DNA from: Actinomycetes bacterium
GTDB lineage: Bacteria > Actinomycetota > Thermoleophilia > RBG-16-64-13
Direction of reading: 5' to 3'
Length of the DNA: 64,000 nucleotides
Assembly (NCBI GenBank): GCA_024637035.1
Contig: JAGXFW010000024.1
Location: forward strand, 1 to 64,000
Part shown: positions 1 through 64,000 of the stretch, one piece after another
How the letters are laid out: the number at the start of each line of letters is the position of its first letter
How positions within the stretch are numbered: the first letter of the stretch is position 1
Position numbers and translations under genes: made by a program
Notes under the pieces: generated by a model
Databases searched by the model: none
What the model was told of the DNA's origin: nothing
What the model saw: only the letters and a program-made list of their open reading frames with translations

Positions 1-49
1 AGGGAAGTGCGCGAGACACGGAAGTGCCTGAGGCGCCCACCGCGGCGCG

Positions 50-73
50 CCGGCTCCCGCTGGCTGGAGCCGG
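50..73. repeat. Inverted repeat in the leader region before rubrerythrin
   Basis: A perfect 8-bp inverted repeat (ccggctcc ... ggagccgg) with an 8-nt loop lies in bases 1-231, which otherwise show no convincing gene. No T-tract follows, so it may be a weak terminator of an upstream gene or a structured leader; function unknown. An open frame runs through 7-231 in phase with rubrerythrin, but its arginine/proline-rich translation looks like chance. Confidence 0.4.
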
Positions 74-231
74 CCGACGCCCGTCTGAGGTTTGACGGTC
101 GCCCGCCGCGGAAATCCTACAGCTGGCCCAGGCTGAACCGCGCCGCCGCCTGGGCTGCTCGGCGACTTGTCGCCCGGGCTCGTGTCTGTGGGTCGCGGAT
201 AGTCGTAATCGAACAGAAGGAGATCACTCGT

Positions 232-729
232 ATGTCCGACACCATGAAGAACCTCGCCGATGGGTTCGCCGGTGAATCGCAAGCCAACCGCAGCTATCTG
301 GCCTTCGCGAAGCAGGCGGAGGAGGAGGGACTCGCGCAGGTGGCGAAGCGCTTCCGCGTGGCCGCCGCCTCCGAGACCGTGCACGCGCTCAACCATCTCA
401 AGGTGATGGGCGGCATCAAGGACACAGCCGCCAACCTGGTCACCTCGATGGGTGGCGAGAATCACGAGCACACCTCGATGTACCCGGGTTTCATCAAGCA
501 AGCCGAGGCGGAGGGGAACGAAGACGCCAAGTTCTCCTTCTACGCCGCCAACGAGGCCGAGAAGGTACACGAGAAGATGTTCGCCCTGGCGGCCGAGAAG
601 ATGGCCGACCTTCCCGAGAGTACGTTCTTCGTGTGCGAGGTCTGTGGGATGACCTACGAGAACGACGCTCCTGACGCGTGTGTCGTCTGCAGCGCTCCGA
701 AGTCGCAGATCCCCGAGTTCCGCGCGTAG
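232..729 (+). CDS. rbr: Rubrerythrin
   Basis: Non-haem diiron peroxidase that reduces hydrogen peroxide in the cytoplasm of anaerobes, 165 residues. The N-terminal ferritin-like four-helix domain carries the metal-ligand pattern (Glu15; Glu48-x-x-His51; Glu110-x-x-His113). The C-terminal rubredoxin-like domain has CxxCG at 135-139 and CxxC at 150-153, which bind the Fe(Cys)4 centre. The ATG at 232 is preceded by a good ribosome binding site (AAGGAG). The open frame continues upstream to base 7, but that part has no family similarity. It heads a group with a DUF2769 protein and an FprA flavoprotein, so an O2/peroxide defence role is well supported. Confidence 0.96.
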   Translation: MSDTMKNLADGFAGESQANRSYLAFAKQAEEEGLAQVAKRFRVAAASETVHALNHLKVMGGIKDTAANLVTSMGGENHEHTSMYPGFIKQAEAEGNEDAKFSFYAANEAEKVHEKMFALAAEKMADLPESTFFVCEVCGMTYENDAPDACVVCSAPKSQIPEFRA

Positions 730-733
730 GGTG

Positions 734-940
734 ATGGTCCCCGACACACCCGAAGAAGCCGCCCGCTGCGTGTGCGGGCGGTGCCCCAGCAAGCCGGAGG
801 AGATGAAGGGCTTCTACTGTGCCCGCGGCCAGAGCGGAAGGGTCGTCATGAAGCGAGGGTGCATCTGCGGCGAATGCGATGTGCAGATAGACTATGACCT
901 GATGACCGAATACTACTGCGAGGTCGGAGCGGCCGTCTGA
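734..940 (+). CDS. Small cysteine-rich DUF2769-like protein
   Basis: A 68-residue protein with eight cysteines in a pattern I associate with DUF2769: CVCGRCPS near residues 12-18, FYCARGQS, then GCICGEC and a terminal YYCEVG. The function of this family is not established; the cysteines could bind zinc or iron. The start is ATG 734, four bases after the rubrerythrin stop, so the two are almost certainly co-transcribed and probably translationally coupled. fprA follows 44 bases later. The neighbours suggest a redox or metal-related role in oxidative stress; this is inference. Confidence 0.85.
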   Translation: MVPDTPEEAARCVCGRCPSKPEEMKGFYCARGQSGRVVMKRGCICGECDVQIDYDLMTEYYCEVGAAV

Positions 941-984
941 AGGTCGGGCGGAACCACGGCGTCGACACTACACGAGGTGGGTGC

Positions 985-2193
985 ATGGATCGGTACTTGC
1001 TGAAGGACGATATCTGGTGGGTCGGAGCGATCGACTGGAACGTGCGTGACTTCCACGGCTATGAGACGCCGCGGGGCACCACGTACAACTCGTATCTGAT
1101 CGTCGACGAGAAGACGACGCTGGTCGATGGCTCCCGAGCGGGGTTCGGGCCAGAGGTGCTTCGTCGTATCTCGGGGTGTTGCGAACCGATGTCGGTGGAC
1201 TACTTCGTGGTGAACCACGTGGAGCCCGATCATTCCGGCGCGCTGCCGTGGTTGATCGAGCGGCTCGCGCCAGAGAAGGTGTTCTGCACCAGCCGGGCCA
1301 AGGACGCCCTTGTTCTGTTGTACGGCGCAGAGGACGTGGCGTCGTGGAACATCGAAGTGGTCGGCACGGGTGACGAGATCTCGTTGGGCGCCCACACCCT
1401 CGTGTTCCTCGAGGTGCCCATGCTCCATTGGCCCGACAGCATGCTCACCTACGTCAAGGAAGCGAAGGTGCTTCTCGCGAACGACGGCTTCGGTCAACAT
1501 CTGGCCAGCTCGAAGCGCTTCGCCGACGAGGTGGACATCGACGTGGTCATGGACGAGGCCGCGAAGTACTACGGCAATATCCTCATGCCATTCGGCAACC
1601 AGGTGCAGAAGCTCGTGAAGACGGTGGGCGAGCTCGGGCTCGAGTTCGACGTGATCGCCCCCAGCCACGGGGTGATCTGGCGCACGCCCGATGACATCGC
1701 CCGCATCATCCAGGCGTACGTCGACTGGAGTTCCTTCAAGGCAGAGCCCTCGGTGGCGCTGATCTTCGACACCATGTGGTACTCGACGGAGAAGATGACG
1801 CGCGCAATCGAAGACGGCGTCGCCCAGGAGGGCGTGCCGTGCTCCGTGTTCCGTCTGGGCCGTACTCCGCTGGCCGAGGTCGCCAGGGCTGTCCAGACGC
1901 ACCGTGCCGTGCTGGTTGGCACGCCCACGCTCAACAACGGCATGCTCCCCACCGTGGGGGCCTTCATGACCTACATCAAGGGTCTACGACCGAAGGAGCG
2001 GCTCGTGGGCGCCTACGGCTCATACGGGTGGGGCGGAGGCGGCGTCAAGCAGGTCGACGCGGCGCTCCGCGACCTGAAGCTCGAGGTGATCGATCCGCTC
2101 GAGTATAAGTACGTGCCCACCGAAGAGGACTTGGCTGCGTGCGAAGAGTACGGCCGCGCTGTGGCGCGGCGGGTCAAGGAGTGGGGGAGCTAG
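985..2193 (+). CDS. fprA: FprA family A-type flavoprotein (flavodiiron O2/NO reductase)
   Basis: Reduces O2 to water and/or NO to N2O, protecting anaerobic metabolism. The protein has 402 residues, the size of a core flavodiiron protein without extra C-terminal domains. The N-terminal metallo-beta-lactamase-like domain has the diiron motif His78-x-Glu80-x-Asp82-His83, with further ligands in LHWPDSM, ANDGFGQH and PSHGVIW. The C-terminal flavodoxin domain (from about residue 255) contains the FMN-binding stretches DTMWYSTE, GTPTLNNG and GSYGWGG. ATG 985 follows a GAGGTGG ribosome binding site. It lacks a fused rubredoxin; the electron donor could be rubrerythrin's rubredoxin domain or the flavoprotein at 4036 (inference). 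Confidence 0.95.
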   Translation: MDRYLLKDDIWWVGAIDWNVRDFHGYETPRGTTYNSYLIVDEKTTLVDGSRAGFGPEVLRRISGCCEPMSVDYFVVNHVEPDHSGALPWLIERLAPEKVFCTSRAKDALVLLYGAEDVASWNIEVVGTGDEISLGAHTLVFLEVPMLHWPDSMLTYVKEAKVLLANDGFGQHLASSKRFADEVDIDVVMDEAAKYYGNILMPFGNQVQKLVKTVGELGLEFDVIAPSHGVIWRTPDDIARIIQAYVDWSSFKAEPSVALIFDTMWYSTEKMTRAIEDGVAQEGVPCSVFRLGRTPLAEVARAVQTHRAVLVGTPTLNNGMLPTVGAFMTYIKGLRPKERLVGAYGSYGWGGGGVKQVDAALRDLKLEVIDPLEYKYVPTEEDLAACEEYGRAVARRVKEWGS

Positions 2194-2202
2194 CAGCTGG
2201 TC

Positions 2203-2227
2203 GCGTTCGTAGCGCTGCTACGAACGC
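2203..2227 (+). terminator. Hairpin terminator after fprA
   Basis: A perfect 11-bp inverted repeat with a 3-nt loop (gcgttcgtagc / gctacgaacgc) starts 10 bases after the fprA stop and is followed by a pyrimidine-rich ttcctctcg run. It fits an intrinsic terminator with a poor T-tract, as often seen in high-GC genomes. Confidence 0.65.
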
Positions 2228-2362
2228 TTCCTCTCGTGCTTGTCCTGCACCCATCGCTCCCTGATGGTGCGGCGTCGCTTCTCAGCAGCCTGCAAGGCGC
2301 CGGGCTCGGCGCGCCCGCGGGGGCGCCGGAGCCGTCCCGAGCAGCCGCCGTGAAGCGCAATG

Positions 2363-2390
2363 AAAAGGGCCCCGTTCGGGGCCCTTTTCA
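2363..2390. terminator. Bidirectional intrinsic terminator between convergent genes
   Basis: A perfect 12-bp stem (gaaaagggcccc / ggggcccttttc) with a 4-nt gttc loop. The A-run on one arm and T-run on the other make it work in both directions. It lies between fprA (plus strand) and the MetV-like gene (minus strand), exactly where a shared terminator is expected. Confidence 0.88.
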
Positions 2391-2449
2391 CGTACACGTG
2401 CTCGCGTGGCCTGGTTCGGAGGCCGAGCCACGAGCTACTGTCCGCCCGT

Positions 2450-3094
2450 CTACTCGGGGCGCACCAAGCCGGGGCGTTTGATCGCGTTGTAGTTCTTGGG
2501 CGGCTGGATCTCGCGGAATTTGTCGAGTTCGTCGAGCGACTCGAGCCGATTGTAGATCAGAGTCCAGACGCAGGGCTTATCGGAGTCGACTTCGCAGGCA
2601 CCGTGATTGGTGCCGCCGCAGGGGCCGTTCAGCAAGCCCTTCGGGCAGCGGGTCACCGGGCAGATGCCCCCGGTGGACTCGAGGACGCATTCTCCACAGG
2701 TGGAGCACTTCTCTTCGAAGTGCATGTGCCGCTGGGAGTTGCCCAGGAAGAGGCTGTCGTTGGTCGGGTAGACCGGCAGGTCGGTGGCTTCGACGGCGGA
2801 TTGCACCCCGGCGCCGCAGCTCAGCACCAGTACGGCGTCGGCGCGGGCCAGTTGGTCCTTGTGCTTGCGGAAATGGCGCTTCACATCAAGTTCGTGACAC
2901 GGAGCGTACACGACGGTGGAGCCGACGGTCTTGTGGCCGCTCTCCTCGAGGATCCGGCCGAGTTCCTCAACCTCCCACTCGCCGCCGGTCTGGCACTGAC
3001 TCGAGCACTGTCCACAGCCTACGAAGAACAGGTTCTTATGCTTCTCGACCATGCGGGCGATGTCTTCCACCGGCTTCTGCTTGGTGATGATCAT
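2450..3094 (-). CDS. metV: Methylenetetrahydrofolate reductase C-terminal-domain (MetV-like) Fe-S/zinc protein
   Basis: A 214-residue cysteine-rich protein of the MTHFR_C family. In acetogens MetV partners MetF in the ferredoxin- or NADH-linked 5,10-methylene-THF reductase. The hallmark RCPKGLLNGPCGG sequence is near residues 148-160; other cysteine clusters are GCGQCSSQC (26-34), SCGAG and KCSTCGEC. No MetF lies next to it; instead it is translationally coupled (ATGA overlap) to an upstream transcriptional regulator. It may pair with a MetF elsewhere or with another redox enzyme. The adjacent glycine cleavage genes further along make one-carbon metabolism plausible, but the partner is unknown. 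Confidence 0.85.
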   Translation of the reverse strand: MIITKQKPVEDIARMVEKHKNLFFVGCGQCSSQCQTGGEWEVEELGRILEESGHKTVGSTVVYAPCHELDVKRHFRKHKDQLARADAVLVLSCGAGVQSAVEATDLPVYPTNDSLFLGNSQRHMHFEEKCSTCGECVLESTGGICPVTRCPKGLLNGPCGGTNHGACEVDSDKPCVWTLIYNRLESLDELDKFREIQPPKNYNAIKRPGLVRPE

Positions 3095-3855
3095 GCGTCG
3101 TCCTCCGCTTTCTGGGCGCTCTCCGCCCGATTGTCCGGTTGCGCCACGCGTTGCTCAGCCGCTCTGAACACCATGGTGCACATGTCGTGCGATGCAGTGC
3201 GTCGTTCCGAATCCACCAGCTCGTAGGGTTGCTCTCCGCCGGACAGAAGCCCGGTCACGATCGCTTGATCCAAGAGGCACACCAGCCGCGGGCGCCGCGT
3301 GGCGACTTCTCGGAAGAGGCAGTTGCCCTTCTGCACCTCGATGGTGTCACCATCGATCTCGTACCGTAGTTCGGCCCCGGCGTCGGCCAGCGGCGCCAGC
3401 CTCCCGGCGAGATCGGCGTCCTCAGCCACGGACGCGGCGAGCTGCCTGCCAAAGTCAGCCCCGATATCGCGCACGATGAGTTCGGCGGCGTCCCCGAAGC
3501 GTTCCAGCGTGTGAAGCAGGAGTTCCGACAGCACCTGATACTGGCGGACCGGTTCTTGCAGGTCCAGTCGCTTGTCGCTCCTGCTGTACACCTTCGGCGG
3601 TCTTCCGCCTTCAGGCTTGTGCAGGAAGTCCGTGACCAGAAGCCCGGTGTCGGTCAGTTTCTCCAGGTGTGCCCGGGCGACCGTCCTGTGCACGCCGAAC
3701 GTGGCTCCCACGTCCGCGGCGGTCACCGGTTGGTCCGCCTCGGCAACGTACTTGAAGATGCCGCGGCGCGTAGGGTCTCCGAGCGCGTCAGCCAGCAGAT
3801 CCAGTTGAGAGTCCGCAGGCATGTGCAAAGAAGATATGGGTGTCTGTTTGCTCAT
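3091..3855 (-). CDS. Winged-helix transcriptional regulator (ArsR/SufR-like)
   Basis: A 254-residue DNA-binding protein. An N-terminal winged helix-turn-helix (about residues 14-85) starts with LGDPTRRGIFKYV and has the wing sequence EGGRPPKVYSR. The C-terminal half has a GNCLFREVA ... RPRLVCLLDQ pattern resembling SufR-type effector or cluster-binding domains, with few cysteines. The start is ATG 3855; an open frame extends to about 4410 but that part is a shadow of the divergent gene. Its stop overlaps the MetV-like start by ATGA, so it probably controls that operon. Effector unknown. Confidence 0.85.
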   Translation of the reverse strand: MSKQTPISSLHMPADSQLDLLADALGDPTRRGIFKYVAEADQPVTAADVGATFGVHRTVARAHLEKLTDTGLLVTDFLHKPEGGRPPKVYSRSDKRLDLQEPVRQYQVLSELLLHTLERFGDAAELIVRDIGADFGRQLAASVAEDADLAGRLAPLADAGAELRYEIDGDTIEVQKGNCLFREVATRRPRLVCLLDQAIVTGLLSGGEQPYELVDSERRTASHDMCTMVFRAAEQRVAQPDNRAESAQKAEDDA

Positions 3856-3980
3856 CGCCTGGGATTCTACCCGACGCTGCGGGGCTACACAAGGGGTTTG
3901 GTGCATGGATACGCACGTAACTGGGATAGTGGACGAAAGGCGTCGATCGAGGGTCGGGTCCCGTTCTGCCCCGGTGCTGG

Positions 3981-3986
3981 TACAAT
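3981..3986 (+). promoter_or_regulatory. Candidate -10 element for the flavoprotein gene
   Basis: TACAAT sits about 50 bases before the ATG at 4036 in the divergent region 3856-4035. No convincing -35 hexamer is present 16-18 bases upstream, so the call rests on the -10 alone. Confidence 0.4.
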
Positions 3987-4035
3987 GAGCGCGCTGGCGC
4001 CTATGGACGCGAAGTGCACGGAAGGAGTACTCGGG

Positions 4036-5391
4036 ATGGCGAAGTACGTGATCGTTGGTAACGGTGTCGCGGGAATGCGCGCCGCTGAGGTGGTGCGGCG
4101 CGAAGACGACACAGCTGACGTCATCATCCTCAGCGAGGAGCCACATCCGTTCTACAGGCGACCTCAACTCGCCGACTTCGCCTCCGGCGCGGTGGGTGAA
4201 TCGAGGTTGTGGGCGAAGCGGTCCGAGTATTACGTGAAGCAGCGTTTCGACCTCCGCCTGTCTTCCAAGGTCGTGGCTCTGGATGCCGCGGCGCGCTCGG
4301 TGGCCATGGCCGACGGAGGAACGGTGAAGTACGACAAGATCCTCCTGGCTACTGGACGGCGGGTCACGGGCGGGGGCGTCGCCGGCGCCGATTCTCCGGG
4401 GGTGAACCACTTCAAGACCCTTGATGAGGCCCGGGTCATTCGCGACATGGATGGGGCGGGCAAGGTCGGCCTCGTCTACGGTGACGGACTCGTCGCCCTT
4501 GAACTCGTCCGTGCGCTCACCTCGGCTGGATTCTCCACCTCATACCTGGTGCCCGGCGCCACACTGTGGCCGGACGTGCTCGACGCAGACGCCGCGAGCA
4601 TCATCGCGAGCCGCATCGGCGCCGCCGGTGCCGAGATCGTGTACGGTGCGCAGGTGCGCGCTGTCGATGTGCACGAGGGTCGCGCCCGGGGTCTGGTGCT
4701 GGCCGGCGGCGATGTACTGTCGGCCGACGTGGTGGGGCTGTGCGCGGGGTATGAGCCGGCACTCGAATTCATCACCGATGAGGGAGGGGAACTCACGCTG
4801 GGCGCGGGCTACTCCACCCAACATGACGGTGTGTTCGCCGCGGGAGACGTGACCGAGTCTCGCGACAGGCGGTATTTCAACTGGCTCCGCTCGTGGCGCC
4901 AGGGCGAGGCCGCGGGCGCGGCGATGATGGGTCTGCCCTTCGACGAGCCCGCCCCGCTCAGCATCTTGAACATGGCCCCGCTCGGACTGAGCCTGGTGGC
5001 GATAGGCCAGACCACTTCCGCGTATCGCTCGGGCCTCACCGAGATGCGCGGCGACTACCCGTACGGCGAGGTGCACAAGAAGCTGGTGTTCGCGGACGAC
5101 GAGACGCTCCTGGGGGCGCTTCTCATGGGCAACATCGCCGAGGCGGGCGTGCTGGAAGAGGCGATCCGGGGCGGCGTCAAGAAGGCCGACCTGCCTGACG
5201 GTCTGCTTCACCAGATGTTCGACGTGACCTACCGAGTCATGGCGCGCGGCGTGCAGTGCCCGATCTGCAAGCACGAGATCCAATTGGGCAGCGACGCGGC
5301 GGCGGGTGATCTCGTCACCTGCCCGATATGCGGCAGCGACCTTCGTCTCGTCGATGGCGCCGCCGGGTTCAGCGCTCGCTTGAGCGGATAG
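4036..5391 (+). CDS. FAD-dependent NAD(P)H oxidoreductase (rubredoxin-reductase-like) with C-terminal zinc ribbon
   Basis: A 451-residue pyridine nucleotide-disulfide oxidoreductase family protein. The FAD-binding Rossmann motif VGNGVAGMRAAE is at residues 6-17, the second nucleotide-binding segment is LVYGDGLVALELV, and the C-terminal FAD motif is GVFAAGDVTE. It ends in a rubredoxin/zinc-ribbon-like tail with two CPIC motifs (CPICKHE and CPICGSD) that most rubredoxin reductases lack. ATG 4036 has a GGAAGGAG ribosome binding site. It likely passes electrons from NAD(P)H to small iron proteins such as the rubredoxin domain of rubrerythrin; the tail could be an electron-transfer or docking site. 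Specific partner not proven. Confidence 0.85.
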   Translation: MAKYVIVGNGVAGMRAAEVVRREDDTADVIILSEEPHPFYRRPQLADFASGAVGESRLWAKRSEYYVKQRFDLRLSSKVVALDAAARSVAMADGGTVKYDKILLATGRRVTGGGVAGADSPGVNHFKTLDEARVIRDMDGAGKVGLVYGDGLVALELVRALTSAGFSTSYLVPGATLWPDVLDADAASIIASRIGAAGAEIVYGAQVRAVDVHEGRARGLVLAGGDVLSADVVGLCAGYEPALEFITDEGGELTLGAGYSTQHDGVFAAGDVTESRDRRYFNWLRSWRQGEAAGAAMMGLPFDEPAPLSILNMAPLGLSLVAIGQTTSAYRSGLTEMRGDYPYGEVHKKLVFADDETLLGALLMGNIAEAGVLEEAIRGGVKKADLPDGLLHQMFDVTYRVMARGVQCPICKHEIQLGSDAAAGDLVTCPICGSDLRLVDGAAGFSARLSG

Positions 5392-5399
5392 GGGGACTC

Positions 5400-5984
5400 G
5401 TGGGCATCACGGTGCTCGGGCTCGCGGGGAGTCCCCGCAGGAAGGGTAACACCGAGACTCTTCTCGACTGGACGCTGGGCGCGGCGGCGGCGGCCGGCGC
5501 CGAAGTGGTGAAGTACCGCATCCGGGAGCTCGATATCGGTTGTTGCATCGCCTGCGACGGCTGCGCTGAAGAAGGTGAGTGCATCGTCGCCGACGGCATG
5601 GACACGCTCTACCCGCTCCTAAGAGACGCCGACAGCATCGTGTTGGCCGCGCCGATATTCTCGATGGGCATGTCTGCCCAGGCGAAGGCGATGGTCGACC
5701 GCTGCCAGCCGTTCTGGGCTATGAAGTACCTGCTCAAGCAACCATTGAGACCGGAGGGGGCTCCCGAGCGGCGGGGCGCCTTCCTCTCGTGCGCCGGCAC
5801 GCGGTTCAGTACGGTCTTCGACGGGGCCCGCCAAGTGGCCAACTACTTCTGGCACGTGCTCGAGATCCAGCCTATCGGCGATCTGCTCTGCCCGGGCGTC
5901 GACGCCAAGGGCGAGATCGCAGGATTCCCTTCCGCCCGCGAGATCGCCGAGGACATCGGTCGGCGACTCGGCGAGTCGCGGTAG
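5400..5984 (+). CDS. Flavodoxin-fold NAD(P)H-dependent FMN oxidoreductase (iron-sulfur-flavoprotein-like)
   Basis: A 194-residue member of the NADPH-dependent FMN reductase/flavodoxin family. The FMN phosphate loop is GSPRRKGNTETLL near residues 10-22. A cysteine-rich CCIACDGCAEEGEC stretch follows at about 45-58, the position where iron-sulfur flavoproteins bind their cluster, and AAPIFSMGMSAQAKAMVDR is the flavin-contacting loop. GTG 5400 is chosen because it lies 9 bases after the preceding stop behind a GGGGG stretch and gives the family start (GITVLGLAGSP). It is probably co-transcribed with the flavoprotein before it. Physiological substrate unknown. Confidence 0.82.
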   Translation: MGITVLGLAGSPRRKGNTETLLDWTLGAAAAAGAEVVKYRIRELDIGCCIACDGCAEEGECIVADGMDTLYPLLRDADSIVLAAPIFSMGMSAQAKAMVDRCQPFWAMKYLLKQPLRPEGAPERRGAFLSCAGTRFSTVFDGARQVANYFWHVLEIQPIGDLLCPGVDAKGEIAGFPSAREIAEDIGRRLGESR

Positions 5985-6016
5985 CGGCGCTTCCCCCGGG
6001 AGGCGTTGCTCACTCC

Positions 6017-6715
6017 ATGGACCGCCCCGTGCACATCCTGGTCGTCGACGACGACGATAGCGTCCGGCGTCTCGTGGCGGCGTATCTAGAGGGCGAGGGC
6101 TATCTGGTGACCCAGGCCGCCGACGGCAACGCGGCCCTTCGCGCCGTTGCCGCCGACCCCCCCGATCTCCTGGTTCTCGACCTCATGTTGCCCGGTGTAG
6201 GCGGGCTGCAGGTGGCCAGGCGGCTGAAGGAGTCGGCCGCCGTGCCCGTTGTCATGCTCACTGCGCGTGGCGAGGAGGACGACGTGTTGCGCGGATTCGA
6301 CGCCGGCGCGGACGACTACCTCGTGAAGCCATTCAGCCCGAAGGTCCTGGTAGCCAGGGTGCGGGCCGTGCTCCGGCGCGCCGGTCTTGACGAAGGCGAA
6401 CCTACGGCACCTATCGAGCTCCCTGGGTTGACCATCGACGAGAGGAGTCGTGAAGTCTTCGTCGATGGCGTCCTCGTCGACCTGACGGCCATCGAGTTCG
6501 ATCTTCTCCGAGCCTTGGTGGAGCATCCCGGATGGGTGTATTCGCGTGAACAGCTGCTCGAGCGGGTGTGGGGCTACGACTACTTGGGCGACTCCCGCGT
6601 TGTGGACGTGCACGTCGCCAATCTGCGCAAGAAGATCGGTGACGACCCCACGAGCCCACGATTCGTCAGAACCGTGCGAGGGGTGGGGTACAAGTTCCAG
6701 GTGGGGGTCGGATGA
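6017..6715 (+). CDS. OmpR/PhoB-type response regulator
   Basis: A 232-residue DNA-binding response regulator. The receiver domain has the acidic pocket DDDD (11-14), the phosphorylated Asp55 in LVLDLMLPG and Lys105 in YLVKPF. The C-terminal winged-helix domain (about 130-228) has the typical VDLTAIEFDLLRAL start and RTVRGVGYKF end. Its TGA overlaps the ATG of the sensor kinase (ATGA), so the two are one unit. Targets are not evident; a metal-stress role is suggested only by the kinase's sensor loop. Confidence 0.95.
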   Translation: MDRPVHILVVDDDDSVRRLVAAYLEGEGYLVTQAADGNAALRAVAADPPDLLVLDLMLPGVGGLQVARRLKESAAVPVVMLTARGEEDDVLRGFDAGADDYLVKPFSPKVLVARVRAVLRRAGLDEGEPTAPIELPGLTIDERSREVFVDGVLVDLTAIEFDLLRALVEHPGWVYSREQLLERVWGYDYLGDSRVVDVHVANLRKKIGDDPTSPRFVRTVRGVGYKFQVGVG

Positions 6716-7944
6716 AGCTCCGCTGGAAACTCTTTCTCGCGTTTCTCGCGGTGATCGCCGTGGTCGTCGCGGTGGTCGCGGTGCTGGTGCGCCGCGTCTC
6801 GGTGGGCGCGGTCTCGTCGCACATGGACGGCATGATGACCGGCAGCGGCATGATGGGCGGCATGATGAGCGATCTCGAGCAGGCCGTGTCCGTGGGGGTG
6901 ACCGAGGCTCTGCTCGTGGGCGCCCTTGCGGGCCTGGCCGTGGCCGCGGTAGCTAGCTTCGTCGTGTCCGGATACTTCACCCGGACGTTCGGCGTCATGG
7001 CGGGAGCGGCGCGGCGCATCGCCGACGGTGAGTACGGGCAGAGGGTCTCCCACTCCGCCGATGACGAGATAGGCGAGTTCGCCGAGGCGTTCAACGAGAT
7101 GGCCGCACGACTCGACGACACGGAGAGAGTTCGACGCGAGTTGCTTGCCACGATCTCGCACGAGCTTCGCACTCCGCTCACCAGCATCCAGGGATACATG
7201 GAAGGTCTGATGGACGGCGTCGTGCCCGAGGACCCTGAGACATATCAGTTGGTGCACAGGGAGGCGGCGCGGCTATCCCGCTTGGTGGCCGATCTCGAGC
7301 GAGTGTCGCGCGTCGAAGCCGGCGTGGAGCGCATGAGGCTCGATACGGTAGACGTGGCGGAGATCCTCACCGAAGTGGCCGATCGCTTGAGGCCTCAGTT
7401 CGAGCAGAAACCGCTCACGCTCGCAATCGAGGTGGCGGACGGCACTCCGCCTGTGTTCGCCGACGATGACAAGTTGGTGCAGTCGCTGATGAACGTCGCC
7501 GTGAACGCCTTCAAGTTCACGCCGCCTGGGGGCCGGGTGCTCTTCCGCGGATCGACCGTCGCCACAGGTTCGCTCACCTGCCCCCCCTCACCAGAGCGGG
7601 CGGTGCGGGCACTTCACGCCGCCGGGGCGCCGATGGTGCTGCTTCAGGTGCAGGACGACGGCATCGGCATCCCGGAAGAGGACCTCCCGCACGTGTTCGA
7701 GCGCTTCTATCGCGTAGACAAGTCGCGTTCCTTGGCGGGCGGAGGGCTCGGTATCGGCCTGGCCGTCACGCGTGGCCTGATCGAGCAGATGGGTGGAGTG
7801 GTCTGGGTGACGAGCGGCTCAGAGCTCGAAGGAGATTCGGGGGCGGTGCCGCCGACGGCCCCCGTGGCGGCGCCGGAGGGCGGGTCAGGGGTAATACCCG
7901 GGACGACAGTGTCGATCCTGCTACCGTCCACCCGGCGGGCCTGA
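6712..7944 (+). CDS. Sensor histidine kinase with methionine-rich extracytoplasmic loop
   Basis: A 410-residue membrane kinase partnered with the regulator at 6017. Transmembrane helix 1 is at about 7-26 and helix 2 at about 62-87. The loop between them holds a short Met/His run (residues 37-52: HMDGMMTGSGMMGGMM). A HAMP linker (88-140), the phosphoacceptor His150 in ATISHELRTPL, and an ATPase domain (VAVNAFKFTP; DDGIGIPEED; GGGLGIGLAV) follow. Clustered methionines of this kind bind Cu(I) or Ag(I) in copper-handling proteins, so metal sensing is a reasonable hypothesis; no copper resistance gene is next door. Confidence 0.93.
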   Translation: MKLRWKLFLAFLAVIAVVVAVVAVLVRRVSVGAVSSHMDGMMTGSGMMGGMMSDLEQAVSVGVTEALLVGALAGLAVAAVASFVVSGYFTRTFGVMAGAARRIADGEYGQRVSHSADDEIGEFAEAFNEMAARLDDTERVRRELLATISHELRTPLTSIQGYMEGLMDGVVPEDPETYQLVHREAARLSRLVADLERVSRVEAGVERMRLDTVDVAEILTEVADRLRPQFEQKPLTLAIEVADGTPPVFADDDKLVQSLMNVAVNAFKFTPPGGRVLFRGSTVATGSLTCPPSPERAVRALHAAGAPMVLLQVQDDGIGIPEEDLPHVFERFYRVDKSRSLAGGGLGIGLAVTRGLIEQMGGVVWVTSGSELEGDSGAVPPTAPVAAPEGGSGVIPGTTVSILLPSTRRA

Positions 7945-7958
7945 GTCCGGCCGAAGAG

Positions 7959-8732
7959 TCAGGCGTCGGCCGGAGCCTCGGACGGAGCGGTGGCCGCTCG
8001 CCCGCCTCTGCGTCCATGCGGGCACACCGCCACGCACACTCCGCAGATGGTGACCCCACTCACGGCCTTGGCGGCCTCCCGGTAGTCGGCGCAGGCCTGC
8101 ACGTCCATGCGGGCCGAGCGCGGCTCGGCTGGGTCGAACGCGCGCCCGGTGAACGCTCCCGCCGGACACGCTTCCACGCATTCGGTGCACGAGCCGCAGC
8201 CGCGATCGAGCGGCGCGTCGGCGGCGAGCGGCGCGTCGGTGAGCACCGTCACCAATCGGACTCGCGGGCCCGCCTCGGGGGTCACCAAGAGACAGCTGCG
8301 GCCGATCCAGCCAAGCCCGGCCAGATGGGCGGCCAGCTTGTGCGAGAGGGCGCCCGAGAACCCCTCCGCGTCCACGGCGACGGACGTGGGCACCGGTACC
8401 GCCGCGTGACCCTCTTCTTGGATCGCCCGGGCAACAAGGAGGGCCATCTCGTCGAGATAGTCGTTCACGGAGCTGTAGATGTGGAAGGAGTAGGTGCGAG
8501 CCACGGCGGGCGACCTGTGGTCGCCGGGCAACTGGTCGACGATGGCGTCCTGAAGGCGAAAGGCGAGCGATACGGCGCGCGGGAAGGCGGCCAGCCAGCT
8601 TCCACCGTGTTCTTGCACGGCGCTCCTGACGGCGGGGGGTGTCATGTCGGCCACTCCCACCTGGTAGGCGCCAAGATGCCCACCGATACGGCGCAGACGC
8701 TCTTCGAGCGTCGCTGGAGCGGTAGCGCTCAT
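7959..8732 (-). CDS. QueG-like 4Fe-4S double-cluster protein
   Basis: A 257-residue protein of the epoxyqueuosine reductase (COG1600) superfamily. The N-terminal half matches the DUF1730-type cobalamin-binding region ([20 protein letters not shown]). The C-terminal half has two [4Fe-4S] motifs, [12 protein letters not shown] and [11 protein letters not shown]. It is shorter than true QueG, lacking the HEAT-repeat tail, so it may be a paralogue with another substrate. ATG 8732 overlaps the dcd stop (ATGA), giving a two-gene operon. A queuosine-tRNA mannosyltransferase-like gene at 51557 makes some link to queuosine possible but not shown. Confidence 0.8.
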
Positions 8733-9361
8733 CGTGCACCACCGTCCCGTGGTTGGTCCGACCGTGGCTGGCCCGCTCGCGTCTGCTCGAGCGGTGCCTG
8801 CTCGAAATGCTGCCACATGCGCGACTCCGTGGGACCGGCCTGCCCCTGATATCGGTTCGTGGTGCCGTCACTGCCGTACGGCTTGCCGGCAGGCGAGGAT
8901 AGCTCGGCGAAGGAGAGCTGGCCTATGGGCATTCCCGGATACACGCGGATGGGCAGGTTGGCCACGTTGGAAAGCTCGAGCGTGATGTGTCCCGAGAATC
9001 CTGGATCGATCCAACCGGCCGTTGCGTGACACATGAGGCCGAGTCGCCCGAGCGAGCTCTTCCCCTCCAGGCGGGCCACGTGGGCTGACCCCAGGGTGAC
9101 GCGTTCGATAGTCGAGCCGAGCACGAACTCACCGGGGTGCAGTACGAAGGCAGCCCCCGCGGGCACCTCGACCAACTCCGTGAGCCCGTCTTGGTTCTCT
9201 CGTGGGTCGATGCACGTGTAGAGGTGGTTAGAGAAGATGCGGAAGCGGGCATCAAGCCGTATGTCCACACTCGCGGGTTGCAGCATCGTTTCATCGAAGG
9301 GCTCCAGCCGGATGTGCCCGGCATCGAAGGCCGCGAGTATGTCGATATCGGAGAGAATCAG
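8729..9361 (-). CDS. dcd: dCTP deaminase (CTG start codon)
   Basis: Deaminates dCTP to dUTP for dTTP synthesis; 210 residues. Family motifs: [11 protein letters not shown] near residues 25-35, [12 protein letters not shown] (substrate loop), [19 protein letters not shown] with the catalytic Glu, and QLSFAEL. The conserved N-terminus ([20 protein letters not shown]) lies before the first ATG, and the only suitable start is CTG at 9361, directly followed by codons for ILSD and preceded by a GGAAGGA ribosome binding site 7 bases away. ATG 9286 would delete about 25 conserved residues. Its stop overlaps the QueG-like gene. Confidence 0.9.
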
Positions 9362-9397
9362 GGCGAGGTCCTTCCGCTGTTGGGCTTTGCTTCTCGG

Positions 9398-9403
9398 ATT
9401 CTA
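9398..9403 (-). promoter_or_regulatory. Candidate -10 element for dcd
   Basis: TAGAAT on the minus strand lies about 37 bases upstream of the CTG start of dcd, leaving a short leader that contains the GGAAGGA ribosome binding site. No clear -35 element is visible. Confidence 0.4.
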
Positions 9404-9503
9404 CCCCGGCTCACCCGGCGGCGGTAGGTGGTCGATGGCGTCGGCTGTTATCCTGCCACCGAAGCCTTTGGGCGTTCTGGAAGCGGAGAGAAGGGAGAGG
9501 GCG

Positions 9504-9701
9504 GTGACCGACACCCTCAAGACGTGCATAGATTGCGAGCGACCTCTTGCCGACCGGGTAGAGGAGGAGGTGCGCACCGGTACGGGAGGCAGTCTCTCCA
9601 CGGGTGAGTGCTCCACGTACCGCGTGTGGTTCTGCGTGAACCCGGACTGCGTCATGTTCAACACCGATCTGTATCGCGAACAGATAGCCGATCAGACCTG
9701 A
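9504..9701 (+). CDS. Small cysteine-rich (zinc-ribbon-like) protein, unknown function
   Basis: A 65-residue protein with CIDCERPL near the N-terminus and FCVNPDCVMF near residues 45-54, a two-knuckle pattern able to bind one zinc. I do not recognise a named family. GTG 9504 is chosen because of the AAGGGAGAGG ribosome binding site just before it. It is followed by another small zinc-ribbon gene 86 bases later and then pspC, suggesting a short operon. Confidence 0.65.
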   Translation: MTDTLKTCIDCERPLADRVEEEVRTGTGGSLSTGECSTYRVWFCVNPDCVMFNTDLYREQIADQT

Positions 9702-9787
9702 GACACGGGTGACGGCTTGGGCTGCCGCATCCCAAGAACCCGAAAGAAGCTTGTTCTCTTCGAAGCGAGACCGAAAGGAGCTGGATC

Positions 9788-10024
9788 ATGGTTGAGATCC
9801 ACTACTGCGAGAATTGCGACGACCATGCTGCTGAGGTCGTGATGACCGGGCCGGGGGGCGAGACGCAGTTCCTCTGCACAGCGCCGGAGTGCATGATGGC
9901 CGCGGGCATATGTCCGAGCTGCCAGGTGGACCTCGAGATCCGGGATACGACGACCGGTGAGTCGCTCTACGGTTGCCCGCACTGCGATTTCGAACAGACG
10001 CGCGAGGACCTCGGCCAAGCCTGA
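9788..10024 (+). CDS. Small double zinc-ribbon protein, unknown function
   Basis: A 78-residue protein with four CxxC-type knuckles: CENC (7-10), CTAPEC (about 30-35), CPSC (42-45) and CPHC (63-66), probably folding into two zinc ribbons. ATG 9788 has a strong AAAGGAG ribosome binding site. There is no catalytic motif; such proteins often bind nucleic acid or protein partners. It lies between another small cysteine-rich gene and pspC. Confidence 0.75.
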   Translation: MVEIHYCENCDDHAAEVVMTGPGGETQFLCTAPECMMAAGICPSCQVDLEIRDTTTGESLYGCPHCDFEQTREDLGQA

Positions 10025-10140
10025 GGGGTGACAGAGAAGCCTGGAGACGCGATCAGCCTGCCTGGGGCGCGGTCGGCCGGCCTTCAGACGCAATCAGCCG
10101 ACTTGATGCGGCGGTAATAGGAATCGGAGGTGTCAGGATC

Positions 10141-10353
10141 ATGAGCGCGAACAAGCTCTTCCGCTCTCGGGACGAGAAGATGCTGGGCGGTGTCTGCGGG
10201 GGTCTCTCCGAGTATCTCGACATGGATGTGACGCTCATCCGGGTCCTATGGGTGCTGGCCACGCTCTTGGGCGGTAGTGGCGGGCTGGCCTACATCATCC
10301 TGTGGATCATCATCCCTCGCCAACCAGTGGCTGGTGCACTTCCACGTGCATGA
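10141..10353 (+). CDS. PspC-domain membrane protein
   Basis: A 70-residue phage-shock-protein-C-domain protein. The N-terminal part FRSRDEKMLGGVCGGLSEYL (residues 7-26) is the PspC signature; a transmembrane helix follows at about 35-60 (WVLATLLGGSGGLAYIILWIII). ATG 10141 is preceded by GGAGGTGTC. PspC proteins act in envelope-stress responses, but there is no pspA here. Its 3' end overlaps the convergent GyrI-like gene by 44 bases. Confidence 0.9.
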   Translation: MSANKLFRSRDEKMLGGVCGGLSEYLDMDVTLIRVLWVLATLLGGSGGLAYIILWIIIPRQPVAGALPRA

Positions 10354-10876
10354 GCCCGCCGAGGGTGCCCGGTTCCGCGAGATAGAGTTCGCGGGGCGGG
10401 CCGTCGGGTACGTGGTGGGTGGCGGCCAACCACTCGTCGAGGCGCTCGTAGACGGCGGGTGATTCGGCCGAGGGCCCCCGGTACTCGACCGCGGCCACCC
10501 GTGAAGGCGGGAACGACCGCACCGAGATGATGTCCTGCTCGTGCGTTTCCGTGGGCCGCCTCGCTTCGGCCGCGTGGGTCGCCTCTGCCGCCGCCTCGAG
10601 CCGCCTCGAGGCCTTCCGCGCGTCCGCGCCGGAGACCGGGTAGCACAAGGTGAATCTGCAGTCCTCCGGCGAGGTCGTGCCGGGATCGTCGTAGAAGATG
10701 CCCAGCAAAGCGCCCGTAGGGCGAACGCCAAGTCCGACCATGCTGTCCTTCAGTCGGGCGAGGGGGCCGGACAACTTCCAATAGGCCCCCTTGGTGTCGA
10801 GAGCGACCGCGTCGAACGACTTCGTCGTCAGCAGCCGTATCGCGCCGATACTCGAGCTTCCCATCGGTGCGCTCAT
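10310..10876 (-). CDS. GyrI-like small-molecule-binding domain protein
   Basis: A 188-residue protein of the GyrI/AraC effector-binding (SOUL-fold) superfamily without a DNA-binding domain. Recognisable are GALLGIFYDDPGTTSPEDCRF near 54-74, AAVEYRGPSAESPAVYERLDEW, and the closing EPGTLGGLMHVEVHQPL. ATG 10876 overlaps the stop of the CbiO-like ATPase (ATGA), making it the last gene of a Ni/Co uptake operon. Its role there is unknown; binding a cofactor or small effector is a guess from the fold. Confidence 0.8.
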   Translation of the reverse strand: MSAPMGSSSIGAIRLLTTKSFDAVALDTKGAYWKLSGPLARLKDSMVGLGVRPTGALLGIFYDDPGTTSPEDCRFTLCYPVSGADARKASRRLEAAAEATHAAEARRPTETHEQDIISVRSFPPSRVAAVEYRGPSAESPAVYERLDEWLAATHHVPDGPPRELYLAEPGTLGGLMHVEVHQPLVGEG

Positions 10877-11721
10877 CGTGCCGGCGGTCGTGCCGTGGCG
10901 GGCACGTGTGGGCGGAAGGGGAGTTCAAGGCCATGCCGCTCGAGCAGGGGGGCATCGGAGAGGATCTCGGCGGCGCGGCCGTCCGCCACCACTCTGCCCG
11001 CATCCAGGATGACGACTCGCTCGCATGTCTCGTACGCGTAGACCAGGTCGTGGGTGACGATCACCTTCGTCACCGGCAGATCGCGCAGGATCTCCACCAG
11101 CTTCCGGCGCGACCTGGGGTCGAGGTTCGAGCTGGGCTCGTCGAGCACCAGCACGTCGGGGTGCATACTGAGGACCGTGGCGGTGGCGATACGTTTCTTC
11201 TGGCCGAAGGAGAGGTGGTGTGCCGCGCGGTCGCCGAACTCGCTCATGTCCACGGCCTCGAGCGCCTCGTGGACGCGCGTGGCGATCTCGGACTCGTCGA
11301 ACCCCATGTTGGCCGGGCCGAACGCGACGTCCTGGAACACGGTGGTGAGGAAGAGCTGGTCGTCGGGGTCTTGGAAGACCACGCCCACGCGGCGCCTGGT
11401 CTCTCTGAGGGTGCGCTCTTCGATCGGCACGCCGAAGATGAGCACGCGGCCGCCCCCGCCCCGGAGTATGCCATTCAAGTGCAGGAGGAGCGTGGACTTG
11501 CCGGCGCCGTTCGGGCCGATGACGGCCACCGACTCACCCTGCTCGATGACGAGGTCCACCTGGCTGAGCGCTTCCGTGCCGTCTGGATACGCATAGGTGA
11601 GACCCTCTATCTCCACCGCGGCTGGCTCGGAAGATCCCGTCGCCACCGCCGCGGGCACCGGCGCCGGAAACGGCCTGCCACGCTCTTCCACGTCCGACCT
11701 GCCTTCATCTCTCTTCGTCAC
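10873..11721 (-). CDS. cbiO: Nickel/cobalt ECF transporter ATPase (CbiO-like)
   Basis: A 282-residue ABC ATPase that powers uptake of Ni2+ or Co2+. Walker A GPNGAGKS, Q-loop VVFQDPDDQLF (the DPDDQ form typical of ECF ATPases), signature LSFGQKKR and Walker B VLVLDEPSSNLD are intact. About 35 residues of proline/alanine-rich sequence precede the ATPase domain. GTG 11721 overlaps the CbiQ stop (GTGA). The longer open frame to 12150 is a shadow of cbiQ. Confidence 0.92.
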   Translation of the reverse strand: MTKRDEGRSDVEERGRPFPAPVPAAVATGSSEPAAVEIEGLTYAYPDGTEALSQVDLVIEQGESVAVIGPNGAGKSTLLLHLNGILRGGGGRVLIFGVPIEERTLRETRRRVGVVFQDPDDQLFLTTVFQDVAFGPANMGFDESEIATRVHEALEAVDMSEFGDRAAHHLSFGQKKRIATATVLSMHPDVLVLDEPSSNLDPRSRRKLVEILRDLPVTKVIVTHDLVYAYETCERVVILDAGRVVADGRAAEILSDAPLLERHGLELPFRPHVPATARPPAR

Positions 11722-12491
11722 AGGGCCACCCCGATCCGGATGGCGGTCAGGCTCGCAACGATCAACGTGAGGAAGACGGCCTCCGGGGCGTGGATACCGG
11801 GGGGTGAGGCGGCCGGCATGGTGCCATCGTAGCCTCGACTGGTCATGGCCACGTACACGCGCTCCCCTCTGGTGTAGCTGCGCATGAAGAGCGAACTGAT
11901 CACGTGCCCGACGATGCGAGTGTCCCACAGCCAGCGCCCCTTGTGGTTGCGCGCCTCCATCGCGCGCCGCATGCGCCGGTGCTCTTCGAGCAACACGAAA
12001 CTGTACCGATACATGAACGACACGATGAGTGTGAACACCCGGGGCACCCGCAGTCCGTCCAGCCCGGCAACGAGTTCCGGGAAGCTCGTGGTCAGCGTCA
12101 GCAGCATCATCGACAAGATGCCGAGGATGGCCTTCACCAGCACGTTCCACAGCATCACCAGCCCCGCCTCGGTGACCGTCACTCCCAAGATCAGATCGAA
12201 CTCACGGCCGCCCCCGCGATGGAAGAACGGCAGGAATACGGCCACGACTGCCACGAAGGGCAGAACGGCCGCGACACGGGTCAACAGGAAACGGAGCGGT
12301 AGGCGAGACAATCCCACCAGGAACACCAGGATCGCGAAGTAGAGGGCGAACGCCCAGATCGCCGTGGGAGGCGTGGTGGCACCGACCAACGTCAGACCGA
12401 AGAACCCCAGGATCTTTGCGCGTGGGTCGAGACGGTGGATCGGGCCGGCGCCGAAACGCGTGTCGGTGAGGAAGTGGTGCGCGCCACTCAC
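11718..12491 (-). CDS. cbiQ: Nickel/cobalt ECF transporter transmembrane coupling protein (CbiQ-like)
   Basis: A 257-residue integral membrane T-component linking the substrate-binding unit to the ATPase. RLDPRAKILGFF near 20-31 is the conserved N-terminal motif and about five to six hydrophobic helices follow. The coupling-helix signatures (EEHRRMRRAMEAR and YTRGERVYVAMTSRGY) contain the Ala-Arg-Gly groove elements that contact the ATPase. GTG 12491 overlaps the CbiM stop (GTGA). Confidence 0.92.
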   Translation of the reverse strand: MSGAHHFLTDTRFGAGPIHRLDPRAKILGFFGLTLVGATTPPTAIWAFALYFAILVFLVGLSRLPLRFLLTRVAAVLPFVAVVAVFLPFFHRGGGREFDLILGVTVTEAGLVMLWNVLVKAILGILSMMLLTLTTSFPELVAGLDGLRVPRVFTLIVSFMYRYSFVLLEEHRRMRRAMEARNHKGRWLWDTRIVGHVISSLFMRSYTRGERVYVAMTSRGYDGTMPAASPPGIHAPEAVFLTLIVASLTAIRIGVAL

Positions 12492-13645
12492 GAGTCGCCC
12501 CCGTGCTCATGATCGTGGTCATCGTGGTGATCGTGGTCCGGGTCCGTCTCCTCGGGCAGGTGGGGGGAGTGGCTGTGACCGCGATGGGTGTGCCCCGAAT
12601 GGCGGTGGTCCTTGTGCTCATGGCCGCCGAGCGGATGGAGGCTCGCGGCGACAGCGCCCCCTGCGGCGGCCGCCTTGGAGCGGCGACCGCTGAAGGCCCG
12701 CCCCAAGCCGAACAGGATCGCGAACAGGGCCAATGTGCCCACGAGTCCCGCGGCTGCGGTGGCCAGCGCGGGATTCTCGAAGCCTGGCAGTTGGTAGTCG
12801 GATATCGGAGTGAAGCCGCGATCACCGCTCTCGGCGGCACCATCGAATCCGTGGTCCTGGCCCACGCGCTCGAGTCCGTCGGGTGCCTGCGACGCGAACG
12901 GGGACACGAAGACCGAGATGGCCAGTGCCACGGCGAGGGCGGCGGCCAGGAAACCCCATGTCTTGGGAGGCGTCAGCGACGTACCGCGGCGCGCAGTCGC
13001 GCTGAGGCCTCTCGGTGGGCTGTGTACGAGGTCTGGGCGCGAGGCTAGGATCGTCGCCAGCACCGTGGTGGCGATCAATGCCTCACCGATGCCGATCACC
13101 ATGTGAACGCTCGTCATCGCCGGGAGAGCGAAGCGCAAGGGCACTGTGCCGCTCACGGCCAGTTCCACCGCCACCGCTCCTGAGGCGACTACCACCGAGA
13201 GCCACGAGGCCACCGCGACGCCCGCCAGGTACCCAGGGATCGTGGGGGGTAGGAGCGGGCGGAGCGCACGGTGGGCGCCGTAGCCCACGAAGACGGCCAC
13301 CACCGCCATGTTCAGCGTGTTCGCGCCGAGCGCGGAGATGCCGCCGTCGGCCATGCCGACTGCCTGCACCGCCGCGACGACCGCCATGACCACCACCGCG
13401 GCCCATGGACCCAGTACCACTGCGGCGAACGCCGCTCCAAGGAAGTGGCCGCTCGTTCCGGCCCCGATGGGGAAGTTGACCATCTGGGCCGCGAACACGA
13501 AGGCGGCCGTGACTCCGAGGAGCGGTACGGTCCGCTCGCCGAGTTCTCGGCTCGTACGGCGCACCGCGTAGGACAGGGTGACCAGGGCTCCGGTACTCGT
13601 AACGAGCACGGTGGGGGTGTCCAGGAAGCCGTCGGGAAGATGCAT
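12488..13645 (-). CDS. cbiM: CbiM-CbiN(PDGLE) fusion, Ni/Co-binding component with His-rich tail
   Basis: A 385-residue substrate-specific component. Residues 1-220 are CbiM: the N-terminal MHLPDGFLD, in which Met1/His2 ligate the metal, and multiple helices including NFPIGAGTSGHFLGAA. A linker leads to a PDGLE (CbiN-like) segment with SQAPDGLERVGQD at about 250-262 and a further helix. The C-terminal roughly 45 residues are packed with His and Asp (HEHKDHRHSGHTHRGHSH and DPDHDHHDDHDHEHGG), a probable metal-chelating tail. Nickel versus cobalt cannot be decided from sequence. It lies 16 bases downstream of a Fur-family regulator. Confidence 0.93.
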   Translation of the reverse strand: MHLPDGFLDTPTVLVTSTGALVTLSYAVRRTSRELGERTVPLLGVTAAFVFAAQMVNFPIGAGTSGHFLGAAFAAVVLGPWAAVVVMAVVAAVQAVGMADGGISALGANTLNMAVVAVFVGYGAHRALRPLLPPTIPGYLAGVAVASWLSVVVASGAVAVELAVSGTVPLRFALPAMTSVHMVIGIGEALIATTVLATILASRPDLVHSPPRGLSATARRGTSLTPPKTWGFLAAALAVALAISVFVSPFASQAPDGLERVGQDHGFDGAAESGDRGFTPISDYQLPGFENPALATAAAGLVGTLALFAILFGLGRAFSGRRSKAAAAGGAVAASLHPLGGHEHKDHRHSGHTHRGHSHSPHLPEETDPDHDHHDDHDHEHGGDS

Positions 13646-13661
13646 GGCCTCTGCTCGCGCC

Positions 13662-14096
13662 CTACGGCCGATCGGGCGGAACGTCGGCTTGGCGGCAGGT
13701 TCGGCACGATCCGAAGACCGTCACTTCCTGTACGAGGAAGCTGTTGCCGACGTCGAGCGCGGCCGAGAGACCGCGAAGATCGGTATCGTGGATGTGTTCC
13801 ACCGCGCCGCACTCCCTGCACACGAGGTGGTGGTGCGCGTCTTCCTCCTCGATCTCGAAGGTGCGGTGCTCGGGCCCGAGTAGCGTCTCTCGCACCAGGC
13901 TCAACGAGACCAGCAAATCGAGGGTGCGGTATACCGTCGACATGTTCACGTTCGGGAACTGACGGTTCACGCGCTCGCAGATCTCTTCGGCGCTCATGTG
14001 AGAACCGTGGTTGCGCAACACATCCCACACCAGAGTGCGCTGGGGGGTGAGGCGGTATCCTAGTTCCCGTAGTGTGCGTGTCGCGTGATGGCTCAT
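13662..14096 (-). CDS. Fur-family metalloregulator (Nur/Zur/Fur type)
   Basis: A 144-residue repressor. The winged helix has the family sequence GYRLTPQRTLVWDVL (residues 12-26) and the recognition region NVNMSTVYRTLDLL. The metal-binding region has EDAHHHLVCRECG with His and Cys ligands, and a second CRTC pair for the structural zinc near the C-terminus. It starts the operon with the Ni/Co transporter, so a nickel-responsive (Nur-like) or cobalt-related function is the best inference. ATG 14096 is used; the frame open to 14936 upstream is a shadow of selD. Confidence 0.92.
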   Translation of the reverse strand: MSHHATRTLRELGYRLTPQRTLVWDVLRNHGSHMSAEEICERVNRQFPNVNMSTVYRTLDLLVSLSLVRETLLGPEHRTFEIEEEDAHHHLVCRECGAVEHIHDTDLRGLSAALDVGNSFLVQEVTVFGSCRTCRQADVPPDRP

Positions 14097-14118
14097 TGCA
14101 GATGCGAATCTATTGCAG
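14095..14118. promoter_or_regulatory. Candidate Fur-family operator at the fur start
   Basis: Two identical 7-mers ATTGCAG (14095-14101 and 14112-14118) stand 17 bp apart, the first covering the fur start codon, with gat-gcga-atc between them. Nur boxes in actinobacteria are built from TTGCA/TGCAA half sites. The arrangement is a direct, not inverted, repeat, so the assignment is tentative. Confidence 0.35.
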
Positions 14119-14231
14119 GTAGGAGTTCCTGTCAACCCTGGCAGGGCTAGATGTTCTTTGGTAGCGTTGCGTCCGCCGTGCGCCCTGGTAGCTCGGCTGG
14201 GTCGCCCGGGTCGTTCAGAGGAGGAAGGAAC

Positions 14232-15302
14232 ATGGCAGACGGACCACCAAGACTCACCACGCTCTCTCACGGCTCCGGCTGAGCGTGTAAGCTGAGCCCC
14301 AAGGACTTGGGGCACGTCATCTCGCAGCTTCCTCGGTCGGCCGACCCGGACCTGCTCGTCGGCACCAACACCGCCGATGACGCTGCCGTGTATCGCCTCA
14401 CGGATGATCTTGCCCTCGTGCAGACCGTGGACTTCTTCACTCCCGTCGTGGACGACCCGTATGACTTCGGGCGCATCGCCGCCGCAAACTCGGTCTCGGA
14501 TATCTACGCGATGGGGGCTACCCCGCTGATCGCGCTGAACATCGTCGGCTTCCCCGTGGATACTCTGCCCCTGGAGCACCTCGTCGAGATCCTCCGGGGC
14601 GGCGCGGAGGTCGCGCGTCAGGCCGGTATGACCATCGTGGGGGGCCATACGATCGACGATCGCGAGCCCAAGTACGGTTTGGCGGTCACCGGCACGGTAC
14701 GCCCGGGGAGCCAAGTGACCAACGCGACGGCGCGGCCCGGCGACCACCTCGTCCTGACGAAACCACTCGGCACCGGGATCATCGCGACGGCCATCAAGCG
14801 CGGCACGGCCGAGCTCGCCGCTGTCGAAGAGGCCACACGGGTCATGGCGACGCTGAACCGCGATGCCTCGCTGGCGGCTCTGGCAAACGGCGTCACCTCG
14901 ATGACCGACATCACCGGCTTCGGATTGCTGGGCCACCTACTGGAGATGTGCAAGGGCAGTGGGGTCTCGGCGGAGATCTGGGCCGACTCCCTGCCTTGGT
15001 TGCAGGACGCTCGCTCGCTGGCCGAAGCCGGCGTGGTGCCCGGCGGCACCCGACGCAACCTGGCCTTCGTCGGGCCGGAAGTCGAGTGGGCCGACGACCT
15101 GCTCGAGTACGAACGCCTGCTCCTTGCCGATGCCCAGACCTCGGGTGGCCTACTGATCGCCGTGCCGAGCGACCGTGCGGACGCATTGATCGCCGACCTG
15201 CGCGATCGAGGCACCCCCGCCGCGGCGCTGGTGGGCCGGGTGCGTTCCGCGGGGGAGAGGTCCATCGTCGTTCGCCGGGGTCCCGCTTCGGGCTCATCGT
15301 GA
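14232..15302 (+). CDS. selD: Selenide, water dikinase (selenophosphate synthetase), a selenoprotein with in-frame TGA
   Basis: Makes selenophosphate from selenide and ATP for selenocysteine and selenouridine synthesis. Starting at ATG 14232 (ribosome binding site GAGGAAGGA), the frame reads MADGPPRLTTLSHGSG, then TGA at 14280-14282, then ACKLSPKDLGHVIS and continues to 15302: 356 residues with Sec at position 17, the position of the catalytic Cys17 of E. coli SelD, followed by the essential Lys20. Downstream motifs include NTADDAAVY, VDFFTPVVDDPYDFGRIAAANS and GGHTIDD. A SECIS-like hairpin follows the TGA. Automatic gene calling would start after the TGA (e.g. TTG 14307) and lose the active site. 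Confidence 0.95.
14280..14313 (+). promoter_or_regulatory. Selenocysteine UGA codon and bacterial SECIS-like hairpin in selD
   Basis: The TGA at 14280-14282 is followed, after 13 bases, by a perfect 8-bp inverted repeat (gccccaag / cttggggc, 14296-14313). Pairing six of those base pairs leaves a GGAC apical loop containing the guanine typical of SelB-binding loops. Distance from the UGA matches bacterial SECIS elements, which lie within the coding sequence right after the codon. Confidence 0.82.
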
Positions 15303-16843
15303 GCGGCGGGGGCCCGCCGGCGTCCGGTGACGTCTCGCGGCAACCGCCCGCCGATACTCCGCCATCCGACCCGGGCGACGTTCAAGGGCGCCCGCGGCCC
15401 GATCGGGTGAAGTGGACAGTTCTTGCGACCGTCATGGTGGGCACGTTCATGGGTCCACTGGACGGCAGTGTGGTCAACCTTGCACTCCCGACCCTCGCCC
15501 GACACTTCAGCGTGGGCGTCACCACCGTCGAGTGGGTGGCGGTCGCCTATCTGCTCACGGTGAGTACGCTCCTCCTCACCTTCGGGCGCCTGGGGGACAT
15601 CGTGGGGCTGAAGCCCCTCTACCTGAGCGGGTTCGCGGTCTTCGTGGTCGGCTCCGCCCTATGTGCGCTCGCCTGGAACGTGTGGGCGCTCGTGGCCTTC
15701 CGCGCGGTACAGGCGGTGGGAGCAGCGATGCTGTTCGCAGTAGGCCCCGCTATCATCACCCAGGTGTTCCCCGCTCGGGAGCGGGGGAAGGCGCTCGGTC
15801 TGGTTGGGATATCGGTATCGGCGGGGCTGGCCGTGGGGCCCACGCTCGGCGGGCTTCTGATCGCCGCCGGCGGGTGGCGGCTGGTGTTCCTGATCAACCT
15901 TCCGATCGGCGTCGCCGCGTTCATCTTGGCGTCGAGGATCCTGCAGTTGGACTCGCCTAAGGGGCAGCGATTCGATCCTTTTGGCGCCATCCTGTCCTTT
16001 GTCGCCCTGTTCCCGCTCTTGCTGGCGCTCTCGCGTGGACAGGAGTGGGGCTGGGGTTCGACACGGGTGATCGCCCTGATCGGCCTGGCCGCCGTGGGGA
16101 TGGCCGCCTTCGTGATCGTGGAGTCTCGCGTGTCGGAGCCGGTGCTCGATCTGGGGCTGTTCCGCATACGGATCTTCAGCGCGGCGACGGTGAGCGCGCT
16201 CGCGAGCTACGTGGTCATCGCAGCCGTGCTCTTCTTGATGCCCTTCTATCTTCTTGAGGTGCGGGGATTGCCTATCGCGTACGCGGGGCTGCTGCTGACG
16301 CCGATACCGGCCGCCATGGCTCTGCTCGGGCCCGTGTCGGGGGCATGGAGCGACCGGATCGGTTCAAGGGTGCTCAGTACCGTAGGTCTCCTGGTGAGCA
16401 CGGTCGGTGTGGCTTCGTTCGTGACGCTGAGCGTGGATACCGGGGTGCTGGGCATCCTCCTGCGTCTGCTGACGGTGGGCGTGGGGATGGCGATCTTCCA
16501 GTCGCCCAACTCGAGCGCGATGATGGGGAGTGTTCCTCGCCATCGGCTGGGTATCGCGTCGGGCATGGTCGCCAGCGCCAGGAACATCGGGATGGTGTTG
16601 GGGATCTCCTTGGCGGCGGTGACCCTCGCCGTGAGGCAGCCGCACCACCTGGGGGAGATCGCCAAGTCGTTGGCCCCCGAAGCTGCGAGCGCCGAGGCCT
16701 TTCTCGGGGCCGCGCACGACGCGTTCTGGCTGGCTGCGGTCATATGTTTCGCTGGGGTCTTGACCTCGTTGGTGCGCGGTGATGGCTCCCAACCGGACAC
16801 CCCCCTCGGAGCGGCTGGGCCGCCGCGGGGGCCTCAGAGGTAG
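15299..16843 (+). CDS. MFS transporter, DHA2/EmrB-QacA type
   Basis: A 514-residue major facilitator with about 14 predicted helices. The N-terminal helix has the DHA2 motif TFMGPLDGSVVNLALPTL (about 48-65) and motif A-like GRLGDIVGLKPLY follows. These exporters are typically drug:H+ antiporters; the substrate is not deducible. GTG 15299 overlaps the selD stop (GTGA) and gives a 38-residue proline-rich cytoplasmic N-terminus. Coupling to selD is curious and could mean export of a selenium compound, but this is speculation. The 3' end overlaps the convergent anti-sigma gene by 10 bases. Confidence 0.9.
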   Translation: MSGGGPPASGDVSRQPPADTPPSDPGDVQGRPRPDRVKWTVLATVMVGTFMGPLDGSVVNLALPTLARHFSVGVTTVEWVAVAYLLTVSTLLLTFGRLGDIVGLKPLYLSGFAVFVVGSALCALAWNVWALVAFRAVQAVGAAMLFAVGPAIITQVFPARERGKALGLVGISVSAGLAVGPTLGGLLIAAGGWRLVFLINLPIGVAAFILASRILQLDSPKGQRFDPFGAILSFVALFPLLLALSRGQEWGWGSTRVIALIGLAAVGMAAFVIVESRVSEPVLDLGLFRIRIFSAATVSALASYVVIAAVLFLMPFYLLEVRGLPIAYAGLLLTPIPAAMALLGPVSGAWSDRIGSRVLSTVGLLVSTVGVASFVTLSVDTGVLGILLRLLTVGVGMAIFQSPNSSAMMGSVPRHRLGIASGMVASARNIGMVLGISLAAVTLAVRQPHHLGEIAKSLAPEAASAEAFLGAAHDAFWLAAVICFAGVLTSLVRGDGSQPDTPLGAAGPPRGPQR

Positions 16844-17238
16844 AGCGAGAGGTGGACGGTCGTTCCGCCGCCGCGCATCTTCGCGATGCGGACCTCGTCC
16901 ATGAGCGCGACCATCAGGGGCAACCCGAGGCCGCGGTCGTCTCTGCGGGCGTTGCGTCGCGCGCCCGGCAAACGGAAATCGCCGCCGTCGCTGATCTCGA
17001 AAACCAATCGATCATCATAGAACCGAGCACACACCTCGAGGGGGTGGTGCTGCCCACCCGAATGCTCGACGGCATTCGCGCATGCCTCCGACACGGCGAC
17101 TTTGAGGTCGAAGACACGTTCGCCGTCGAGACCGAACTCCTGGCCGACGTCTTCTACGAACCGGCGTATCTCGGTGAGCCGCGCGGGGTCGGGTGAGACC
17201 GTCAGGCGACGGCACTGTGATTGACCGTCGAGATTCAA
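16834..17238 (-). CDS. RsbW-like anti-sigma factor / serine kinase
   Basis: A 134-residue GHKL ATPase of the RsbW/SpoIIAB class. The N-box is SEACANAVEHSGG, the G1-like box is ISDGGDFRLP, and G2 is DDRGLGLPLMVALMDEV. Such proteins bind and inhibit a sigma factor and phosphorylate their STAS antagonist. The start is TTG 17238, whose TTGA overlaps the STAS gene's stop; longer starts give unrelated sequence. The upstream STAS protein is its likely antagonist. No sigma-B-type gene is adjacent. Confidence 0.85.
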   Translation of the reverse strand: MNLDGQSQCRRLTVSPDPARLTEIRRFVEDVGQEFGLDGERVFDLKVAVSEACANAVEHSGGQHHPLEVCARFYDDRLVFEISDGGDFRLPGARRNARRDDRGLGLPLMVALMDEVRIAKMRGGGTTVHLSLYL

Positions 17239-17627
17239 GGAGCGGTTGTCTCCGCGTCTTCGTGCGCGAGGGGCTGCGTGGATGCCGCCGAAGCGGTCGG
17301 CGCCTCCACGGAGTTCACGTCGTCGAAGATGCGGAACCCGTTGTCGGCCTTGAGGCCCACGATCTCGATGAGACGACGCACATCGGCATTGGGCCGGATC
17401 GCCCCGAGCCAACCGCGCTCTCTCACCTTCCTGACCGTGGAGAGAAGCACCGAAACCCCGCCCGAGTCGATGTACGTCACGTCGGTGAGGTCAAGTAGAA
17501 GCTTGGTCTCACCCTGTTGCAGGTATTTGTCGATCTCGGTCTGCAGATCGGAGGAGTTCCCGTGGTCGATCTCTCCTTGCACAACCACCAGGGGCAGACC
17601 TCGCTGCATCTTGCTCCACACGTGCAT
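17235..17627 (-). CDS. STAS-domain anti-sigma factor antagonist
   Basis: A 130-residue RsbV/SpoIIAA-like protein. The phosphorylation motif DVTYIDSGGVSVL (about 58-70) has the conserved Asp-Ser pair, so Ser64 is the probable target of the kinase encoded next. The C-terminal 25 residues are a short Ala/Thr/Glu-rich tail. ATG 17627 has an AAGGAG ribosome binding site. TTGA coupling to the kinase gives a classical partner-switching pair. Confidence 0.9.
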   Translation of the reverse strand: MHVWSKMQRGLPLVVVQGEIDHGNSSDLQTEIDKYLQQGETKLLLDLTDVTYIDSGGVSVLLSTVRKVRERGWLGAIRPNADVRRLIEIVGLKADNGFRIFDDVNSVEAPTASAASTQPLAHEDAETTAP

Positions 17628-17755
17628 GCTGCTCCTTCTCACGGGCGTCGTTCCGTCGGCTTCTCGGCTGGTACCCGAGGCTGGTGGAGTGAAAACCAGG
17701 GTCTGTCGGCGGTTGGCGGCGCCGGATAGGAGGTTGCGGAGCGCGGCGATGTTGG

Positions 17756-18967
17756 TTAACCGGTTGGTATCGCCTGGATCGTCGTCAACGAGTAGCCGCT
17801 CTCGAGGAGCCAATCGATGATCCCCGGGAGTGCGGCCACCGTCTGCGACCGGTCGCCCCCGCCGTCGTGCATGAGGATCACTGCTCCCGGCTTCACAGCG
17901 GACTTGACGCGCGACGTGATCGACGCCGCGTCGCGGATCTTCCAGTCCAGTGTGTCCACGCTCCACATCGCGATCCTCTGCCCCTGCCGCGCCGCCTCCG
18001 CGGTGACCACCGCGTTGTTGGCGCCGTACGGAGGTCGTAGGAGGCGCGCCCCGCCGATGGCGGCGGCGCCTCGTGCTATCTCGGCACTCAGTCCCTCGCC
18101 CGAGAGCTTGGTGAGATCGGCATGACCCCACGTGTGGTTCTCGACCGCGTGCCCTGCAGCCCGAGCGTTCGCCGTCACCGACTTGTACGAGGCGGCGACC
18201 TTGCCTATCCAGAAGAAGGTCGCAGGCACCCCCTTCTTCTCCAAGACGGCGAGTATCTGAACGGTGTACTCACTCGGCCCATCGTCGAACGTGAGGGCCA
18301 CAGCACGCCGGCCCTCGGGCACGGCGCTGGTGCGCTGCAGGAGGCCTGGCTCAGCTTCACGAAGCACGAAGGTCGCGATGGGTGCGGCGCTGCGTTCGCC
18401 GTGGAACCGCTCCTCGAGCCCGGGCTTCCCCTCGCGTACCTGGGTGACCACGGGGCCGTTTCCCTGGATCTCATAGGCGTAAGAGATCCCCTCTTCTTCG
18501 CGTTCCAGCCCTTCCGTGCGGTCCGAGCCGTGCCGGCCGGTGATCGTCGCTCCGGCGTGAATGACGCCGTCGAGCGGGAACGGCGCTCCATTCACCAGGA
18601 CGAACCCGGGTCCGCCGCCGCCCGGCACCATGACGTCGCCGGTGACGTCATGGTTGGACCCCGGGCGGATCGAGAGATCACGGAGACCTGTGACTTGCGC
18701 GAGGGTCGTATCCGGCCCGATCTGAGCCACGACGCCATCGACGGAAACGAGGTCCGAGGCGCTCAACCCTGAGGCCGGTGCCGCCAACACGATGAGAAGG
18801 GCGAAGGCGACGGCGGCAGCCCGCTGGAGCCGCACGGTGCGCCGGGCCTTCCTGCGAAGGGCCCTGTAGTCCCGCCGACGGTCGTCGCCGGCGCCGCCAG
18901 TAGCGGCGTCCTCGAAAGCGGTCTCCGCGGCAGCCTTGGTGATGATCTTGTTGTCAGCCCCCGTCAC
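17756..18967 (-). CDS. Membrane-anchored polysaccharide deacetylase (NodB homology)
   Basis: A 403-residue protein with a cytoplasmic N-terminus, one transmembrane helix (about 47-68, AAAVAFALLIVLAAPASGLSA), a roughly 140-residue unknown extracytoplasmic region and a C-terminal NodB domain. Catalytic motifs are TFDDGPSEYT (Asp-Asp), ENHTWGHADL (metal-binding His-x3-His), RPPYG and ILMHDGGG. It is expected to remove acetyl groups from cell-wall or capsule sugars outside the membrane. GTG 18967 overlaps the stop of the NuoI-GltD fusion, so it is translated from the complex I operon, an unusual partner. Confidence 0.9.
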   Translation of the reverse strand: MTGADNKIITKAAAETAFEDAATGGAGDDRRRDYRALRRKARRTVRLQRAAAVAFALLIVLAAPASGLSASDLVSVDGVVAQIGPDTTLAQVTGLRDLSIRPGSNHDVTGDVMVPGGGGPGFVLVNGAPFPLDGVIHAGATITGRHGSDRTEGLEREEEGISYAYEIQGNGPVVTQVREGKPGLEERFHGERSAAPIATFVLREAEPGLLQRTSAVPEGRRAVALTFDDGPSEYTVQILAVLEKKGVPATFFWIGKVAASYKSVTANARAAGHAVENHTWGHADLTKLSGEGLSAEIARGAAAIGGARLLRPPYGANNAVVTAEAARQGQRIAMWSVDTLDWKIRDAASITSRVKSAVKPGAVILMHDGGGDRSQTVAALPGIIDWLLESGYSLTTIQAIPTG

Positions 18968-20934
18968 GGAAGGCCGTCCTTGTTGGGGAGTTCATCGGGC
19001 GCAGTGAATTCGCGCAGCATCTTCTCGCGGTCGTAGAAGAGGTCGCGGCGCGATCGCGTGGAGTAGTCGAACGAGGCCGACAGGCTCAGCGTCTGAGTGG
19101 GGCATACGTCCTGGCAGAACCCGCAGAAGCAACACCACTCCATAACGAAGTCGTAGCGCTCCACGCGCCTCTCGTAGCCCGTGTCGTACCCTTGCACGTC
19201 GATGCAGTTGTCCGGGCACACGCGGGCGCACATGGTGCACGCCACGCACACCTGGGTCTGGCAGCGCATGCAGCGGATCGCCTCTGCGTGGTCGTCGCCC
19301 TTGGGCCAGCCGAGCTCCACCTGACCACCGGTGCGGATGCGCTTCCTCGGTTCCGATTCAGGCATGTGCACCCGGCGACCGCCAGGGCCGGCCCATTCGA
19401 AGTCCGCAGGCGTGGGGGCGTACATCTTCTCGAGGTAGTACTCGGACGGATGGACCGGGGGACGGCGCTCATGGTCGAGGCTCTCGCCTTGGATGTAGCG
19501 GTGCGCGGAGATGGCGGCCTCGTGGGCTTGACCGATGGCGATGATGATGGTCTTCGGGCCCATTGCCAGGTCTCCTGCCAGGAACACGCCGGGCAACGCG
19601 GTCGCGCCGGTCGTCTTGTCGCAGACGGGGCGGCCGAAGTTGTCGAACTCCACGCCTGACCCCTCGAGGAAGTCGAGTTGCAAGCGCTGGCCGACCGCGA
19701 ACACGACCGTCTGACACGGGATGACCGTGGACTCGTCGGAATACTGAAGATCCCACTTGCCCGTCGCGTCGAAGCGCGAGAGCACCTTCTTCAAGCGGAC
19801 GCCCACGACCGCGCCCTCTTCCACAAGGACTTCGTCGGGGCCCCAGGATGAGAGGAGGATCACCCCTTCCTCGATCGCTCCGGACACCTCGATCTCCTGT
19901 CCGGGCATCTCCTCCCGCGTCTCGACGTGCGCCTGTGTGGAGCTTGTCGCTCCGCAACGCAGGGCGCTCCGGGAGCAGTCGCACCCTACGTCGCCTCCGC
20001 CGATCACCACGACCTGAGGGCCGACCTTCGGCTTCTTCCCCATGCAGTACTCGTACAAGAAGTCGATCGCCGACCAGACGCCTTCGGCGTCGTGGCCGGG
20101 GAGCGGGAGCACACGGCCGCCGGAGTAGCCCACGGCGATGATCACGGCGTCGTGGTCGGCTCGGAGCTGCTCGAGCGTCACGTCCTTCCCTACCGTCACG
20201 CCGAACTTGAACTCCACACCGAGCTCCGCTAGGTCGCCGATCTCCTTGGCCACCACCTCGCGGTCGAGGCGGTAGAGGGGCACGCTGGTCACCAGCAGTC
20301 CCCCGGCGATCTGCTCGCGCTCGTAGATGGTGGCGCGGTACCCCATCTGCACCAGGTCATAGGCGGCCGCCAGCCCGGCTGGGCCGGCGCCTATGATGGC
20401 CACGTGCTCGGAACGGTGCACCAAGCTGGCGAGATGGCCGGGGTACCGCACTTCGCGGTCGTACACTTCGTAGCAGGCCCGATGGAGTTGTCGGATGGCG
20501 ATGGGGTCGTCGAGATACGAGCGGCGGCAGACATCCTCGCACGGGTTGTTGCATACGTAGCCCAGCACCGCCGGCAGCACGTTGCGCCGGCGCACGATGT
20601 TGTAGGCCTCGATATGGCGTCCGGCTGCCACGAGCGCGTTCTGCCCGCGGGCGTCCACATTGGCTGGGCAGCCGCCCTGGCAGGGGGCGATGCGCTGCTC
20701 GTCGTGGAGCCCGGTCATCAGGTCGTTGAATTCGAGCGGCGGGGCGTCTGTGATGGGTGGTGGCTCGTGATCCATGACGCCGCGCAGGCGAAGCGGGCCC
20801 CGCCAACGGGGGGAGAGTTGTGCCGGTTCGCCGGGATACATGCGCGTCACCGGCGGTGAGACCATGCGCTTCATGGTCTCGGCGTGGCCCTTGACGATGC
20901 CCACCCACGGTCTGACGAGGTCGCCCAGGCTCAT
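18964..20934 (-). CDS. NuoI interrupted by a GltD-type FAD/NAD(P)H oxidoreductase (complex I fusion subunit)
   Basis: A 656-residue chimera. Residues 1-52 match the NuoI N-terminus (KGHAETMKRM, VTRMYPGEPAQLSPRWRG). Residues about 55-550 are a GltD/NADPH-glutamate-synthase-small-chain module: Fe-S Cys85, Cys89, Cys128, Cys132, Cys136; FAD loop GAGPAG at 182-187; second Rossmann loop VVVIGGGDVGCDCS; FAD motif GVFLAGDLAMGPKT. Then the NuoI ferredoxin domain resumes with CVACTMCARVCP and CCFCGFCQDVCP and the NuoI ending SRRDLFYDREKML. It probably feeds electrons from NAD(P)H (or to it) into the complex I iron-sulfur chain, replacing NuoEFG. ATG 20934 overlaps nuoD (ATGA). Confidence 0.92.
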   Translation of the reverse strand: MSLGDLVRPWVGIVKGHAETMKRMVSPPVTRMYPGEPAQLSPRWRGPLRLRGVMDHEPPPITDAPPLEFNDLMTGLHDEQRIAPCQGGCPANVDARGQNALVAAGRHIEAYNIVRRRNVLPAVLGYVCNNPCEDVCRRSYLDDPIAIRQLHRACYEVYDREVRYPGHLASLVHRSEHVAIIGAGPAGLAAAYDLVQMGYRATIYEREQIAGGLLVTSVPLYRLDREVVAKEIGDLAELGVEFKFGVTVGKDVTLEQLRADHDAVIIAVGYSGGRVLPLPGHDAEGVWSAIDFLYEYCMGKKPKVGPQVVVIGGGDVGCDCSRSALRCGATSSTQAHVETREEMPGQEIEVSGAIEEGVILLSSWGPDEVLVEEGAVVGVRLKKVLSRFDATGKWDLQYSDESTVIPCQTVVFAVGQRLQLDFLEGSGVEFDNFGRPVCDKTTGATALPGVFLAGDLAMGPKTIIIAIGQAHEAAISAHRYIQGESLDHERRPPVHPSEYYLEKMYAPTPADFEWAGPGGRRVHMPESEPRKRIRTGGQVELGWPKGDDHAEAIRCMRCQTQVCVACTMCARVCPDNCIDVQGYDTGYERRVERYDFVMEWCCFCGFCQDVCPTQTLSLSASFDYSTRSRRDLFYDREKMLREFTAPDELPNKDGLP

Positions 20935-22157
20935 CGGTCCACGTCTCCCATCACGGGGTCTATCGTGCCCACGATATTGATCAGATCCGAGAGCGTGTAG
21001 CCCACGGAGAGGGCGGGCAGCATGGCGACGTTGTGGAACGAGGCGCCCCGCCACTTCATGCGATAGGGCTTCATGCCGCCGTCGCTCACGAGATAGCAGC
21101 CGATCTCCCCGCGCGGGGATTCGAGGCGGGCGTACGCTTCCCCCGGGTCGGGCGTGGGAAGGCGCGGCACCCGCTTCGCCAGGATCGGCCCGGCGGGCAT
21201 GTCCTCGATCGCCTGGTGGATGATCTTGGCGCTCTCCACGATCTCCTGGAAGCGTACCTCGGTACGGTCGTACACGTCGCCCGTCGTCCCGACCGGTATA
21301 TCGAAGTCGAACCGGTCGTAGATGGAGTACGGCATGTCGCGTCGAAGATCCCAGCGTATCCCCGTGCTCCGCAGCACCGGGCCTTGGGCACCGATGCGCA
21401 TGGCCTCGTCGTGGGAGAGCGTGCTGATGCCCTTGGAGCGCTCGTGCCAGATGTAGTTGTCGTGGAACAGGGTTCGGTAACTCGGCAGCTCGTCGATCAC
21501 CCCACGCACGCCTTCGCGCACGCGATCCGTCCAGCCCGGGGGTGCGTCGTAGATCACTCCCCCCAGTCGGAGGTAGACGTAGGTGAGCCGCGCTCCGCTG
21601 ATCTCCTCGAGCAGCTGCACGAGGCGCTCCCGCGCGTTGAAGCACCACAGGAAGTAGGAGGTTGCCCCGCTGTCGAGACCCAGGGCCCCCACGGACATCA
21701 GGTGGCTGGTGATGCGGTTGATCTCACCTGTGATCACGCGCAGGTGCTCCGCACGCTCGGGCACCTCGATGCCCATGAGCTTCTCGGCGGCCAGGCAGTA
21801 CACCCAGTCGTTGTGCATGGCGGCCAGGTAGTCGGTGGTGCGATCGGTGAAAGCGATCACCTGGTGGTAGCTGCGGTTCTCCACGATCTTCTCGAGCGAG
21901 CGGTGCATGTAGCCGATGCGCACGTCGAGACCCGCGACCTTCTCGCCGTCGAGTCGCGTGACCATGCGCATCACGCCATGGGTTCCGGGGTGGTGCGGCC
22001 CGATGTTGATCAGGAAGTCTTGAACGTCCTCGGGCGCCGCGTATTCCCCTTCCGGGATCAGGTGCTCGGGAGCGATGGACGCGGGGCCGGTTCCGGCCGG
22101 GGGACCGGCGCCGGTGGCGGTGCGTGCGGGGTCGGGTGGCAAGTGGTCGCGGGTCAT
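20931..22157 (-). CDS. nuoD: NADH-quinone oxidoreductase subunit D
   Basis: The 49-kDa-type subunit that, with NuoB, forms the quinone-binding cavity. 408 residues, standard length, with about 35 extra Pro/Ala-rich residues at the start. Motifs: NIGPHHPGTHGVMR (quinone-site His), GYMHRSLEKI, RITSHLMSVG and the C-terminal VGTIDPVMGDVDR. It is complex I-type rather than a hydrogenase large subunit since the NiFe cysteine pairs are absent. It lies 3 bases after nuoC and overlaps the fusion gene by ATGA. Confidence 0.96.
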   Translation of the reverse strand: MTRDHLPPDPARTATGAGPPAGTGPASIAPEHLIPEGEYAAPEDVQDFLINIGPHHPGTHGVMRMVTRLDGEKVAGLDVRIGYMHRSLEKIVENRSYHQVIAFTDRTTDYLAAMHNDWVYCLAAEKLMGIEVPERAEHLRVITGEINRITSHLMSVGALGLDSGATSYFLWCFNARERLVQLLEEISGARLTYVYLRLGGVIYDAPPGWTDRVREGVRGVIDELPSYRTLFHDNYIWHERSKGISTLSHDEAMRIGAQGPVLRSTGIRWDLRRDMPYSIYDRFDFDIPVGTTGDVYDRTEVRFQEIVESAKIIHQAIEDMPAGPILAKRVPRLPTPDPGEAYARLESPRGEIGCYLVSDGGMKPYRMKWRGASFHNVAMLPALSVGYTLSDLINIVGTIDPVMGDVDR

Positions 22158-22160
22158 GTG

Positions 22161-22682
22161 TCAGAAGTACTCCGGCCGCTTGATATCCACGTGGTCCGCG
22201 TAGTCCTTGCGAAGGGGGTGTCCCACCCAGGTCTCGGGGTTGAGGATCCGCTTGAGGTCGGGATGACCGGCGAAGTTCAGCCCGAAGAGATCGAACACCT
22301 CCCGCTCTTCCCAATCCGCGAGGAACCAAAGGTCGGTGATCGTGGGCACCGCGAAGTCGTCACGAGGGATCCGGATCGAGAGGCGGGTGACCAGCTTGGT
22401 CTCGAACGAGTAGGCCTGGAGCGTGAGGGTGAAGTGAGCGGGCCAGTCGACGCAGGTGAGGAAGTCGAATCGGTCGATGCCCTGAGATCGGATGAACTCG
22501 GCCGCGGCTCGGTATCCCGAAGCGGGGGTGATGAGGCAGACCGCGCCGTCGCGCGAGTCGTGATAGCCCACAAGCGCGGCGCCGAGCCGATCGCGCGCCG
22601 CCGCCACGAACGCATGGCGTGCCTCCTCGCGCGCACCGACCGCCGGCTTCGAACCGATGCCCGGAACAGGGACAGCGCTCAC
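22161..22682 (-). CDS. nuoC: NADH-quinone oxidoreductase subunit C
   Basis: The 30-kDa-type subunit of the peripheral arm, 173 residues and separate from NuoD. The signature region is [23 protein letters not shown] followed by HPLRKDY. GTG 22682 overlaps the nuoB stop (GTGA), so B, C and D are translationally linked. No cofactors are bound; it stabilises the arm next to NuoD. Confidence 0.95.
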
Positions 22683-23287
22683 GGGTGGTCGCCCTCGGCC
22701 TCGCCGCGGATCACACGCTCCAACTCGAGGATGCCGTCGATGAGCGCCTCGGGCCGCGGCGGGCAGCCCGACACGTATACGTCGACCGGGATCACCTGGT
22801 CCACACCCTTCACCACGCTGTAGCCGTCGTGGTAGTAGAGGCTTCCGGCGGTGGCGCAGTCGCCCATGGCGATGACCCAGCGCGGCTCCGGCATCTGGTA
22901 GTAGACCCGTTCCACCATGGGGGCCACCTTGTAGGTGACCGTGCCTGAGACGATGAGAAGATCCGACTGCCGGGGTGACCCACGAGGCATGACGCCGAAC
23001 CTATCGAGGTCGTAGTGGGAGGCGTTGGCAGCCATCATCTCGATGGCGCAGCACGCGAGTCCGAACATCATCTGCCAGAGCGAATGGGAGCGCGCCCACG
23101 AGATCATCTGTTGCGCGGAGTGGAGCACGGCGCCCGGAGCCACGAGGAGCGGTCCGAACTCCCGGTGCTCCGGGTGGTTCAGCGGGACGATCGCCCCGTG
23201 GTCGATCCACCGGCGGGGCGGGGTCGGGGCGTTGCCGTCTGTGTCGGAATCCGCGATCTGTCTCACCCTGCCTTGTCCGTGCGCCAT
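22679..23287 (-). CDS. nuoB: NADH-quinone oxidoreductase subunit B (cluster N2)
   Basis: A 202-residue subunit carrying the terminal [4Fe-4S] cluster N2 that reduces quinone. All four ligands are present: the tandem Cys-Cys in [10 protein letters not shown], Cys in GDCATAG and Cys in [11 protein letters not shown]. An amphipathic [13 protein letters not shown] precedes the first pair. It is the first gene of the minus-strand half of the split complex I locus; ATG 23287. Confidence 0.96.
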
Positions 23288-23590
23288 CCTCGGCCAGGTC
23301 GTTGGTCTGCCGTGCCCGTTCGCGGCACCCCCGAAACAACAAGCGGCCCGCAGACCTTCCCGCTCTCAAAGGATACTACGGGGGGAGAGGTGACGCCCAC
23401 TGCGCGGTTCCCGCGCGGTACCCTCGTGCATAGTCTCGTCCGGTAGTATGGAATACCTAGGGCGGAACCGAACCGCCTCCGCGAGACGTGACCGGCAGGG
23501 GTTGGAGAGGCACTGCCCGGCCTCGATCTTGATTATGCCCACGGGCTTCGGGGTAGGCAAGCCAGGGGCGTCGACTGAGGGAGGGTAGGA
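23288..23590. promoter_or_regulatory. Divergent promoter region between the two complex I operons
   Basis: A 303-base region without a gene. Two TAGTAT -10-like hexamers face away from each other: one on the minus strand (23378-23373) towards nuoB and one on the plus strand (23444-23449) towards nuoA. Neither has a clear -35 match. A direct repeat gcgcggt lies between them. The plus-strand leader of about 130 bases before nuoA shows no recognised riboswitch. Joint control of both operons from here is likely. Confidence 0.5.
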
Positions 23591-23959
23591 TTGAGCGGGG
23601 CGTACCTTTCAGACGTGCTATTCCTGCTTGGTTTCGCTCTAGCAGTCGTGACCATTCCCCTGGTCACCCTCGCCGCCTTCGGGTGGCTGCGCCCACGCTA
23701 CCCCGAGGTGCTGAAGGCGGAGGCCTACGAGTCGGGTATGCCGCAAGCCAGCATCCCGCGTCGACCTTTCCACATGGCCTACTACAACTTCGCCCTGGTC
23801 TTCATCGTGTTCGAGGTCGAGACTCTCCTGCTGTTCGCGGTCGCTCCGATCTTGCGTGACGCCGGGTGGCTTGGGCTGGCCGAGGTCGGCGCATTCGTGG
23901 CTCTGGTCGCGCTCAGTCTCTTCTACGCGTGGCGCAAGGGGGCCTTGGTGTGGAGATGA
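23591..23959 (+). CDS. nuoA: NADH-quinone oxidoreductase subunit A
   Basis: A 122-residue membrane subunit with three helices (about 7-29, 63-85, 94-113). The family motif is KAEAYESGMP, a variant of the usual PYECG with serine in place of cysteine, and FIVFEVETLLLF with the conserved acidic residues. TTG 23591 is chosen since AGGGAGGG lies 5-6 bases before it and no ATG fits. It heads the plus-strand operon. Confidence 0.94.
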   Translation: MSGAYLSDVLFLLGFALAVVTIPLVTLAAFGWLRPRYPEVLKAEAYESGMPQASIPRRPFHMAYYNFALVFIVFEVETLLLFAVAPILRDAGWLGLAEVGAFVALVALSLFYAWRKGALVWR

Positions 23960-24921
23960 GCTTGCCGCTCACGTTCGCCGCCGGCCTGCTCTGGGGCGCG
24001 GCGGCCTTCACCATCGTCGGGGCGCTCACGGCCGGGCTCGTGCTGGCCGAGCGCAAGGTGTCGGCGCGAATACAGGGCAGAGTCGGCCCGATGCACACCG
24101 GCCCTCATGGAGCCCTGCAGACCATCGCCGACATGATAAAGCTGGTGATGAAGGAAGACGTGCGCCCCGCCCGCGCGGACGCGACTGCCTTCCGGCTGGG
24201 CCCGCTGCTCGTGGCGGTGCCCGCGATTCTTTCTCTGGCGGTGATACCGTTCGGCGCCCCGCTCGTGATGCGCGACCTGAACGTGGGGGTGCTCTACTTC
24301 TTGGCCATCCCCGGCGTGACCGTGATAGGCCTTCTCCTCGCGGGGTGGGCCAGCTACGACAACTACTCGTTCCTCGGGGGGCTGCGTTCCTCGGCCCAGT
24401 TCATCAGCTACGAGATCCCGCGGAGCCTCACAGTGGTCACCGTGGTCATGCTTGCCGGCTCCCTGAGCACCGTGGACGTGCTCGACGCCCAGGCCACGGT
24501 GCCATACGCGGTGCTTCTGCCTTTCAGCTTCTTCCTGTATTGCGTCACCTCGCTGGCCGAGATCAACCGCCTGCCCTTCGACATGCCCGAGGCGGAGTCT
24601 GAGCTCGTGGCTGGATACCACACCGAGTACTCGGGATTCCGCTGGGCGCTGTTCTTCCTCGCCGAGTACGCGGGGTTCTTCGCGGCCGCGGCGTTCGGTG
24701 CCGTGCTGTTCCTCGGCGGCGGGAACGGCCCGCTTCTTCCGCCCATCGTCTGGCTGGCCGTGAAGACGGCCGCACTGCTGTTCATCGGCATGTGGATCCG
24801 CTTCACGCTGCCGCGCTTCCGCGCCGACCAACTCATGCGGCTTGCGTGGAAGGTGTTCCTGCCGGCCTCGCTCGCGAACCTCGTGCTTGCGGCCCTCATC
24901 ATGCGGGCGCTCGGCTCGTGA
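23956..24921 (+). CDS. nuoH: NADH-quinone oxidoreductase subunit H
   Basis: A 321-residue membrane subunit forming the quinone channel. Conserved sequences include ERKVSARIQGRVGP, GWASYDNYSFLGGLRSSAQFISYE and the loop EINRLPFDMPEAESELVAGYHTEYSG with its acidic residues. ATG 23956 overlaps the nuoA stop (ATGA). Eight or so helices are expected. Confidence 0.96.
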   Translation: MSLPLTFAAGLLWGAAAFTIVGALTAGLVLAERKVSARIQGRVGPMHTGPHGALQTIADMIKLVMKEDVRPARADATAFRLGPLLVAVPAILSLAVIPFGAPLVMRDLNVGVLYFLAIPGVTVIGLLLAGWASYDNYSFLGGLRSSAQFISYEIPRSLTVVTVVMLAGSLSTVDVLDAQATVPYAVLLPFSFFLYCVTSLAEINRLPFDMPEAESELVAGYHTEYSGFRWALFFLAEYAGFFAAAAFGAVLFLGGGNGPLLPPIVWLAVKTAALLFIGMWIRFTLPRFRADQLMRLAWKVFLPASLANLVLAALIMRALGS

Positions 24922-25421
24922 CCGAGTCCCAGAACATCGAACAGCTGCTCTTCGTGGCGTTCGGGATCGTCGCGGCCGGCGGCGCCCTCTTCGCGGTCGC
25001 GACGCGCTCGCTCCTGCGGTCGATCATCGCGCTGGGGGCCTTCCTCACCGCCGTGGCGGGCGAGTTCTACCTGCTTGCGGCCGACTTCCTCGCCGTCGTA
25101 CAGATATTCGTGTACGTAGGCGGTATTGTCGTGCTCATGCTGTTCGCCCTCATGCTGTCGGCGTCGGGCGTGCGGCACCCCATGGCGGCGATCGATCGGC
25201 CGGCTCTGGGCGCCGCGCTCTCGTATGTCATAGGAGCGGGGGTGCTGTGGGGTTCTCTTACCACCGACCTCCCCTCGGTGGGAGCCGGCACGGATGACGC
25301 CGTCGACGCCCTGGGGCGGGCGCTCCTGGGCTCTCAACTCTGGTCGTTCGAGCTTATCGGTGTGATCCTCTTGGCATCGGTGATCACTGCGCTCGTCATC
25401 GTGAGAAGGGAACGTCGATGA
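24918..25421 (+). CDS. nuoJ: NADH-quinone oxidoreductase subunit J
   Basis: A 167-residue membrane subunit with five helices. The central segment FYLLAADFLAVVQIFVYVGGIVVLMLF is the conserved helix 3 that undergoes the pi-bulge in other complexes. GTG 24918 overlaps the nuoH stop (GTGA). Confidence 0.94.
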   Translation: MTESQNIEQLLFVAFGIVAAGGALFAVATRSLLRSIIALGAFLTAVAGEFYLLAADFLAVVQIFVYVGGIVVLMLFALMLSASGVRHPMAAIDRPALGAALSYVIGAGVLWGSLTTDLPSVGAGTDDAVDALGRALLGSQLWSFELIGVILLASVITALVIVRRERR

Positions 25422-25720
25422 CCACGGCCGCCGTCACCCTGTCTTCGGTGCTCTTCGCCATAGGTGTGTTCGGTGTGCTCACCCGGCGGAATGCCATCTC
25501 GCTACTCGTCTCGGTGGAGATCATGATGAACGCCGCGATCATCAACCTTGTGGCGTTCTCTCGTCTGTACGAGCCGGAAGCGATGACCGGGCAGGTGTTC
25601 GCCCTGTTCGGTATCGGCATCGCGGCGTGTGAGGCTGCCATAGGGTTGGCTCTCGTGCTCGCGGTCTACAGACGCTTCGGCAGCACCGACGTGGATACCA
25701 TCGACCTCCTCAAAGGTTGA
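25418..25720 (+). CDS. nuoK: NADH-quinone oxidoreductase subunit K
   Basis: A 100-residue subunit with three helices. It retains the two proton-path glutamates, in SVEIMMNAAIINLV and in ACEAAIGLALVLAVYRRFG. ATG 25418 overlaps nuoJ (ATGA). Confidence 0.95.
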   Translation: MTTAAVTLSSVLFAIGVFGVLTRRNAISLLVSVEIMMNAAIINLVAFSRLYEPEAMTGQVFALFGIGIAACEAAIGLALVLAVYRRFGSTDVDTIDLLKG

Positions 25721-25725
25721 CCAGC

Positions 25726-27720
25726 ATGGCCGGACTCCTCGTTGCCATGTTCGCCGCGCCGCTCCTGGTCTGTGTGGCGCTCCTCGCGGGTGGCGCGGTC
25801 ACGTCGAGGTTGGATGAGACCGCCTCCCTCCGTCTGAGATCTCTCGCAGGTTGGATCTCCGTGGCAGGAACCTTCACCGCGTTCGTTCTGGCGCTTGTCG
25901 GCCTGTTCGCCGTCCACGGGGGAGAGGCTCCGGTGCTTCGCGCCGTGTGGTTCGAGGTGGGGGGGCTCGAGGTGCCGTTCAGCCTGAGACTGGACGGCCT
26001 GCAGGCGGTGATGGCGCTGGTCGTTTCGACGGTCGCCCTCCTGGTGCACCTCTACTCGATCGGCTACATGCACGGCGATCGCGACGCCACCGTCTACTTC
26101 GCCGAACTCTCGCTGTTCACATCGGCCATGCTCCTGCTCGTGCTGGCCGCCAACTTCTTCTTGCTCTACGTGGCCTGGGAGCTCGTCGGCGCCAGCTCCT
26201 ATCTGCTGATCTCGTACTACTTCCAGCGCCCGGAAGCTGCCGCGGCGGGCAAGAAGGCCTTCTTGACCACGCGGGTAGGCGACCTCGGGTTGCTCGTGGC
26301 GGTGTTCGCGATCGTGTCCCAGGCCGGGTCGTTCGACTACGACGCGGTCTTCGCGTGGGCCGCTGAGCCCGGGTTCCCAGGCGCCTGGGCGGTCGCCGTG
26401 CCCCTGTTGGTGTTCGCCGGGGCGGTGGGCAAGTCTGCGCAGTTCCCTCTGCACGTGTGGCTGCCCGATGCGATGGAAGGTCCCACGCCGGTCTCGGCAC
26501 TGATACATGCCGCCACCATGGTGGCGGCCGGAGTGTATCTCGTGGCGCGGGCCTACCCGCTCTTCGAAGCGGCCCCTGTCTCGCTCGACGTCGTGGCGTA
26601 TGTAGGCGCCTTCACCGCCCTGATGGCGGCGTCCATCGCCGTCGTGCAGTCGGACATCAAGAAGGTGCTCGCATATTCTACGATCAGCCAGTTGGGCTTC
26701 ATGATGGCCGCGCTCGGGGCGGGTGCTCCCTCCGCCGGCATCTTCCACCTGTTCTCGCACGCCTGGTTCAAGGCCCTGCTGTTCCTGGGGGCCGGCAGTG
26801 TGATCCATGCCACCGGCCGTCAGACGGTCGCGCGACTCGGTGGCCTGGCACGACGCATGCCGGTCACCGCCTGGACCTTCGCCGCGGGCGGCTTGGCCCT
26901 CGCCGGAATCCCCCCGTTCGCGGGATTCTGGAGCAAAGAGGAGGTGCTGGCCGGGCTGGCCGAGCATCATCCGGTCCTGCTCGGCCTGCTCCTTCTGGCG
27001 GGCTTCCTCACCGCGTTCTACATCACACGGCTGTTCTTCCTGGTGTTCTTCGGGCCGGAGCCGGCAGACGCCCCCGAATCCTCGCTCGCCCCGCCGGCCG
27101 GCCCGGCGAGCGCCGCGGCGCACCCGCCGGATGTCGCGGACGCGGGCGGTGAGGGCGTCTGGTCTGGAGTGAAGGAGTCCGGGTGGGTTATGAGCCTGCC
27201 TCTTGTGGTGCTCGGAGGGGCCTCGCTGGTAGCCGGGTTCGCGGGCGCGGAATTCCTCGGCCGACCTCTCCAGGACCTGTTGGGCCTTGAGGTAGCCGGT
27301 GCCGGGGCGGCCCACGATGCGCCAGCCTGGCTTCCGTGGGTGGCGACGCTCGCCGGGTTCGCGGGCGTGGGAGGGGGGTGGCTGGCGTATGGTCGCCGTT
27401 CCGGCCGCGTCGGTGGTCTGGGTTTCGACGCCCGGATGGAGAGTACCCTCGGAGGCTTCTATCGCGTGGTAGCGCGCGGCTATCTGGTCGACGAGTTCTA
27501 CTCCCGTGTCGTGATCGGGCCTTTCGTCTCCGTGAGTCGCTTCGCGTCGCGGCGGGTGGACGCCCGCGTCATCGACGGCGTGGTCGATGGGCTCGCGCGC
27601 ACGGTGGTTGCGGCCGGAGGCCTGGTGCGGCGCCTGCAGTCGGGCGAGGTGCGAGACTACTTGGCCGCGATGGCCGTAGGGGCGATCGTGGTCGCGGCCC
27701 TTGCCTTGGGGCTGCTGTGA
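25726..27720 (+). CDS. nuoL: NADH-quinone oxidoreductase subunit L
   Basis: The distal proton-pumping antiporter-like subunit, 664 residues with the long C-terminal extension. Motifs: YVAWELVGASSYLLISYYF, HVWLPDAMEGPTPVSALIHAATMVAAG, LAYSTISQLGFMM and GIPPFAGFWSKEEVL. ATG 25726 is preferred over TTG 25717 because AAAGG lies 9 bases upstream of it. An approximately 60-residue Ala/Pro/Gly-rich insert (about 445-500) precedes the last helices. Confidence 0.95.
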   Translation: MAGLLVAMFAAPLLVCVALLAGGAVTSRLDETASLRLRSLAGWISVAGTFTAFVLALVGLFAVHGGEAPVLRAVWFEVGGLEVPFSLRLDGLQAVMALVVSTVALLVHLYSIGYMHGDRDATVYFAELSLFTSAMLLLVLAANFFLLYVAWELVGASSYLLISYYFQRPEAAAAGKKAFLTTRVGDLGLLVAVFAIVSQAGSFDYDAVFAWAAEPGFPGAWAVAVPLLVFAGAVGKSAQFPLHVWLPDAMEGPTPVSALIHAATMVAAGVYLVARAYPLFEAAPVSLDVVAYVGAFTALMAASIAVVQSDIKKVLAYSTISQLGFMMAALGAGAPSAGIFHLFSHAWFKALLFLGAGSVIHATGRQTVARLGGLARRMPVTAWTFAAGGLALAGIPPFAGFWSKEEVLAGLAEHHPVLLGLLLLAGFLTAFYITRLFFLVFFGPEPADAPESSLAPPAGPASAAAHPPDVADAGGEGVWSGVKESGWVMSLPLVVLGGASLVAGFAGAEFLGRPLQDLLGLEVAGAGAAHDAPAWLPWVATLAGFAGVGGGWLAYGRRSGRVGGLGFDARMESTLGGFYRVVARGYLVDEFYSRVVIGPFVSVSRFASRRVDARVIDGVVDGLARTVVAAGGLVRRLQSGEVRDYLAAMAVGAIVVAALALGLL

Positions 27721-27750
27721 TGGAGGCCGTGTCGTGATGGAGGCCGTGCT
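27717..27750 (+). repeat. 17-bp tandem duplication at the nuoL/nuoN junction
   Basis: Two adjacent copies, 27717-27733 and 27734-27750, agree in the first 15 bases (GTGATGGAGGCCGTG). The second copy carries the NuoN start (ATG 27737). The first overlaps the nuoL stop and opens a five-codon frame (ATG 27720 to TGA 27737), so ribosomes could terminate right at the true start. Confidence 0.8.
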
Positions 27751-29224
27751 GCTGCTCTTCCCCAAGGGGGCCATAGCTGTCGCTGTGATGCTCGCCCTGA
27801 TGTTGGATTCACTCGCCCCTGGACGCGCTCGGCGCGGACTGATCATTGCCACCGTCGCGCTTCTGACGGTGGGTGCCGTGGTGGCCGCCGTGGGAATCGG
27901 ACGCTCGGCTGCGTTCATGGACGGCGCCCTGGTGGTCGACCGGTACTCGATCTTCAGCGACATCGTCTTGCTGGCCTTGGGCGCTCTCGTGACGCTCGCC
28001 GCCCTCGATTCGGTCGGATCGAGCGCCGATGGGGGCGACTTCCACGTGCTGCTCTACCTTTCTTTGGGCGGCGCCTCCGTGTTGGCCTCCGCGGGCAACC
28101 TGATCGTCGTCTTCCTGGGCATCGAACTCGCGATCATCCCCACGTTCGCGCTCGTCGCGTTCCGCGCCGAGGATCGACGCAGCTTCGAGGCGGCGCTCAA
28201 GTACTTCCTCCTGAGCGTGTTCGCGTCGGCTGTGCTCCTCTTCGGGTTCTCCTTGGTCTACGGAAGCACCGGTTCGGTGCGGTTGCCCCCTGGCGTCGAG
28301 GTGGTCGCGTCGAACATGCTGATCATAGGTATCGCTCTCGTGCTCGTGGGGTTCGGATTCAAGCTCGCCGCCTTCCCCTTCCACCAATGGCTCCCTGATG
28401 CCTTCGAGGTGTCGCACCCCGAGGTGGCGGCCTTCCTGGCGGTCGGACCGAAGTTGGCGGCGGTGGTCGCTCTGGTTCGTGTGCTCGAGGGTCTCACTGC
28501 TCTGAGCGGGGCTTGGACGGCGGCCCTCGCCGGGGTCGCGCTGCTCACGATGTTGTGGGGGAACCTGGGCGCGTTCCGACAGACCCGTCTGCCTCGTCTT
28601 CTCGCGTACTCGGCTATCGCCCACGCGGGCTACGCGCTGGTGGGTCTGGCCGGTGGAGGCTCGCGTGGTATGGACGGTGCCGTCGTGTACTTCGCGGCCT
28701 ACAGCGCAGCCGCGCTGGGGGCCTTCTTGGTCGTGGCGATGTTGTTGAGGGAGGGCCTCGGTGACAGGCTCGCCGATCTGCGCGGTCTGGGCCGGCGCAG
28801 GCCACTCCTGGCTGCGGCCATGAGTGTCTTCATGGTCTCGATGATCGGTGTGCCGCTCTTCGCGGGGTTCTGGGGGAAGTTCTCGGTGTTCCTGGGCGCG
28901 ATCGAAGGTGGGTTGGTGTGGCTGGCGGTGGCCGGGGTGCTGAACAGCGCCATGTCGTTCGGGTACTACGGCAACGTGATCAGGCTGATGTACTTCGGGG
29001 ATGCGGTCGACGATCGTGCGCCTGTCGGCGATCCTGAACCGGTCGGGGGGCTCGATGCAGCCGACGGACTCGATCGTGGCGGTGGATCCGTTCCGACGAC
29101 GCCGGCCAATCGAGGGTCATGGGGACAGCGGCTCGCGCTCGGGGCCGCGGTCGCGCTGACCCTTCTTCTCGGTGTCATCCCCTCACTCTTGTTCGGGGCT
29201 CTGGGAGTCTCGTCGGGCTTCTGA
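27737..29224 (+). CDS. nuoN: NADH-quinone oxidoreductase subunit N
   Basis: A 495-residue antiporter-like subunit. It is N rather than M because of ALKYFLLSVFASAVLLFGFSL and FKLAAFPFHQWLPDAFEVSHPEVAAFL, with Lys in FRQTRLPRLLAYSAIAHAGY. GTG 27734 is a possible alternative start with better spacing from GGAGG. A Gly/Asp/Pro-rich cytoplasmic loop near 435-470 interrupts the last helices. It is the last gene of the operon; no nuoM is found in the window. Confidence 0.94.
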   Translation: MEAVLLLFPKGAIAVAVMLALMLDSLAPGRARRGLIIATVALLTVGAVVAAVGIGRSAAFMDGALVVDRYSIFSDIVLLALGALVTLAALDSVGSSADGGDFHVLLYLSLGGASVLASAGNLIVVFLGIELAIIPTFALVAFRAEDRRSFEAALKYFLLSVFASAVLLFGFSLVYGSTGSVRLPPGVEVVASNMLIIGIALVLVGFGFKLAAFPFHQWLPDAFEVSHPEVAAFLAVGPKLAAVVALVRVLEGLTALSGAWTAALAGVALLTMLWGNLGAFRQTRLPRLLAYSAIAHAGYALVGLAGGGSRGMDGAVVYFAAYSAAALGAFLVVAMLLREGLGDRLADLRGLGRRRPLLAAAMSVFMVSMIGVPLFAGFWGKFSVFLGAIEGGLVWLAVAGVLNSAMSFGYYGNVIRLMYFGDAVDDRAPVGDPEPVGGLDAADGLDRGGGSVPTTPANRGSWGQRLALGAAVALTLLLGVIPSLLFGALGVSSGF

Positions 29225-29288
29225 CGGCAAGGGGTTCCGCGAAGGGCCTGTGTCGGGGCTGGGGCGACCGGGTGGCGCCCGCGGCGGT

Positions 29289-30506
29289 CTATTCGGTGGC
29301 GGCGACCACTTCCGAGTGCGTAGCAGGCTCTTCCAAGTGCTGGAACGGGTCGCGAGAGACCAGGCGCGTGTCGCGGGCGATAGAGAGCGTGGCGCCCTTC
29401 CACTTGATACCCCTGGTGAGATATCCGGCTATCCACGCCCAGACGAGCAGCAGGTCGCGCACTGCCGTCAACGGCAGTTCCCTGATCCTTGGCGTCGCGC
29501 CAAGCAGAGTAGCCAAGCCCGCGTCGAGAGCCATCTTCGCGGCCAACGCCGATCCGGAGAGGACCAAGGTGCGGTCTGTGACCTCACCGGTGGCAACGGC
29601 CACACCGATGAGGGCGAGGGCGAGCAGCGTGGGGTTGGTGAGCGGCTCGAGGGCGTAGGCGGGACGCGAGACGGCGCGTCGCATAGCATTCCAACGGATG
29701 TATCTGCGCAGGAAGCCACGCATGCTCTGGCTCTCGCACACGCGATCGACGGGCATCGGTGAGATCACGACACGCAGTCCGCTTTGTTTGAAGAGCGTGG
29801 CCAGCATGAAGTCCTCGGCCAGGAAGCTTTGCACTGCCTTGAACCCACCGATCCGCTCAAGGTCCACTCGTCTCATCAGCATCGACTTGCCGATCACGCA
29901 GCTCGTTCCAAAGCGATCCAGCAGCGACACGGATCCGAACACGAAACCGTTCAGATATCCGTTGTCGAGGGCCGCACCGAGTGAGCCCGCCCCCGTGCCT
30001 CGCACAAGATGGCTGACCAGCCCTACCCTCGGGTCATCAAGATGGGAGACCGCCTCACGAAGGTATCCGGGGGCGACGCGCACGTTGGCATCGCTCACAA
30101 GCACCAGTCCGTGTTGCGCGATCCGGTATCCGGGGATCAAGTTCGCCACCTTGGGGTTGAGCGCGCCGCGGTAGTCGCCCACGATGATCGAGATGTCTAT
30201 GTCGGGGTGACGCGTGCGCAACTCACGCACGAGCGGGAGTGCCTCGTCCAACGGGTCTTGCAGGCAGAAGATCAACTCGTACGACGGGTAGTCGAGTCTG
30301 CAGAACGATTCGAGGTTATCGGCGAGCCCGTCGTCGAGGCCGCATAGAGGCTTGAGAATCGACACGGGCGGCAGCGATGCGGCCGCTGCTCGAGGTGTGG
30401 CAGGTCGGCCTTTGTAGCTCGGGCGGCGGTGGAGCCAGGAGGCCACGAGCTGTGCGCAGCAGAACGCAAGCGAAACCGTCAGTAGGATCTCGAAGATGAG
30501 GGTCAT
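29289..30506 (-). CDS. Membrane glycosyltransferase, GT2/GT21 ceramide-glucosyltransferase-like (HpnI-like)
   Basis: A 405-residue inverting glycosyltransferase with an N-terminal anchor helix (5-25) and about three C-terminal helices. Family motifs: PPVSILKPLCGLDDGL (46-61), VSDANVRVAPGYL as the DxD-like site, FLAEDFMLATL with the catalytic Asp, and RRYIRWNAMRR as the (Q/R)xxRW motif. This arrangement is shared by ceramide glucosyltransferase and the hopanoid-associated HpnI; which lipid it modifies is unknown. It points towards the convergent nuoN and follows the GH1 gene by 58 bases. Confidence 0.85.
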   Translation of the reverse strand: MTLIFEILLTVSLAFCCAQLVASWLHRRPSYKGRPATPRAAAASLPPVSILKPLCGLDDGLADNLESFCRLDYPSYELIFCLQDPLDEALPLVRELRTRHPDIDISIIVGDYRGALNPKVANLIPGYRIAQHGLVLVSDANVRVAPGYLREAVSHLDDPRVGLVSHLVRGTGAGSLGAALDNGYLNGFVFGSVSLLDRFGTSCVIGKSMLMRRVDLERIGGFKAVQSFLAEDFMLATLFKQSGLRVVISPMPVDRVCESQSMRGFLRRYIRWNAMRRAVSRPAYALEPLTNPTLLALALIGVAVATGEVTDRTLVLSGSALAAKMALDAGLATLLGATPRIRELPLTAVRDLLLVWAWIAGYLTRGIKWKGATLSIARDTRLVSRDPFQHLEEPATHSEVVAATE

Positions 30507-30564
30507 GCGGTCATCTCAGCAAGCGTAGCGGGGGATTTCGGTGAACGGTGGGGGATTCACGCAC

Positions 30565-32001
30565 TCACGAGTCGGTCAAGGTGGACGATCTTTCTCCCAT
30601 ATCGCCGGGAATAGTAGCAGAGCGGTCCGCCGCGTGTGCGGCCAACTCGTCAGCGGCGGCCGTGCGCGTGCGCTCGAGGGTCGTGAAGTCCACATGATAG
30701 AGACCGAAGCGGGGCCCGAGACCGATGAGCCACTCGTAGTTGTCGAGGAGCGACCACCAGAAATACCCGCGGATATCGAGGCCTGCCGCTCGGCAGCGTC
30801 GCACCACCTCGAGGTGGCTACGCATGTAGGTGATCTTGCGATCGTCATCTGTCTCGGCGGCACCGTTCTCGGTGACCACAAGCGGCACGCCCAGCGAGGA
30901 GGCGGTGAGCAGCACATCCGCAAAGCCTTCGGGGCTCACTTCCCACCCGGTCTCGGTGAGGCCGCGGCCCGAGCGGTCTTCCCAGAAATAGCCCGGTCTT
31001 CTCGGGTGGAACTCCGTGAAGTTCACGTGCGCCCGCGTGTAGTAGTTGACACCCAGGAAGTCGAGGCGACCGACGAGTGGCAGCGCGGCGATGCGTCCGA
31101 ACGGCAGGAGGCGCAAGGTGACGCGTCCGGTGCGGAACGCTTCGAGTACGCTCCGGTTGTAGAGGCGGTCCAGCAAGGCCGCGGCCCAACGGTCCAGGAA
31201 CGACCCGGGGCGATCGGGGTGGAACGGGAGCATGTTGTGAGTGATGCCCACCATGGCGCCGGGGCACGAACCGTGGATCACGGTGTACAACCGGGCGTGG
31301 GCTCGAAGCATGTTCGTCAGGGCTCGGTGGGCCGCGCGAAGGCCGAACTTCCCCGGCGGAGTCATGCCCGCGAGGTATCCGCCGGCCGCGTGGACGTTGG
31401 GCTCGTTCAGGGTCAGCCAGATCCTCACCGTGCCGCACAACTCCTTGACCATGCGCGTGGCGAACGCCACGAACTCCTCGAGGAAGGCTTCCTTGGTCCA
31501 ATCGAGACCCTCCTCCGCCAACCAAGCCGGGGCGGTGAAGTGGTGCAGGGTCACCACCGGCTCGATGCCTCGCCGCCGCAGCGTGGCGGCGATGTCCGCG
31601 TACCTATCGACCTCGTCCTGCACCCATTCACCGCGTCGAGGGACCACGCGGCTCCAGGAGACCGAGAACCGGTACCCCCCGAGCCCGAGCTCAGAGACCA
31701 GATCCAGATCGTCCGCCGTACGCTCGTGGTGGCCCACCCCGCGGAGCCGAACGGCCTGGTCCGCGGCATCGACCACCTTCCACTGCGCCCAATCGGATGT
31801 CGGAGCCCCTTCCGTCTGGAAGGCCGAGGTCGCGACGCCCCAGAGGAACCCGTCACGGGGCAGTGGCTCGTCGCGGGGTAGTGGCTCGTCGCGGGGCAGT
31901 GGCTCGTCGCGGGGTAGTGGCTCGTCGACTGGGAGGCCTCCAGGCGTGGAGGTGTCTGTACCGGGTCTCTCTGAAGGAGGGCTCTCGGACGTGGTGGTCA
32001 T
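30565..32001 (-). CDS. Glycoside hydrolase family 1 (beta-glucosidase-like)
   Basis: A 478-residue retaining glycosidase with a (beta/alpha)8 barrel. The acid/base is in WLTLNEPNVHAAGGY and the nucleophile in LVVTENGAAETDD; FLWGVATSAFQTEGA is the GH1 N-terminal signature and GYFWWSLLDNYEW the C-terminal one. There is no signal peptide, so it is cytoplasmic. The first 50 residues are low complexity, with four copies of DEPLPR. ATG 32001 is the likely start; a good ribosome binding site is not evident. The substrate is not defined. Confidence 0.93.
   Translation of the reverse strand: MTTTSESPPSERPGTDTSTPGGLPVDEPLPRDEPLPRDEPLPRDEPLPRDGFLWGVATSAFQTEGAPTSDWAQWKVVDAADQAVRLRGVGHHERTADDLDLVSELGLGGYRFSVSWSRVVPRRGEWVQDEVDRYADIAATLRRRGIEPVVTLHHFTAPAWLAEEGLDWTKEAFLEEFVAFATRMVKELCGTVRIWLTLNEPNVHAAGGYLAGMTPPGKFGLRAAHRALTNMLRAHARLYTVIHGSCPGAMVGITHNMLPFHPDRPGSFLDRWAAALLDRLYNRSVLEAFRTGRVTLRLLPFGRIAALPLVGRLDFLGVNYYTRAHVNFTEFHPRRPGYFWEDRSGRGLTETGWEVSPEGFADVLLTASSLGVPLVVTENGAAETDDDRKITYMRSHLEVVRRCRAAGLDIRGYFWWSLLDNYEWLIGLGPRFGLYHVDFTTLERTRTAAADELAAHAADRSATIPGDMGERSSTLTDS
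31851..31922. repeat. 18-bp minisatellite inside the GH1 gene
   Basis: Four tandem 18-bp units (cgtcgcggggYagtggct), with C or T alternating at the eleventh base, so units 1/3 and 2/4 match, a sign of duplication of a 36-bp dimer. Translated on the minus strand it gives DEPLPR repeated four times with alternating Leu codons. Confidence 0.93.
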
Positions 32002-32156
32002 TCGGCGCGCGTGTCTCCCTTCGGCGGCTGGGCGCCTCCTTCGGCGTGATCGCATCAAAGCATGGTGGCGTGCTCCGGGCAAGCCCGCGCGGTTTGGGGG
32101 GCTTCATCGTGAGGTAGAAGCTGCTCACTCATCGAACCCGTTTGGAAGGAGAGGGA

Positions 32157-32372
32157 ATGCCCGATAGCGTCTACAAGCTGATCGATCTAATCGGAACCAG
32201 CACCACATCCTGGGAGGACGCGGCGAAGAAGGCCGTGGAACTCGCCGGCGAGACTCTCGACGACCTTCGCGTAGCTGAGGTGACCGAGCTCGACATGAAG
32301 ATCGAGAACGACAAGGTCGTGGCGTATCGGGCGAAGGTACGCCTGTCGTTCAAGTATCACACCGACATCTGA
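32157..32372 (+). CDS. Dodecin
   Basis: A 71-residue flavin-binding storage protein that assembles into a hollow dodecamer. It has the family start VYKLIDLIGTS, SWEDAAKKAVE, the flavin-stacking region LRVAEVTELDMKIEN and the end YRAKVRLSFKY. ATG 32157 follows AAGGAGAGG. It is a stand-alone gene. The gap of 127 bases to gcvPB downstream shows no clear terminator. Confidence 0.95.
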   Translation: MPDSVYKLIDLIGTSTTSWEDAAKKAVELAGETLDDLRVAEVTELDMKIENDKVVAYRAKVRLSFKYHTDI

Positions 32373-32499
32373 TCCTCGGAGTCACGGCACCGCGCTCGCC
32401 GCTCGGCTCGATGCCGGTTGGCGGGCGCTGCTGTCCTCGTCGCGGCGTGTGGCGCAAGATGCACGCCCTTGTGACGCCGCTACGGGGGCTCGGGGGCTC

Positions 32500-34050
32500 C
32501 TAGCTGATCTCTGGGGATTCGGCCGCCGGCTTCCAGCGCAACACCGGCTCGCGCGCGGCCAGGGTCTCGTCTGGGCGACGCACCGGCGTGACGTGCGGTG
32601 CCTCGAGCACGATCGCAGCGTCCTCGCGAGACTCCCGATCTATCCGTAGCATCGCGTCGACGAACGAATCGAGCGTGTCGCGGCTCTCCGTCTCTGTTGG
32701 CTCGATCATGATCGCCTCCGGCACGTTCAGCGGGAAATACACCGTGGGGGAGTGCATACCGAAATCGAGCAGACGTTTGGCTATGTCGCGCGCCGTCACC
32801 CCCGTCGTGTGCTTCTGCCGCGAAGCGGATGCCACGAACTCGTGCATGCACATGCGGTCGAAGGGCACGTCGTAGGTGTCGTGCAGCCTCACGCGAAGGT
32901 AGTTGGCGTTGAGGACCGCGTCCTCTGAGGCCCGCAGGAGCCCGTTGCCCCCCAGGCGCATCATGTACGCATAGGCACGCACGAGCACTCCCACGTTCCC
33001 GTAGAAGCCGCGCACCCTGCCGATGCTCGATGGGTGGTCTCCCACCAAGTGGAAGCCGGCGCCCGCCGGCCCGTCGGCGTCGGCGCCCGGCGCGTCGCGT
33101 CGTTCGACCAGGGGCGTCGGCAGATACGGTTCCAGTCGGGCGCAGACCGCTACCGGCCCGGCTCCCGGGCCGCCTCCCCCGTGGGGGGTCGAGAACGTCT
33201 TGTGCAGGTTCATGTGCACCACGTCCATACCCATGTCGCCCGGCCGTGCCTTGCCCATGATCGCGTTGAGGTTTGCTCCGTCGTAGTAGACGAGCGCGCC
33301 GGCCTCGTGTGCCAAGCGGGTGATCTCGAGGATGTCGTCTTCGAAGAGGCCGAGAGTGTTCGGGTTGGTGAGCATCACCGCAGCGGTGCGCTCCGAAAGA
33401 GCTTCGGCGAGCGTCCCCAGATCCACGAGACCGCGCTTCGAACTCGGTAGTTCGACCACTCGATAGCCGGCCATCTTCGCCGTGGCCAGATTCGTCCCGT
33501 GCGCGGAATCGGGCACGATGATGGTGTCGCGTTCGGCGCCGCCGTGATCGCGGTGGTAGGCGCGGATCATCAGGATGCCGACCAGTTCCCCATGAGCTCC
33601 CGCCGCCGGCTGGAGCGAGGCCCGGCACATGCCCGTCACGGCCAGGAGCGCTTGCTCCAGCTCCCACATCAACTCAAGGATGCCCTGCACGTCCGCTTCG
33701 GCCTGGTATGGGTGGAGCCAAGTGAACCCGGGGAGGGCAGCGAGTTCGTCGTTGATCTTGGGGTTGTACTTCATCGTGCACGAGCCCAGCGGGTAGAAGC
33801 CCAGATCCACGGCGTGGTTCATGTGCGAAAGGCGGGTGTAGTGGCGCACCACCTCAGGTTCCGCAAGCTCAGGGATGGCCGGTGGTCTCTGCCGCAGGGC
33901 TGCGCCCGCCAAGAGTTCGGCGGCGGTCGCGGTCTCGACTCCGGGCGCCTCGATCGCGGCCGCTCGATGTCCGGGGCGGCTCTTGTCGAATATGAGCGGC
34001 TCGACGACGGTGCCGCGCCCGCTCGGCTCTACGGAGACACGAGCGCTCAT
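32500..34050 (-). CDS. gcvPB: Glycine dehydrogenase (decarboxylating) subunit 2
   Basis: The PLP-binding half of the split P-protein; with GcvPA it decarboxylates glycine and loads the aminomethyl group on GcvH. 516 residues. The PLP lysine is Lys284 in [29 protein letters not shown] and [17 protein letters not shown] are family motifs. ATG 34050 overlaps the gcvPA stop (ATGA). Confidence 0.96.
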
Positions 34051-35417
34051 CGTCGCCCCCCCTCGCCCGGGGTTGTTCGGGGGCCCATGACCTCGTGGGC
34101 CGCGTCGAGGTACGCGAGGAGATCCGTGGGACTGTTCGCTTCTGTGACCGCCACCAGGAGGAGATCGCTCCACTCGGGTCGGAAACGGCCCAGGGGGACA
34201 CCCGGATCGACGCCCAGGCGTCGCATCCGGGCCGCGAACGGTTCCGCTCCACCCGTGACTCGCAGCGCGAACTCGTGGAAGAAGGTCCCGCCGAACGCTG
34301 GTTCGAAGCCGGCCATCCCCGTGAGGCGATCGTAGAGGCTGTGGGCCCGAGTCACGCAGACCTCACCGAGTTCTCGCAAGCCGACGGGTCCGAGGAGAGC
34401 GAGGTGGATCGTCGCGGCGAGCGCGGCCAGCGCTTGATTCGAGCAGATATTTGACGTGGCCTTCTCCCGGCGTATGTGCTGCTCGCGGGCCTGTAGGGTA
34501 AGGGTGAAGCACACACGACCGTCTGAGTCGAGTGTTTGTCCCACGAGACGGCCCGGCAGCTGGCGTATGAATCGATCGCGGCAGGCCAAGAACCCGGCGG
34601 ATGGTCCGCCGAACTGGGGAGGGTTGCCGATCGGCTGCACGTCGCCCACGGCTACGTCGGCGCCCTCTTCGCCCGGGGGGGAAAGCACCCCTGCAGCCAG
34701 CAGACTTTGCGACACCACCAGGAGCGCCCCGGCGGCGTGCGCCGCTTCGGCGAGTGGGGCTAGGTCTTCGACGACGCCGAAGAAGTTGGGTTGCTGCACG
34801 ACAAGGGCCGCGGCGCCGTCGAGTTCCTCGAGTGCGGGAGGAAGTGTGCGACCCGTAACCGGGTCGATCGCGGCGTCGTCGACGGTCAGGCCTGGGCCCG
34901 AGGAGTAGGTGCGCAGCACGTCCGCGGCCTCCGGGTGAACGGCCGCGGATATCACGATGCGGTCGCGCCGCGTCTGGCGCGCCGCCAGGAATGCTCCTTC
35001 TGCGAGCGCGGAAGGGCCGTCATACATGGACGCGTTCGCCACCTCGAGGGCGGTGAGCTCGCAGATGGCAGTCTGGAACTCGAAGATGTGTTGGAGCGTG
35101 CCCTGGCTCACTTCCGCCTGATAAGGCGTGTATGAAGTCGCGAACTCGCTACGGGCGGTGAGGGCGCGCACCGCGGCCGGCACGTAGATCTGGTAGCAGC
35201 CCGCGCCGAGAAAACTGCGCGATCCGTACGTGCGATTCGCGTTCGCCAGAGCGGTCACCTTGGGTGCCAGTTCGCTCTCAGGGATACCGGGTGCCATGTC
35301 GAGCACGCACGTGCGAAGGTCCGCGGGGATAGTGGTGAACAAGTCGTCGACTGAGTCGACGCCGATGACTTGAAGCATCGCGGCGCGGTCGGCGTCTGTA
35401 TGAGGCAGGTAACTCAC
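34047..35417 (-). CDS. gcvPA: Glycine dehydrogenase (decarboxylating) subunit 1
   Basis: The N-terminal half of the split P-protein, 456 residues. Recognisable: [57 protein letters not shown], and [20 protein letters not shown] 35417 overlaps gcvT (GTGA). No gcvH or lpd gene was found in the window. Confidence 0.96.
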
Positions 35418-36628
35418 CGGGGGTCATCCTTCGCCGAAGGTCGGGTAGAGGCGCCCCTATGCGGCCACTTGGGCATGGGTGTGACTCCTCGCCTGTAGAA
35501 AGGACGGTCGACTACGCGGGCCGGGATGGCCTTCGACTTCGAGACGACGGTGACGGTTCGTCCCACATCCGACATCTCCGGTTTCACGTACCCGAGGGCG
35601 ATGGGGTGCCCGAGAACCGGCGAGAGCGACCCGGAGGTGACTTCGCCTACCACCTCGCCCTCCACGACGATCGTGTCTCCCGTGCGAGGAATGGCGCGGA
35701 CGTCGGTGGCCAATCCCACCAAGAGGCGGCTTGGTCCCCGGGCCTGCGCTTCCAGCAAGGCTTCGCGGCCTTCGAAGTCTGATCCGTCGGCCCGCTCGAG
35801 ATGAGTGAGCCAGCCGAGACGGGCTTCGTACGGCACGGTGCTCTGGTCGAGGTCGCGCCCGTAGAGCAGGAGTGCGGCCTCGAGACGGAGCGTGTCCCGA
35901 GCGCCCAGACCGCAGGGCGCGATGTCTCCGCGGCGGTCGGCGATGAGTGTCTCGCGCCAGAGTCGTAGAGCATCGGTGTGCTGCATCATCAACTCCACCC
36001 CGTCCTCGCCGGTGTAGCCGGTGCGCATGATGGTGGCCTCTACCCCCGCCACTGACGCGTTCACGAAGGTGAAGGGTGCGATGCCGCTGGGATCGCACGA
36101 AGCGATGGATGTGATCGCCTCGAGCGCGTCCGGTCCCTGGAGGGCGAAGAGGCAGGTGATGTCCGTCAGGTCGTCCAGCGTCGCGTCGCCCACGAGATGG
36201 TCCTCGATCCAGGTGCGGTCCCCTTCGGCGGGGCCCGCGTTCACGATCAAGAGGAGTCCGTCGTCTCGTCGATAGACGATGAGGTCGTCGCGGATGCCTC
36301 CCCAGGGCGTGAGAAGCACCGTATAACGCGCTTCCCCCGACCGCAGACCCGATATGTCGGTGGCCACGAGCCTCTGCACAGTCCGAAGGGCGTCGTGACC
36401 GCGGATCAGGAAGCGACCCATGTGGGACACATCGAAGAGGCCGGCGTGGGTGCGCACGCGGAAGTGTTCTTCGATGATGGAGGAATACATCACCGGCATC
36501 CGCCATCCGGCGAAGGGGCTGAACTTCGCACCCAGCTGCTCGTGTTCTACGTCGAGCGGAAGGCGGCGCGGGGTGCTGTCGTCGGGCTCCACCTGTCGGC
36601 GCTCCGTTCTATCTCCTGCCGGCGTCAT
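35414..36628 (-). CDS. gcvT: Aminomethyltransferase (glycine cleavage T-protein)
   Basis: Transfers the methylene unit from GcvH-bound aminomethyl to tetrahydrofolate. 404 residues. Motifs: KFSPFAGWRMPVMYSSIIEEH, GLFDVSHMGRFLIRG, MRTGYTGEDGVELMM and the GARDTLRLEAALLLYG region with the catalytic Asp in the first domain. Two adjacent ATGs exist (36631 and 36628); the second is 4 bases from GAGGAGG and is preferred. The leader before it has a 6-bp acccccc-type hairpin and a TAAGAT (36699-36694) but I see no glycine riboswitch. It heads the gcvT-gcvPA-gcvPB operon. Confidence 0.95.
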   Translation of the reverse strand: MTPAGDRTERRQVEPDDSTPRRLPLDVEHEQLGAKFSPFAGWRMPVMYSSIIEEHFRVRTHAGLFDVSHMGRFLIRGHDALRTVQRLVATDISGLRSGEARYTVLLTPWGGIRDDLIVYRRDDGLLLIVNAGPAEGDRTWIEDHLVGDATLDDLTDITCLFALQGPDALEAITSIASCDPSGIAPFTFVNASVAGVEATIMRTGYTGEDGVELMMQHTDALRLWRETLIADRRGDIAPCGLGARDTLRLEAALLLYGRDLDQSTVPYEARLGWLTHLERADGSDFEGREALLEAQARGPSRLLVGLATDVRAIPRTGDTIVVEGEVVGEVTSGSLSPVLGHPIALGYVKPEMSDVGRTVTVVSKSKAIPARVVDRPFYRRGVTPMPKWPHRGASTRPSAKDDPR

Positions 36629-36796
36629 CATGCCTCCTCGATCGACCAACCCTTGACTACCCCCCTCGGGGGTCGCTCTATGCATTTGTCCGTATCTTAG
36701 GCGTTTGCTCACACTCTCATCACGATCGCCGGGCACACTGATGATGGTAAGCAGCACATGACGAGAGGTCTTTCGAGGCCGAGGAGGTGAAGGCAA

Positions 36797-37345
36797 GTGA
36801 AGAAGATATTCGGACACAAGTGGGCCGTTGGTATCTCGGCCGCGATGCTCGTGCTGGCGCTTGGCGCGGTGTCGTGGGCGGCTGTTGGCGATCAGACGGC
36901 GCTCCCGGCGGACGACGGAGCGGCTGTGGCAGCGGCGGCTCCCGGCGGGTTCATGTTCGGGGAAGAAGGCATGGGTCAAAAGCTTGGGAAGCAGGGCGGT
37001 TTCGGCCATCGCGGTCCTGGCGGCGAGATCACCGAAGAGATGCGGCAGGCCATGGAGGAGCGTCGCGCTGAGATGGATGAGCGCAGAGACGCCTTCCTGC
37101 AGGAGGCCCGTTCGAAGATGACCGCCGAGGAGCAGCAGGCCTTCGACGCGCTCAACGCGACCGCTGAGACACAGCGTGACACTCTCGAGCAAGCTCGCGA
37201 GGATCTTCGGGAGACGATGACGAAAGTGCACGATCTGATCGAGAAGTACTACCCCGACGGTTTCCGGGGCGGCGCTGCGGACGACTCCAGCGCCACCGGC
37301 ACGACGGGCGCGACACCAGAGGAGACCAGCTCGACCGGCATCTAG
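36797..37345 (+). CDS. Exported Spy/CpxP-like helical protein
   Basis: A 182-residue protein with an N-terminal signal segment (KKIFGHKWAVGISAAMLVLA) and probable cleavage near SWAAVG. The middle (about 76-155) is a highly charged helix with MTAEEQQAFDALNATAETQ, resembling the LTxxQ-type Spy/CpxP repeats without an exact motif; the tail is Ser/Thr/Gly-rich. GTG 36797 follows a perfect GAGGAGGTGA ribosome binding site. A two-component system follows, as in Cpx-type envelope-stress loci, so a sensor-chaperone role is plausible. Confidence 0.7.
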   Translation: MKKIFGHKWAVGISAAMLVLALGAVSWAAVGDQTALPADDGAAVAAAAPGGFMFGEEGMGQKLGKQGGFGHRGPGGEITEEMRQAMEERRAEMDERRDAFLQEARSKMTAEEQQAFDALNATAETQRDTLEQAREDLRETMTKVHDLIEKYYPDGFRGGAADDSSATGTTGATPEETSSTGI

Positions 37346-37393
37346 AGCACGGTCACGGTACTCGAGGCCGGATAGACGACAACCCTCCCCCCG

Positions 37394-37421
37394 CCTGCCG
37401 CCCGGTCCACCGGGCGGCAGG
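37394..37421 (+). terminator. Strong hairpin, likely terminator of the Spy-like gene
   Basis: A perfect 12-bp GC-rich stem (cctgccgcccgg / ccgggcggcagg) with a 4-nt loop tcca, 48 bases after the stop. A weak tatccttg pyrimidine stretch follows. It probably separates this gene from the two-component system downstream. Confidence 0.7.
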
Positions 37422-37592
37422 TATCCTTGCGTCGAAGAGCCCGAGTACCCGCCAGACCGCGGAACGGACTCGCTGTGAGCGCTCGTGGACACGAGGCTAT
37501 GGCGGGCCCTAAGATTGACAGTACGTACACGGCGGCCGGAAGCGAGACGTGCGGGTCGCCCGTGCCCAGAACGCCAACACGTATGAGGAGTC

Positions 37593-38318
37593 ATGGTGGA
37601 ATCGAAGCAGGAGGCAGAAGGCTCCACGGTCGTGGTGGTCGAGGATGACGCCTCCATCTCCGAACTTCTCGAGCTGTACCTGGGCAGGGAGGGGTTCAGG
37701 GTGGTGAGCACCGCGGCCGCCGGCGACGCGGAGGCGCTCGTGAAGGCCCACGATCCCGTTCTCGTGGTGCTCGACCTCATGTTGCCCGACGGGTCGGGTC
37801 TCCAGGTGCTTCGCCGCGTGCGCACGTTCTCGGCGGTGCCGGTGATAGTCCTCACGGCCCGGGACACCGATCAGGACAAGATCCTCGGTCTCGAGCTCGG
37901 CGCCGACGACTACATGACCAAACCGTTCAATCCCGGGGAGTTGCTCGCACGGATGCGGGCCGTCTTGCGTCGTTCCTCGCCGCCGGAGGAGACATCCGTC
38001 TTGACTCTCGGGGGCGTGGAAGTAGTACCCGAGGAGCGAGTCGTGCGGGTCGATGGAGTCCGGACTGATCTCACGCCTCGGGAGTTCGAGCTTCTGCAGT
38101 ACCTCCTGCTGAACCGGGGCATCGCCCTCTCCCGGGAGCGACTGCTCGAAGAAGTGTGGGGCTACTCGTTCTACGGGGATGCGCGCACGGTGGACGTGCA
38201 CGTGCGGCAGATACGCAAGAAGCTGGGGCGTTGGGCGCCGATCGTCCAAACTGTCTGGGGGCTCGGATATCGCGTCGACCCGGAGGCTGAAGCCGCGGTA
38301 GGAGACGAGCCCGAGTGA
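37593..38318 (+). CDS. OmpR/PhoB-type response regulator
   Basis: A 241-residue regulator. The receiver has Glu/Asp pocket VVEDDAS (16-22), phospho-Asp61 in VVLDLMLPDGSG and Lys110 in DYMTKPF; the winged-helix domain covers about 135-230 with RTDLTPREFELLQYLL and TVWGLGYRVDP. ATG 37593 has GAGGAG upstream. Its stop overlaps the kinase start by GTGA. Confidence 0.95.
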   Translation: MVESKQEAEGSTVVVVEDDASISELLELYLGREGFRVVSTAAAGDAEALVKAHDPVLVVLDLMLPDGSGLQVLRRVRTFSAVPVIVLTARDTDQDKILGLELGADDYMTKPFNPGELLARMRAVLRRSSPPEETSVLTLGGVEVVPEERVVRVDGVRTDLTPREFELLQYLLLNRGIALSRERLLEEVWGYSFYGDARTVDVHVRQIRKKLGRWAPIVQTVWGLGYRVDPEAEAAVGDEPE

Positions 38319-39913
38319 GCTCGAGCGAACTCGGATCGGTAGGGCCCGGATCGACAGAGCCCGGATCGACAGGGCCCGGATCGACAGGGCCTGAGTCGGC
38401 GGGTGGCTCCATCCGCCTGAGGATCTCTCTCGCTCTGGTGGGCGTCTCGCTACTCACTCTTGTGGCGGTGGGCCTCCTGTTCTACGGGTTTCTGGGCACC
38501 TACGTCCTCGATCAACAGCAGGGAGTCATGGTCGGCCATGCTGAGGAGGTGGCGGCACAGGTCGAGGCGCTGCGTGAGCAGGTGGTGGTGCAGTCGTTCG
38601 ACGCCACGCGAGCGCTCAACGCTCTTCTTCGCATCGACCTGCAGGTGTTGCCTCCCGGCGCCGGCATCTTCGTGGTGAGCGGGTCTCGCCTCGTGGCGCA
38701 CGCGGGGCCTGGTCGCCAGATGGGTATGCCGCCGGATGCTTTGGTCGAGGAGGCTCGCCAGCTTGCGGACGGTGGTCCTTCTGCAAGCACGTTCCGTCTC
38801 GCGGGCGACGCTCGGTTGATCGTCGCGGCTGCCCCCGTCGACGTGGGAACAGGTGAGGACTCGTTCGTGCTGATAACCCTGGCCACCGCCGACGCTGTGG
38901 GCGACAGGGGAGCCCTGTTCCGCATCCTCGTGATCTCGGGAGTGGTGGGCATGGTGTTCTCCATCCTCATGGGCGCGCTGCTTGCCGGTTGGTTGAACCG
39001 GCCGCTCAAGCGCCTGTCGCGTGCCGCGGGTGCTATGGCCGGCGGCTCCTACTCCGAACCTATCTCGGGAACGTATCCCGATGAGGTGTACGAATTGGCC
39101 GCGGGTCTCGAGACCATGCGGCGCGAGGTGCGGCGAAGCGAGGGCTCTCTGCGAGGCTTCGTGGCGTCGGCCGCGCATGAGCTCCGCACGCCACTCACCT
39201 CCATACAGGGGTTCTCCCAAGCGCTTCTCGACGGCACGGCCGAGTCAGACGAGCAGCGCCGGCGGTCCGCAGCGGCGATCTTCCGCGAGTCGAGCCGGCT
39301 GCGGCGTCTCGTCGATGCCCTGCTCGTGCTTTCAAGATTCGATTCGAGGGAGTTCCGTCCCTCGGTGGTGCGGGTGGATGTGGGAGCCCAGGTGGCGGAA
39401 GAGGTGGAGCGTCTCGTCGATGCCGGCCTGGTGGGGGAGGGTCGCGTGAGGGTGACCACCTCTCCGCCGGAAGGCGCAACTGTGGGGTCTGATCCCGACA
39501 TGCTCCGGCAGATCATCGCGAACCTCCTACGCAACGCGGCACAGTACGGAGGCCAAGATCCGATCGTCGTGCGCGCTCAGGTCGCGCCAACGGGATTGAC
39601 ATTGGAGGTCGAGAACGGGGGTATCCCCATGACGGGCGATGAGCGAGAGAAGGCGTTCGAGCGTTTCTATCGGGCGAGTGCGAGCCTCCGTACGGAGGGC
39701 TTCGGCCTGGGCCTCCCGCTGGTTCGCGAGATCAGCGGCGTGCTCGGCGGCTCGGTCGAGCTTGTGAGCGATGATTCGGCGACGATCTTCAGAGTCATCC
39801 TTCCCGACCTGGAAAGCCCGCCCGATCCGCCCCCACCCCAGGGAACCCCTGACTCCACGTCCGCACCGGCGCCCGCACCATCGTCCGACTCGCCGTCACC
39901 CACGCTCGATTGA
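38315..39913 (+). CDS. Sensor histidine kinase with extracellular domain and repeat-bearing N-terminus
   Basis: A 532-residue kinase paired with the regulator before it. The first 32 residues are a Gly/Ser/Thr/Pro repeat. Helix 1 is at about 36-60, an extracytoplasmic sensor domain spans 61-200, helix 2 is at 203-227, then HAMP, phosphoacceptor His288 in ASAAHELRTPL, and the ATPase domain (LLRNAAQYGG; FGLGLPLVREI). The ATPase G1 box is degenerate: the usual DxGxG is replaced by VENGGIPMTG. The C-terminal 35 residues are Pro/Ser-rich. GTG 38315 overlaps the regulator. Confidence 0.93.
   Translation: MSSSELGSVGPGSTEPGSTGPGSTGPESAGGSIRLRISLALVGVSLLTLVAVGLLFYGFLGTYVLDQQQGVMVGHAEEVAAQVEALREQVVVQSFDATRALNALLRIDLQVLPPGAGIFVVSGSRLVAHAGPGRQMGMPPDALVEEARQLADGGPSASTFRLAGDARLIVAAAPVDVGTGEDSFVLITLATADAVGDRGALFRILVISGVVGMVFSILMGALLAGWLNRPLKRLSRAAGAMAGGSYSEPISGTYPDEVYELAAGLETMRREVRRSEGSLRGFVASAAHELRTPLTSIQGFSQALLDGTAESDEQRRRSAAAIFRESSRLRRLVDALLVLSRFDSREFRPSVVRVDVGAQVAEEVERLVDAGLVGEGRVRVTTSPPEGATVGSDPDMLRQIIANLLRNAAQYGGQDPIVVRAQVAPTGLTLEVENGGIPMTGDEREKAFERFYRASASLRTEGFGLGLPLVREISGVLGGSVELVSDDSATIFRVILPDLESPPDPPPPQGTPDSTSAPAPAPSSDSPSPTLD
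38333..38392 (+). repeat. 15-bp tandem repeat at the kinase N-terminus
   Basis: Four 15-bp units (ggatcgacagggccc consensus) encode GSVGP, GSTEP, GSTGP and GSTGP in the predicted cytoplasmic N-terminus. Because 15 is a multiple of three, copy number can change without a frameshift. Confidence 0.92.
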
Positions 39914-40106
39914 GGCCTAGACCCGCGTCCGACGGAGATCGAGGCGGAGGCTTTGCCAAGAACGTGTGAGCCCGCCCATCGCACTCTGAAGGCGGAGCGA
40001 CATTCTTCGGCAGCCTGCTAGAGTGTCGGATATTGGCCATCCGGTGTTCCGCCACGAGCCTCACCGGGAAGCATGACAGCAACGACGGTCGCGAATGGGA
40101 GCGCGT

Positions 40107-41588
40107 GTGAGAATCAGCCTGATCGAACCGGCACCGCCCGGATTCCACATCTATAGCTTCGTCAAGCAGGTACGTCTTGGGTTGCCCCTGATCGCCACAC
40201 TGCTCCGCGACGCCGGGCACGAGGTGAACGTGCAGGTGGAGGTGCTCGGCGAACTCGATTGGGACACCATCTTCGCTTCAGACCTCGTCGGGGTCTCCAC
40301 GATCACCTCGACGGCGATGAAGGCCTACGCGTATGCCGAGCGGGCTCGTGCCGCCGGGATCCCGGTCGTGATGGGGGGTCCCCATGTGACATTCGAGACC
40401 GATGAGGCACTCGAGTTCGCGGACTACGTGGTGCGGGGCGAGGGAGAGGAAGCGATGTTCGAGTTGGTCGAGGTGCTCCTCGGCGCTCGCGAGGCCCGAA
40501 CCGTGGCCGGCATGTCGTGGGTCGACGAGTCGGGGGCCCACCGCCACAACCCGTCTCGGCCGCTCCTTTCGTCGCTCGCCGGCCTCCCTCACATCGACCT
40601 GTCGTTGATACGCAATCACGAAAAGATCGATCCGTGGCCGATCCTCACTTCCCGCGGTTGCCCGCATGACTGCGAGTTCTGCTCGGTGATCATGATGTTC
40701 GGCCGCAAGCCTCGCACGAACCCCTGGGACCACACGCTCGAGTCGATACGTCAAGCCGACGGCCGTCCCATCTTCTTCTACGACGACAACTTCATCCTCT
40801 CCAAGCGGGCCACCAAGGCGCTGCTGGCCCGCATGATCCGAGAACGTTTGAACAGCTCCTTCTCGGCTCAGATCAGGATCGATTCCGTGCACAAGGGCGG
40901 GCGGACCGACCACGAACTGCTCCAGTTGCTGGTGGAAGCTGGGTGCGAGGGGGTCTACCTGGGCCTCGAATCCGTGAACCCCGACACACTCGCCGCGTTC
41001 AACAAGCACCAGAGCGTCGACGACATCGTCGGAGGTCTGGCGGCGCTCCATTCGTACGGCATCCTGACACACGGCATGTTCGTACTCGGTTCGGACGCCG
41101 ACACGGTCGAGTCCATCCGCGAGACGGCGGATTTTGCCCTCTCGAGTGACATCAGTTCCGCGCAGTTCCTCGCTTTGACTCCGCTGCCCGGTACGAGGCA
41201 GACAGCACGCCTCCGCGTGGAAGGGCGCGTGTTCACCAACAATTGGAGTCTGTACGATGGGCTTCATTCGGTCTTCTGGCCGCGGAACATGTCACCCTGG
41301 GACCTACAGCGGGAGATGCTGCGCGCCCATCGGCGCTTCTACTCGCCGCGGCGACTGGCCGCCAACCCACGGCAGCGGCTCAAGGGTCTGTTGATCACTC
41401 ACGGGTGGGAGCGGGTGCCGGAGAACATGGCGTACATGAGGGAGCTCCGCGCCTTCTGCCGCACCACAGAACCGCCGCCGCCGCCCTCAGACGCCGCCGC
41501 CGGGGTGATCGCTGTCGATGCCGAACCGGCCTTTGCGCCGACGCGTTCGGACAGCGCTCGCGATGTCTTCGGTCAGGTTGAGGCGTAA
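40107..41588 (+). CDS. B12-binding-domain radical SAM protein
   Basis: A 493-residue protein with an N-terminal cobalamin-binding Rossmann domain (VGVSTITSTAMKAYAYAERAR; VMGGPHVTFETDEAL) and a radical SAM core whose cluster motif is SRGCPHDCEFCSV (Cys-x3-Cys-x2-Cys). YLGLESVNPDTLAAFNK and FVLGSDADTVESI are radical SAM barrel strands. It belongs to the HpnJ/HpnP/BchE-like group; substrate unknown. GTG 40107 is 6 bases after GGGAG; ATG 40095 would add four residues. It stands alone, 180 bases after the kinase gene. Confidence 0.88.
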   Translation: MRISLIEPAPPGFHIYSFVKQVRLGLPLIATLLRDAGHEVNVQVEVLGELDWDTIFASDLVGVSTITSTAMKAYAYAERARAAGIPVVMGGPHVTFETDEALEFADYVVRGEGEEAMFELVEVLLGAREARTVAGMSWVDESGAHRHNPSRPLLSSLAGLPHIDLSLIRNHEKIDPWPILTSRGCPHDCEFCSVIMMFGRKPRTNPWDHTLESIRQADGRPIFFYDDNFILSKRATKALLARMIRERLNSSFSAQIRIDSVHKGGRTDHELLQLLVEAGCEGVYLGLESVNPDTLAAFNKHQSVDDIVGGLAALHSYGILTHGMFVLGSDADTVESIRETADFALSSDISSAQFLALTPLPGTRQTARLRVEGRVFTNNWSLYDGLHSVFWPRNMSPWDLQREMLRAHRRFYSPRRLAANPRQRLKGLLITHGWERVPENMAYMRELRAFCRTTEPPPPPSDAAAGVIAVDAEPAFAPTRSDSARDVFGQVEA

Positions 41589-41607
41589 GCGCAAGGATTC
41601 CCGGCGT

Positions 41608-41637
41608 TTGGCCCGAAAGCCACAGGAGACGTATAAT
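41608..41637 (+). promoter_or_regulatory. Sigma-70-type promoter for parA-ftsZ
   Basis: TTGGCC (41608-41613) and a consensus TATAAT (41632-41637) are separated by 18 bases, about 50 bases before the TTG start of parA. This is the best consensus -10 in the window. Confidence 0.65.
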
Positions 41638-41686
41638 CGCGTTCGTCCCACTTCCCCGTCCAATCGGGAGAGAAGGTAGGTATCAC

Positions 41687-42448
41687 TTGGCACGGGTCCT
41701 AGCCCTTGCGAACCAGAAAGGCGGGGTCGCAAAGACTACCTCCACCCTCAACCTTGGGGTCGCTCTCGAAGAGCTCGGCATGCGGGTTCTGATGATCGAC
41801 ATGGACCCGCAGGGGAACCTCACGATGAGTCAGGGCATCAACCCTGACGAAGTCAACCCGAGTATGTATAACGTGCTCGTGCAGGGGGTCAGCATCGGCG
41901 ACGTCATCCACGCGGCCGAGGTCGATCTGGCGGTCGCCAGCATCGACCTGGCGGGCGCTGAGTTGGCGCTTGCCTCGGTGATCGGGCGCGAACGTGCGCT
42001 GACTCGCGCTCTGCTCTCCGTGCGCGACAACTACGACTACATCTTGATCGACACGCCGCCCTCCCTCGGGCTTCTCACGATCAACGCGCTCACGGCCTCG
42101 GACGCGGTGATCGTGCCCGTGCAGTGCGAGTACCTCTCTCTCCGAGGACTGGCCCAACTCGAAAAGACGCTTGAGCTCGTCCGCGACAACCTGAACCCCG
42201 ACGTGCACATCGGGGGCATCCTTCCGACGCTTCTCGACGCGCGGACCTTGCACGGCAATGAAGCCGTTGAGCTTCTTCGCTCCAGTTTCGGCGACCTTGT
42301 CTTCAAGACGGTCGTGCGGAAGACGATCAAGTTCGCCGAGGCTCCAGTGCAGGGCGTGTCGGTTATCAAGTATGCTCCTAACAGCGACGCGGCGGAGTCC
42401 TATCGGTCGTTGGCCAGAGAGGTGCTCAATGGACAAAAGAAAATCTAG
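41687..42448 (+). CDS. parA: ParA/Soj family ATPase
   Basis: A 253-residue ParA-type ATPase. The deviant Walker A is KGGVAKTT at 11-18, with LMIDMDPQGNLT (switch) and YILIDTPPSLGLLT (Walker B) following. TTG 41687 follows AGAAGGTAGG. No parB is adjacent; instead its last 20 bases overlap ftsZ. It could position the division ring or segregate chromosomes; the overlap favours a cell-division role (inference). Confidence 0.95.
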   Translation: MARVLALANQKGGVAKTTSTLNLGVALEELGMRVLMIDMDPQGNLTMSQGINPDEVNPSMYNVLVQGVSIGDVIHAAEVDLAVASIDLAGAELALASVIGRERALTRALLSVRDNYDYILIDTPPSLGLLTINALTASDAVIVPVQCEYLSLRGLAQLEKTLELVRDNLNPDVHIGGILPTLLDARTLHGNEAVELLRSSFGDLVFKTVVRKTIKFAEAPVQGVSVIKYAPNSDAAESYRSLAREVLNGQKKI

Positions 42449-43706
42449 CCTCAAGAGCAGCGGCCTGGGGTCGCTGTTCCGCTCCACTGCGGCTGCGGAG
42501 GCTCGAGGCACGGAGCACCCCACGCGACCGACGGGCGATCGCCTGCCGCCCCCGACCAGCAGCGAGTCCCCCGTTCAGAGCCGGCGACAGCTCATCCAGC
42601 CCTCGCGCACGTTCCCGGCCGTCATCCGCATCGTCGGTGTGGGCGGAGCAGGGACGAACGCGATCAACCGCATGCTCGAGGCTGGGCTGGAGGGTGTGGA
42701 GTTCATCGCTGTGAACACCGATGTGCAGGCGTTGCAGACCTGTGAGGCAGACCACAAGGTGCGCATCGGTCGTGAGTTGACGAAAGGACTGGGCGGCGGT
42801 TCCGACCCGGACGTAGGGCGCCAAGCCGCCCAGAGCGCCTACGACGAACTGAAGGCCCTCCTCAAGGGTAGCGACATGGTGTTCATCACCGCCGGAGAGG
42901 GTGGCGGCACAGGTACAGGCGCGTCCCCGGTGATCGCTGAGATCGCCAAGAGCGTCGGGGCCCTCACGATCGGCGTGGTCTCTCGTCCGTTCGCATTCGA
43001 GGGCAAGCGCCGCAAGACGCAGGCCGACGAGGGTGTCGATCTGCTGCGTCAGTCCGCCGACACGGTGATCGTGGTGCCGAACGACAAGCTGCTCGAGGTG
43101 GTGGATCGCTCGACCTCCATGGTCGATGCGCTCCGTCTCGCCGACGACGTGCTTCGCCAGGGCGTGCAGGGTATCTGCGACCTCGTGACCGTACCCGGTC
43201 TGATCAACCTCGATCTTGCCGACGTGCGCACCATCATGACCTCAGCCGGCACCGCCCACATGGGCATCGGGGTCGCCCGCGGTGAGGATCGAGCCCGGCT
43301 GGCCGCTGAAGAGGCGATCAACTCCGCCCTGCTCGAGACATCCATCGACGGGGCTCGGGGAATCCTGCTCAATGTGAGCGGAGGCTCCGATCTGTCGCTC
43401 TTCGAAGTGCACGAGGTAGCGGAAGTCGTCAATGCGGCGGCCGATCCAGATGTGAACATCATCTTCGGCGCTATGGTCGATGAGTCATTGGGCGCCGATA
43501 TCCGTGTGACCGTTGTCGCCACGGGCTTTGAAGGCGTGGGGCTCCCGAAGAGCGCCGACGCCCCGACGTCGTCCGCCCAGAGCGATGCGGCCGCCGTCGA
43601 ACCCGCAGAGGAAGAGCACCCCGCGCCATCCCACCAGCCGACGGCACCGGCCGCAGTCGACCTCGACGTGCCGGCGTTCCTTCGCGATATGGACGACGGG
43701 GACTGA
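42429..43706 (+). CDS. ftsZ: Cell division protein FtsZ with N-terminal extension
   Basis: A 425-residue tubulin-like GTPase that forms the division ring. The GTP-binding signature GGGTGTG is at 158-164, with GVGGAGTNAINRM at 70-82 and NLDLADVRTIM as the synergy loop; the C-terminal peptide DLDVPAFLRDMDD retains the DxPxFLR core. About 65 residues rich in Ser, Arg and Pro precede the conserved domain, longer than usual. ATG 42429 lies inside parA, 6 bases after AGAGG. It is not in a typical murein/division cluster; a GNAT-AAA+ fusion follows. Confidence 0.95.
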   Translation: MDKRKSSLKSSGLGSLFRSTAAAEARGTEHPTRPTGDRLPPPTSSESPVQSRRQLIQPSRTFPAVIRIVGVGGAGTNAINRMLEAGLEGVEFIAVNTDVQALQTCEADHKVRIGRELTKGLGGGSDPDVGRQAAQSAYDELKALLKGSDMVFITAGEGGGTGTGASPVIAEIAKSVGALTIGVVSRPFAFEGKRRKTQADEGVDLLRQSADTVIVVPNDKLLEVVDRSTSMVDALRLADDVLRQGVQGICDLVTVPGLINLDLADVRTIMTSAGTAHMGIGVARGEDRARLAAEEAINSALLETSIDGARGILLNVSGGSDLSLFEVHEVAEVVNAAADPDVNIIFGAMVDESLGADIRVTVVATGFEGVGLPKSADAPTSSAQSDAAAVEPAEEEHPAPSHQPTAPAAVDLDVPAFLRDMDDGD

Positions 43707-43711
43707 CGCCC

Positions 43712-44986
43712 GTGCCCGGCCTCCGGATCCGGGACCTCATCGAGAGCGACCTCGATCAAGTCGTGCGACTCTGGGAGGAGTCGACGGCGTGTGGGGCGGC
43801 TCCCGTATTCCACGTTGGTGAGGCTGTCGCCGCGGTGCTAGCGGGCGAACCTTCCCTGGCCGCCGTGAAGGGCGATCGGATCGTGGGGACGGTCGTCACC
43901 AGGGTCGCAGGCGATCGGGCCTGGATCCTAAGGGTCGCCGTAGCCCCCGAACTCCGTGAGCAAGGCATCGGAGGCCTGCTTCTCGACGCGATCGACCACC
44001 GGCTGACGGCCCTCGGCGTCCATCGCAGCGCCGGACTGCTCCCTGAAGGCGAAACCGGGGAGCAGGCTTTCGTCAATTGGGGATTCGAGCGACGCTCGGG
44101 GGTGGACTACTTCGAGAAGGTGCTCGTTGCTCGGCCGGCCGAACGACAGGTTCTCGAGTCGCTCGGGGGCCAGGTCATCGAATCCGGCCTGTGGGAGCGT
44201 CTCAAGGGCATGGAGGCGGAGAAGTCGCTCATCGAACGGCGGGTGATCCTGCCGCTGGCCGAGGCCGAGGCTGCCGAGTTCCATGGCGTGACGCCTCCGA
44301 AGGCGATCATCCTGTTCGGGCCCCCCGGCACCGGTAAGACCACGTTCGCCCGCGGTATCGCCTCTCGGCTAGCGTGGCCGTTCGTCGAACTCTTCCCCAG
44401 CCGTCTGGCGGCTGGCGGGAGGGACGCGCAGGCGAACGAACTGAGAGACTTCTTTGCCGCGCTCGTCGAGATCGAACACCTCGTTCTCTTCATCGATGAG
44501 GTGGAGGAGATCGCTGCGAGTCGGGAGAGTATGCCGGTGACTCACGGGGTCACCAACGAACTGCTCAAGGCGATCCCGCTCTTCAGGGGCCAGCCGAACC
44601 GACTGTTGGTGTGTGCCACGAACTCGGTGCGGAGTCTGGACGGCGCCTTCGTGCGGCCGGGCAGGTTCGACTACCTTCTCCCCGTGGGTCCGCCGGACGA
44701 GACCGCTCGGGCGGCTATCTGGGGAAGGTACGTTTCCGGCATCACCGATTCGAAGGTCGACATCGAGGCCCTTGTCGCCGCGAGTTCACTGTTCACTCCG
44801 GCCGACATCGAGTTCGCCGCTCGGAAGGGGGCGCAGGCAGCATTCGAACGAGCTGTACTCGAGAAGTCCGGCGGACGTGCGGATACGGCCGACTTCTTAT
44901 GGGCGATCAGCCAAGTAAGACCTTCGCTCACCCGCGCGATGATCCGCGAGTTCGAAGAGGACATCGAGCACTTCGCCCGCCACTGA
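43712..44986 (+). CDS. GNAT acetyltransferase fused to AAA+ ATPase
   Basis: A 424-residue two-domain protein. Residues about 3-140 are a GNAT fold with the acetyl-CoA loop VAPELREQGIGGLLLDA (77-93) and a VNWGFERRSG ending. Residues about 165-400 are an AAA+ module: Walker A GPPGTGKT at 203-210, Walker B LVLFIDEVEEI, sensor 1 LLVCATN and arginine-finger region RPGRFDYLLPV. I know no named family with this order. GTG 43712 is 5 bases after the ftsZ stop, so it is in the parA-ftsZ unit. Function unknown; ATP-driven remodelling linked to acetylation is possible. Confidence 0.85.
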   Translation: MPGLRIRDLIESDLDQVVRLWEESTACGAAPVFHVGEAVAAVLAGEPSLAAVKGDRIVGTVVTRVAGDRAWILRVAVAPELREQGIGGLLLDAIDHRLTALGVHRSAGLLPEGETGEQAFVNWGFERRSGVDYFEKVLVARPAERQVLESLGGQVIESGLWERLKGMEAEKSLIERRVILPLAEAEAAEFHGVTPPKAIILFGPPGTGKTTFARGIASRLAWPFVELFPSRLAAGGRDAQANELRDFFAALVEIEHLVLFIDEVEEIAASRESMPVTHGVTNELLKAIPLFRGQPNRLLVCATNSVRSLDGAFVRPGRFDYLLPVGPPDETARAAIWGRYVSGITDSKVDIEALVAASSLFTPADIEFAARKGAQAAFERAVLEKSGGRADTADFLWAISQVRPSLTRAMIREFEEDIEHFARH

Positions 44987-45005
44987 GGGCCACGGCCACG
45001 CTTGC

Positions 45006-45034
45006 GACTCGCGCACCGTGCTACAGCGCGAGTC
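45006..45034. terminator. Hairpin between convergent genes
   Basis: A perfect 9-bp inverted repeat (gactcgcgc / gcgcgagtc) with an 11-nt loop lies 20 bases after the GNAT-AAA+ stop and straddles the stop of the convergent zinc-ribbon gene. It has no T-tract; a terminator role for either strand is plausible. Confidence 0.45.
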
Positions 45035-45473
45035 TCGCCTTCCTCCAACCGCTGTCCGCCAACCTGGTGGTGCGCTCCTTGGTCCATCGTTTCATCGCTT
45101 CGAAGCTGGCGCGGGCGTCGCCGTTGGTCTGCGCCATGAGTTCGTGCATCTCCATGGGTTTGTCGAAAGCATCGGTGGGGGTGAGGCCGTTCCAGGTGGA
45201 GAAGTCGTGGTCGAAGATCCACTCCGGCGTGAGCTCGGTCGGGTCTTCGGGCGCGCGCCCTCGAGCCTCGAGATGGAAACCGGCCAACTCCATGTTGTAC
45301 TCGATGATCCACCCGTTGTCGTCGACCATGGTCGATGGGTCGAACTCCACGCTCTCATGGCAATCGGGGCAGTGTATCGCCACGACGGTCTCCTCGGGTA
45401 GTATCGAGTCCGTATGATGAAGGCTGATCGTCCCGTGGCCGCAAGAGCAGTGCTTTGTGATCGCCATGCACAT
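45021..45473 (-). CDS. Conserved-looking protein with N-terminal zinc ribbon, unknown function
   Basis: A 150-residue protein with CSCGHG (9-14) and CPDC (about 35-38) forming a likely zinc ribbon, followed by an acidic, tryptophan-containing region (DDNGWIIEYN, EWIFDHDFSTWNG). I recognise no named family. ATG 45473 is favoured by AGGAGA about 8 bases upstream; ATG 45467 is possible. It is flanked by the GNAT-AAA+ gene and a nitrilase-family gene, with no operon partner. Confidence 0.75.
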   Translation of the reverse strand: MCMAITKHCSCGHGTISLHHTDSILPEETVVAIHCPDCHESVEFDPSTMVDDNGWIIEYNMELAGFHLEARGRAPEDPTELTPEWIFDHDFSTWNGLTPTDAFDKPMEMHELMAQTNGDARASFEAMKRWTKERTTRLADSGWRKARLAL

Positions 45474-45703
45474 GAGGTCGTCTCCTGGCGTTGTCGTGGT
45501 GTGCGGGCTCTCGTTGCGTGATACTCGACGCCAGCGCGCTCTATGAAGCGATCTTGAGCGTTCGGCGAAGTGTCCGTGACCTCGTAGTTCGGGTACGCGA
45601 AGGAGCGTGCTCCTCGGCGTTCGTCAACTGGATATGTGCCCGGTCGTCAAGCGGGCGAAACTGAGTGGTCCGCCCGGGCCGGTGCCATGGGAGAGGAGGC
45701 AAG

Positions 45704-46609
45704 ATGAAGGTGATCGGGGAGATCCTTCGGGCTGCGGTGGTGCAGATGAACACCACCGCGGACGTCGACGCGAACGTGACGACGGCCCTTCGTCTCATCG
45801 ACGAATCCGCCGCTCGGGGGGCTCGTTTGATAGTGCTTCCCGAGAAGTTCCACTATCTGGGCCCGAGCGCAGGTGTTGCGAAAGCTCGCCTGCGTCTTGA
45901 GGGAGCCCTTATGGGGCGCTTCGCGGAGGCCGCCCGTGCCTACCGTGTGCATCTTGTGGCGGGCAGCGTGTGGGAGGAGGTGCCGGGCGAGGACCGCACC
46001 TACAATACGTGCGTGGTGTTCTCCCCGGACGGGAGTCGATCCGCTCTGTATCGGAAGATACACATGTTCGATGTGCAGGTGGGAGGACACGTCTACCGGG
46101 AGAGCGATGACTGCCTCCGGGGTGAAGAAGTCGTGGCCGTGACGATACGCGACTGGGCCGCGAGGGGGGAGGGCGGTGGAGCGATCGCCGCCGGAGATAC
46201 GCCCCTCACGCTCGGACTAAGCGTCTGCTACGACCTGCGTTTCCCCGAACTGTACAGAGCGCTGGCGGATCTTGGCGCACACGTGGTGACGATGCCCTCC
46301 GCCTTCACCACCACCACGGGTCGAGACCACTGGGAAGTGCTCGTGAGGGCCCGGGCCATCGAGAACCAGGTGTTCGTGATCGCGGCCAACCAATACGGCA
46401 AGCACGGGGCGAGCCTCGAGTCGTACGGACGGAGCATGATCGTGGATCCTTGGGGGCTCGTGCTCGCCCAAGCGGCCGACGGCGAGGGTGTCGCCGTCGC
46501 CGACCTCGACTTGGGCGCAGTCGCCAGGGTGCGTGCGGCAGTGCCTTCTCTGGCGAACCGTGTGCCCGACGCCTACGAGCGTCGCGTGCTGCTCGACGGG
46601 GGCGCGTGA
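45704..46609 (+). CDS. Carbon-nitrogen hydrolase (nitrilase/omega-amidase family)
   Basis: A 301-residue amidase with the complete catalytic triad Glu47 (VLPEKFHY), Lys118 (LYRKIHMFD) and Cys175 (LSVCYDLRFPELYR). The Nit1/Nit2-type context FPELYRALADLGAHV suggests omega-amidase or deaminated-glutathione amidase activity, but the substrate is not certain. ATG 45704 has GAGAGGAGG just upstream. The 3' end overlaps a convergent GNAT gene by 37 bases. Confidence 0.9.
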   Translation: MKVIGEILRAAVVQMNTTADVDANVTTALRLIDESAARGARLIVLPEKFHYLGPSAGVAKARLRLEGALMGRFAEAARAYRVHLVAGSVWEEVPGEDRTYNTCVVFSPDGSRSALYRKIHMFDVQVGGHVYRESDDCLRGEEVVAVTIRDWAARGEGGGAIAAGDTPLTLGLSVCYDLRFPELYRALADLGAHVVTMPSAFTTTTGRDHWEVLVRARAIENQVFVIAANQYGKHGASLESYGRSMIVDPWGLVLAQAADGEGVAVADLDLGAVARVRAAVPSLANRVPDAYERRVLLDGGA

Positions 46610-47076
46610 TCGCCGGCGGTCAAGTCGCGCTCGAAGTGCAAGACGGCCTTCTCGCGCAGGCCCAGGGAACGGTAGAAGGCGTGTCCGGAGAGGTTCTCGC
46701 TTTCGGCCGAGAGGAAGAGACGCGCACAGTTGCGGTCTCGCGCCTCCCGTTCGGCCGAGGCCAGCAGTGCGCGTCCGACGCCCGTGGCGCGGCATCGCAC
46801 TGCGACCACGACGTCCTGCACCTCGCACACGAGTGCCGCGGACCACGTGCTGAGCGTGAAGATCAAGCTGCAGGCGCCTATGACCCCTTCGGGTGATGTG
46901 GCCACCAGGAACACGTGGTCGGGTGAGTCGAGGATGCGGCGCAGGACCGAGGTGAGGGCGTCTCGGGGAGGTGGCGGGAACGCATGGTGGGCCATGATCT
47001 CCTCGAGCAACCCGATGAGGGGCTGGAGGTCGTTCTCGCAGGCCGGCCGTACGGTGATGGGGTCGATGTCCCTCAT
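46573..47076 (-). CDS. GNAT family N-acetyltransferase
   Basis: A 167-residue acetyltransferase. The acetyl-CoA-binding motif is VVVAVRCRATGVGRALLASAE (about 96-116; R/Q-x-x-G-x-G/A), with a Nat-like HAFYRSLGLREKAV near the end. ATG 47076 is chosen because the domain begins right after it (ITVRPACENDLQPLIGLLEE); no clear ribosome binding site. Substrate unknown. It is divergent from the aminotransferase gene at 47137. Confidence 0.85.
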   Translation of the reverse strand: MRDIDPITVRPACENDLQPLIGLLEEIMAHHAFPPPPRDALTSVLRRILDSPDHVFLVATSPEGVIGACSLIFTLSTWSAALVCEVQDVVVAVRCRATGVGRALLASAEREARDRNCARLFLSAESENLSGHAFYRSLGLREKAVLHFERDLTAGDHAPPSSSTRRS

Positions 47077-47136
47077 GGCGTGTAGGGTAGCAGGGGGAAG
47101 AGACGTGTGCCCACGATGGAACAGGGAGACAGCTCC

Positions 47137-48027
47137 ATGTTGTACTTGAACGGTGCTTTCATGGCTCTCGAGCAGGGTCGCATCGCAGTGGAAGATCGCG
47201 GATTCCAGCTGGGCGACGGCGTGTATGAGGTGCTGAAGGTCGATGCGGGCAAGCTGCTGTGGATGGAGGACCACCTCGATCGTCTCTTGTGGAGCCTCGG
47301 GGAGATACGCCTGCACGAAGCCCTGGAGGGTCACCCCCTTCACAGTATCCTGCCCCGGCTTGTCGAATCGTCCGGCGTGGTGCGCGGATCGGTGTACGTG
47401 CAGGTGACCAGGGGAGTCGCACCGCGGGACTTCCTGTTTCCCGAGAGGACGTCCCCGACGGTGCTCGCCTACGCTCAGGAGGAAGAGTTCGTCGGAGCCG
47501 ACGAGTTACTCGCGGGCATCACTCTCCATGCTGTGGAGGACATCCGGTGGGCACGATGCGACATCAAGTCCACGAACCTCCTGGCCGCGGTGCTCGCCAA
47601 GCAGGCCGCCCGCGAAGCCGGAGCGGGGGAGGTGCTGTACGTGAGCCCGGAGGGACTGGTACGAGAGGGTGGTTCCTCGAACGTGTTCGTCTTCCTAGAC
47701 GGTGTGCTGAGGACGCACCCCGCGAGCAACCGCATCCTCAACGGGATCACCAGGCAACATGTTCTCGAACTCGCTCGCGGTCTGGCCATCACCGTGGATG
47801 AGACAGCCGTGCAGTTCGACGATCTCATCAGGGCCGAAGAGGTCTTCATCGCGTCTACTACTCGTGACGTCATGCCTGTGGTGGGCGTGAGTGCGCCTGA
47901 CCGGGACTATCTGACTCTGAGCGGCGGCCGCCCCGGCCCCGTGACCCTTCGTCTGGCCGACGCGATGCGAGCCGCTATCGCCGTGGAACTCGGCGCTCCG
48001 TCTCCCACGATGCTCGGCTCGAGTTGA
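47137..48027 (+). CDS. Class IV aminotransferase (D-alanine transaminase/BCAT-like)
   Basis: A 296-residue fold-type IV PLP enzyme. The PLP lysine is Lys144 in CDIKSTNLLAAVLAK and Glu177 lies in PEGLVREGGSSNVFVF. The IKSTN context is typical of D-amino acid transaminases, while branched-chain or aminodeoxychorismate lyase activity cannot be excluded. ATG 47137 follows GGGAGA with good spacing; GTG 47107 and ATG 47116 are in-frame alternatives. A stand-alone gene. Confidence 0.87.
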   Translation: MLYLNGAFMALEQGRIAVEDRGFQLGDGVYEVLKVDAGKLLWMEDHLDRLLWSLGEIRLHEALEGHPLHSILPRLVESSGVVRGSVYVQVTRGVAPRDFLFPERTSPTVLAYAQEEEFVGADELLAGITLHAVEDIRWARCDIKSTNLLAAVLAKQAAREAGAGEVLYVSPEGLVREGGSSNVFVFLDGVLRTHPASNRILNGITRQHVLELARGLAITVDETAVQFDDLIRAEEVFIASTTRDVMPVVGVSAPDRDYLTLSGGRPGPVTLRLADAMRAAIAVELGAPSPTMLGSS

Positions 48028-48251
48028 TACCCGGCTGAACGGCACCGGTGCCGCTGCGACGACCCGCGGCCCCGCGATGAGCCCAGCGCCCGGTTTTCGA
48101 CCGTGCCTGTGGGGGAATAATCAGCCCGAAGTGCAGAACAATCACTGGATTCCTCGGCATGCGTGCGTTTCCGTGCCCGGGATCCCCCGGCAATCGAGGG
48201 CGCTCGAGCCTACGTTCTTGCTCTTCTCAGGAGCAGGAGGGAGACGTCTGA

Positions 48252-49271
48252 GTGAGCATCAAGCGCATACCTGAGATCCCCGGGGCACCCGGCGATGCAT
48301 CCGGCGATGAGGACACTCCCGCGCAGGGAAATGGGCGCGACGCGACGGTCGCCTCCGCTGCTCTCGGCGCCCCCTGGGAGTCCACAGTCGAGAAACGAAG
48401 GTCCCGGTCAGGAACGACGCGCTCGGAGCCGTCTCAAAGCGGGTCGGACGAACCCTCTATCGGTACGTACCTGAATCAGATCGGTGCGGTGGCACTTCTG
48501 ACCGCCCAACAGGAAGTCGAGCTTGCGAAGCGCATCGAGCTTGGTGATGAGGCGGCACGCCGGGAGATGATCGAGGCCAATCTTCGCCTGGTCGTGTCCA
48601 TCGCACGCCGCTATGTGGGGAGGGGGCTCAGTTTCGCCGACCTGGTGCAGGAGGGCAACTTCGGGCTCATGCGTGCCACAGAGAAGTTCGACCATCGGCG
48701 CGGCAACAAGTTCTCCACATACGCCACATGGTGGATCAGGCAGGCCATCACCCGCGGGCTGGCCGACAAGGGCCGAACCGTCAGGTTGCCCGTGCACATC
48801 GTGGAGAGGATGTCGACGATCAACCGCATCACGCAGGATCTCCGCCAGGTCCTCGGCCGTGAGCCGACCATGGAGGAGGTCGCCGAGGCGGTCGGGATCT
48901 CGCCCGACGAGCTTCAGGCCCTCTTCGATGTGGCTGAGACTCCGTTGAGCCTCGACATGTCCATGGACCCCGAAGGAGATTCCGCGGCACTCGGCTCTAT
49001 CGTGTCGGATCCCGATCAAGTGTCGTCGTTCGATCAGGTGTACACGGCTCTGCGCTTGCGCATCGTGGCCGACGCCATCCAGAGCCTGCCCGAGCGCGAG
49101 TCGGAGGTGTTGATACTGCGGTACGGTCTCGGTGGCCAGGATCCCTGGACCCTGGGTGAGATCGGGGAGCGACTGGCCATCAGTAGGGAGAGGGTGCGTC
49201 AGATCGAAGCCAAAGCTCTTGAGCGCCTGCGCTTCAACGGGATGATCAGGCGCTTCCGCGAGACCGCCTGA
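48252..49271 (+). CDS. RNA polymerase sigma-70 factor (group 1/2, SigA-like)
   Basis: A 339-residue sigma factor with regions 1.2 to 4.2. After about 68 disordered residues comes [14 protein letters not shown] (1.2), then [24 protein letters not shown] (2.1-2.2), [14 protein letters not shown] (2.3-2.4, promoter melting and -10 recognition), and [16 protein letters not shown] (4.2, -35 recognition). The short region 1.1 suggests an RpoD-type or group 2 factor; which one is not decidable here. GTG 48252 follows GGAGGGAGA. Confidence 0.92.
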
Positions 49272-50265
49272 CGGCTTCCGCCTGTCTGCGCAGGATGCGC
49301 GCCCGCCGTATGTTCTTGCTGTCGGCCCCCGTGCCCTCGGTGCCCGGCACCTCGAGTACGAAGGGCGCCGCGAGAAGGCGTTCCTCCGTCATCGAGGCCA
49401 TCAGACCGTCTCGTCCGAGCAGGCCGTCCCACAGGTTCTCGTGCCGGTCGCTCCTGCTTCCGAATGCCGTCTTCGAGTCGTTCAGGTGTACAAGCCCGAC
49501 GCAATCGGCGCCCCCCGCCTCGCTCAGTTCGTCCATCAGGCCGGCCACCCCCTCCGGCGTGTGCACCGGCACTCCGGCGGCGAAGAGGTGCGCGGTGTCC
49601 AGACAGACGCCGATGGGGAAGGGCGCCGCACGCACCAGCCTTCCGAGCTCGCCGGCGTCGCGGCCGAGGGAGTCGCCGGCCCCGGAGCTCCCCTCGATCA
49701 GTAGGCGCGGCATCGGCCCCGGGACCTCGCTCCCCCCGCGGAGCAGATCCTCGATCTCAGCCGGTGATCCCGCCCACAGCTCGGTGGTGCGGGCCCGCAG
49801 GATGTCCTCGGCTCTCTCCAGGGCCTCCACCACACGGAGCAGACCGGCTTCGAAGCCGGCGCCCCGATGAGATCCCACGTGGGTCACCACCGCGGCTGCT
49901 CCGGCAAGCATGCCCCAGAGGAGGGCATCGGCCAGCGACGCCGAGGACTTCTCGCGAAGTCCTTCGTCGGGCGATGCGAGGTTGATCAGGTAGATGGTGT
50001 GCACGAAGATGGGGATGCCGCGTGCGGCCATCCCCTCCCCGAAGCGTGCGGTCTCGGCGGCACCGAAGGTGGTGCCGCGCCACATGCGGGGGTTGCTCGG
50101 GTGCACCTGCACGGCCTCGACCCCGAGGCGATGCACACGGGCGGCGCATTCCGCCAGCGATCCGGCCGTGGACACATGCGCACCCACCAGGGGGAGTTCG
50201 CGCGAGGAATCGGCAGGCGTGGGGTGTTCGGCCTTCGCATTCGCATCCCTGGGAACGCGCCTCAC
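49246..50265 (-). CDS. nfo: Deoxyribonuclease IV (AP endonuclease Nfo)
   Basis: A 339-residue TIM-barrel endonuclease with three zinc ions that cuts DNA at abasic sites. Metal ligands are visible in [56 protein letters not shown] and [11 protein letters not shown] 50265 is preferred since AGGAGG lies exactly 6 bases before it. Its 3' end overlaps the convergent sigma gene by 26 bases. A rhomboid gene diverges upstream. Confidence 0.93.
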
Positions 50266-50292
50266 ACATGCCCTCCTGAGTCTCCGAACGGG

Positions 50293-50298
50293 TAGAAT
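50293..50298 (+). promoter_or_regulatory. -10 element of a likely leaderless rhomboid transcript
   Basis: TAGAAT ends 7 bases before the ATG at 50306, and no ribosome binding site lies between, so transcription would start at or next to the A of the ATG. No good -35 match is seen. Confidence 0.5.
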
Positions 50299-50305
50299 CT
50301 CCGGG

Positions 50306-51007
50306 ATGATACCTCTTCGCGACAACATCCCCACCACGCGGTTCGCCTACGTGACCTATCTGCTCATCGCGGTGAACGCCCTGGTGTTCATCTTCGAACT
50401 CACGCTCGGCGCGCCGGCGCTCGACGACCTGATCGCCCGCTTCGGCTATGTCCCGGCGCTGGTCACCGGCACCGTACGGTCGGGGGAGTTCGATCTGTCG
50501 ATCATGGCCACGCTGCTCACCTCGACCTTCCTCCACGGGGGCTGGGTGCATTTCGGCGGCAACATGCTTTACCTGCACATCTTCGGGAACAACGTGGAGG
50601 ACGCCATGGGTCGACTCCGCTTCCTGATCTTCTACTTGCTGATCGGCGCGGCGGCGAACATCGGTCAGATCATCGTTGCCGCGGACTCCGTGGTGCCCGG
50701 CATCGGTGCGAGCGGGGCCATCGCGGGAGTGCTCGGCGCCTATCTCCTTCTCTACCCGCGGGCGGGAGTGCTCGTACTGGTGCCGATCGTGTTCTACGTG
50801 CGCCTCTTCACGGTGCCGGCGTTCGTGGTGCTGGGCTTCTGGTTCGTGATCCAGGTGTTCCAGGGTTCGCTGACGCTGGCCGCAGGGGAGGCCGGCGCGG
50901 CGGGCGTGGCCTTCTGGGTGCACGTGGCGGGCTTCGTCCTGGGCATGGCGCTTGTCCTGGTGTTCCGAAACCGGCAGATGACGGGGGTGAAAGACACGTG
51001 GCTGTAG
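50306..51007 (+). CDS. Rhomboid family intramembrane serine protease
   Basis: A 233-residue membrane protease with six or so helices. The catalytic dyad is Ser137 in GIGASGAIAGVLGAY and His206 in FWVHVAGFVLG; HGGWVHFGGNMLYL (78-91) supplies the oxyanion His82 and Asn86. Between helices is the EDAMGRLRFLIFYLL segment of the L1 region. It cleaves substrates within membranes; the target is unknown. ATG 50306 has no ribosome binding site. Confidence 0.93.
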   Translation: MIPLRDNIPTTRFAYVTYLLIAVNALVFIFELTLGAPALDDLIARFGYVPALVTGTVRSGEFDLSIMATLLTSTFLHGGWVHFGGNMLYLHIFGNNVEDAMGRLRFLIFYLLIGAAANIGQIIVAADSVVPGIGASGAIAGVLGAYLLLYPRAGVLVLVPIVFYVRLFTVPAFVVLGFWFVIQVFQGSLTLAAGEAGAAGVAFWVHVAGFVLGMALVLVFRNRQMTGVKDTWL

Positions 51008-51207
51008 GTGAGCACGAGAACGATCCGGCTGGGTCGGATGCTGAGGTGTCCGAGTTGCGCTTCCTGGTGGGCACGGCATGCAGCCGTCTGATCAATCTGT
51101 TGATGGATCCGAGCGCCCCTCACGGCGAGATCGCGGAGGAGGCGGGGTTCCTGGCCGACCGTGCGGGTCGCCTGGCCCGCCTTCTGGGCGACGAAGCGAA
51201 TCGGTAG
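50998..51207 (+). CDS. Small protein overlapping the rhomboid 3' end, unknown function
   Basis: A 69-residue predicted helical, acidic protein (VSELRFLVGTACSRLINLLMDP; EEAGFLADRAGRLARLLGDE). GTG 50998 lies within the last codons of the rhomboid gene, which would couple their translation. I recognise no family; amino acid composition and lack of low-complexity repeats favour a real gene, but evidence is modest. Confidence 0.5.
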   Translation: MAVGEHENDPAGSDAEVSELRFLVGTACSRLINLLMDPSAPHGEIAEEAGFLADRAGRLARLLGDEANR

Positions 51208-51245
51208 CTTGCACCGCTTCCTTCCCTTCATGCCGGGACGCGTTA

Positions 51246-51251
51246 TAGAAT
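51246..51251 (+). promoter_or_regulatory. -10 element of a second likely leaderless transcript
   Basis: TAGAAT (within tTATAGAATc) ends 7 bases before ATG 51259 with no ribosome binding site in between, the same spacing as at the rhomboid gene. Confidence 0.5.
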
Positions 51252-51258
51252 CGCGCCT

Positions 51259-51555
51259 ATGAAGCTTGCTCCGAGCCTGAATCCGGCCGTCCAACCGGCG
51301 CGCGTGCGCGTCGATGTGGGCTCGCGCGTGTTCGTGGGCGATCTGCTCTTGCCCGATGTGGCCTTCCGCTCGCGGGTGTCAGACGTCATGAACGACCCGA
51401 AACGTCGCTTCCTTCCGCTGGCGAACGTCGAGGCACTCGACGGGAAGACAGGGAGGGTGCTCGGTCATACGTCGTTCCTCCTGCTGCGCGTGGAGGCGAT
51501 CGACGTGCTCATCCCACTGTTGGAGCCAGCTGAAGCACCCGGACTCGCGTCGTAG
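51259..51555 (+). CDS. Conserved-looking hypothetical protein
   Basis: A 98-residue protein, predicted mostly beta (ARVRVDVGSRVFVGDLLLP; TSFLLLRVEAIDVLIPLLEP). The central RSRVSDVMNDPKRRFLPLANVEA looks like a conserved core seen in small uncharacterised bacterial proteins (possibly DUF6812-like, uncertain). It precedes the QTMAN-like glycosyltransferase by one base, so they share a transcript. Confidence 0.65.
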   Translation: MKLAPSLNPAVQPARVRVDVGSRVFVGDLLLPDVAFRSRVSDVMNDPKRRFLPLANVEALDGKTGRVLGHTSFLLLRVEAIDVLIPLLEPAEAPGLAS

Positions 51556-51556
51556 T

Positions 51557-52777
51557 ATGGGCGCGCGCCCGGACGCGCCGCCCTGGCTCGAGCAGCTGCC
51601 GTCGGGTCTGCGGGTGTGGGCCCTGGAGCCGTACTACGGCGGTTCCCATCGACACTTCCTTGATGGTCTGTCCGGAGCGAGTCGTCACCGCATCGCCATT
51701 CAGGGACTGCCGGGGCGCAACTGGAAGTGGCGCATGCACGGCGGATCCCTCGCCCTTGCCCACGAGTCGCTCGTTCGCGCACGCGAGGGCGCGCAGCCCC
51801 AGGTGCTCTTCGCCTCCGACATGCTCGATGCCGCCGCGTATCTCGGGCTGGTTCGCGATGCCTTGGCGGCGACACCTCTGATCGTATACATGCACGAGAA
51901 CCAACTCACGTACCCACTGCCCGCCGGAGTGGAGCGGGATCTGGGCTACGGCATGAAGAACATCACGAGCGCTCTCGCGGCCGATCGAGTGGTCTTCAAC
52001 TCACGGTTCCACCAGCAGGAGTTCTTCACGGCGGTCGAGGAGCTGTTCGAGGTTCTCCCGGACGAGGTCCCTGTTTGGGCGCTCGAGCGGCTTGACGCCC
52101 GTAGCGAGGTGATCCATGTGGGCTGCGACCTTCGGAGCCTCGACGAGTCACGGCACGCTGAGAGTGCACAATGGGGCGACCTCGCCGCCGGCCCGCTGAT
52201 CTTGTGGAACCAGCGCTGGGAGTATGACAAGGCGCCTGGCGACTTCTTCCGAGCGCTGTACGCGCTGCAGGAGGAAGGGGTCGCGTTCCGCGTGGCGGTG
52301 GCGGGCGGCAACCAAGGGCTGCCCACGGCGGATTTCGTCGAGGCGAGACACAGGCTCGGGGAGCGCATCGTCCAGTGGGGAAGGGTGGAGGATCGTCGCC
52401 GATACGCGTCGCTGCTCTGGGCTGCCGACGTGGTCGTGTCGACTGCCCTACATGAGTTCTTCGGTGTGTCGGTGGTGGAGGCCGTGTACTGCGGCTGCCG
52501 GCCCGTACTCCCGAACAGACTGAGCTACCCGGAGCTCCTACCGCGTGACGCCCATTCGCGTGCGCTCTATGCGGAAGGCGACGTGGTGCCCGCCTTGCGC
52601 GCTGCGGTGCATGAGGCGGCCGAGGCGGCGGGCGGGCCGGGAATGCCTCCGTGGTCCCTTGATTGGCAGAGAACCTGGGTTGCCCGGTACGATTGGAGTA
52701 GGTTGGTTCCGTGGTATGACGAAATGATCGAGGAATGCTGGGAGCGCGCGACTAGGGGGGGAAGATGCAACGGCTGA
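51557..52777 (+). CDS. tRNA-queuosine alpha-mannosyltransferase-like protein (DUF3524/QTMAN)
   Basis: A 406-residue GT-B glycosyltransferase. The DUF3524 N-terminal domain is shown by LEPYYGGSHRHFLDGLS and GRNWKWRMHGGSLALAHES (about 22-65), then MHENQLTYPL and NITSALAADRVVFNSRFHQ; the C-terminal half has a glycosyltransferase family 1 donor site (LHEFFGVSVVEAVYCGCRPVLP). In animals the homologue adds mannose to queuosine-34 of tRNA-Asp; the bacterial role is less clear. It is co-transcribed with the gene before it and overlaps pgi by 13 bases. Confidence 0.87.
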   Translation: MGARPDAPPWLEQLPSGLRVWALEPYYGGSHRHFLDGLSGASRHRIAIQGLPGRNWKWRMHGGSLALAHESLVRAREGAQPQVLFASDMLDAAAYLGLVRDALAATPLIVYMHENQLTYPLPAGVERDLGYGMKNITSALAADRVVFNSRFHQQEFFTAVEELFEVLPDEVPVWALERLDARSEVIHVGCDLRSLDESRHAESAQWGDLAAGPLILWNQRWEYDKAPGDFFRALYALQEEGVAFRVAVAGGNQGLPTADFVEARHRLGERIVQWGRVEDRRRYASLLWAADVVVSTALHEFFGVSVVEAVYCGCRPVLPNRLSYPELLPRDAHSRALYAEGDVVPALRAAVHEAAEAAGGPGMPPWSLDWQRTWVARYDWSRLVPWYDEMIEECWERATRGGRCNG

Positions 52778-54177
52778 GGATCGACTACGCACTTTGCATG
52801 GAGGAGGCGCTGGGCGCGCGGCACGGGCTGTCGCCCTACCTCGTTGAAGCGCTCCGCCTGCCTCTCGAGGCCGCCGGGATCCACCTCGCGGAGCAGCGAC
52901 GGGCCGGTGGGCTTCCCTGGATGGACCTTCCACGGAGAGACCCCGCCGACGTACTCGACTTCGCGGCCCGGTCCACCGGTCGGTACGACGACGTGGTGGT
53001 CTTGGGCATCGGCGGCTCGGCTCTGGGCACCAAAGCTCTGGCGACCGCCCTTCTTTTTCCGTTCCACAACCTTCGCTCGTCCGACGACCGCAAGGGGTCT
53101 CCCAGGCTGTTCGTGGTGGACAACGTCGACCCCGACGAGATCGTGGGCCTGTTCTCGCTGCTCGATCTGCGCCGTACTCTGGTGAACGTGATCTCGAAGT
53201 CGGGCACCACCGCCGAGACCATGGCCGCCTACCTGGTGGCGCGGAAGCTTCTCATCGATGTGGTCGGAGTCGAGGGTCTGCCGCAGCATCTTGTCTTCAC
53301 CACGGACCCGTTGGGAGGCGTGCTGCGCAAGATCGGCCGGCAAGAGGGCATCCCTCTGTTCGAGATCGGCTCTGGAGTGGGAGGACGCTTCTCGGTGCTG
53401 AGCCCGGTGGGTCTCCTCCCAGCCGCCCTTACGGGCATGGACGTGCCCGGGCTACTGGCGGGCGCGGCGGAGATGGATGCCTGGATCGGAGAGACCGACG
53501 TGATCTCGAACCCGGCCTTCGTGTTCGCCTCCCTGCAGTTCCTGCACTACACGCGGAACAAGAGGCGGTCGAGTGTGATGATGCCCTACTCGCACGCGCT
53601 GGTGGACGTGGCGGACTGGTTCCGTCAGTTGTGGGCGGAGAGCCTGGGCAAGGCGGTGGACCGTGATGGACGCACGGTGAACGTGGGGCCCACACCCATC
53701 AAGGCCGTCGGCGCCACGGATCAACACTCGCAGGTGCAGCTGTACGTGGAAGGCCCGGATGACAAGGTGTTCACCTTCTTGCGCGTGGAGCAGTTCGACC
53801 ACACAGTCATCATCCCCGAACTGCACGCCGATGAGCATGCTCTGGCCTATCTCGGAGGCGTTTCGATGGCAGGCCTGTTGAACGCGGAGCAGGAGGCTAC
53901 CGCCTGGGCCCTGGCGCAACGCGGTCGTCCGTCGCTCACCATCACCCTTCCTCGGGTAGACGCCCATTCGGTTGGTCAGCTCCTGTATCTACTGGAGTTC
54001 GCGACGGCGGTGTCGGGGGAGCTCTACGATGTGAACGCCTTCGATCAGCCGGGAGTGGAGTTGGGCAAAGAGGCCACCTACGGGCTGATGGGCAGGCCCG
54101 GCTTCGAGGAGATCGCCGAACGTATCCGCGGGGGAAGCGGCGACGAAGAGAACGGCCGAACGTACCGTCTGGAGTGA
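52765..54177 (+). CDS. pgi: Glucose-6-phosphate isomerase
   Basis: A 470-residue SIS-fold isomerase interconverting glucose-6-P and fructose-6-P. Motifs: VLGIGGSALGTKAL (phosphate site), ISKSGTTAETMAAYL, GGRFSVLSPVGLLPAAL, WAESLGKAVD (catalytic Glu), TDQHSQVQLYVEGP (His) and NAFDQPGVELGKE (Lys). It is shorter than E. coli Pgi, as in many archaeal and thermophile-type bacterial enzymes. ATG 52765 overlaps the glycosyltransferase end. Confidence 0.94.
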   Translation: MQRLRIDYALCMEEALGARHGLSPYLVEALRLPLEAAGIHLAEQRRAGGLPWMDLPRRDPADVLDFAARSTGRYDDVVVLGIGGSALGTKALATALLFPFHNLRSSDDRKGSPRLFVVDNVDPDEIVGLFSLLDLRRTLVNVISKSGTTAETMAAYLVARKLLIDVVGVEGLPQHLVFTTDPLGGVLRKIGRQEGIPLFEIGSGVGGRFSVLSPVGLLPAALTGMDVPGLLAGAAEMDAWIGETDVISNPAFVFASLQFLHYTRNKRRSSVMMPYSHALVDVADWFRQLWAESLGKAVDRDGRTVNVGPTPIKAVGATDQHSQVQLYVEGPDDKVFTFLRVEQFDHTVIIPELHADEHALAYLGGVSMAGLLNAEQEATAWALAQRGRPSLTITLPRVDAHSVGQLLYLLEFATAVSGELYDVNAFDQPGVELGKEATYGLMGRPGFEEIAERIRGGSGDEENGRTYRLE

Positions 54178-54293
54178 GGTGAGCCGGGCGTTCGAGCCGA
54201 GACGACTCCCCACGTGAGACGGCGCAGCGAGCCTTCCGCGCGCGCTGGGTGAACGCTGACGTCCTCGGAACGAACGTGCCCGCGGCCCACGTC

Positions 54294-54322
54294 TTGCGCA
54301 CGAACGTATGTTCGGATACGCT
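54294..54322 (+). promoter_or_regulatory. SOS promoter of dinB with LexA box in the spacer
   Basis: A -35 TTGCGC (54294-54299) and -10 TACGCT (54317-54322) with a 17-bp spacer flank a perfect palindromic LexA box CGAACGTATGTTCG (54301-54314). The start of transcription would fall at about 54329, on the GTG start codon of dinB. LexA bound here would block RNA polymerase directly. Confidence 0.88.
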
Positions 54323-54328
54323 GACGAA

Positions 54329-55480
54329 GTGAGCTACCGAGTCATCGCCCATCTGGACCTCGACGCGTTCTTCGCCAGCGTGGAGGAGAACGTGGATCCG
54401 TCGTTGCGGGACAAGCCCGTGATCGTGGGAGGCGGGGAGCGCGGTGTTGTGAGCACCTGCAACTACATCGCCCGCCGCTACGGGGTGCACTCGGCCATGC
54501 CCATGCGCACGGCGCGGCGGCTGTGCCCTCAGGCCGTGGTTCTGAGCGGAGACCACCGTTTGTACGCGCAGTACTCCCGCCGCTTCAGTGACATTCTCGA
54601 CGAGTATTCACCTCTGATCGAGAAGGTGGGCATCGACGAGGCCTTCGTGGATCTCACCGGCACCGAGCAGCTGTTCGGGCCCGTGATCCGCACGTGCCGC
54701 ACCATGCAGCGCAGAGTGCAGGAAGACCTGGGCTTGAGCGTGTCCGTGGGTCTCGCCACGAACAAGCTGGTGGCGAAGGTAGCATCCGACTTCCAGAAGC
54801 CGCACGGCTTCACGGTGGTCCGGCCGGGCGACGAGGCCGGGTTCCTGGCGCCCCTGCCCGTGGAGCGGCTGCCCGGAGTCGGCCCGGCGATGCTGAGTCA
54901 ACTCCGCGACCGGGGCGTCGTCACGGTGGGTGACCTGGCGGTGGTACCGCAGCGCCTGTTGATGCTCTCATTCGGTGAAGTGGGCGAGGTTCTGGCGCGG
55001 CGGGCCCGGGGCGAGGATCCCAGGGCGGTCACGCCGCGGGAAGTCGTGAAATCTATCTCTCGGGAGACCACGTTCGAGGAAGACACCACCGACACCGCGC
55101 TCCTCGAATCCACCTTGCTTCGTCTGACGGAAGACGTCTGCCGACGCCTGCGTCGCCAGCGGCTGGAAGCGCGCACGGTGACGGTGAAGATCCGATACTC
55201 GGACTTCATCACCAACACGCGCTCACGCACGCTGCGCCGGCCTCTCGACGTCGATGAGGCGTTCTTCCGAGAGGTGCTCGACCTCTTCCGTGAGGGGCGC
55301 CAGCGTCGCTACCGCATCCGCCTGGTGGGTGTGGGGCTGTCGAACCTGGTGCCGCGAGCTTGGCAAGACGACCTGTTCGACCAGGAACTGCCGCTCCTGC
55401 GTGACCTCGACCTGAAGCTCGACGCTATCAGGGAGAAGTATGGCAGGAACGCGATCCGTAGGGGTGCAGCCGAGGAGTAG
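54329..55480 (+). CDS. dinB: DNA polymerase IV (DinB), SOS-regulated, likely leaderless
   Basis: A 383-residue Y-family translesion polymerase. Catalytic acids are in AHLDLDAFFASVEE (7-20) and EKVGIDEAFVDLTG; SVGLATNKLVAKVAS is the palm/finger region and RLPGVGPAMLSQLRDRG the thumb helix-hairpin-helix; the little-finger domain follows. GTG 54329 is chosen because the in-frame ATG 54308 lies inside the LexA box and upstream of the expected transcript start. No Pol III beta-clamp motif is certain, but LFDQELPLL near the end is a candidate. Confidence 0.93.
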   Translation: MSYRVIAHLDLDAFFASVEENVDPSLRDKPVIVGGGERGVVSTCNYIARRYGVHSAMPMRTARRLCPQAVVLSGDHRLYAQYSRRFSDILDEYSPLIEKVGIDEAFVDLTGTEQLFGPVIRTCRTMQRRVQEDLGLSVSVGLATNKLVAKVASDFQKPHGFTVVRPGDEAGFLAPLPVERLPGVGPAMLSQLRDRGVVTVGDLAVVPQRLLMLSFGEVGEVLARRARGEDPRAVTPREVVKSISRETTFEEDTTDTALLESTLLRLTEDVCRRLRRQRLEARTVTVKIRYSDFITNTRSRTLRRPLDVDEAFFREVLDLFREGRQRRYRIRLVGVGLSNLVPRAWQDDLFDQELPLLRDLDLKLDAIREKYGRNAIRRGAAEE

Positions 55481-55514
55481 CGTGCGGCCGGGGAGGAGTA
55501 GCGTGCGGCCGGGG
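55473..55514 (+). repeat. 21-bp tandem duplication at the end of dinB
   Basis: Two exact 21-bp copies (aggagtagcgtgcggccgggg, 55473-55493 and 55494-55514), the first containing the dinB TAG stop. Because 21 is a multiple of three the second copy repeats the stop in frame. It is probably replication slippage without function. Confidence 0.88.
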
Positions 55515-55572
55515 AGGCGCAGCCGTGCTGCGACGCCCACCGGGCATCGCTTCTCTGCCGGCCCAGGGCCGC

Positions 55573-56130
55573 CTATTCGCCCAGATAGATCGGGTCGAGC
55601 TCCGCGAGGATCGCCTTGCAGCACTCGCATTCCTGCCGCATCTCGGGCTTGGCGTTGACGTGGTCGAACGACCAGCGCAGTTCGGCCTGGCCCGGGGGCC
55701 CGATGTGCGAATCGGCGATCGGGTACAGCACCTGGTTCTCCTTGGTGATGTGCTGCTCGAGCAATCCCGCATAGTTCCGCAGATTCGCCGCGATGGTCTT
55801 GGCCGCGGTCTCGTCGCCCGCTCGGTATCGGTCGTTGGCTTCCGCCGCGACGCGCACGAACTCCCGGCCCTCGTCGTGCTCCCGCAGCATGACGGCGACC
55901 GGGCCGCCCTCTTCGGGCACTCCCGCCTCGTACATGGCCGGAAAGAGCAGGTCTTCCTCTTTGGCGTGGTGGTACTTGTCCGCGTAGTTGCGGATGAAGT
56001 AGATGGCTTTGTCGATGTGCTCGGGGTCGACGGGCTCCTCGGCTTCGAGCCGCCGGACCATCTCCCGCACCACCTGGATCATCGCCAGGATGTCTCCATG
56101 TTCGCGCACCAGATCTTCAGTTGGCCTCAT
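55573..56130 (-). CDS. Hemerythrin HHE-domain protein
   Basis: A 185-residue cytoplasmic diiron protein. Ligand set: His11 (REHGDIL), His54/His55 and Glu59 (DKYHHAKEEDLLFP), His85 (LREHDEGREF), His127 and Glu131 (EQHITKENQVLYP). The C-terminal tail has a CECCK cysteine group (168-171). It may sense, store or detoxify O2 or NO, or repair iron-sulfur clusters, as YtfE-type proteins do. ATG 56130 has GGAGG 7 bases upstream. Confidence 0.9.
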   Translation of the reverse strand: MRPTEDLVREHGDILAMIQVVREMVRRLEAEEPVDPEHIDKAIYFIRNYADKYHHAKEEDLLFPAMYEAGVPEEGGPVAVMLREHDEGREFVRVAAEANDRYRAGDETAAKTIAANLRNYAGLLEQHITKENQVLYPIADSHIGPPGQAELRWSFDHVNAKPEMRQECECCKAILAELDPIYLGE

Positions 56131-56258
56131 GGTCGTGCCTCCGACTGTCGTCCGTATTTCGCCGTCGTTTGAATACGGCATTCGGGATGTTGCCGCCGCG
56201 ACCGCATCGCAAACGAGGCGTGGCGGGTAGTGCGGGCTCGCCGACTGATCCCGCCGGA

Positions 56259-57260
56259 CTAGCGCCCCGTTCGGTACAGCCGTATCTCGGAGATAGAGGT
56301 GTCATCCCAGGTGGCGCCAGGATATGTGGCTTGTATGACCAATCGCACCCATTCCGTCGCGATGGGTGGAGGCGTGATCGTCTGATATCCGCCGTCATCG
56401 TGCATCTGGATCAACTGGGCGGAGCCATCTGAGTACTCGATTCGGATGGTCTTGAGACGCGGGTTGCCTTCGAACCTGCGCTGGTCCTTCTGGTACCCGT
56501 TGGCGATCTCGATGGTCGAGAGCACCGTCGGCTCGCCGAGATCCAGTCTCACCCATTCGTCTTCCCCCTGGCCGCCGACTCCTTCGGCCCAGCATGTGGC
56601 CAGGTCGCCGTCGACGAGGTTCTGCGGCCGGTAGTCGTTCTCGCCCTCCGGAGGCAGGGTGGAACTGGCGGATATCGGCACCGCGCCCACCGGGGTGCCG
56701 CGGTCTTCGGTCGGTCTTGACGAAACGGTCGTACTGGACTGGCCGGTGGTCGTGCCCGCCGTGGAGGTGGTCGCACCGCCAGTGCTCGTGCTTCCCGCCG
56801 TCGTGCTGGAGCTGGTGCCCGCCAGGCCCGTTGTGGTCACGCTCGCCGTGTCTCCGGGGGGTCTGATGATGGTGAAGTAGATCACCGCGGCCATCCCCAG
56901 CGCCGCCACCACGAGGAGGAGCGCCAGGAGCACCGGGGTCATTCCCCAGCGTCGTTCCGCCTCCACATGGCGATATCCGCGGGGGAACTCCGGGTCGTAT
57001 GGCCCTCCGGGGTCGTAGGCGCCTCCCGGGTCGTACGCGGCTTCGGGAGGGTCGGGCATAGGTGACGCGGGTGGAGTCAACGGGAGAGGGGGAGAGGGCT
57101 CCGGGAAGGCCGCCGGCCCCGACTGCGGCGCGTGTTCGACCAGCGTGTCCTCCTCCTCGTCCTGCAGGTAGGAGCCGCACTCACTGCAGAAGAGTCGGTT
57201 GACCCGGTTCTCGGTACCACAGACCCTGCAGACGATCGGGTGTTGGGGATCCTCGTTCAT
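56259..57260 (-). CDS. Single-pass membrane protein with N-terminal zinc ribbon and discoidin-like domain
   Basis: A 333-residue protein: a double zinc knuckle CRVCGTENRVNRLFCSECGSY at the N-terminus (about 11-31), a Pro-rich linker, one transmembrane helix (about 105-130), a Ser/Thr-rich stalk (138-180) and a C-terminal beta domain (about 195-333) resembling F5/8 type C (discoidin-like, NADase-type glycan-binding) domains: QNLVDGDLATCWAEG, EWVRLDLGEPTVLSTIEIANG. It probably binds a glycan or protein outside the cell. ATG 57260. Exact partner unknown. Confidence 0.82.
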   Translation of the reverse strand: MNEDPQHPIVCRVCGTENRVNRLFCSECGSYLQDEEEDTLVEHAPQSGPAAFPEPSPPLPLTPPASPMPDPPEAAYDPGGAYDPGGPYDPEFPRGYRHVEAERRWGMTPVLLALLLVVAALGMAAVIYFTIIRPPGDTASVTTTGLAGTSSSTTAGSTSTGGATTSTAGTTTGQSSTTVSSRPTEDRGTPVGAVPISASSTLPPEGENDYRPQNLVDGDLATCWAEGVGGQGEDEWVRLDLGEPTVLSTIEIANGYQKDQRRFEGNPRLKTIRIEYSDGSAQLIQMHDDGGYQTITPPPIATEWVRLVIQATYPGATWDDTSISEIRLYRTGR

Positions 57261-57352
57261 GTTCCTATTAGTATTCGACGCAAAGACCACGGTCCTTCCT
57301 CATCCGGCCGTTGACGCGGGCGAGACCTGTTCTTCCACGGGTGTCCGTGGGA

Positions 57353-57382
57353 GGTCGGGGCATCCCGACCCTCTGGTAGAAT
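57353..57382 (+). promoter_or_regulatory. Hairpin and -10 element upstream of AOR
   Basis: A perfect 7-bp inverted repeat (ggtcggg / cccgacc, 57353-57370) is followed by TAGAAT at 57377-57382. The repeat covers the expected -35 position, so it could be a regulator's binding site for the AOR operon. No repeat-specific regulator is nearby. Confidence 0.4.
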
Positions 57383-57444
57383 CTTTGGGCCACGAAGGCA
57401 GTGCCCCGTGCCGTGCGCGCGCGGGCGAGACAGTGAAAGGCACC

Positions 57445-59469
57445 GTGAACCGCACCGCCGTCGGCCACACAATGCACTGCCGGCTCGATCAGTCCACGTC
57501 GGCAGTCCTCGAAGGCGGCCCAGACCGGGCTCCGTTCCTAGGCGGGCGGGGATATGGCGTCGCTCTACTGGCCACCCTTGGCTCACCACGGCTGGATGCG
57601 CTCGACGCGCATCAGCCATTCGTCCTCGCCGCCGGACCCCTCACCGGCACCTCGGCTCCCAGCTCCGGCCGCTTCGCGGCCGTCGCACCCTCGCCCCTCA
57701 CCGGCACGGTCTTCGATGGCAACGCCGGCGGCCGCTTCGGCGTTCGGTTGCGCCAAGCGGGGGTGGATGCGCTCGTCCTCACCGGGGCGGCGGCCGGCTG
57801 GTCGGTGGTCGTGGTAGATGGGCGTGGGGCTCACGCGGCAGACGAGCCGCCTCTTGTGCGCGTAGTGCCTCTGTGCGAGGTCTGGCCGGAGGCCGACCCC
57901 AGCGACGCGGGGCTGGTGTGGTCGCGCACGGTGGAGGGGTTGCGTGCGGCGTTGGGGCCTGGCTTCAGCTTGCTGCTTCCGTCTGTGGCGGGCAGACGCG
58001 GAGCCCTCCTCGGTTCGCTTCGCACCGACGACGGACGCAATCTCGGCCGTGGTGGGCTCGGCGCGGCTCTCGCCGCCAAGAGGGTGTTCGCGGTCGCGGT
58101 GGCGGGCGACCGGGCGCTGCCGGTGGCCGAGCCCGATCGCTTCTCGTTCCTGGTGTACGAGGCCGAGAAGCAGATCTGCGCGAACCCCGTCACGAGTCGC
58201 GCGTTGCCCGAGTTCGGCACTGCCGTGCTCATGCAGTTGGTGCACCAGGCGGGGGCGCTCCCCGCGCTCAACTTCACCACCACCTCCTGGCCGGGCGTCG
58301 AGCGCATCTCCGGCGAGTCGGTGCGAGACGGGTTGGCGGTGGGGCGCAAAGGGTGTTTCGGATGCCGCATCCGGTGCACGCCCCGGGTGGCGGCGCAGTC
58401 GTGGCGAGGCGGCTCCGACATCGGCTCTCAGGCTGGCGATGGGGCGGCGGGGGACACCGGACCCGAGTACGAGACACTATGGGCGCTCGGGGCGGCCGTC
58501 GGGGTCGATGACCTCGGGGCCATCCAGGAGGCCAACCGTCTCTGCGGGGAATACGGGCTGGACACCATCTCCACGGGGGCCACGATCGCCTGTGCGATGG
58601 AGCTCTCGGAGCAGGGTGTGCTCGGGCACGATCTGCGGTTCGGGGACGCTAACCGGATGGTGGAGGTCGTACGGCAGATGGGCGAGGGGAGTGGCTTCGG
58701 CGCCGAGCTCGCCGACGGGTCGGCACGGTTCGCGCTGGCCTACGGGCATCCGGAAGCGGCGATGCACGTCAAGAGCCTCGAGTTGCCCGCGTACGACCCT
58801 CGCGGCATGCACGGGCAGGGCCTTGCGTACGCCACCTCGAACCGGGGCGCGTGCCATCTGCGCGGCAACATGCTCGGGCCAGAGATCCTCGGCATCCCCA
58901 AGATGCTCGACCGCTTCAGTACCGCCGGCAAAGCCGGCATACTGCTCAATCTTCAGCACCTGTCAGCCGTCTTCGACTCCATCGGCCTCTGCAAGTTCGC
59001 CGGATTCGCCTTCGGCGAAGAGGTGCTGGCACGCTTGATGTCCGCTGCCACGGGGGAGCCGCTTGCCGCTCAAGACCTCCTTCGCGCGGGGGAGCGCATC
59101 TGGAACCTCGAACGCCTGTGGAACATTGGTGCGGGGTTCTTGCGTGCGGACGACACGCTGCCGCACCGCGTGCTGAACACCCCGCTGCCCGATGGGCCCG
59201 CGGCGGGGCGCACCTTCGATCTGGCACCCATGTTGAACGAGTACTACCGGGCGCGGGGTTGGGATGGTGAGGGTGTGGTGGGGGCCGAGAAGGCGGCGGC
59301 TCTCGGGTTGGAGGGATATCGAGCCGCGCTGGTACCCGCTCAAGCCGTACCTGGAGATCGTGTGCCTGGAGACATCCGGTCGGAGGACGTCGTGTCTCGC
59401 GATGCCGTCGCCGGGGCGGACGAGGAAGAGTCGAAGGGAGGGGGTCGTCATCTACGAGCAGTTCCGTGA
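57445..59469 (+). CDS. aor: Aldehyde:ferredoxin oxidoreductase (AOR, tungsten enzyme)
   Basis: A 674-residue AOR family enzyme that oxidises aldehydes to acids and reduces ferredoxin. The N-terminal domain has the pterin-binding LGGRGYGVALL and PLTGT...SPLTGTVFDGNAGGRFG stretches. The [4Fe-4S] ligands are KGCFGCRIRCTP (Cys-x2-Cys-x3-Cys) with the fourth Cys in IGLCKFAGF, and GDTGPEYETLWALG is the catalytic loop. GTG 57445 lies 4 bases after AAAGG; the frame open from 57199 is not part of the family. The divergent gene is the zinc-ribbon membrane protein. Confidence 0.93.
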   Translation: MNRTAVGHTMHCRLDQSTSAVLEGGPDRAPFLGGRGYGVALLATLGSPRLDALDAHQPFVLAAGPLTGTSAPSSGRFAAVAPSPLTGTVFDGNAGGRFGVRLRQAGVDALVLTGAAAGWSVVVVDGRGAHAADEPPLVRVVPLCEVWPEADPSDAGLVWSRTVEGLRAALGPGFSLLLPSVAGRRGALLGSLRTDDGRNLGRGGLGAALAAKRVFAVAVAGDRALPVAEPDRFSFLVYEAEKQICANPVTSRALPEFGTAVLMQLVHQAGALPALNFTTTSWPGVERISGESVRDGLAVGRKGCFGCRIRCTPRVAAQSWRGGSDIGSQAGDGAAGDTGPEYETLWALGAAVGVDDLGAIQEANRLCGEYGLDTISTGATIACAMELSEQGVLGHDLRFGDANRMVEVVRQMGEGSGFGAELADGSARFALAYGHPEAAMHVKSLELPAYDPRGMHGQGLAYATSNRGACHLRGNMLGPEILGIPKMLDRFSTAGKAGILLNLQHLSAVFDSIGLCKFAGFAFGEEVLARLMSAATGEPLAAQDLLRAGERIWNLERLWNIGAGFLRADDTLPHRVLNTPLPDGPAAGRTFDLAPMLNEYYRARGWDGEGVVGAEKAAALGLEGYRAALVPAQAVPGDRVPGDIRSEDVVSRDAVAGADEEESKGGGRHLRAVP

Positions 59470-60046
59470 CATCGGGCGCGACTGTTTCGTCGCAGGGCTG
59501 GTGAGTTCCCACGCGGGCAACATGTCGGTGAAGGTGGGTGACCGGCTGGTGATCACCCGCCGGGGCTCGATGCTCGGGCGTCTGCGGCCCGAGGACCTCA
59601 TCGAGACAGGCATCCACACTGACGACAGCGGCATCGCGCTGGCGTCGAGCGAGATCGTGGTGCACCGGGCGGTCTACAGCCGCACAGCGGCACAGGCGAT
59701 CATCCACGTGCACCCCCCGCACGGGATAGCCCTATCCCTGGAGCAGGACGAGATCATCCCCATCGACTCGGAAGGGTCGTACCTCTTCCACAGAGTGCCG
59801 GTCGTCGCGGCCGAGCGGACGGTGGGCTCCGACGAGATGGCCGAAGTGATCAGCTCCGCACTCGTGGAGTACAAGTTGTGCATGCTGCGGGGACACGGCT
59901 TGTTCGCGACCGGTCACCTGCTGGAGGAGGCGTATCAGTGGGCGAGTGCCTTCGAGGCCTCGGCCCGCATCGCATATCTCGTGCGCGCCGCCGGCATCCG
60001 CCCGGTGGAGTACCGCAAGGAGAGCGAGCGCTACAAAGATTGGTGA
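59402..60046 (+). CDS. Class II aldolase/adducin family protein (fuculose-phosphate-aldolase-like)
   Basis: A roughly 200-residue zinc-dependent aldolase. Metal ligands are His in [10 protein letters not shown] and the later [19 protein letters not shown] is also typical. The family start ([26 protein letters not shown]) has no ATG, GTG or TTG of its own. ATG 59402 gives a 16-residue extension inside the AOR gene; an ATC at 59450 with GGGAGGGGG 5 bases before it would start exactly at the family N-terminus. The overlap with AOR indicates coupling. It may split a sugar phosphate into an aldehyde for AOR. Confidence 0.82.
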
Positions 60047-60152
60047 CCGCCGCCGGCATGCCATGCCGCCGCATCGACCGCATGTGGCCCGGTCCGCCCG
60101 CGGGGAGGCCAGCGCCGGTATGATACGAGACCTACCAGCAAGGGAGAGCCCC

Positions 60153-61205
60153 GTGGCTAGGAGCACCGCCGGACCCATAGACCTGCGCAGCGATACGGTG
60201 ACTCGTCCGTCGCCCCAGATGCGACAAGCCATGGCGGACGCCTTGGTCGGCGACGACGTCTACTCCGAAGACCCCACCATCAACATGTTGCAGGAGCGGG
60301 TCGCGGGGATCCTGGGCAAGGAAGCTGCGCTGTTCGTGCCCTCGGGCGTCATGGGGAACCAGCTCTGCGTGCGAACTCACACTCGCCCCGGCGACGAGGT
60401 GCTCATACACGAACTCGGGCACATCCTCAACTACGAAGGCGGTTCCGCGGCCGCCCTGGCCGGGGTCCAATTGAGGCCGCTGCGTGGCGAGCATGGCCAG
60501 TTCGATCCCGCCGACGTCACCGACGCGATCCGACCGGCGCAGGAGCACTTCGCCCACAGTCGCCTGGTCTGCTTCGAGAACACCCACAACCGGGCTGGTG
60601 GGACGGTGTGGTCGCTGCCACGCATGAGAGCGGTGGCCGAGCAGGCTCGCGAGCATGGCCTCGCGGTGCATCTGGACGGTGCCCGTCTTTGGAACGCCCA
60701 CGTCGCGACGGGCGTGCCTTTGAACGCCTATTGTGCGCTGGTCGACTCGGTGTCGGTGTGTTTCTCGAAGGGGCTGGGGGCACCCGTGGGTTCGGTGATC
60801 GCCGGCTCGGCGGAATTCATCCGAGAGGCGCGATTCCACCGGAAGAAGTATGGCGGCGCGATGCGTCAGGTGGGCATCCTCGGGGCGGCGTGTCTCTACG
60901 GTCTCGATCACAACATCGAGAGGCTGGCCGACGACCATCGGAACGCCCACATCCTTGCCGACCGACTTCGGGGGGTGGAGGGCATCTCGATCCCCCACCG
61001 CGTGGAATCGAACATCGTGATGCTGGAACTCGCGGACAGAGGTGTCACGGCGGCCGACGTGGTGCAGGCCTTGGCTGCCGAGGGCGTGCTCGTGGGGCCG
61101 GTGGACCGCACCAGGGTGCGCTTCGTGACGCACATGGATGTGGATCACGAGCAGGCGGAATCGGCCGGCGAGATCGCGGCGAGCGTCATCGGAGCGATGC
61201 ACTGA
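60153..61205 (+). CDS. ltaE: Low-specificity L-threonine aldolase
   Basis: A 350-residue PLP enzyme cleaving L-threonine (or allo-threonine) to glycine and acetaldehyde. PLP lysine Lys206 is in [41 protein letters not shown] and [13 protein letters not shown] are family motifs. GTG 60153 is 6-7 bases after AAGGGAG; a TATGAT (60119-60124) is a possible -10. Placed after AOR and a class II aldolase, it could supply acetaldehyde to AOR and glycine to the gcv genes. Confidence 0.92.
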
Positions 61206-61242
61206 GCTCCCACCGGGGCATCGGCTCGGTCGACTGCGGCGC

Positions 61243-61746
61243 ATGAGCGCGGGGAGCGGTCGCCTCGGGGCGGAAGACCCCGGCGCGCCGTATGCCCGTC
61301 TCGCGGTCGTGGCGCTGATCCGGGAGCCCGAGCAGTCACGGTGGTTGCTCGTGCGTGCGCCGCCGGCGCCCCCGGCACCGCTGGGCGCCCGGGAGTCGTG
61401 GGCTCCCCCCGGGGGTCGTCTCGAGCGCGATGAGGGCCTCGAGCAGGCGGTGGTGCGCGAGATGCGGGAGGAGTTGGGCCTGGAGGTAGGGGTCGCCGGG
61501 CCCTGCTACGCCTATCTCACCATGCACAAGGGGGAACGCACGTTGGCCGTCAGTATGGCGTGCCGCGCACCCGGCCCCGCACCCCCGCTCACCTTGGACC
61601 CGGCCGAAGTGCTGGATGCTCGCTGGGTAGCGGTTGAAGAGTGGCTCGACATGGCGGCGGGCGGTTCCACCCCCTGGTCGGCTGGGGACATCAGCCAGGC
61701 GACCATGCTGGCAACGATGTTGCTCGACGTGAAGCCGGGCGCGTGA
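61243..61746 (+). CDS. Nudix hydrolase
   Basis: A 167-residue pyrophosphohydrolase. The Nudix box runs from about residue 57 to 80 (GGRLERDEGLEQAVVREMRE then ELG), with Glu residues for magnesium. The loop is followed by YAYLTMHKGER, a variable substrate segment. Its substrate is unknown. GTGA coupling joins it to the transporter gene that follows. Confidence 0.88.
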   Translation: MSAGSGRLGAEDPGAPYARLAVVALIREPEQSRWLLVRAPPAPPAPLGARESWAPPGGRLERDEGLEQAVVREMREELGLEVGVAGPCYAYLTMHKGERTLAVSMACRAPGPAPPLTLDPAEVLDARWVAVEEWLDMAAGGSTPWSAGDISQATMLATMLLDVKPGA

Positions 61747-62885
61747 CGGACGTTCCGACTCCTCCACGCCGTCCGGGCCTGATGGTCCGGCGGACGGTCT
61801 CCCTGGTGCCCGGCCTGGCGCTCACCATCGGTCTCGGATGGGCGAGCATCTGGCTGGCCGACGTCATCGGCGTCCGTCTACTCGGCTTCGACAAGACGCC
61901 GGTGTCTCCGGTGATGCTCGCCATCGTTCTGGGCCTGGTCGTCAGGGCGGTCGCTCCGTTCCCGGCGGCGCTCAAGCCGGGGGTGCAGTTCTCGGTCAAG
62001 AGGGTGCTCCGGTTGGGTATCATCCTTCTGGGCATACGTCTTTCCATCGGCGACGTGTTCAGCCTGGGTGCATACGGTGTGCCCATCGTCGTGATCTGCG
62101 TGGCGGCCGCCCTGTTCCTCACCACCCGCCTTAACCGCCTGCTCGGACTTCCCGGGCGCCTGGGGGCGCTGATCGCCGTGGGAACGTCGATCTGTGGCGT
62201 CACGGCGATCGTGGCCACGGCCCCCGTGATCGAGGCGGAGGAAGACGAAGTGGCGTATGCCGTCGCGGTCATCACCGTGTTCGGACTGATGGCCACACTG
62301 CTGTATCCCTTCGTGGCCCACCTCGTCTTCGGGGGACGCGAGGTGGAAGTGGGGCTCTTCCTGGGTACGGCCGTGCACGATACGTCGCAGGTGGTGGGAG
62401 CCGCCTCGGTGTACGCGGACATGTTCGGTGCGCCCCGGGTGCTGGACGTAGCCACGGTCACCAAACTGGTGCGCAACGTGTTCATGCTGGCGGTCATCCC
62501 GCTGGTGGCCTTCCACCATGCGCGGAGCAGCGGAGGTCAAGAGCAGTCTGGGAAGATCCCACTTGCCCGGCTGTTCCCGCAGTTCATCTTGGGCTTCCTT
62601 CTCTTGGCGGTGCTGCGCTCGATAGGAGATTCGGGCGTAGGCGGCGGGGATAACGCGTTCGGGGTGTGGGACGCCTCCGCCTGGACCTCTCTGCACGGCA
62701 CGCTCAAGACCTGGGCCGAGTACCTGCTGGTGGTCGCGCTTGCCGGCGTGGGGTTGAGCACGGATTTCCGCAGTTTCGGCCGGCTCGGGCTCAAGCCGTT
62801 CCTGGTCGGGCTCGGGGCCGCGTTGGCGGTGGGGGTAGTGAGTTTTGCCGCGATCTCGGCGCTTGGAAGCCTGGTGACCCTGTGA
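61743..62885 (+). CDS. YeiH/UPF0324 family transporter (putative sulfate exporter)
   Basis: A 380-residue membrane protein with about 10 helices. Family hallmarks: GIILLGIRLSIGDVF, GTSICGVTAIVATAPVIEAEEDEVAYA, GTAVHDTSQVVGAASVY and VALAGVGLSTDFRSFGRLGLKPF. GTG 61743 overlaps the Nudix stop. A sulfate- or sulfonate-related export role has been suggested for the family but is not firmly proven. Confidence 0.88.
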   Translation: MTDVPTPPRRPGLMVRRTVSLVPGLALTIGLGWASIWLADVIGVRLLGFDKTPVSPVMLAIVLGLVVRAVAPFPAALKPGVQFSVKRVLRLGIILLGIRLSIGDVFSLGAYGVPIVVICVAAALFLTTRLNRLLGLPGRLGALIAVGTSICGVTAIVATAPVIEAEEDEVAYAVAVITVFGLMATLLYPFVAHLVFGGREVEVGLFLGTAVHDTSQVVGAASVYADMFGAPRVLDVATVTKLVRNVFMLAVIPLVAFHHARSSGGQEQSGKIPLARLFPQFILGFLLLAVLRSIGDSGVGGGDNAFGVWDASAWTSLHGTLKTWAEYLLVVALAGVGLSTDFRSFGRLGLKPFLVGLGAALAVGVVSFAAISALGSLVTL

Positions 62886-62935
62886 CGACCTTCGGCGGCG
62901 AGCGGCGAGGCGTCTCGCCGCCGTCTTCGGATCGG

Positions 62936-64000
62936 CTACCGGCCGATGATCCTCTGAGTCAGTGCCGCCCGGTTCGAGCGGCGGCCGGTGCGCACCTCCA
63001 CCCGGTCGGCGCTGACCATCATCTTGGTGGCTAAGTTCACGCCTAGCCACCGCAACGGCTCCGGCTCCCACCGGCGCGAGCGATGGTCCACCCAGGGCAG
63101 TTTCGTGAGGGCGCTATCGGCCCCGGTGATCAGATCGGCTAGTGTGCGGCCCGCGAGGTTGGTGGTCGAGACACCGTTGCCCACGTACCCGTCGGCCCAC
63201 GCGAGGCCGGCGCCCCGGTCGTACCCCGCCGAGGTGGTCCAGTCGCGCGGGATCGCGACCGGCCCGCCCCACGTGTGAGTGACGCGCGCGGTGGCCGTCG
63301 GCGGCAAGAGCGTCGCGAGGACGGTCTTCAACATGGTGAAGACGGCGGGGTCTTGCTCGTAGGCGGAGTCGATGCGGGACCCGAGGTGGTACGGCGTTCC
63401 GCGACCCCCCAGTGCGATGCGGCCGTCGGCCGTGCGGGCCGCATAGATGATGAGATGCCGGGCGTCTGCCCACGTGGCGTGGTTCGTCCAGCCGAGTTCC
63501 CGCCACACCTCTTCGCCGAGCGGCTCGGTGGCGATCATGAGCGAGTACACAGGCACCAGGGAGCGTCGCATGCCGGGCAGGTCGACCGTGAAACTCTCGG
63601 TGGCCCGCACCACGACCTCGGCCTTCACGCGGCCGGCCGGGGTGTCGACGCCGCCTCGCTCCAGCGCGAGGGCCGGCGTGCGCTCGTAGATGGGCACTCC
63701 CAGGGCCTCGACGACACGGGCGAGTCCGCGGGCTAGTTTGGTTGGGTGGACACGCGCCGAGTGAGGGCAGTAGATGGCCCCGAGCGCGCCCTCGATGGCC
63801 ACGTGCTCGCGGGACTCATCGGCGCCGAGCAGGCGAAAATCTTCCTCGCCGAAGCTCCAGCTTCGCTCGTTGAGGACCTTGTCTCTCACGGTGCCGATCT
63901 GGGCCTGGTTCGTGGCGAAGACGAGGTTGCCGCCCACGTGGAAGTCGCAATCGATGCCTTCGGACGCGGCCACCCGACCGACCTCGTACACCGTGTCGAA
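62936..64000 (-). CDS. FAD-dependent amine oxidase/dehydrogenase of the DAO family (partial)
   Basis: The C-terminal 355 residues of a DadA/PuuB-like FAD enzyme; the N-terminus with the GxGxxG loop lies beyond base 64000. Visible are YCPHSARVHPTKLARGLA, RVKAEVVVRATESFTVDLPG, YVGNGVSTTNLAGRTLADLI (the C-terminal FAD-binding glycine loop) and GGPVAIPRD. The protein ends at RRSNRAALTQRIIGR. Similar to gamma-glutamylputrescine oxidase or glycine/sarcosine oxidase family members; substrate unknown. It is convergent with the YeiH gene. Confidence 0.87.
   Translation of the reverse strand, partial: FDTVYEVGRVAASEGIDCDFHVGGNLVFATNQAQIGTVRDKVLNERSWSFGEEDFRLLGADESREHVAIEGALGAIYCPHSARVHPTKLARGLARVVEALGVPIYERTPALALERGGVDTPAGRVKAEVVVRATESFTVDLPGMRRSLVPVYSLMIATEPLGEEVWRELGWTNHATWADARHLIIYAARTADGRIALGGRGTPYHLGSRIDSAYEQDPAVFTMLKTVLATLLPPTATARVTHTWGGPVAIPRDWTTSAGYDRGAGLAWADGYVGNGVSTTNLAGRTLADLITGADSALTKLPWVDHRSRRWEPEPLRWLGVNLATKMMVSADRVEVRTGRRSNRAALTQRIIGR

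Follow-up and report, generated by a model that had tools for sequence, protein, structure and literature searches.

A GltD-type oxidoreductase unit inserted into the complex I subunit NuoI of Actinomycetota

The window, by which we mean the entire stretch of 64,000 nucleotides that we analyzed, contains a complex I locus that encodes ten subunits, without NuoM, in two divergent halves. The nuoI slot of this locus is occupied by a much longer gene with a GltD-type insertion. The following genes were assigned:

17756..18967, minus strand: polysaccharide deacetylase (domain scan), the start of which overlaps the stop of the fusion gene by 4 nt
18964..20934, minus strand: nuoI::gltD fusion gene, 656 amino acids plus stop (open reading frame and domain scans)
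20931..22157, minus strand: nuoD (domain model), quinone-site His and Tyr kept
22161..22682, minus strand: nuoC (NCBIfam model)
22679..23287, minus strand: nuoB (NCBIfam model), all four cysteines of cluster N2 present
23591..23959, plus strand: nuoA (NCBIfam model), in the divergent half of the locus
23956..24921, plus strand: nuoH (NCBIfam model)
24918..25421, plus strand: nuoJ (NCBIfam model)
25418..25720, plus strand: nuoK (NCBIfam model)
25717..27720, plus strand: nuoL (TIGR01974, 601 bits)
27740..29224, plus strand: nuoN (TIGR01770, 344 bits, versus 150 bits with the NuoM model)

The ATG of the fusion gene overlaps the stop codon of nuoD by 4 nt (ATGA), and the plus strand across 18964-20934 is interrupted by stops. 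The polysaccharide deacetylase gene is possibly co-transcribed with the fusion gene; it is not present at the fusion locus of all relatives. The core subunits carry the residues characteristic of complex I. NuoB contains the tandem cysteines and the two further cysteines for cluster N2, the fusion protein contains the two 4Fe-4S motifs of NuoI, and an alignment of NuoD shows conserved THG and DY motifs with the quinone-site His and Tyr, which we take to be quinone-site residues with the same roles as in Thermus Nqo4. Also in favor of the complex I reading proposed below, PF02621 (a futalosine-pathway family) was found in all 13 of the fusion genomes tested for it.

Genes for NuoE, NuoF and NuoG are absent from the window locus and from the fusion loci that we read in relatives. 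The window locus also contains no nuoM, which leaves NuoL and NuoN as the sole antiporter-like subunits where three (L, M, N) are expected in a textbook complex I, a point against the model proposed below. The genome of the window holds no orphan antiporter-like gene or nuoM elsewhere, since all eight of its PF00361 genes could be placed: two at the fusion locus (L, N), three in an operon on contig 6 (L, M, N) and three in a cluster on contig 3. The operon on contig 6 encodes a second, canonical complex I (nuoABCDHIJKLMN), and here too EFG is missing between D and H. In NuoL we saw no altered lateral-helix region that would offset the missing NuoM.

The fusion protein begins with MSLGDLVRPWVGIVKGHAETMKRM at its ATG start (frame reading, 18964-20934), and residues 29-46 read VTRMYPGEPAQLSPRWRG, the stretch quoted in the original prediction. 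That prediction, made from the sequence of the window, described a NuoI with a complete GltD-type module inserted in it. HMM scans confirm this description at 18964-20934; the gene lies on the minus strand, which the prediction had not stated. In the window protein the GltD-type model PRK12771 matches residues 80-618 with 412 bits, which is below the cut-off of this model (516); Fer4_20 matches residues 83-157, Pyr_redox_2 residues 177-470 (101.8 bits) and the NuoI model TIGR01971 residues 559-639 (91 bits). We then searched the window protein and the other fusions with a profile derived from canonical NuoI sequences. In the window protein this profile is broken at positions 50-60 and gives two matches: profile positions 12-49 map to residues 10-47 (11.9 bits) and positions 61-145 map to residues 561-644 (64.1 bits). 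Over 48 fusions, the median score of the N-terminal match is 22.6 bits, and the best of 960 shuffles reaches 4.9. The two separate matches place the insert after the RFRG/RWRG motif and ahead of the first cysteine of N6a. The GltD-type FAD/NAD(P)H unit spans about residues 53-558, and the insertion amounts to approximately 510 residues at a place where canonical NuoI has approximately 15. Within the gene, the following parts can be distinguished:

20779..20934, minus strand: NuoI N-terminal part (residues 1-52) with helix, YPxE and RWRG (canonical-NuoI HMM, matched in 48 of 48 fusions versus shuffles)
20482..20682, minus strand: Fer4_20-type cluster domain (residues 85-151) with C85, C89, C128, C132, C136 and H151 (Pfam Fer4_20; cysteines in 48 of 48)
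19525..20406, minus strand: Rossmann domains for FAD and NAD(P)H (residues 177-470; Pyr_redox_2), related to NfnB, StnC and GltD
19897..20013, minus strand: nucleotide-specificity segment (residues 308-346), with Glu338 replacing Tyr-Arg-Arg (comparison with relatives)
19261..19272, minus strand: C555-x2-C558, predicted C-terminal completion of the second GltD cluster (homology to the segment that carries the N-terminal CxxC in NfnB)
19102..19248, minus strand: NuoI dicluster (residues 563-611; TIGR01971 match and conservation)

All parts of a GltD/NfnB-type protein are present in the insert, that is the Fer4_20 cysteines and both the FAD and the NAD(P) Rossmann domains. In the flanking NuoI parts, R43, R45 and G46 are invariant in 48 fusions, the N6a motif reads C563xxC566xxC569xxxC573P and the N6b motif reads C601xxC604xxC607xxxC611P. 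PRK12771-type GltD proteins with a C-terminal dicluster have the same order of GltD unit, CxxC and two-cluster ferredoxin, but they lack the NuoI N-terminus and the C-terminal extension of NuoI. We consider it less likely that the C-terminal ferredoxin of the fusion is merely of this type, given that the C-terminus matches NuoI models as well as NDUFS8/Nqo9 chains within residues 553-648, and that the insertion point coincides with a NuoI loop. An AlphaFold model of the fusion, calculated from a shallow alignment of eight sequences, has a mean pLDDT of 47.5 and is too poor for use.

The same fusion was found in 77 genomes from 20 families and three classes, in a sampling centered on Actinomycetota. 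These comprise seven genomes of the window's own family, 58 of 348 genomes in a second class and 12 of 36 in a third; two of the 12 proteins from the third class matched from residue 79 only, and reading of their loci revealed either a full fusion or a cut by the contig end. A contig scan with short patterns from the window protein retrieved only the close family of the window. In each of the 23 loci that we read, the fusion lies within a nuo cluster at the nuoI slot. The commonest order is nuoABCDH-[I::GltD]-JKLMN, and the window's family and family f72 have the divergent arrangement nuoBCD-I* / nuoAHJKL(M)N. Fusion families other than the window's encode L, M and N, and wherever the contig spans the operon, the full set ABCDHIJKLMN is present with the fusion as I. 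Thirteen of the 15 predicted cluster cysteines (85, 89, 128, 132, 136, 558, 563, 566, 569, 573, 601, 604 and 607) occur in all 48 distinct proteins; C555 is kept in 47 of the 48, and C611 in all 47 proteins that reach this position. Comparison with a sister species gave Ka/Ks values of 0.10 for the whole fusion, 0.11 for the GltD part and 0.03 for the dicluster. In a NuoD tree with long branches and Actinomycetota as the only phylum, the NuoD proteins from fused complexes cluster together and are separated (support 96/93) from the canonical NuoD that these genomes also encode, and so the fused complexes may have a single origin.

How might the inserted unit bind its clusters? An N-terminal CxxC precedes the Fer4_20 cysteines in NfnB and GltD and is missing from the insert. 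This absence is explained by relocation of the homologous segment: residues 519-565 of the fusion align with residues 3-49 of NfnB (4ylf_B), and the segment ends in C555xxC558. On the assumption that the ligand sets of dihydropyrimidine dehydrogenase carry over to the fusion, the position of C555 and C558 leads us to predict a proximal cluster bound by C89, C128, C132 and residue 151, and a second cluster bound by C85, C136, C555 and C558. Residue 151 is His in 40 of the 48 fusions and Lys in the other eight; the equivalent position is Lys in the non-bifurcating StnC and Glu in the bifurcating NfnB (PMC10482914). NfnB (5jca, 4ylf) and GltD share with the fusion the Fer4_20, FAD and nucleotide domains. 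They differ from it as separate proteins with the N-terminal CxxC and an RR signature for NADPH, and Nfn additionally has the Glu ligand and the NfnA partner. StnC from Sporomusa ovata provides a structural precedent: here a GltD domain is joined to a NuoG-like one and delivers electrons into a complex I-type Fe-S chain without bifurcation (PDB 8oh5/8oh9; PMC10482914). StnC also contains a C-terminal-side CxxC that aligns with C555/C558 and has Lys at the equivalent of position 151. Unlike the fused complex, StnC is a soluble transhydrogenase, its partner domain is NuoG-like rather than NuoI, and its nucleotide site carries the NADPH motif YRR.

This motif is found in only one family of fusions (f25). 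The window protein contains HVE instead of YRR, and Glu338 occurs in 41 of the 48 fusions. Since two arginines of the NADPH site are missing and Glu338 is present, the window enzyme is predicted to use NADH rather than NADPH, and the enzymes of family f25 are predicted to use NADPH. Of the NAD(P)H linkage in the original prediction, the nucleotide site itself stands, with NADH as the predicted substrate in 41 of 48 proteins and an NADPH signature confined to f25.

These sequence features suggest that the fused enzyme is a complex I with its electron-input module built into NuoI, and that the GltD/NfnB-like unit probably replaces NuoEFG functionally. As input module the insert is the strongest candidate, given a complete GltD module, the lack of nuoEFG at the locus, and the lack of a NuoF domain in 18 of the 33 fusion genomes tested. 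In these 18 genomes, which include a complete single-contig genome, we found no match to the C-terminal domain of NuoF (PF10589); the same search detected the domain in E. coli and in six other control genomes. The remaining 15 genomes, including that of the window, do encode NuoF-like domains. Nearly all of these matches lie in open frames of at least 587 amino acids, a size also seen in soluble hydrogenases or formate dehydrogenases, and since such frames are larger than NuoF, this suggests that the matches in the other fusion genomes are soluble enzymes. Some NuoF-like protein may nevertheless dock to the fused complex in genomes that have one. The proposed role of NuoI as the input subunit in place of NuoEFG is supported by the module, the locus and the 18 genomes, and qualified by the other 15.

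NuoG normally docks on the side of complex I near the loop before N6a. The GltD unit would sit in this very loop, just before N6a and on the NuoG docking side. NADH, or NADPH in one family, would hand a hydride to FAD, which would pass single electrons to the first [4Fe-4S] cluster (C89, C128, C132, His/Lys151) and from there to the second (C85, C136, C555, C558). With C558 placed five residues before the first N6a cysteine, the electrons could continue through N6a, N6b and N2 (NuoB) to quinone at NuoD/NuoH, and this flow would drive proton pumping by the membrane arm. At high proton-motive force the enzyme may run backward, from quinol to NAD+. In this model the cluster assignment, the cofactor distances, the choice of nucleotide, the direction and the coupling are all inferred.

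The fused complex shares with the 14-subunit complex I (NuoA-N) the subunits NuoA, B, C, D, H, I, J, K, L and N (M in most fusion families), the clusters N6a, N6b and N2, and the quinone site. It differs by the absence of NuoEFG, by an FAD-based GltD unit in NuoI as opposed to the FMN-based NuoF, and, in the window's family, by the absence of NuoM. The archaeal F420H2 dehydrogenase subunits FpoF/FqoF likewise provide an alternative flavin/Fe-S input on an 11-subunit complex I core, but as a separate F420-specific subunit of another fold family. Most fusion operons have the same subunit set and order (nuoABCDHIJKLMN) as the 11-subunit complex I-like enzymes of, for example, Desulfitobacterium (PMC11238625). 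These enzymes contain a plain NuoI and their donor is not known, whereas the fused complex has its donor module covalently attached. It is possible, and we propose it tentatively, that the fused enzymes constitute a separate class of complex I, in which the oxidation of NAD(P)H passed from NuoEFG to an FAD/GltD module within NuoI, and which comprises a main branch of NADH type and an NADPH-type branch in f25. Under this proposal the window's family would have lost NuoM to give a ten-subunit pump with a lower proton-to-electron ratio that suits the small redox drop between NADH and menaquinone.

One of the carriers appears to be in culture. Genome G211 encodes no NuoF; of its two complex I loci, the first reads A-B-C-D-H-I*-J-K-L-M-N, and the second is canonical and runs in reverse orientation. 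Genome G431 contains no fusion. For Parvivirga hydrogeniphila Es71-Z0120, NuoEFG was described as absent and complex I as encoded at two loci, NuoACDHJKLM and NuoNMLKJIHDCBA (PMC9686372). Very probably G211 represents this isolate. The first of the two published loci is listed without NuoI, and ferredoxin was suggested as the donor (PMC9686372). If the match to G211 holds, a list without NuoI is what one would expect had the fusion received another annotation. Neither P. hydrogeniphila nor Anaerosoma tenue was found to contain quinones (PMC9686372), so the final acceptor in P. hydrogeniphila may be another than quinone, a point against the main reading.

GltD and Nfn units are reversible. The fused module could therefore work mainly in reverse, with electrons from quinol or ferredoxin passing through the Fe-S chain and GltD to NAD(P)+, driven by proton-motive force and in support of autotrophy. 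The lithoautotrophic growth of the proposed carrier P. hydrogeniphila on H2 (PMC9686372) agrees with this direction, and the second, canonical-type complex I in the fusion genomes examined could run the opposite way. However, direction cannot be read from sequence, N2 and the quinone site look ordinary, and the operons read contain no gene for a ferredoxin partner. On balance we regard predominant reversal as unlikely. The ferredoxin linkage raised in the original prediction is not supported.

The same prediction considered electron bifurcation, in which the FAD would split the electrons of NAD(P)H between ferredoxin and the quinone branch, or confurcate in the opposite sense. The insert is indeed homologous to the bifurcating NfnB, and the FAD-contacting Arg222 occurs in 48 of 48 fusions. 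This arginine is, however, also retained by the non-bifurcating StnC, and the ligand of the proximal cluster at position 151 is His or Lys where NfnB has Glu (PMC10482914). The operons read encode no NfnA-like second flavoprotein ([2Fe-2S] and second FAD) as a second acceptor, and the insert offers a single Fe-S exit. We consider bifurcation highly improbable.

We also give very little credence to the idea that the GltD unit amounts to no more than a structural remnant while ferredoxin feeds N6a, as is thought for other 11-subunit complexes. The sister complexes in the fusion genomes have a plain NuoI in an operon without NuoEFG, and the literature assumes ferredoxin as the donor in this lineage (PMC9686372), but a remnant would not be expected to conserve cluster ligands, FAD motifs and nucleotide motifs across 20 families, with variants at the nucleotide site, nor to show a Ka/Ks of 0.11 in the GltD part. 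Finally, that an assembly or frame artefact joined separate nuoI and gltD genes is practically dismissed: one relative (FR_37, L035) does contain a single frame break inside the fusion gene, but approximately 75% identity is kept on either side of this break, and an unbroken fusion recurs across many independent genomes and assemblies, one of them a complete single-contig genome. The N-terminal match that exceeds all shuffles, the 77 genomes that share the domain order, for which a search in relatives had been proposed, and the Ka/Ks of 0.10 argue against both chance and frame error. The case that the original prediction had named as its refutation, with nuoI and gltD as separate genes in close relatives and a frame error in the window, is the opposite of what the relatives show.

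We found no earlier description of a NuoI-GltD fusion in the open-licence literature searched. Complex I with NuoI-GltD is a new and widespread variant, the carriers of which are mostly uncultured bacteria. Which protein feeds electrons into 11-subunit complex I enzymes is an open question in the field, and no common donor protein has been found (PMC11238625). Since the donor module is here fused to the core, the donor for this lineage of Actinomycetota can be read from sequence and can be tested, probably in a cultured isolate. The fusion shows a route for linking an input module directly to N6a, and it suggests that complex I gained pyridine-nucleotide input more than once, by way of different flavoproteins. 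Since the genome published for the probable carrier was listed without NuoI at this locus and ferredoxin was assumed as the donor, metabolic models for Actinomycetota of the subsurface may have to be corrected.

Two positions of the fusion protein, the ligand position at the FAD-proximal cluster (151) and the nucleotide site (338), were compared across the fusions. Those of family f25 (L115-L121) contain Lys151 together with an NADPH-type YRR motif, and His151 is paired with Glu338 in all fusions outside this family except L123. Judged from these sequences, the cluster ligand and the choice of nucleotide seem to covary. In one relative from the window's family (FR_37, locus L035), the frame of the fusion gene is broken near position 10974 of that locus, in a single-contig assembly, probably because of a sequencing error.

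The fused complex of the window's family (window 23591-29224, L032-L037) includes nuoL and nuoN, whereas nuoM, which accompanies both genes in the other fusion families, is absent. Despite this absence, the lateral-helix region of NuoL looks normal.

A polysaccharide deacetylase gene (window 17756-18967) overlaps the stop of the fusion gene by 4 nt; such a gene also lies downstream of the fusion in L032 and L035, with no match in L033. Further away, CbiM/CbiQ-like cobalt ECF transporter genes (11718-13645) adjoin a Fur-family regulator (within 13662-14936).

The futalosine-pathway family PF02621 (menaquinone) was found in 13 of 13 fusion genomes tested, with just one copy in genomes of the second actinomycetotal class that carries the fusion. 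G431, the sole fusion-free genome tested, which fits Anaerosoma tenue, is devoid of PF02621 too.

The window's own genome contains further complex I-type loci. A cluster on contig 3 (L031, 8800-15300), coding for NuoH-like, NuoK-like and three NuoL/N-like proteins, resembles Hyf/Ehr-type group 4 complexes. On contig 6 (L030, 5585-15662), a second operon comprises canonical nuoABCDHIJKLMN without nuoEFG. Two complex I copies also occur in most other fusion genomes checked, a hint that they are separate enzymes, each supplied by its own donor.
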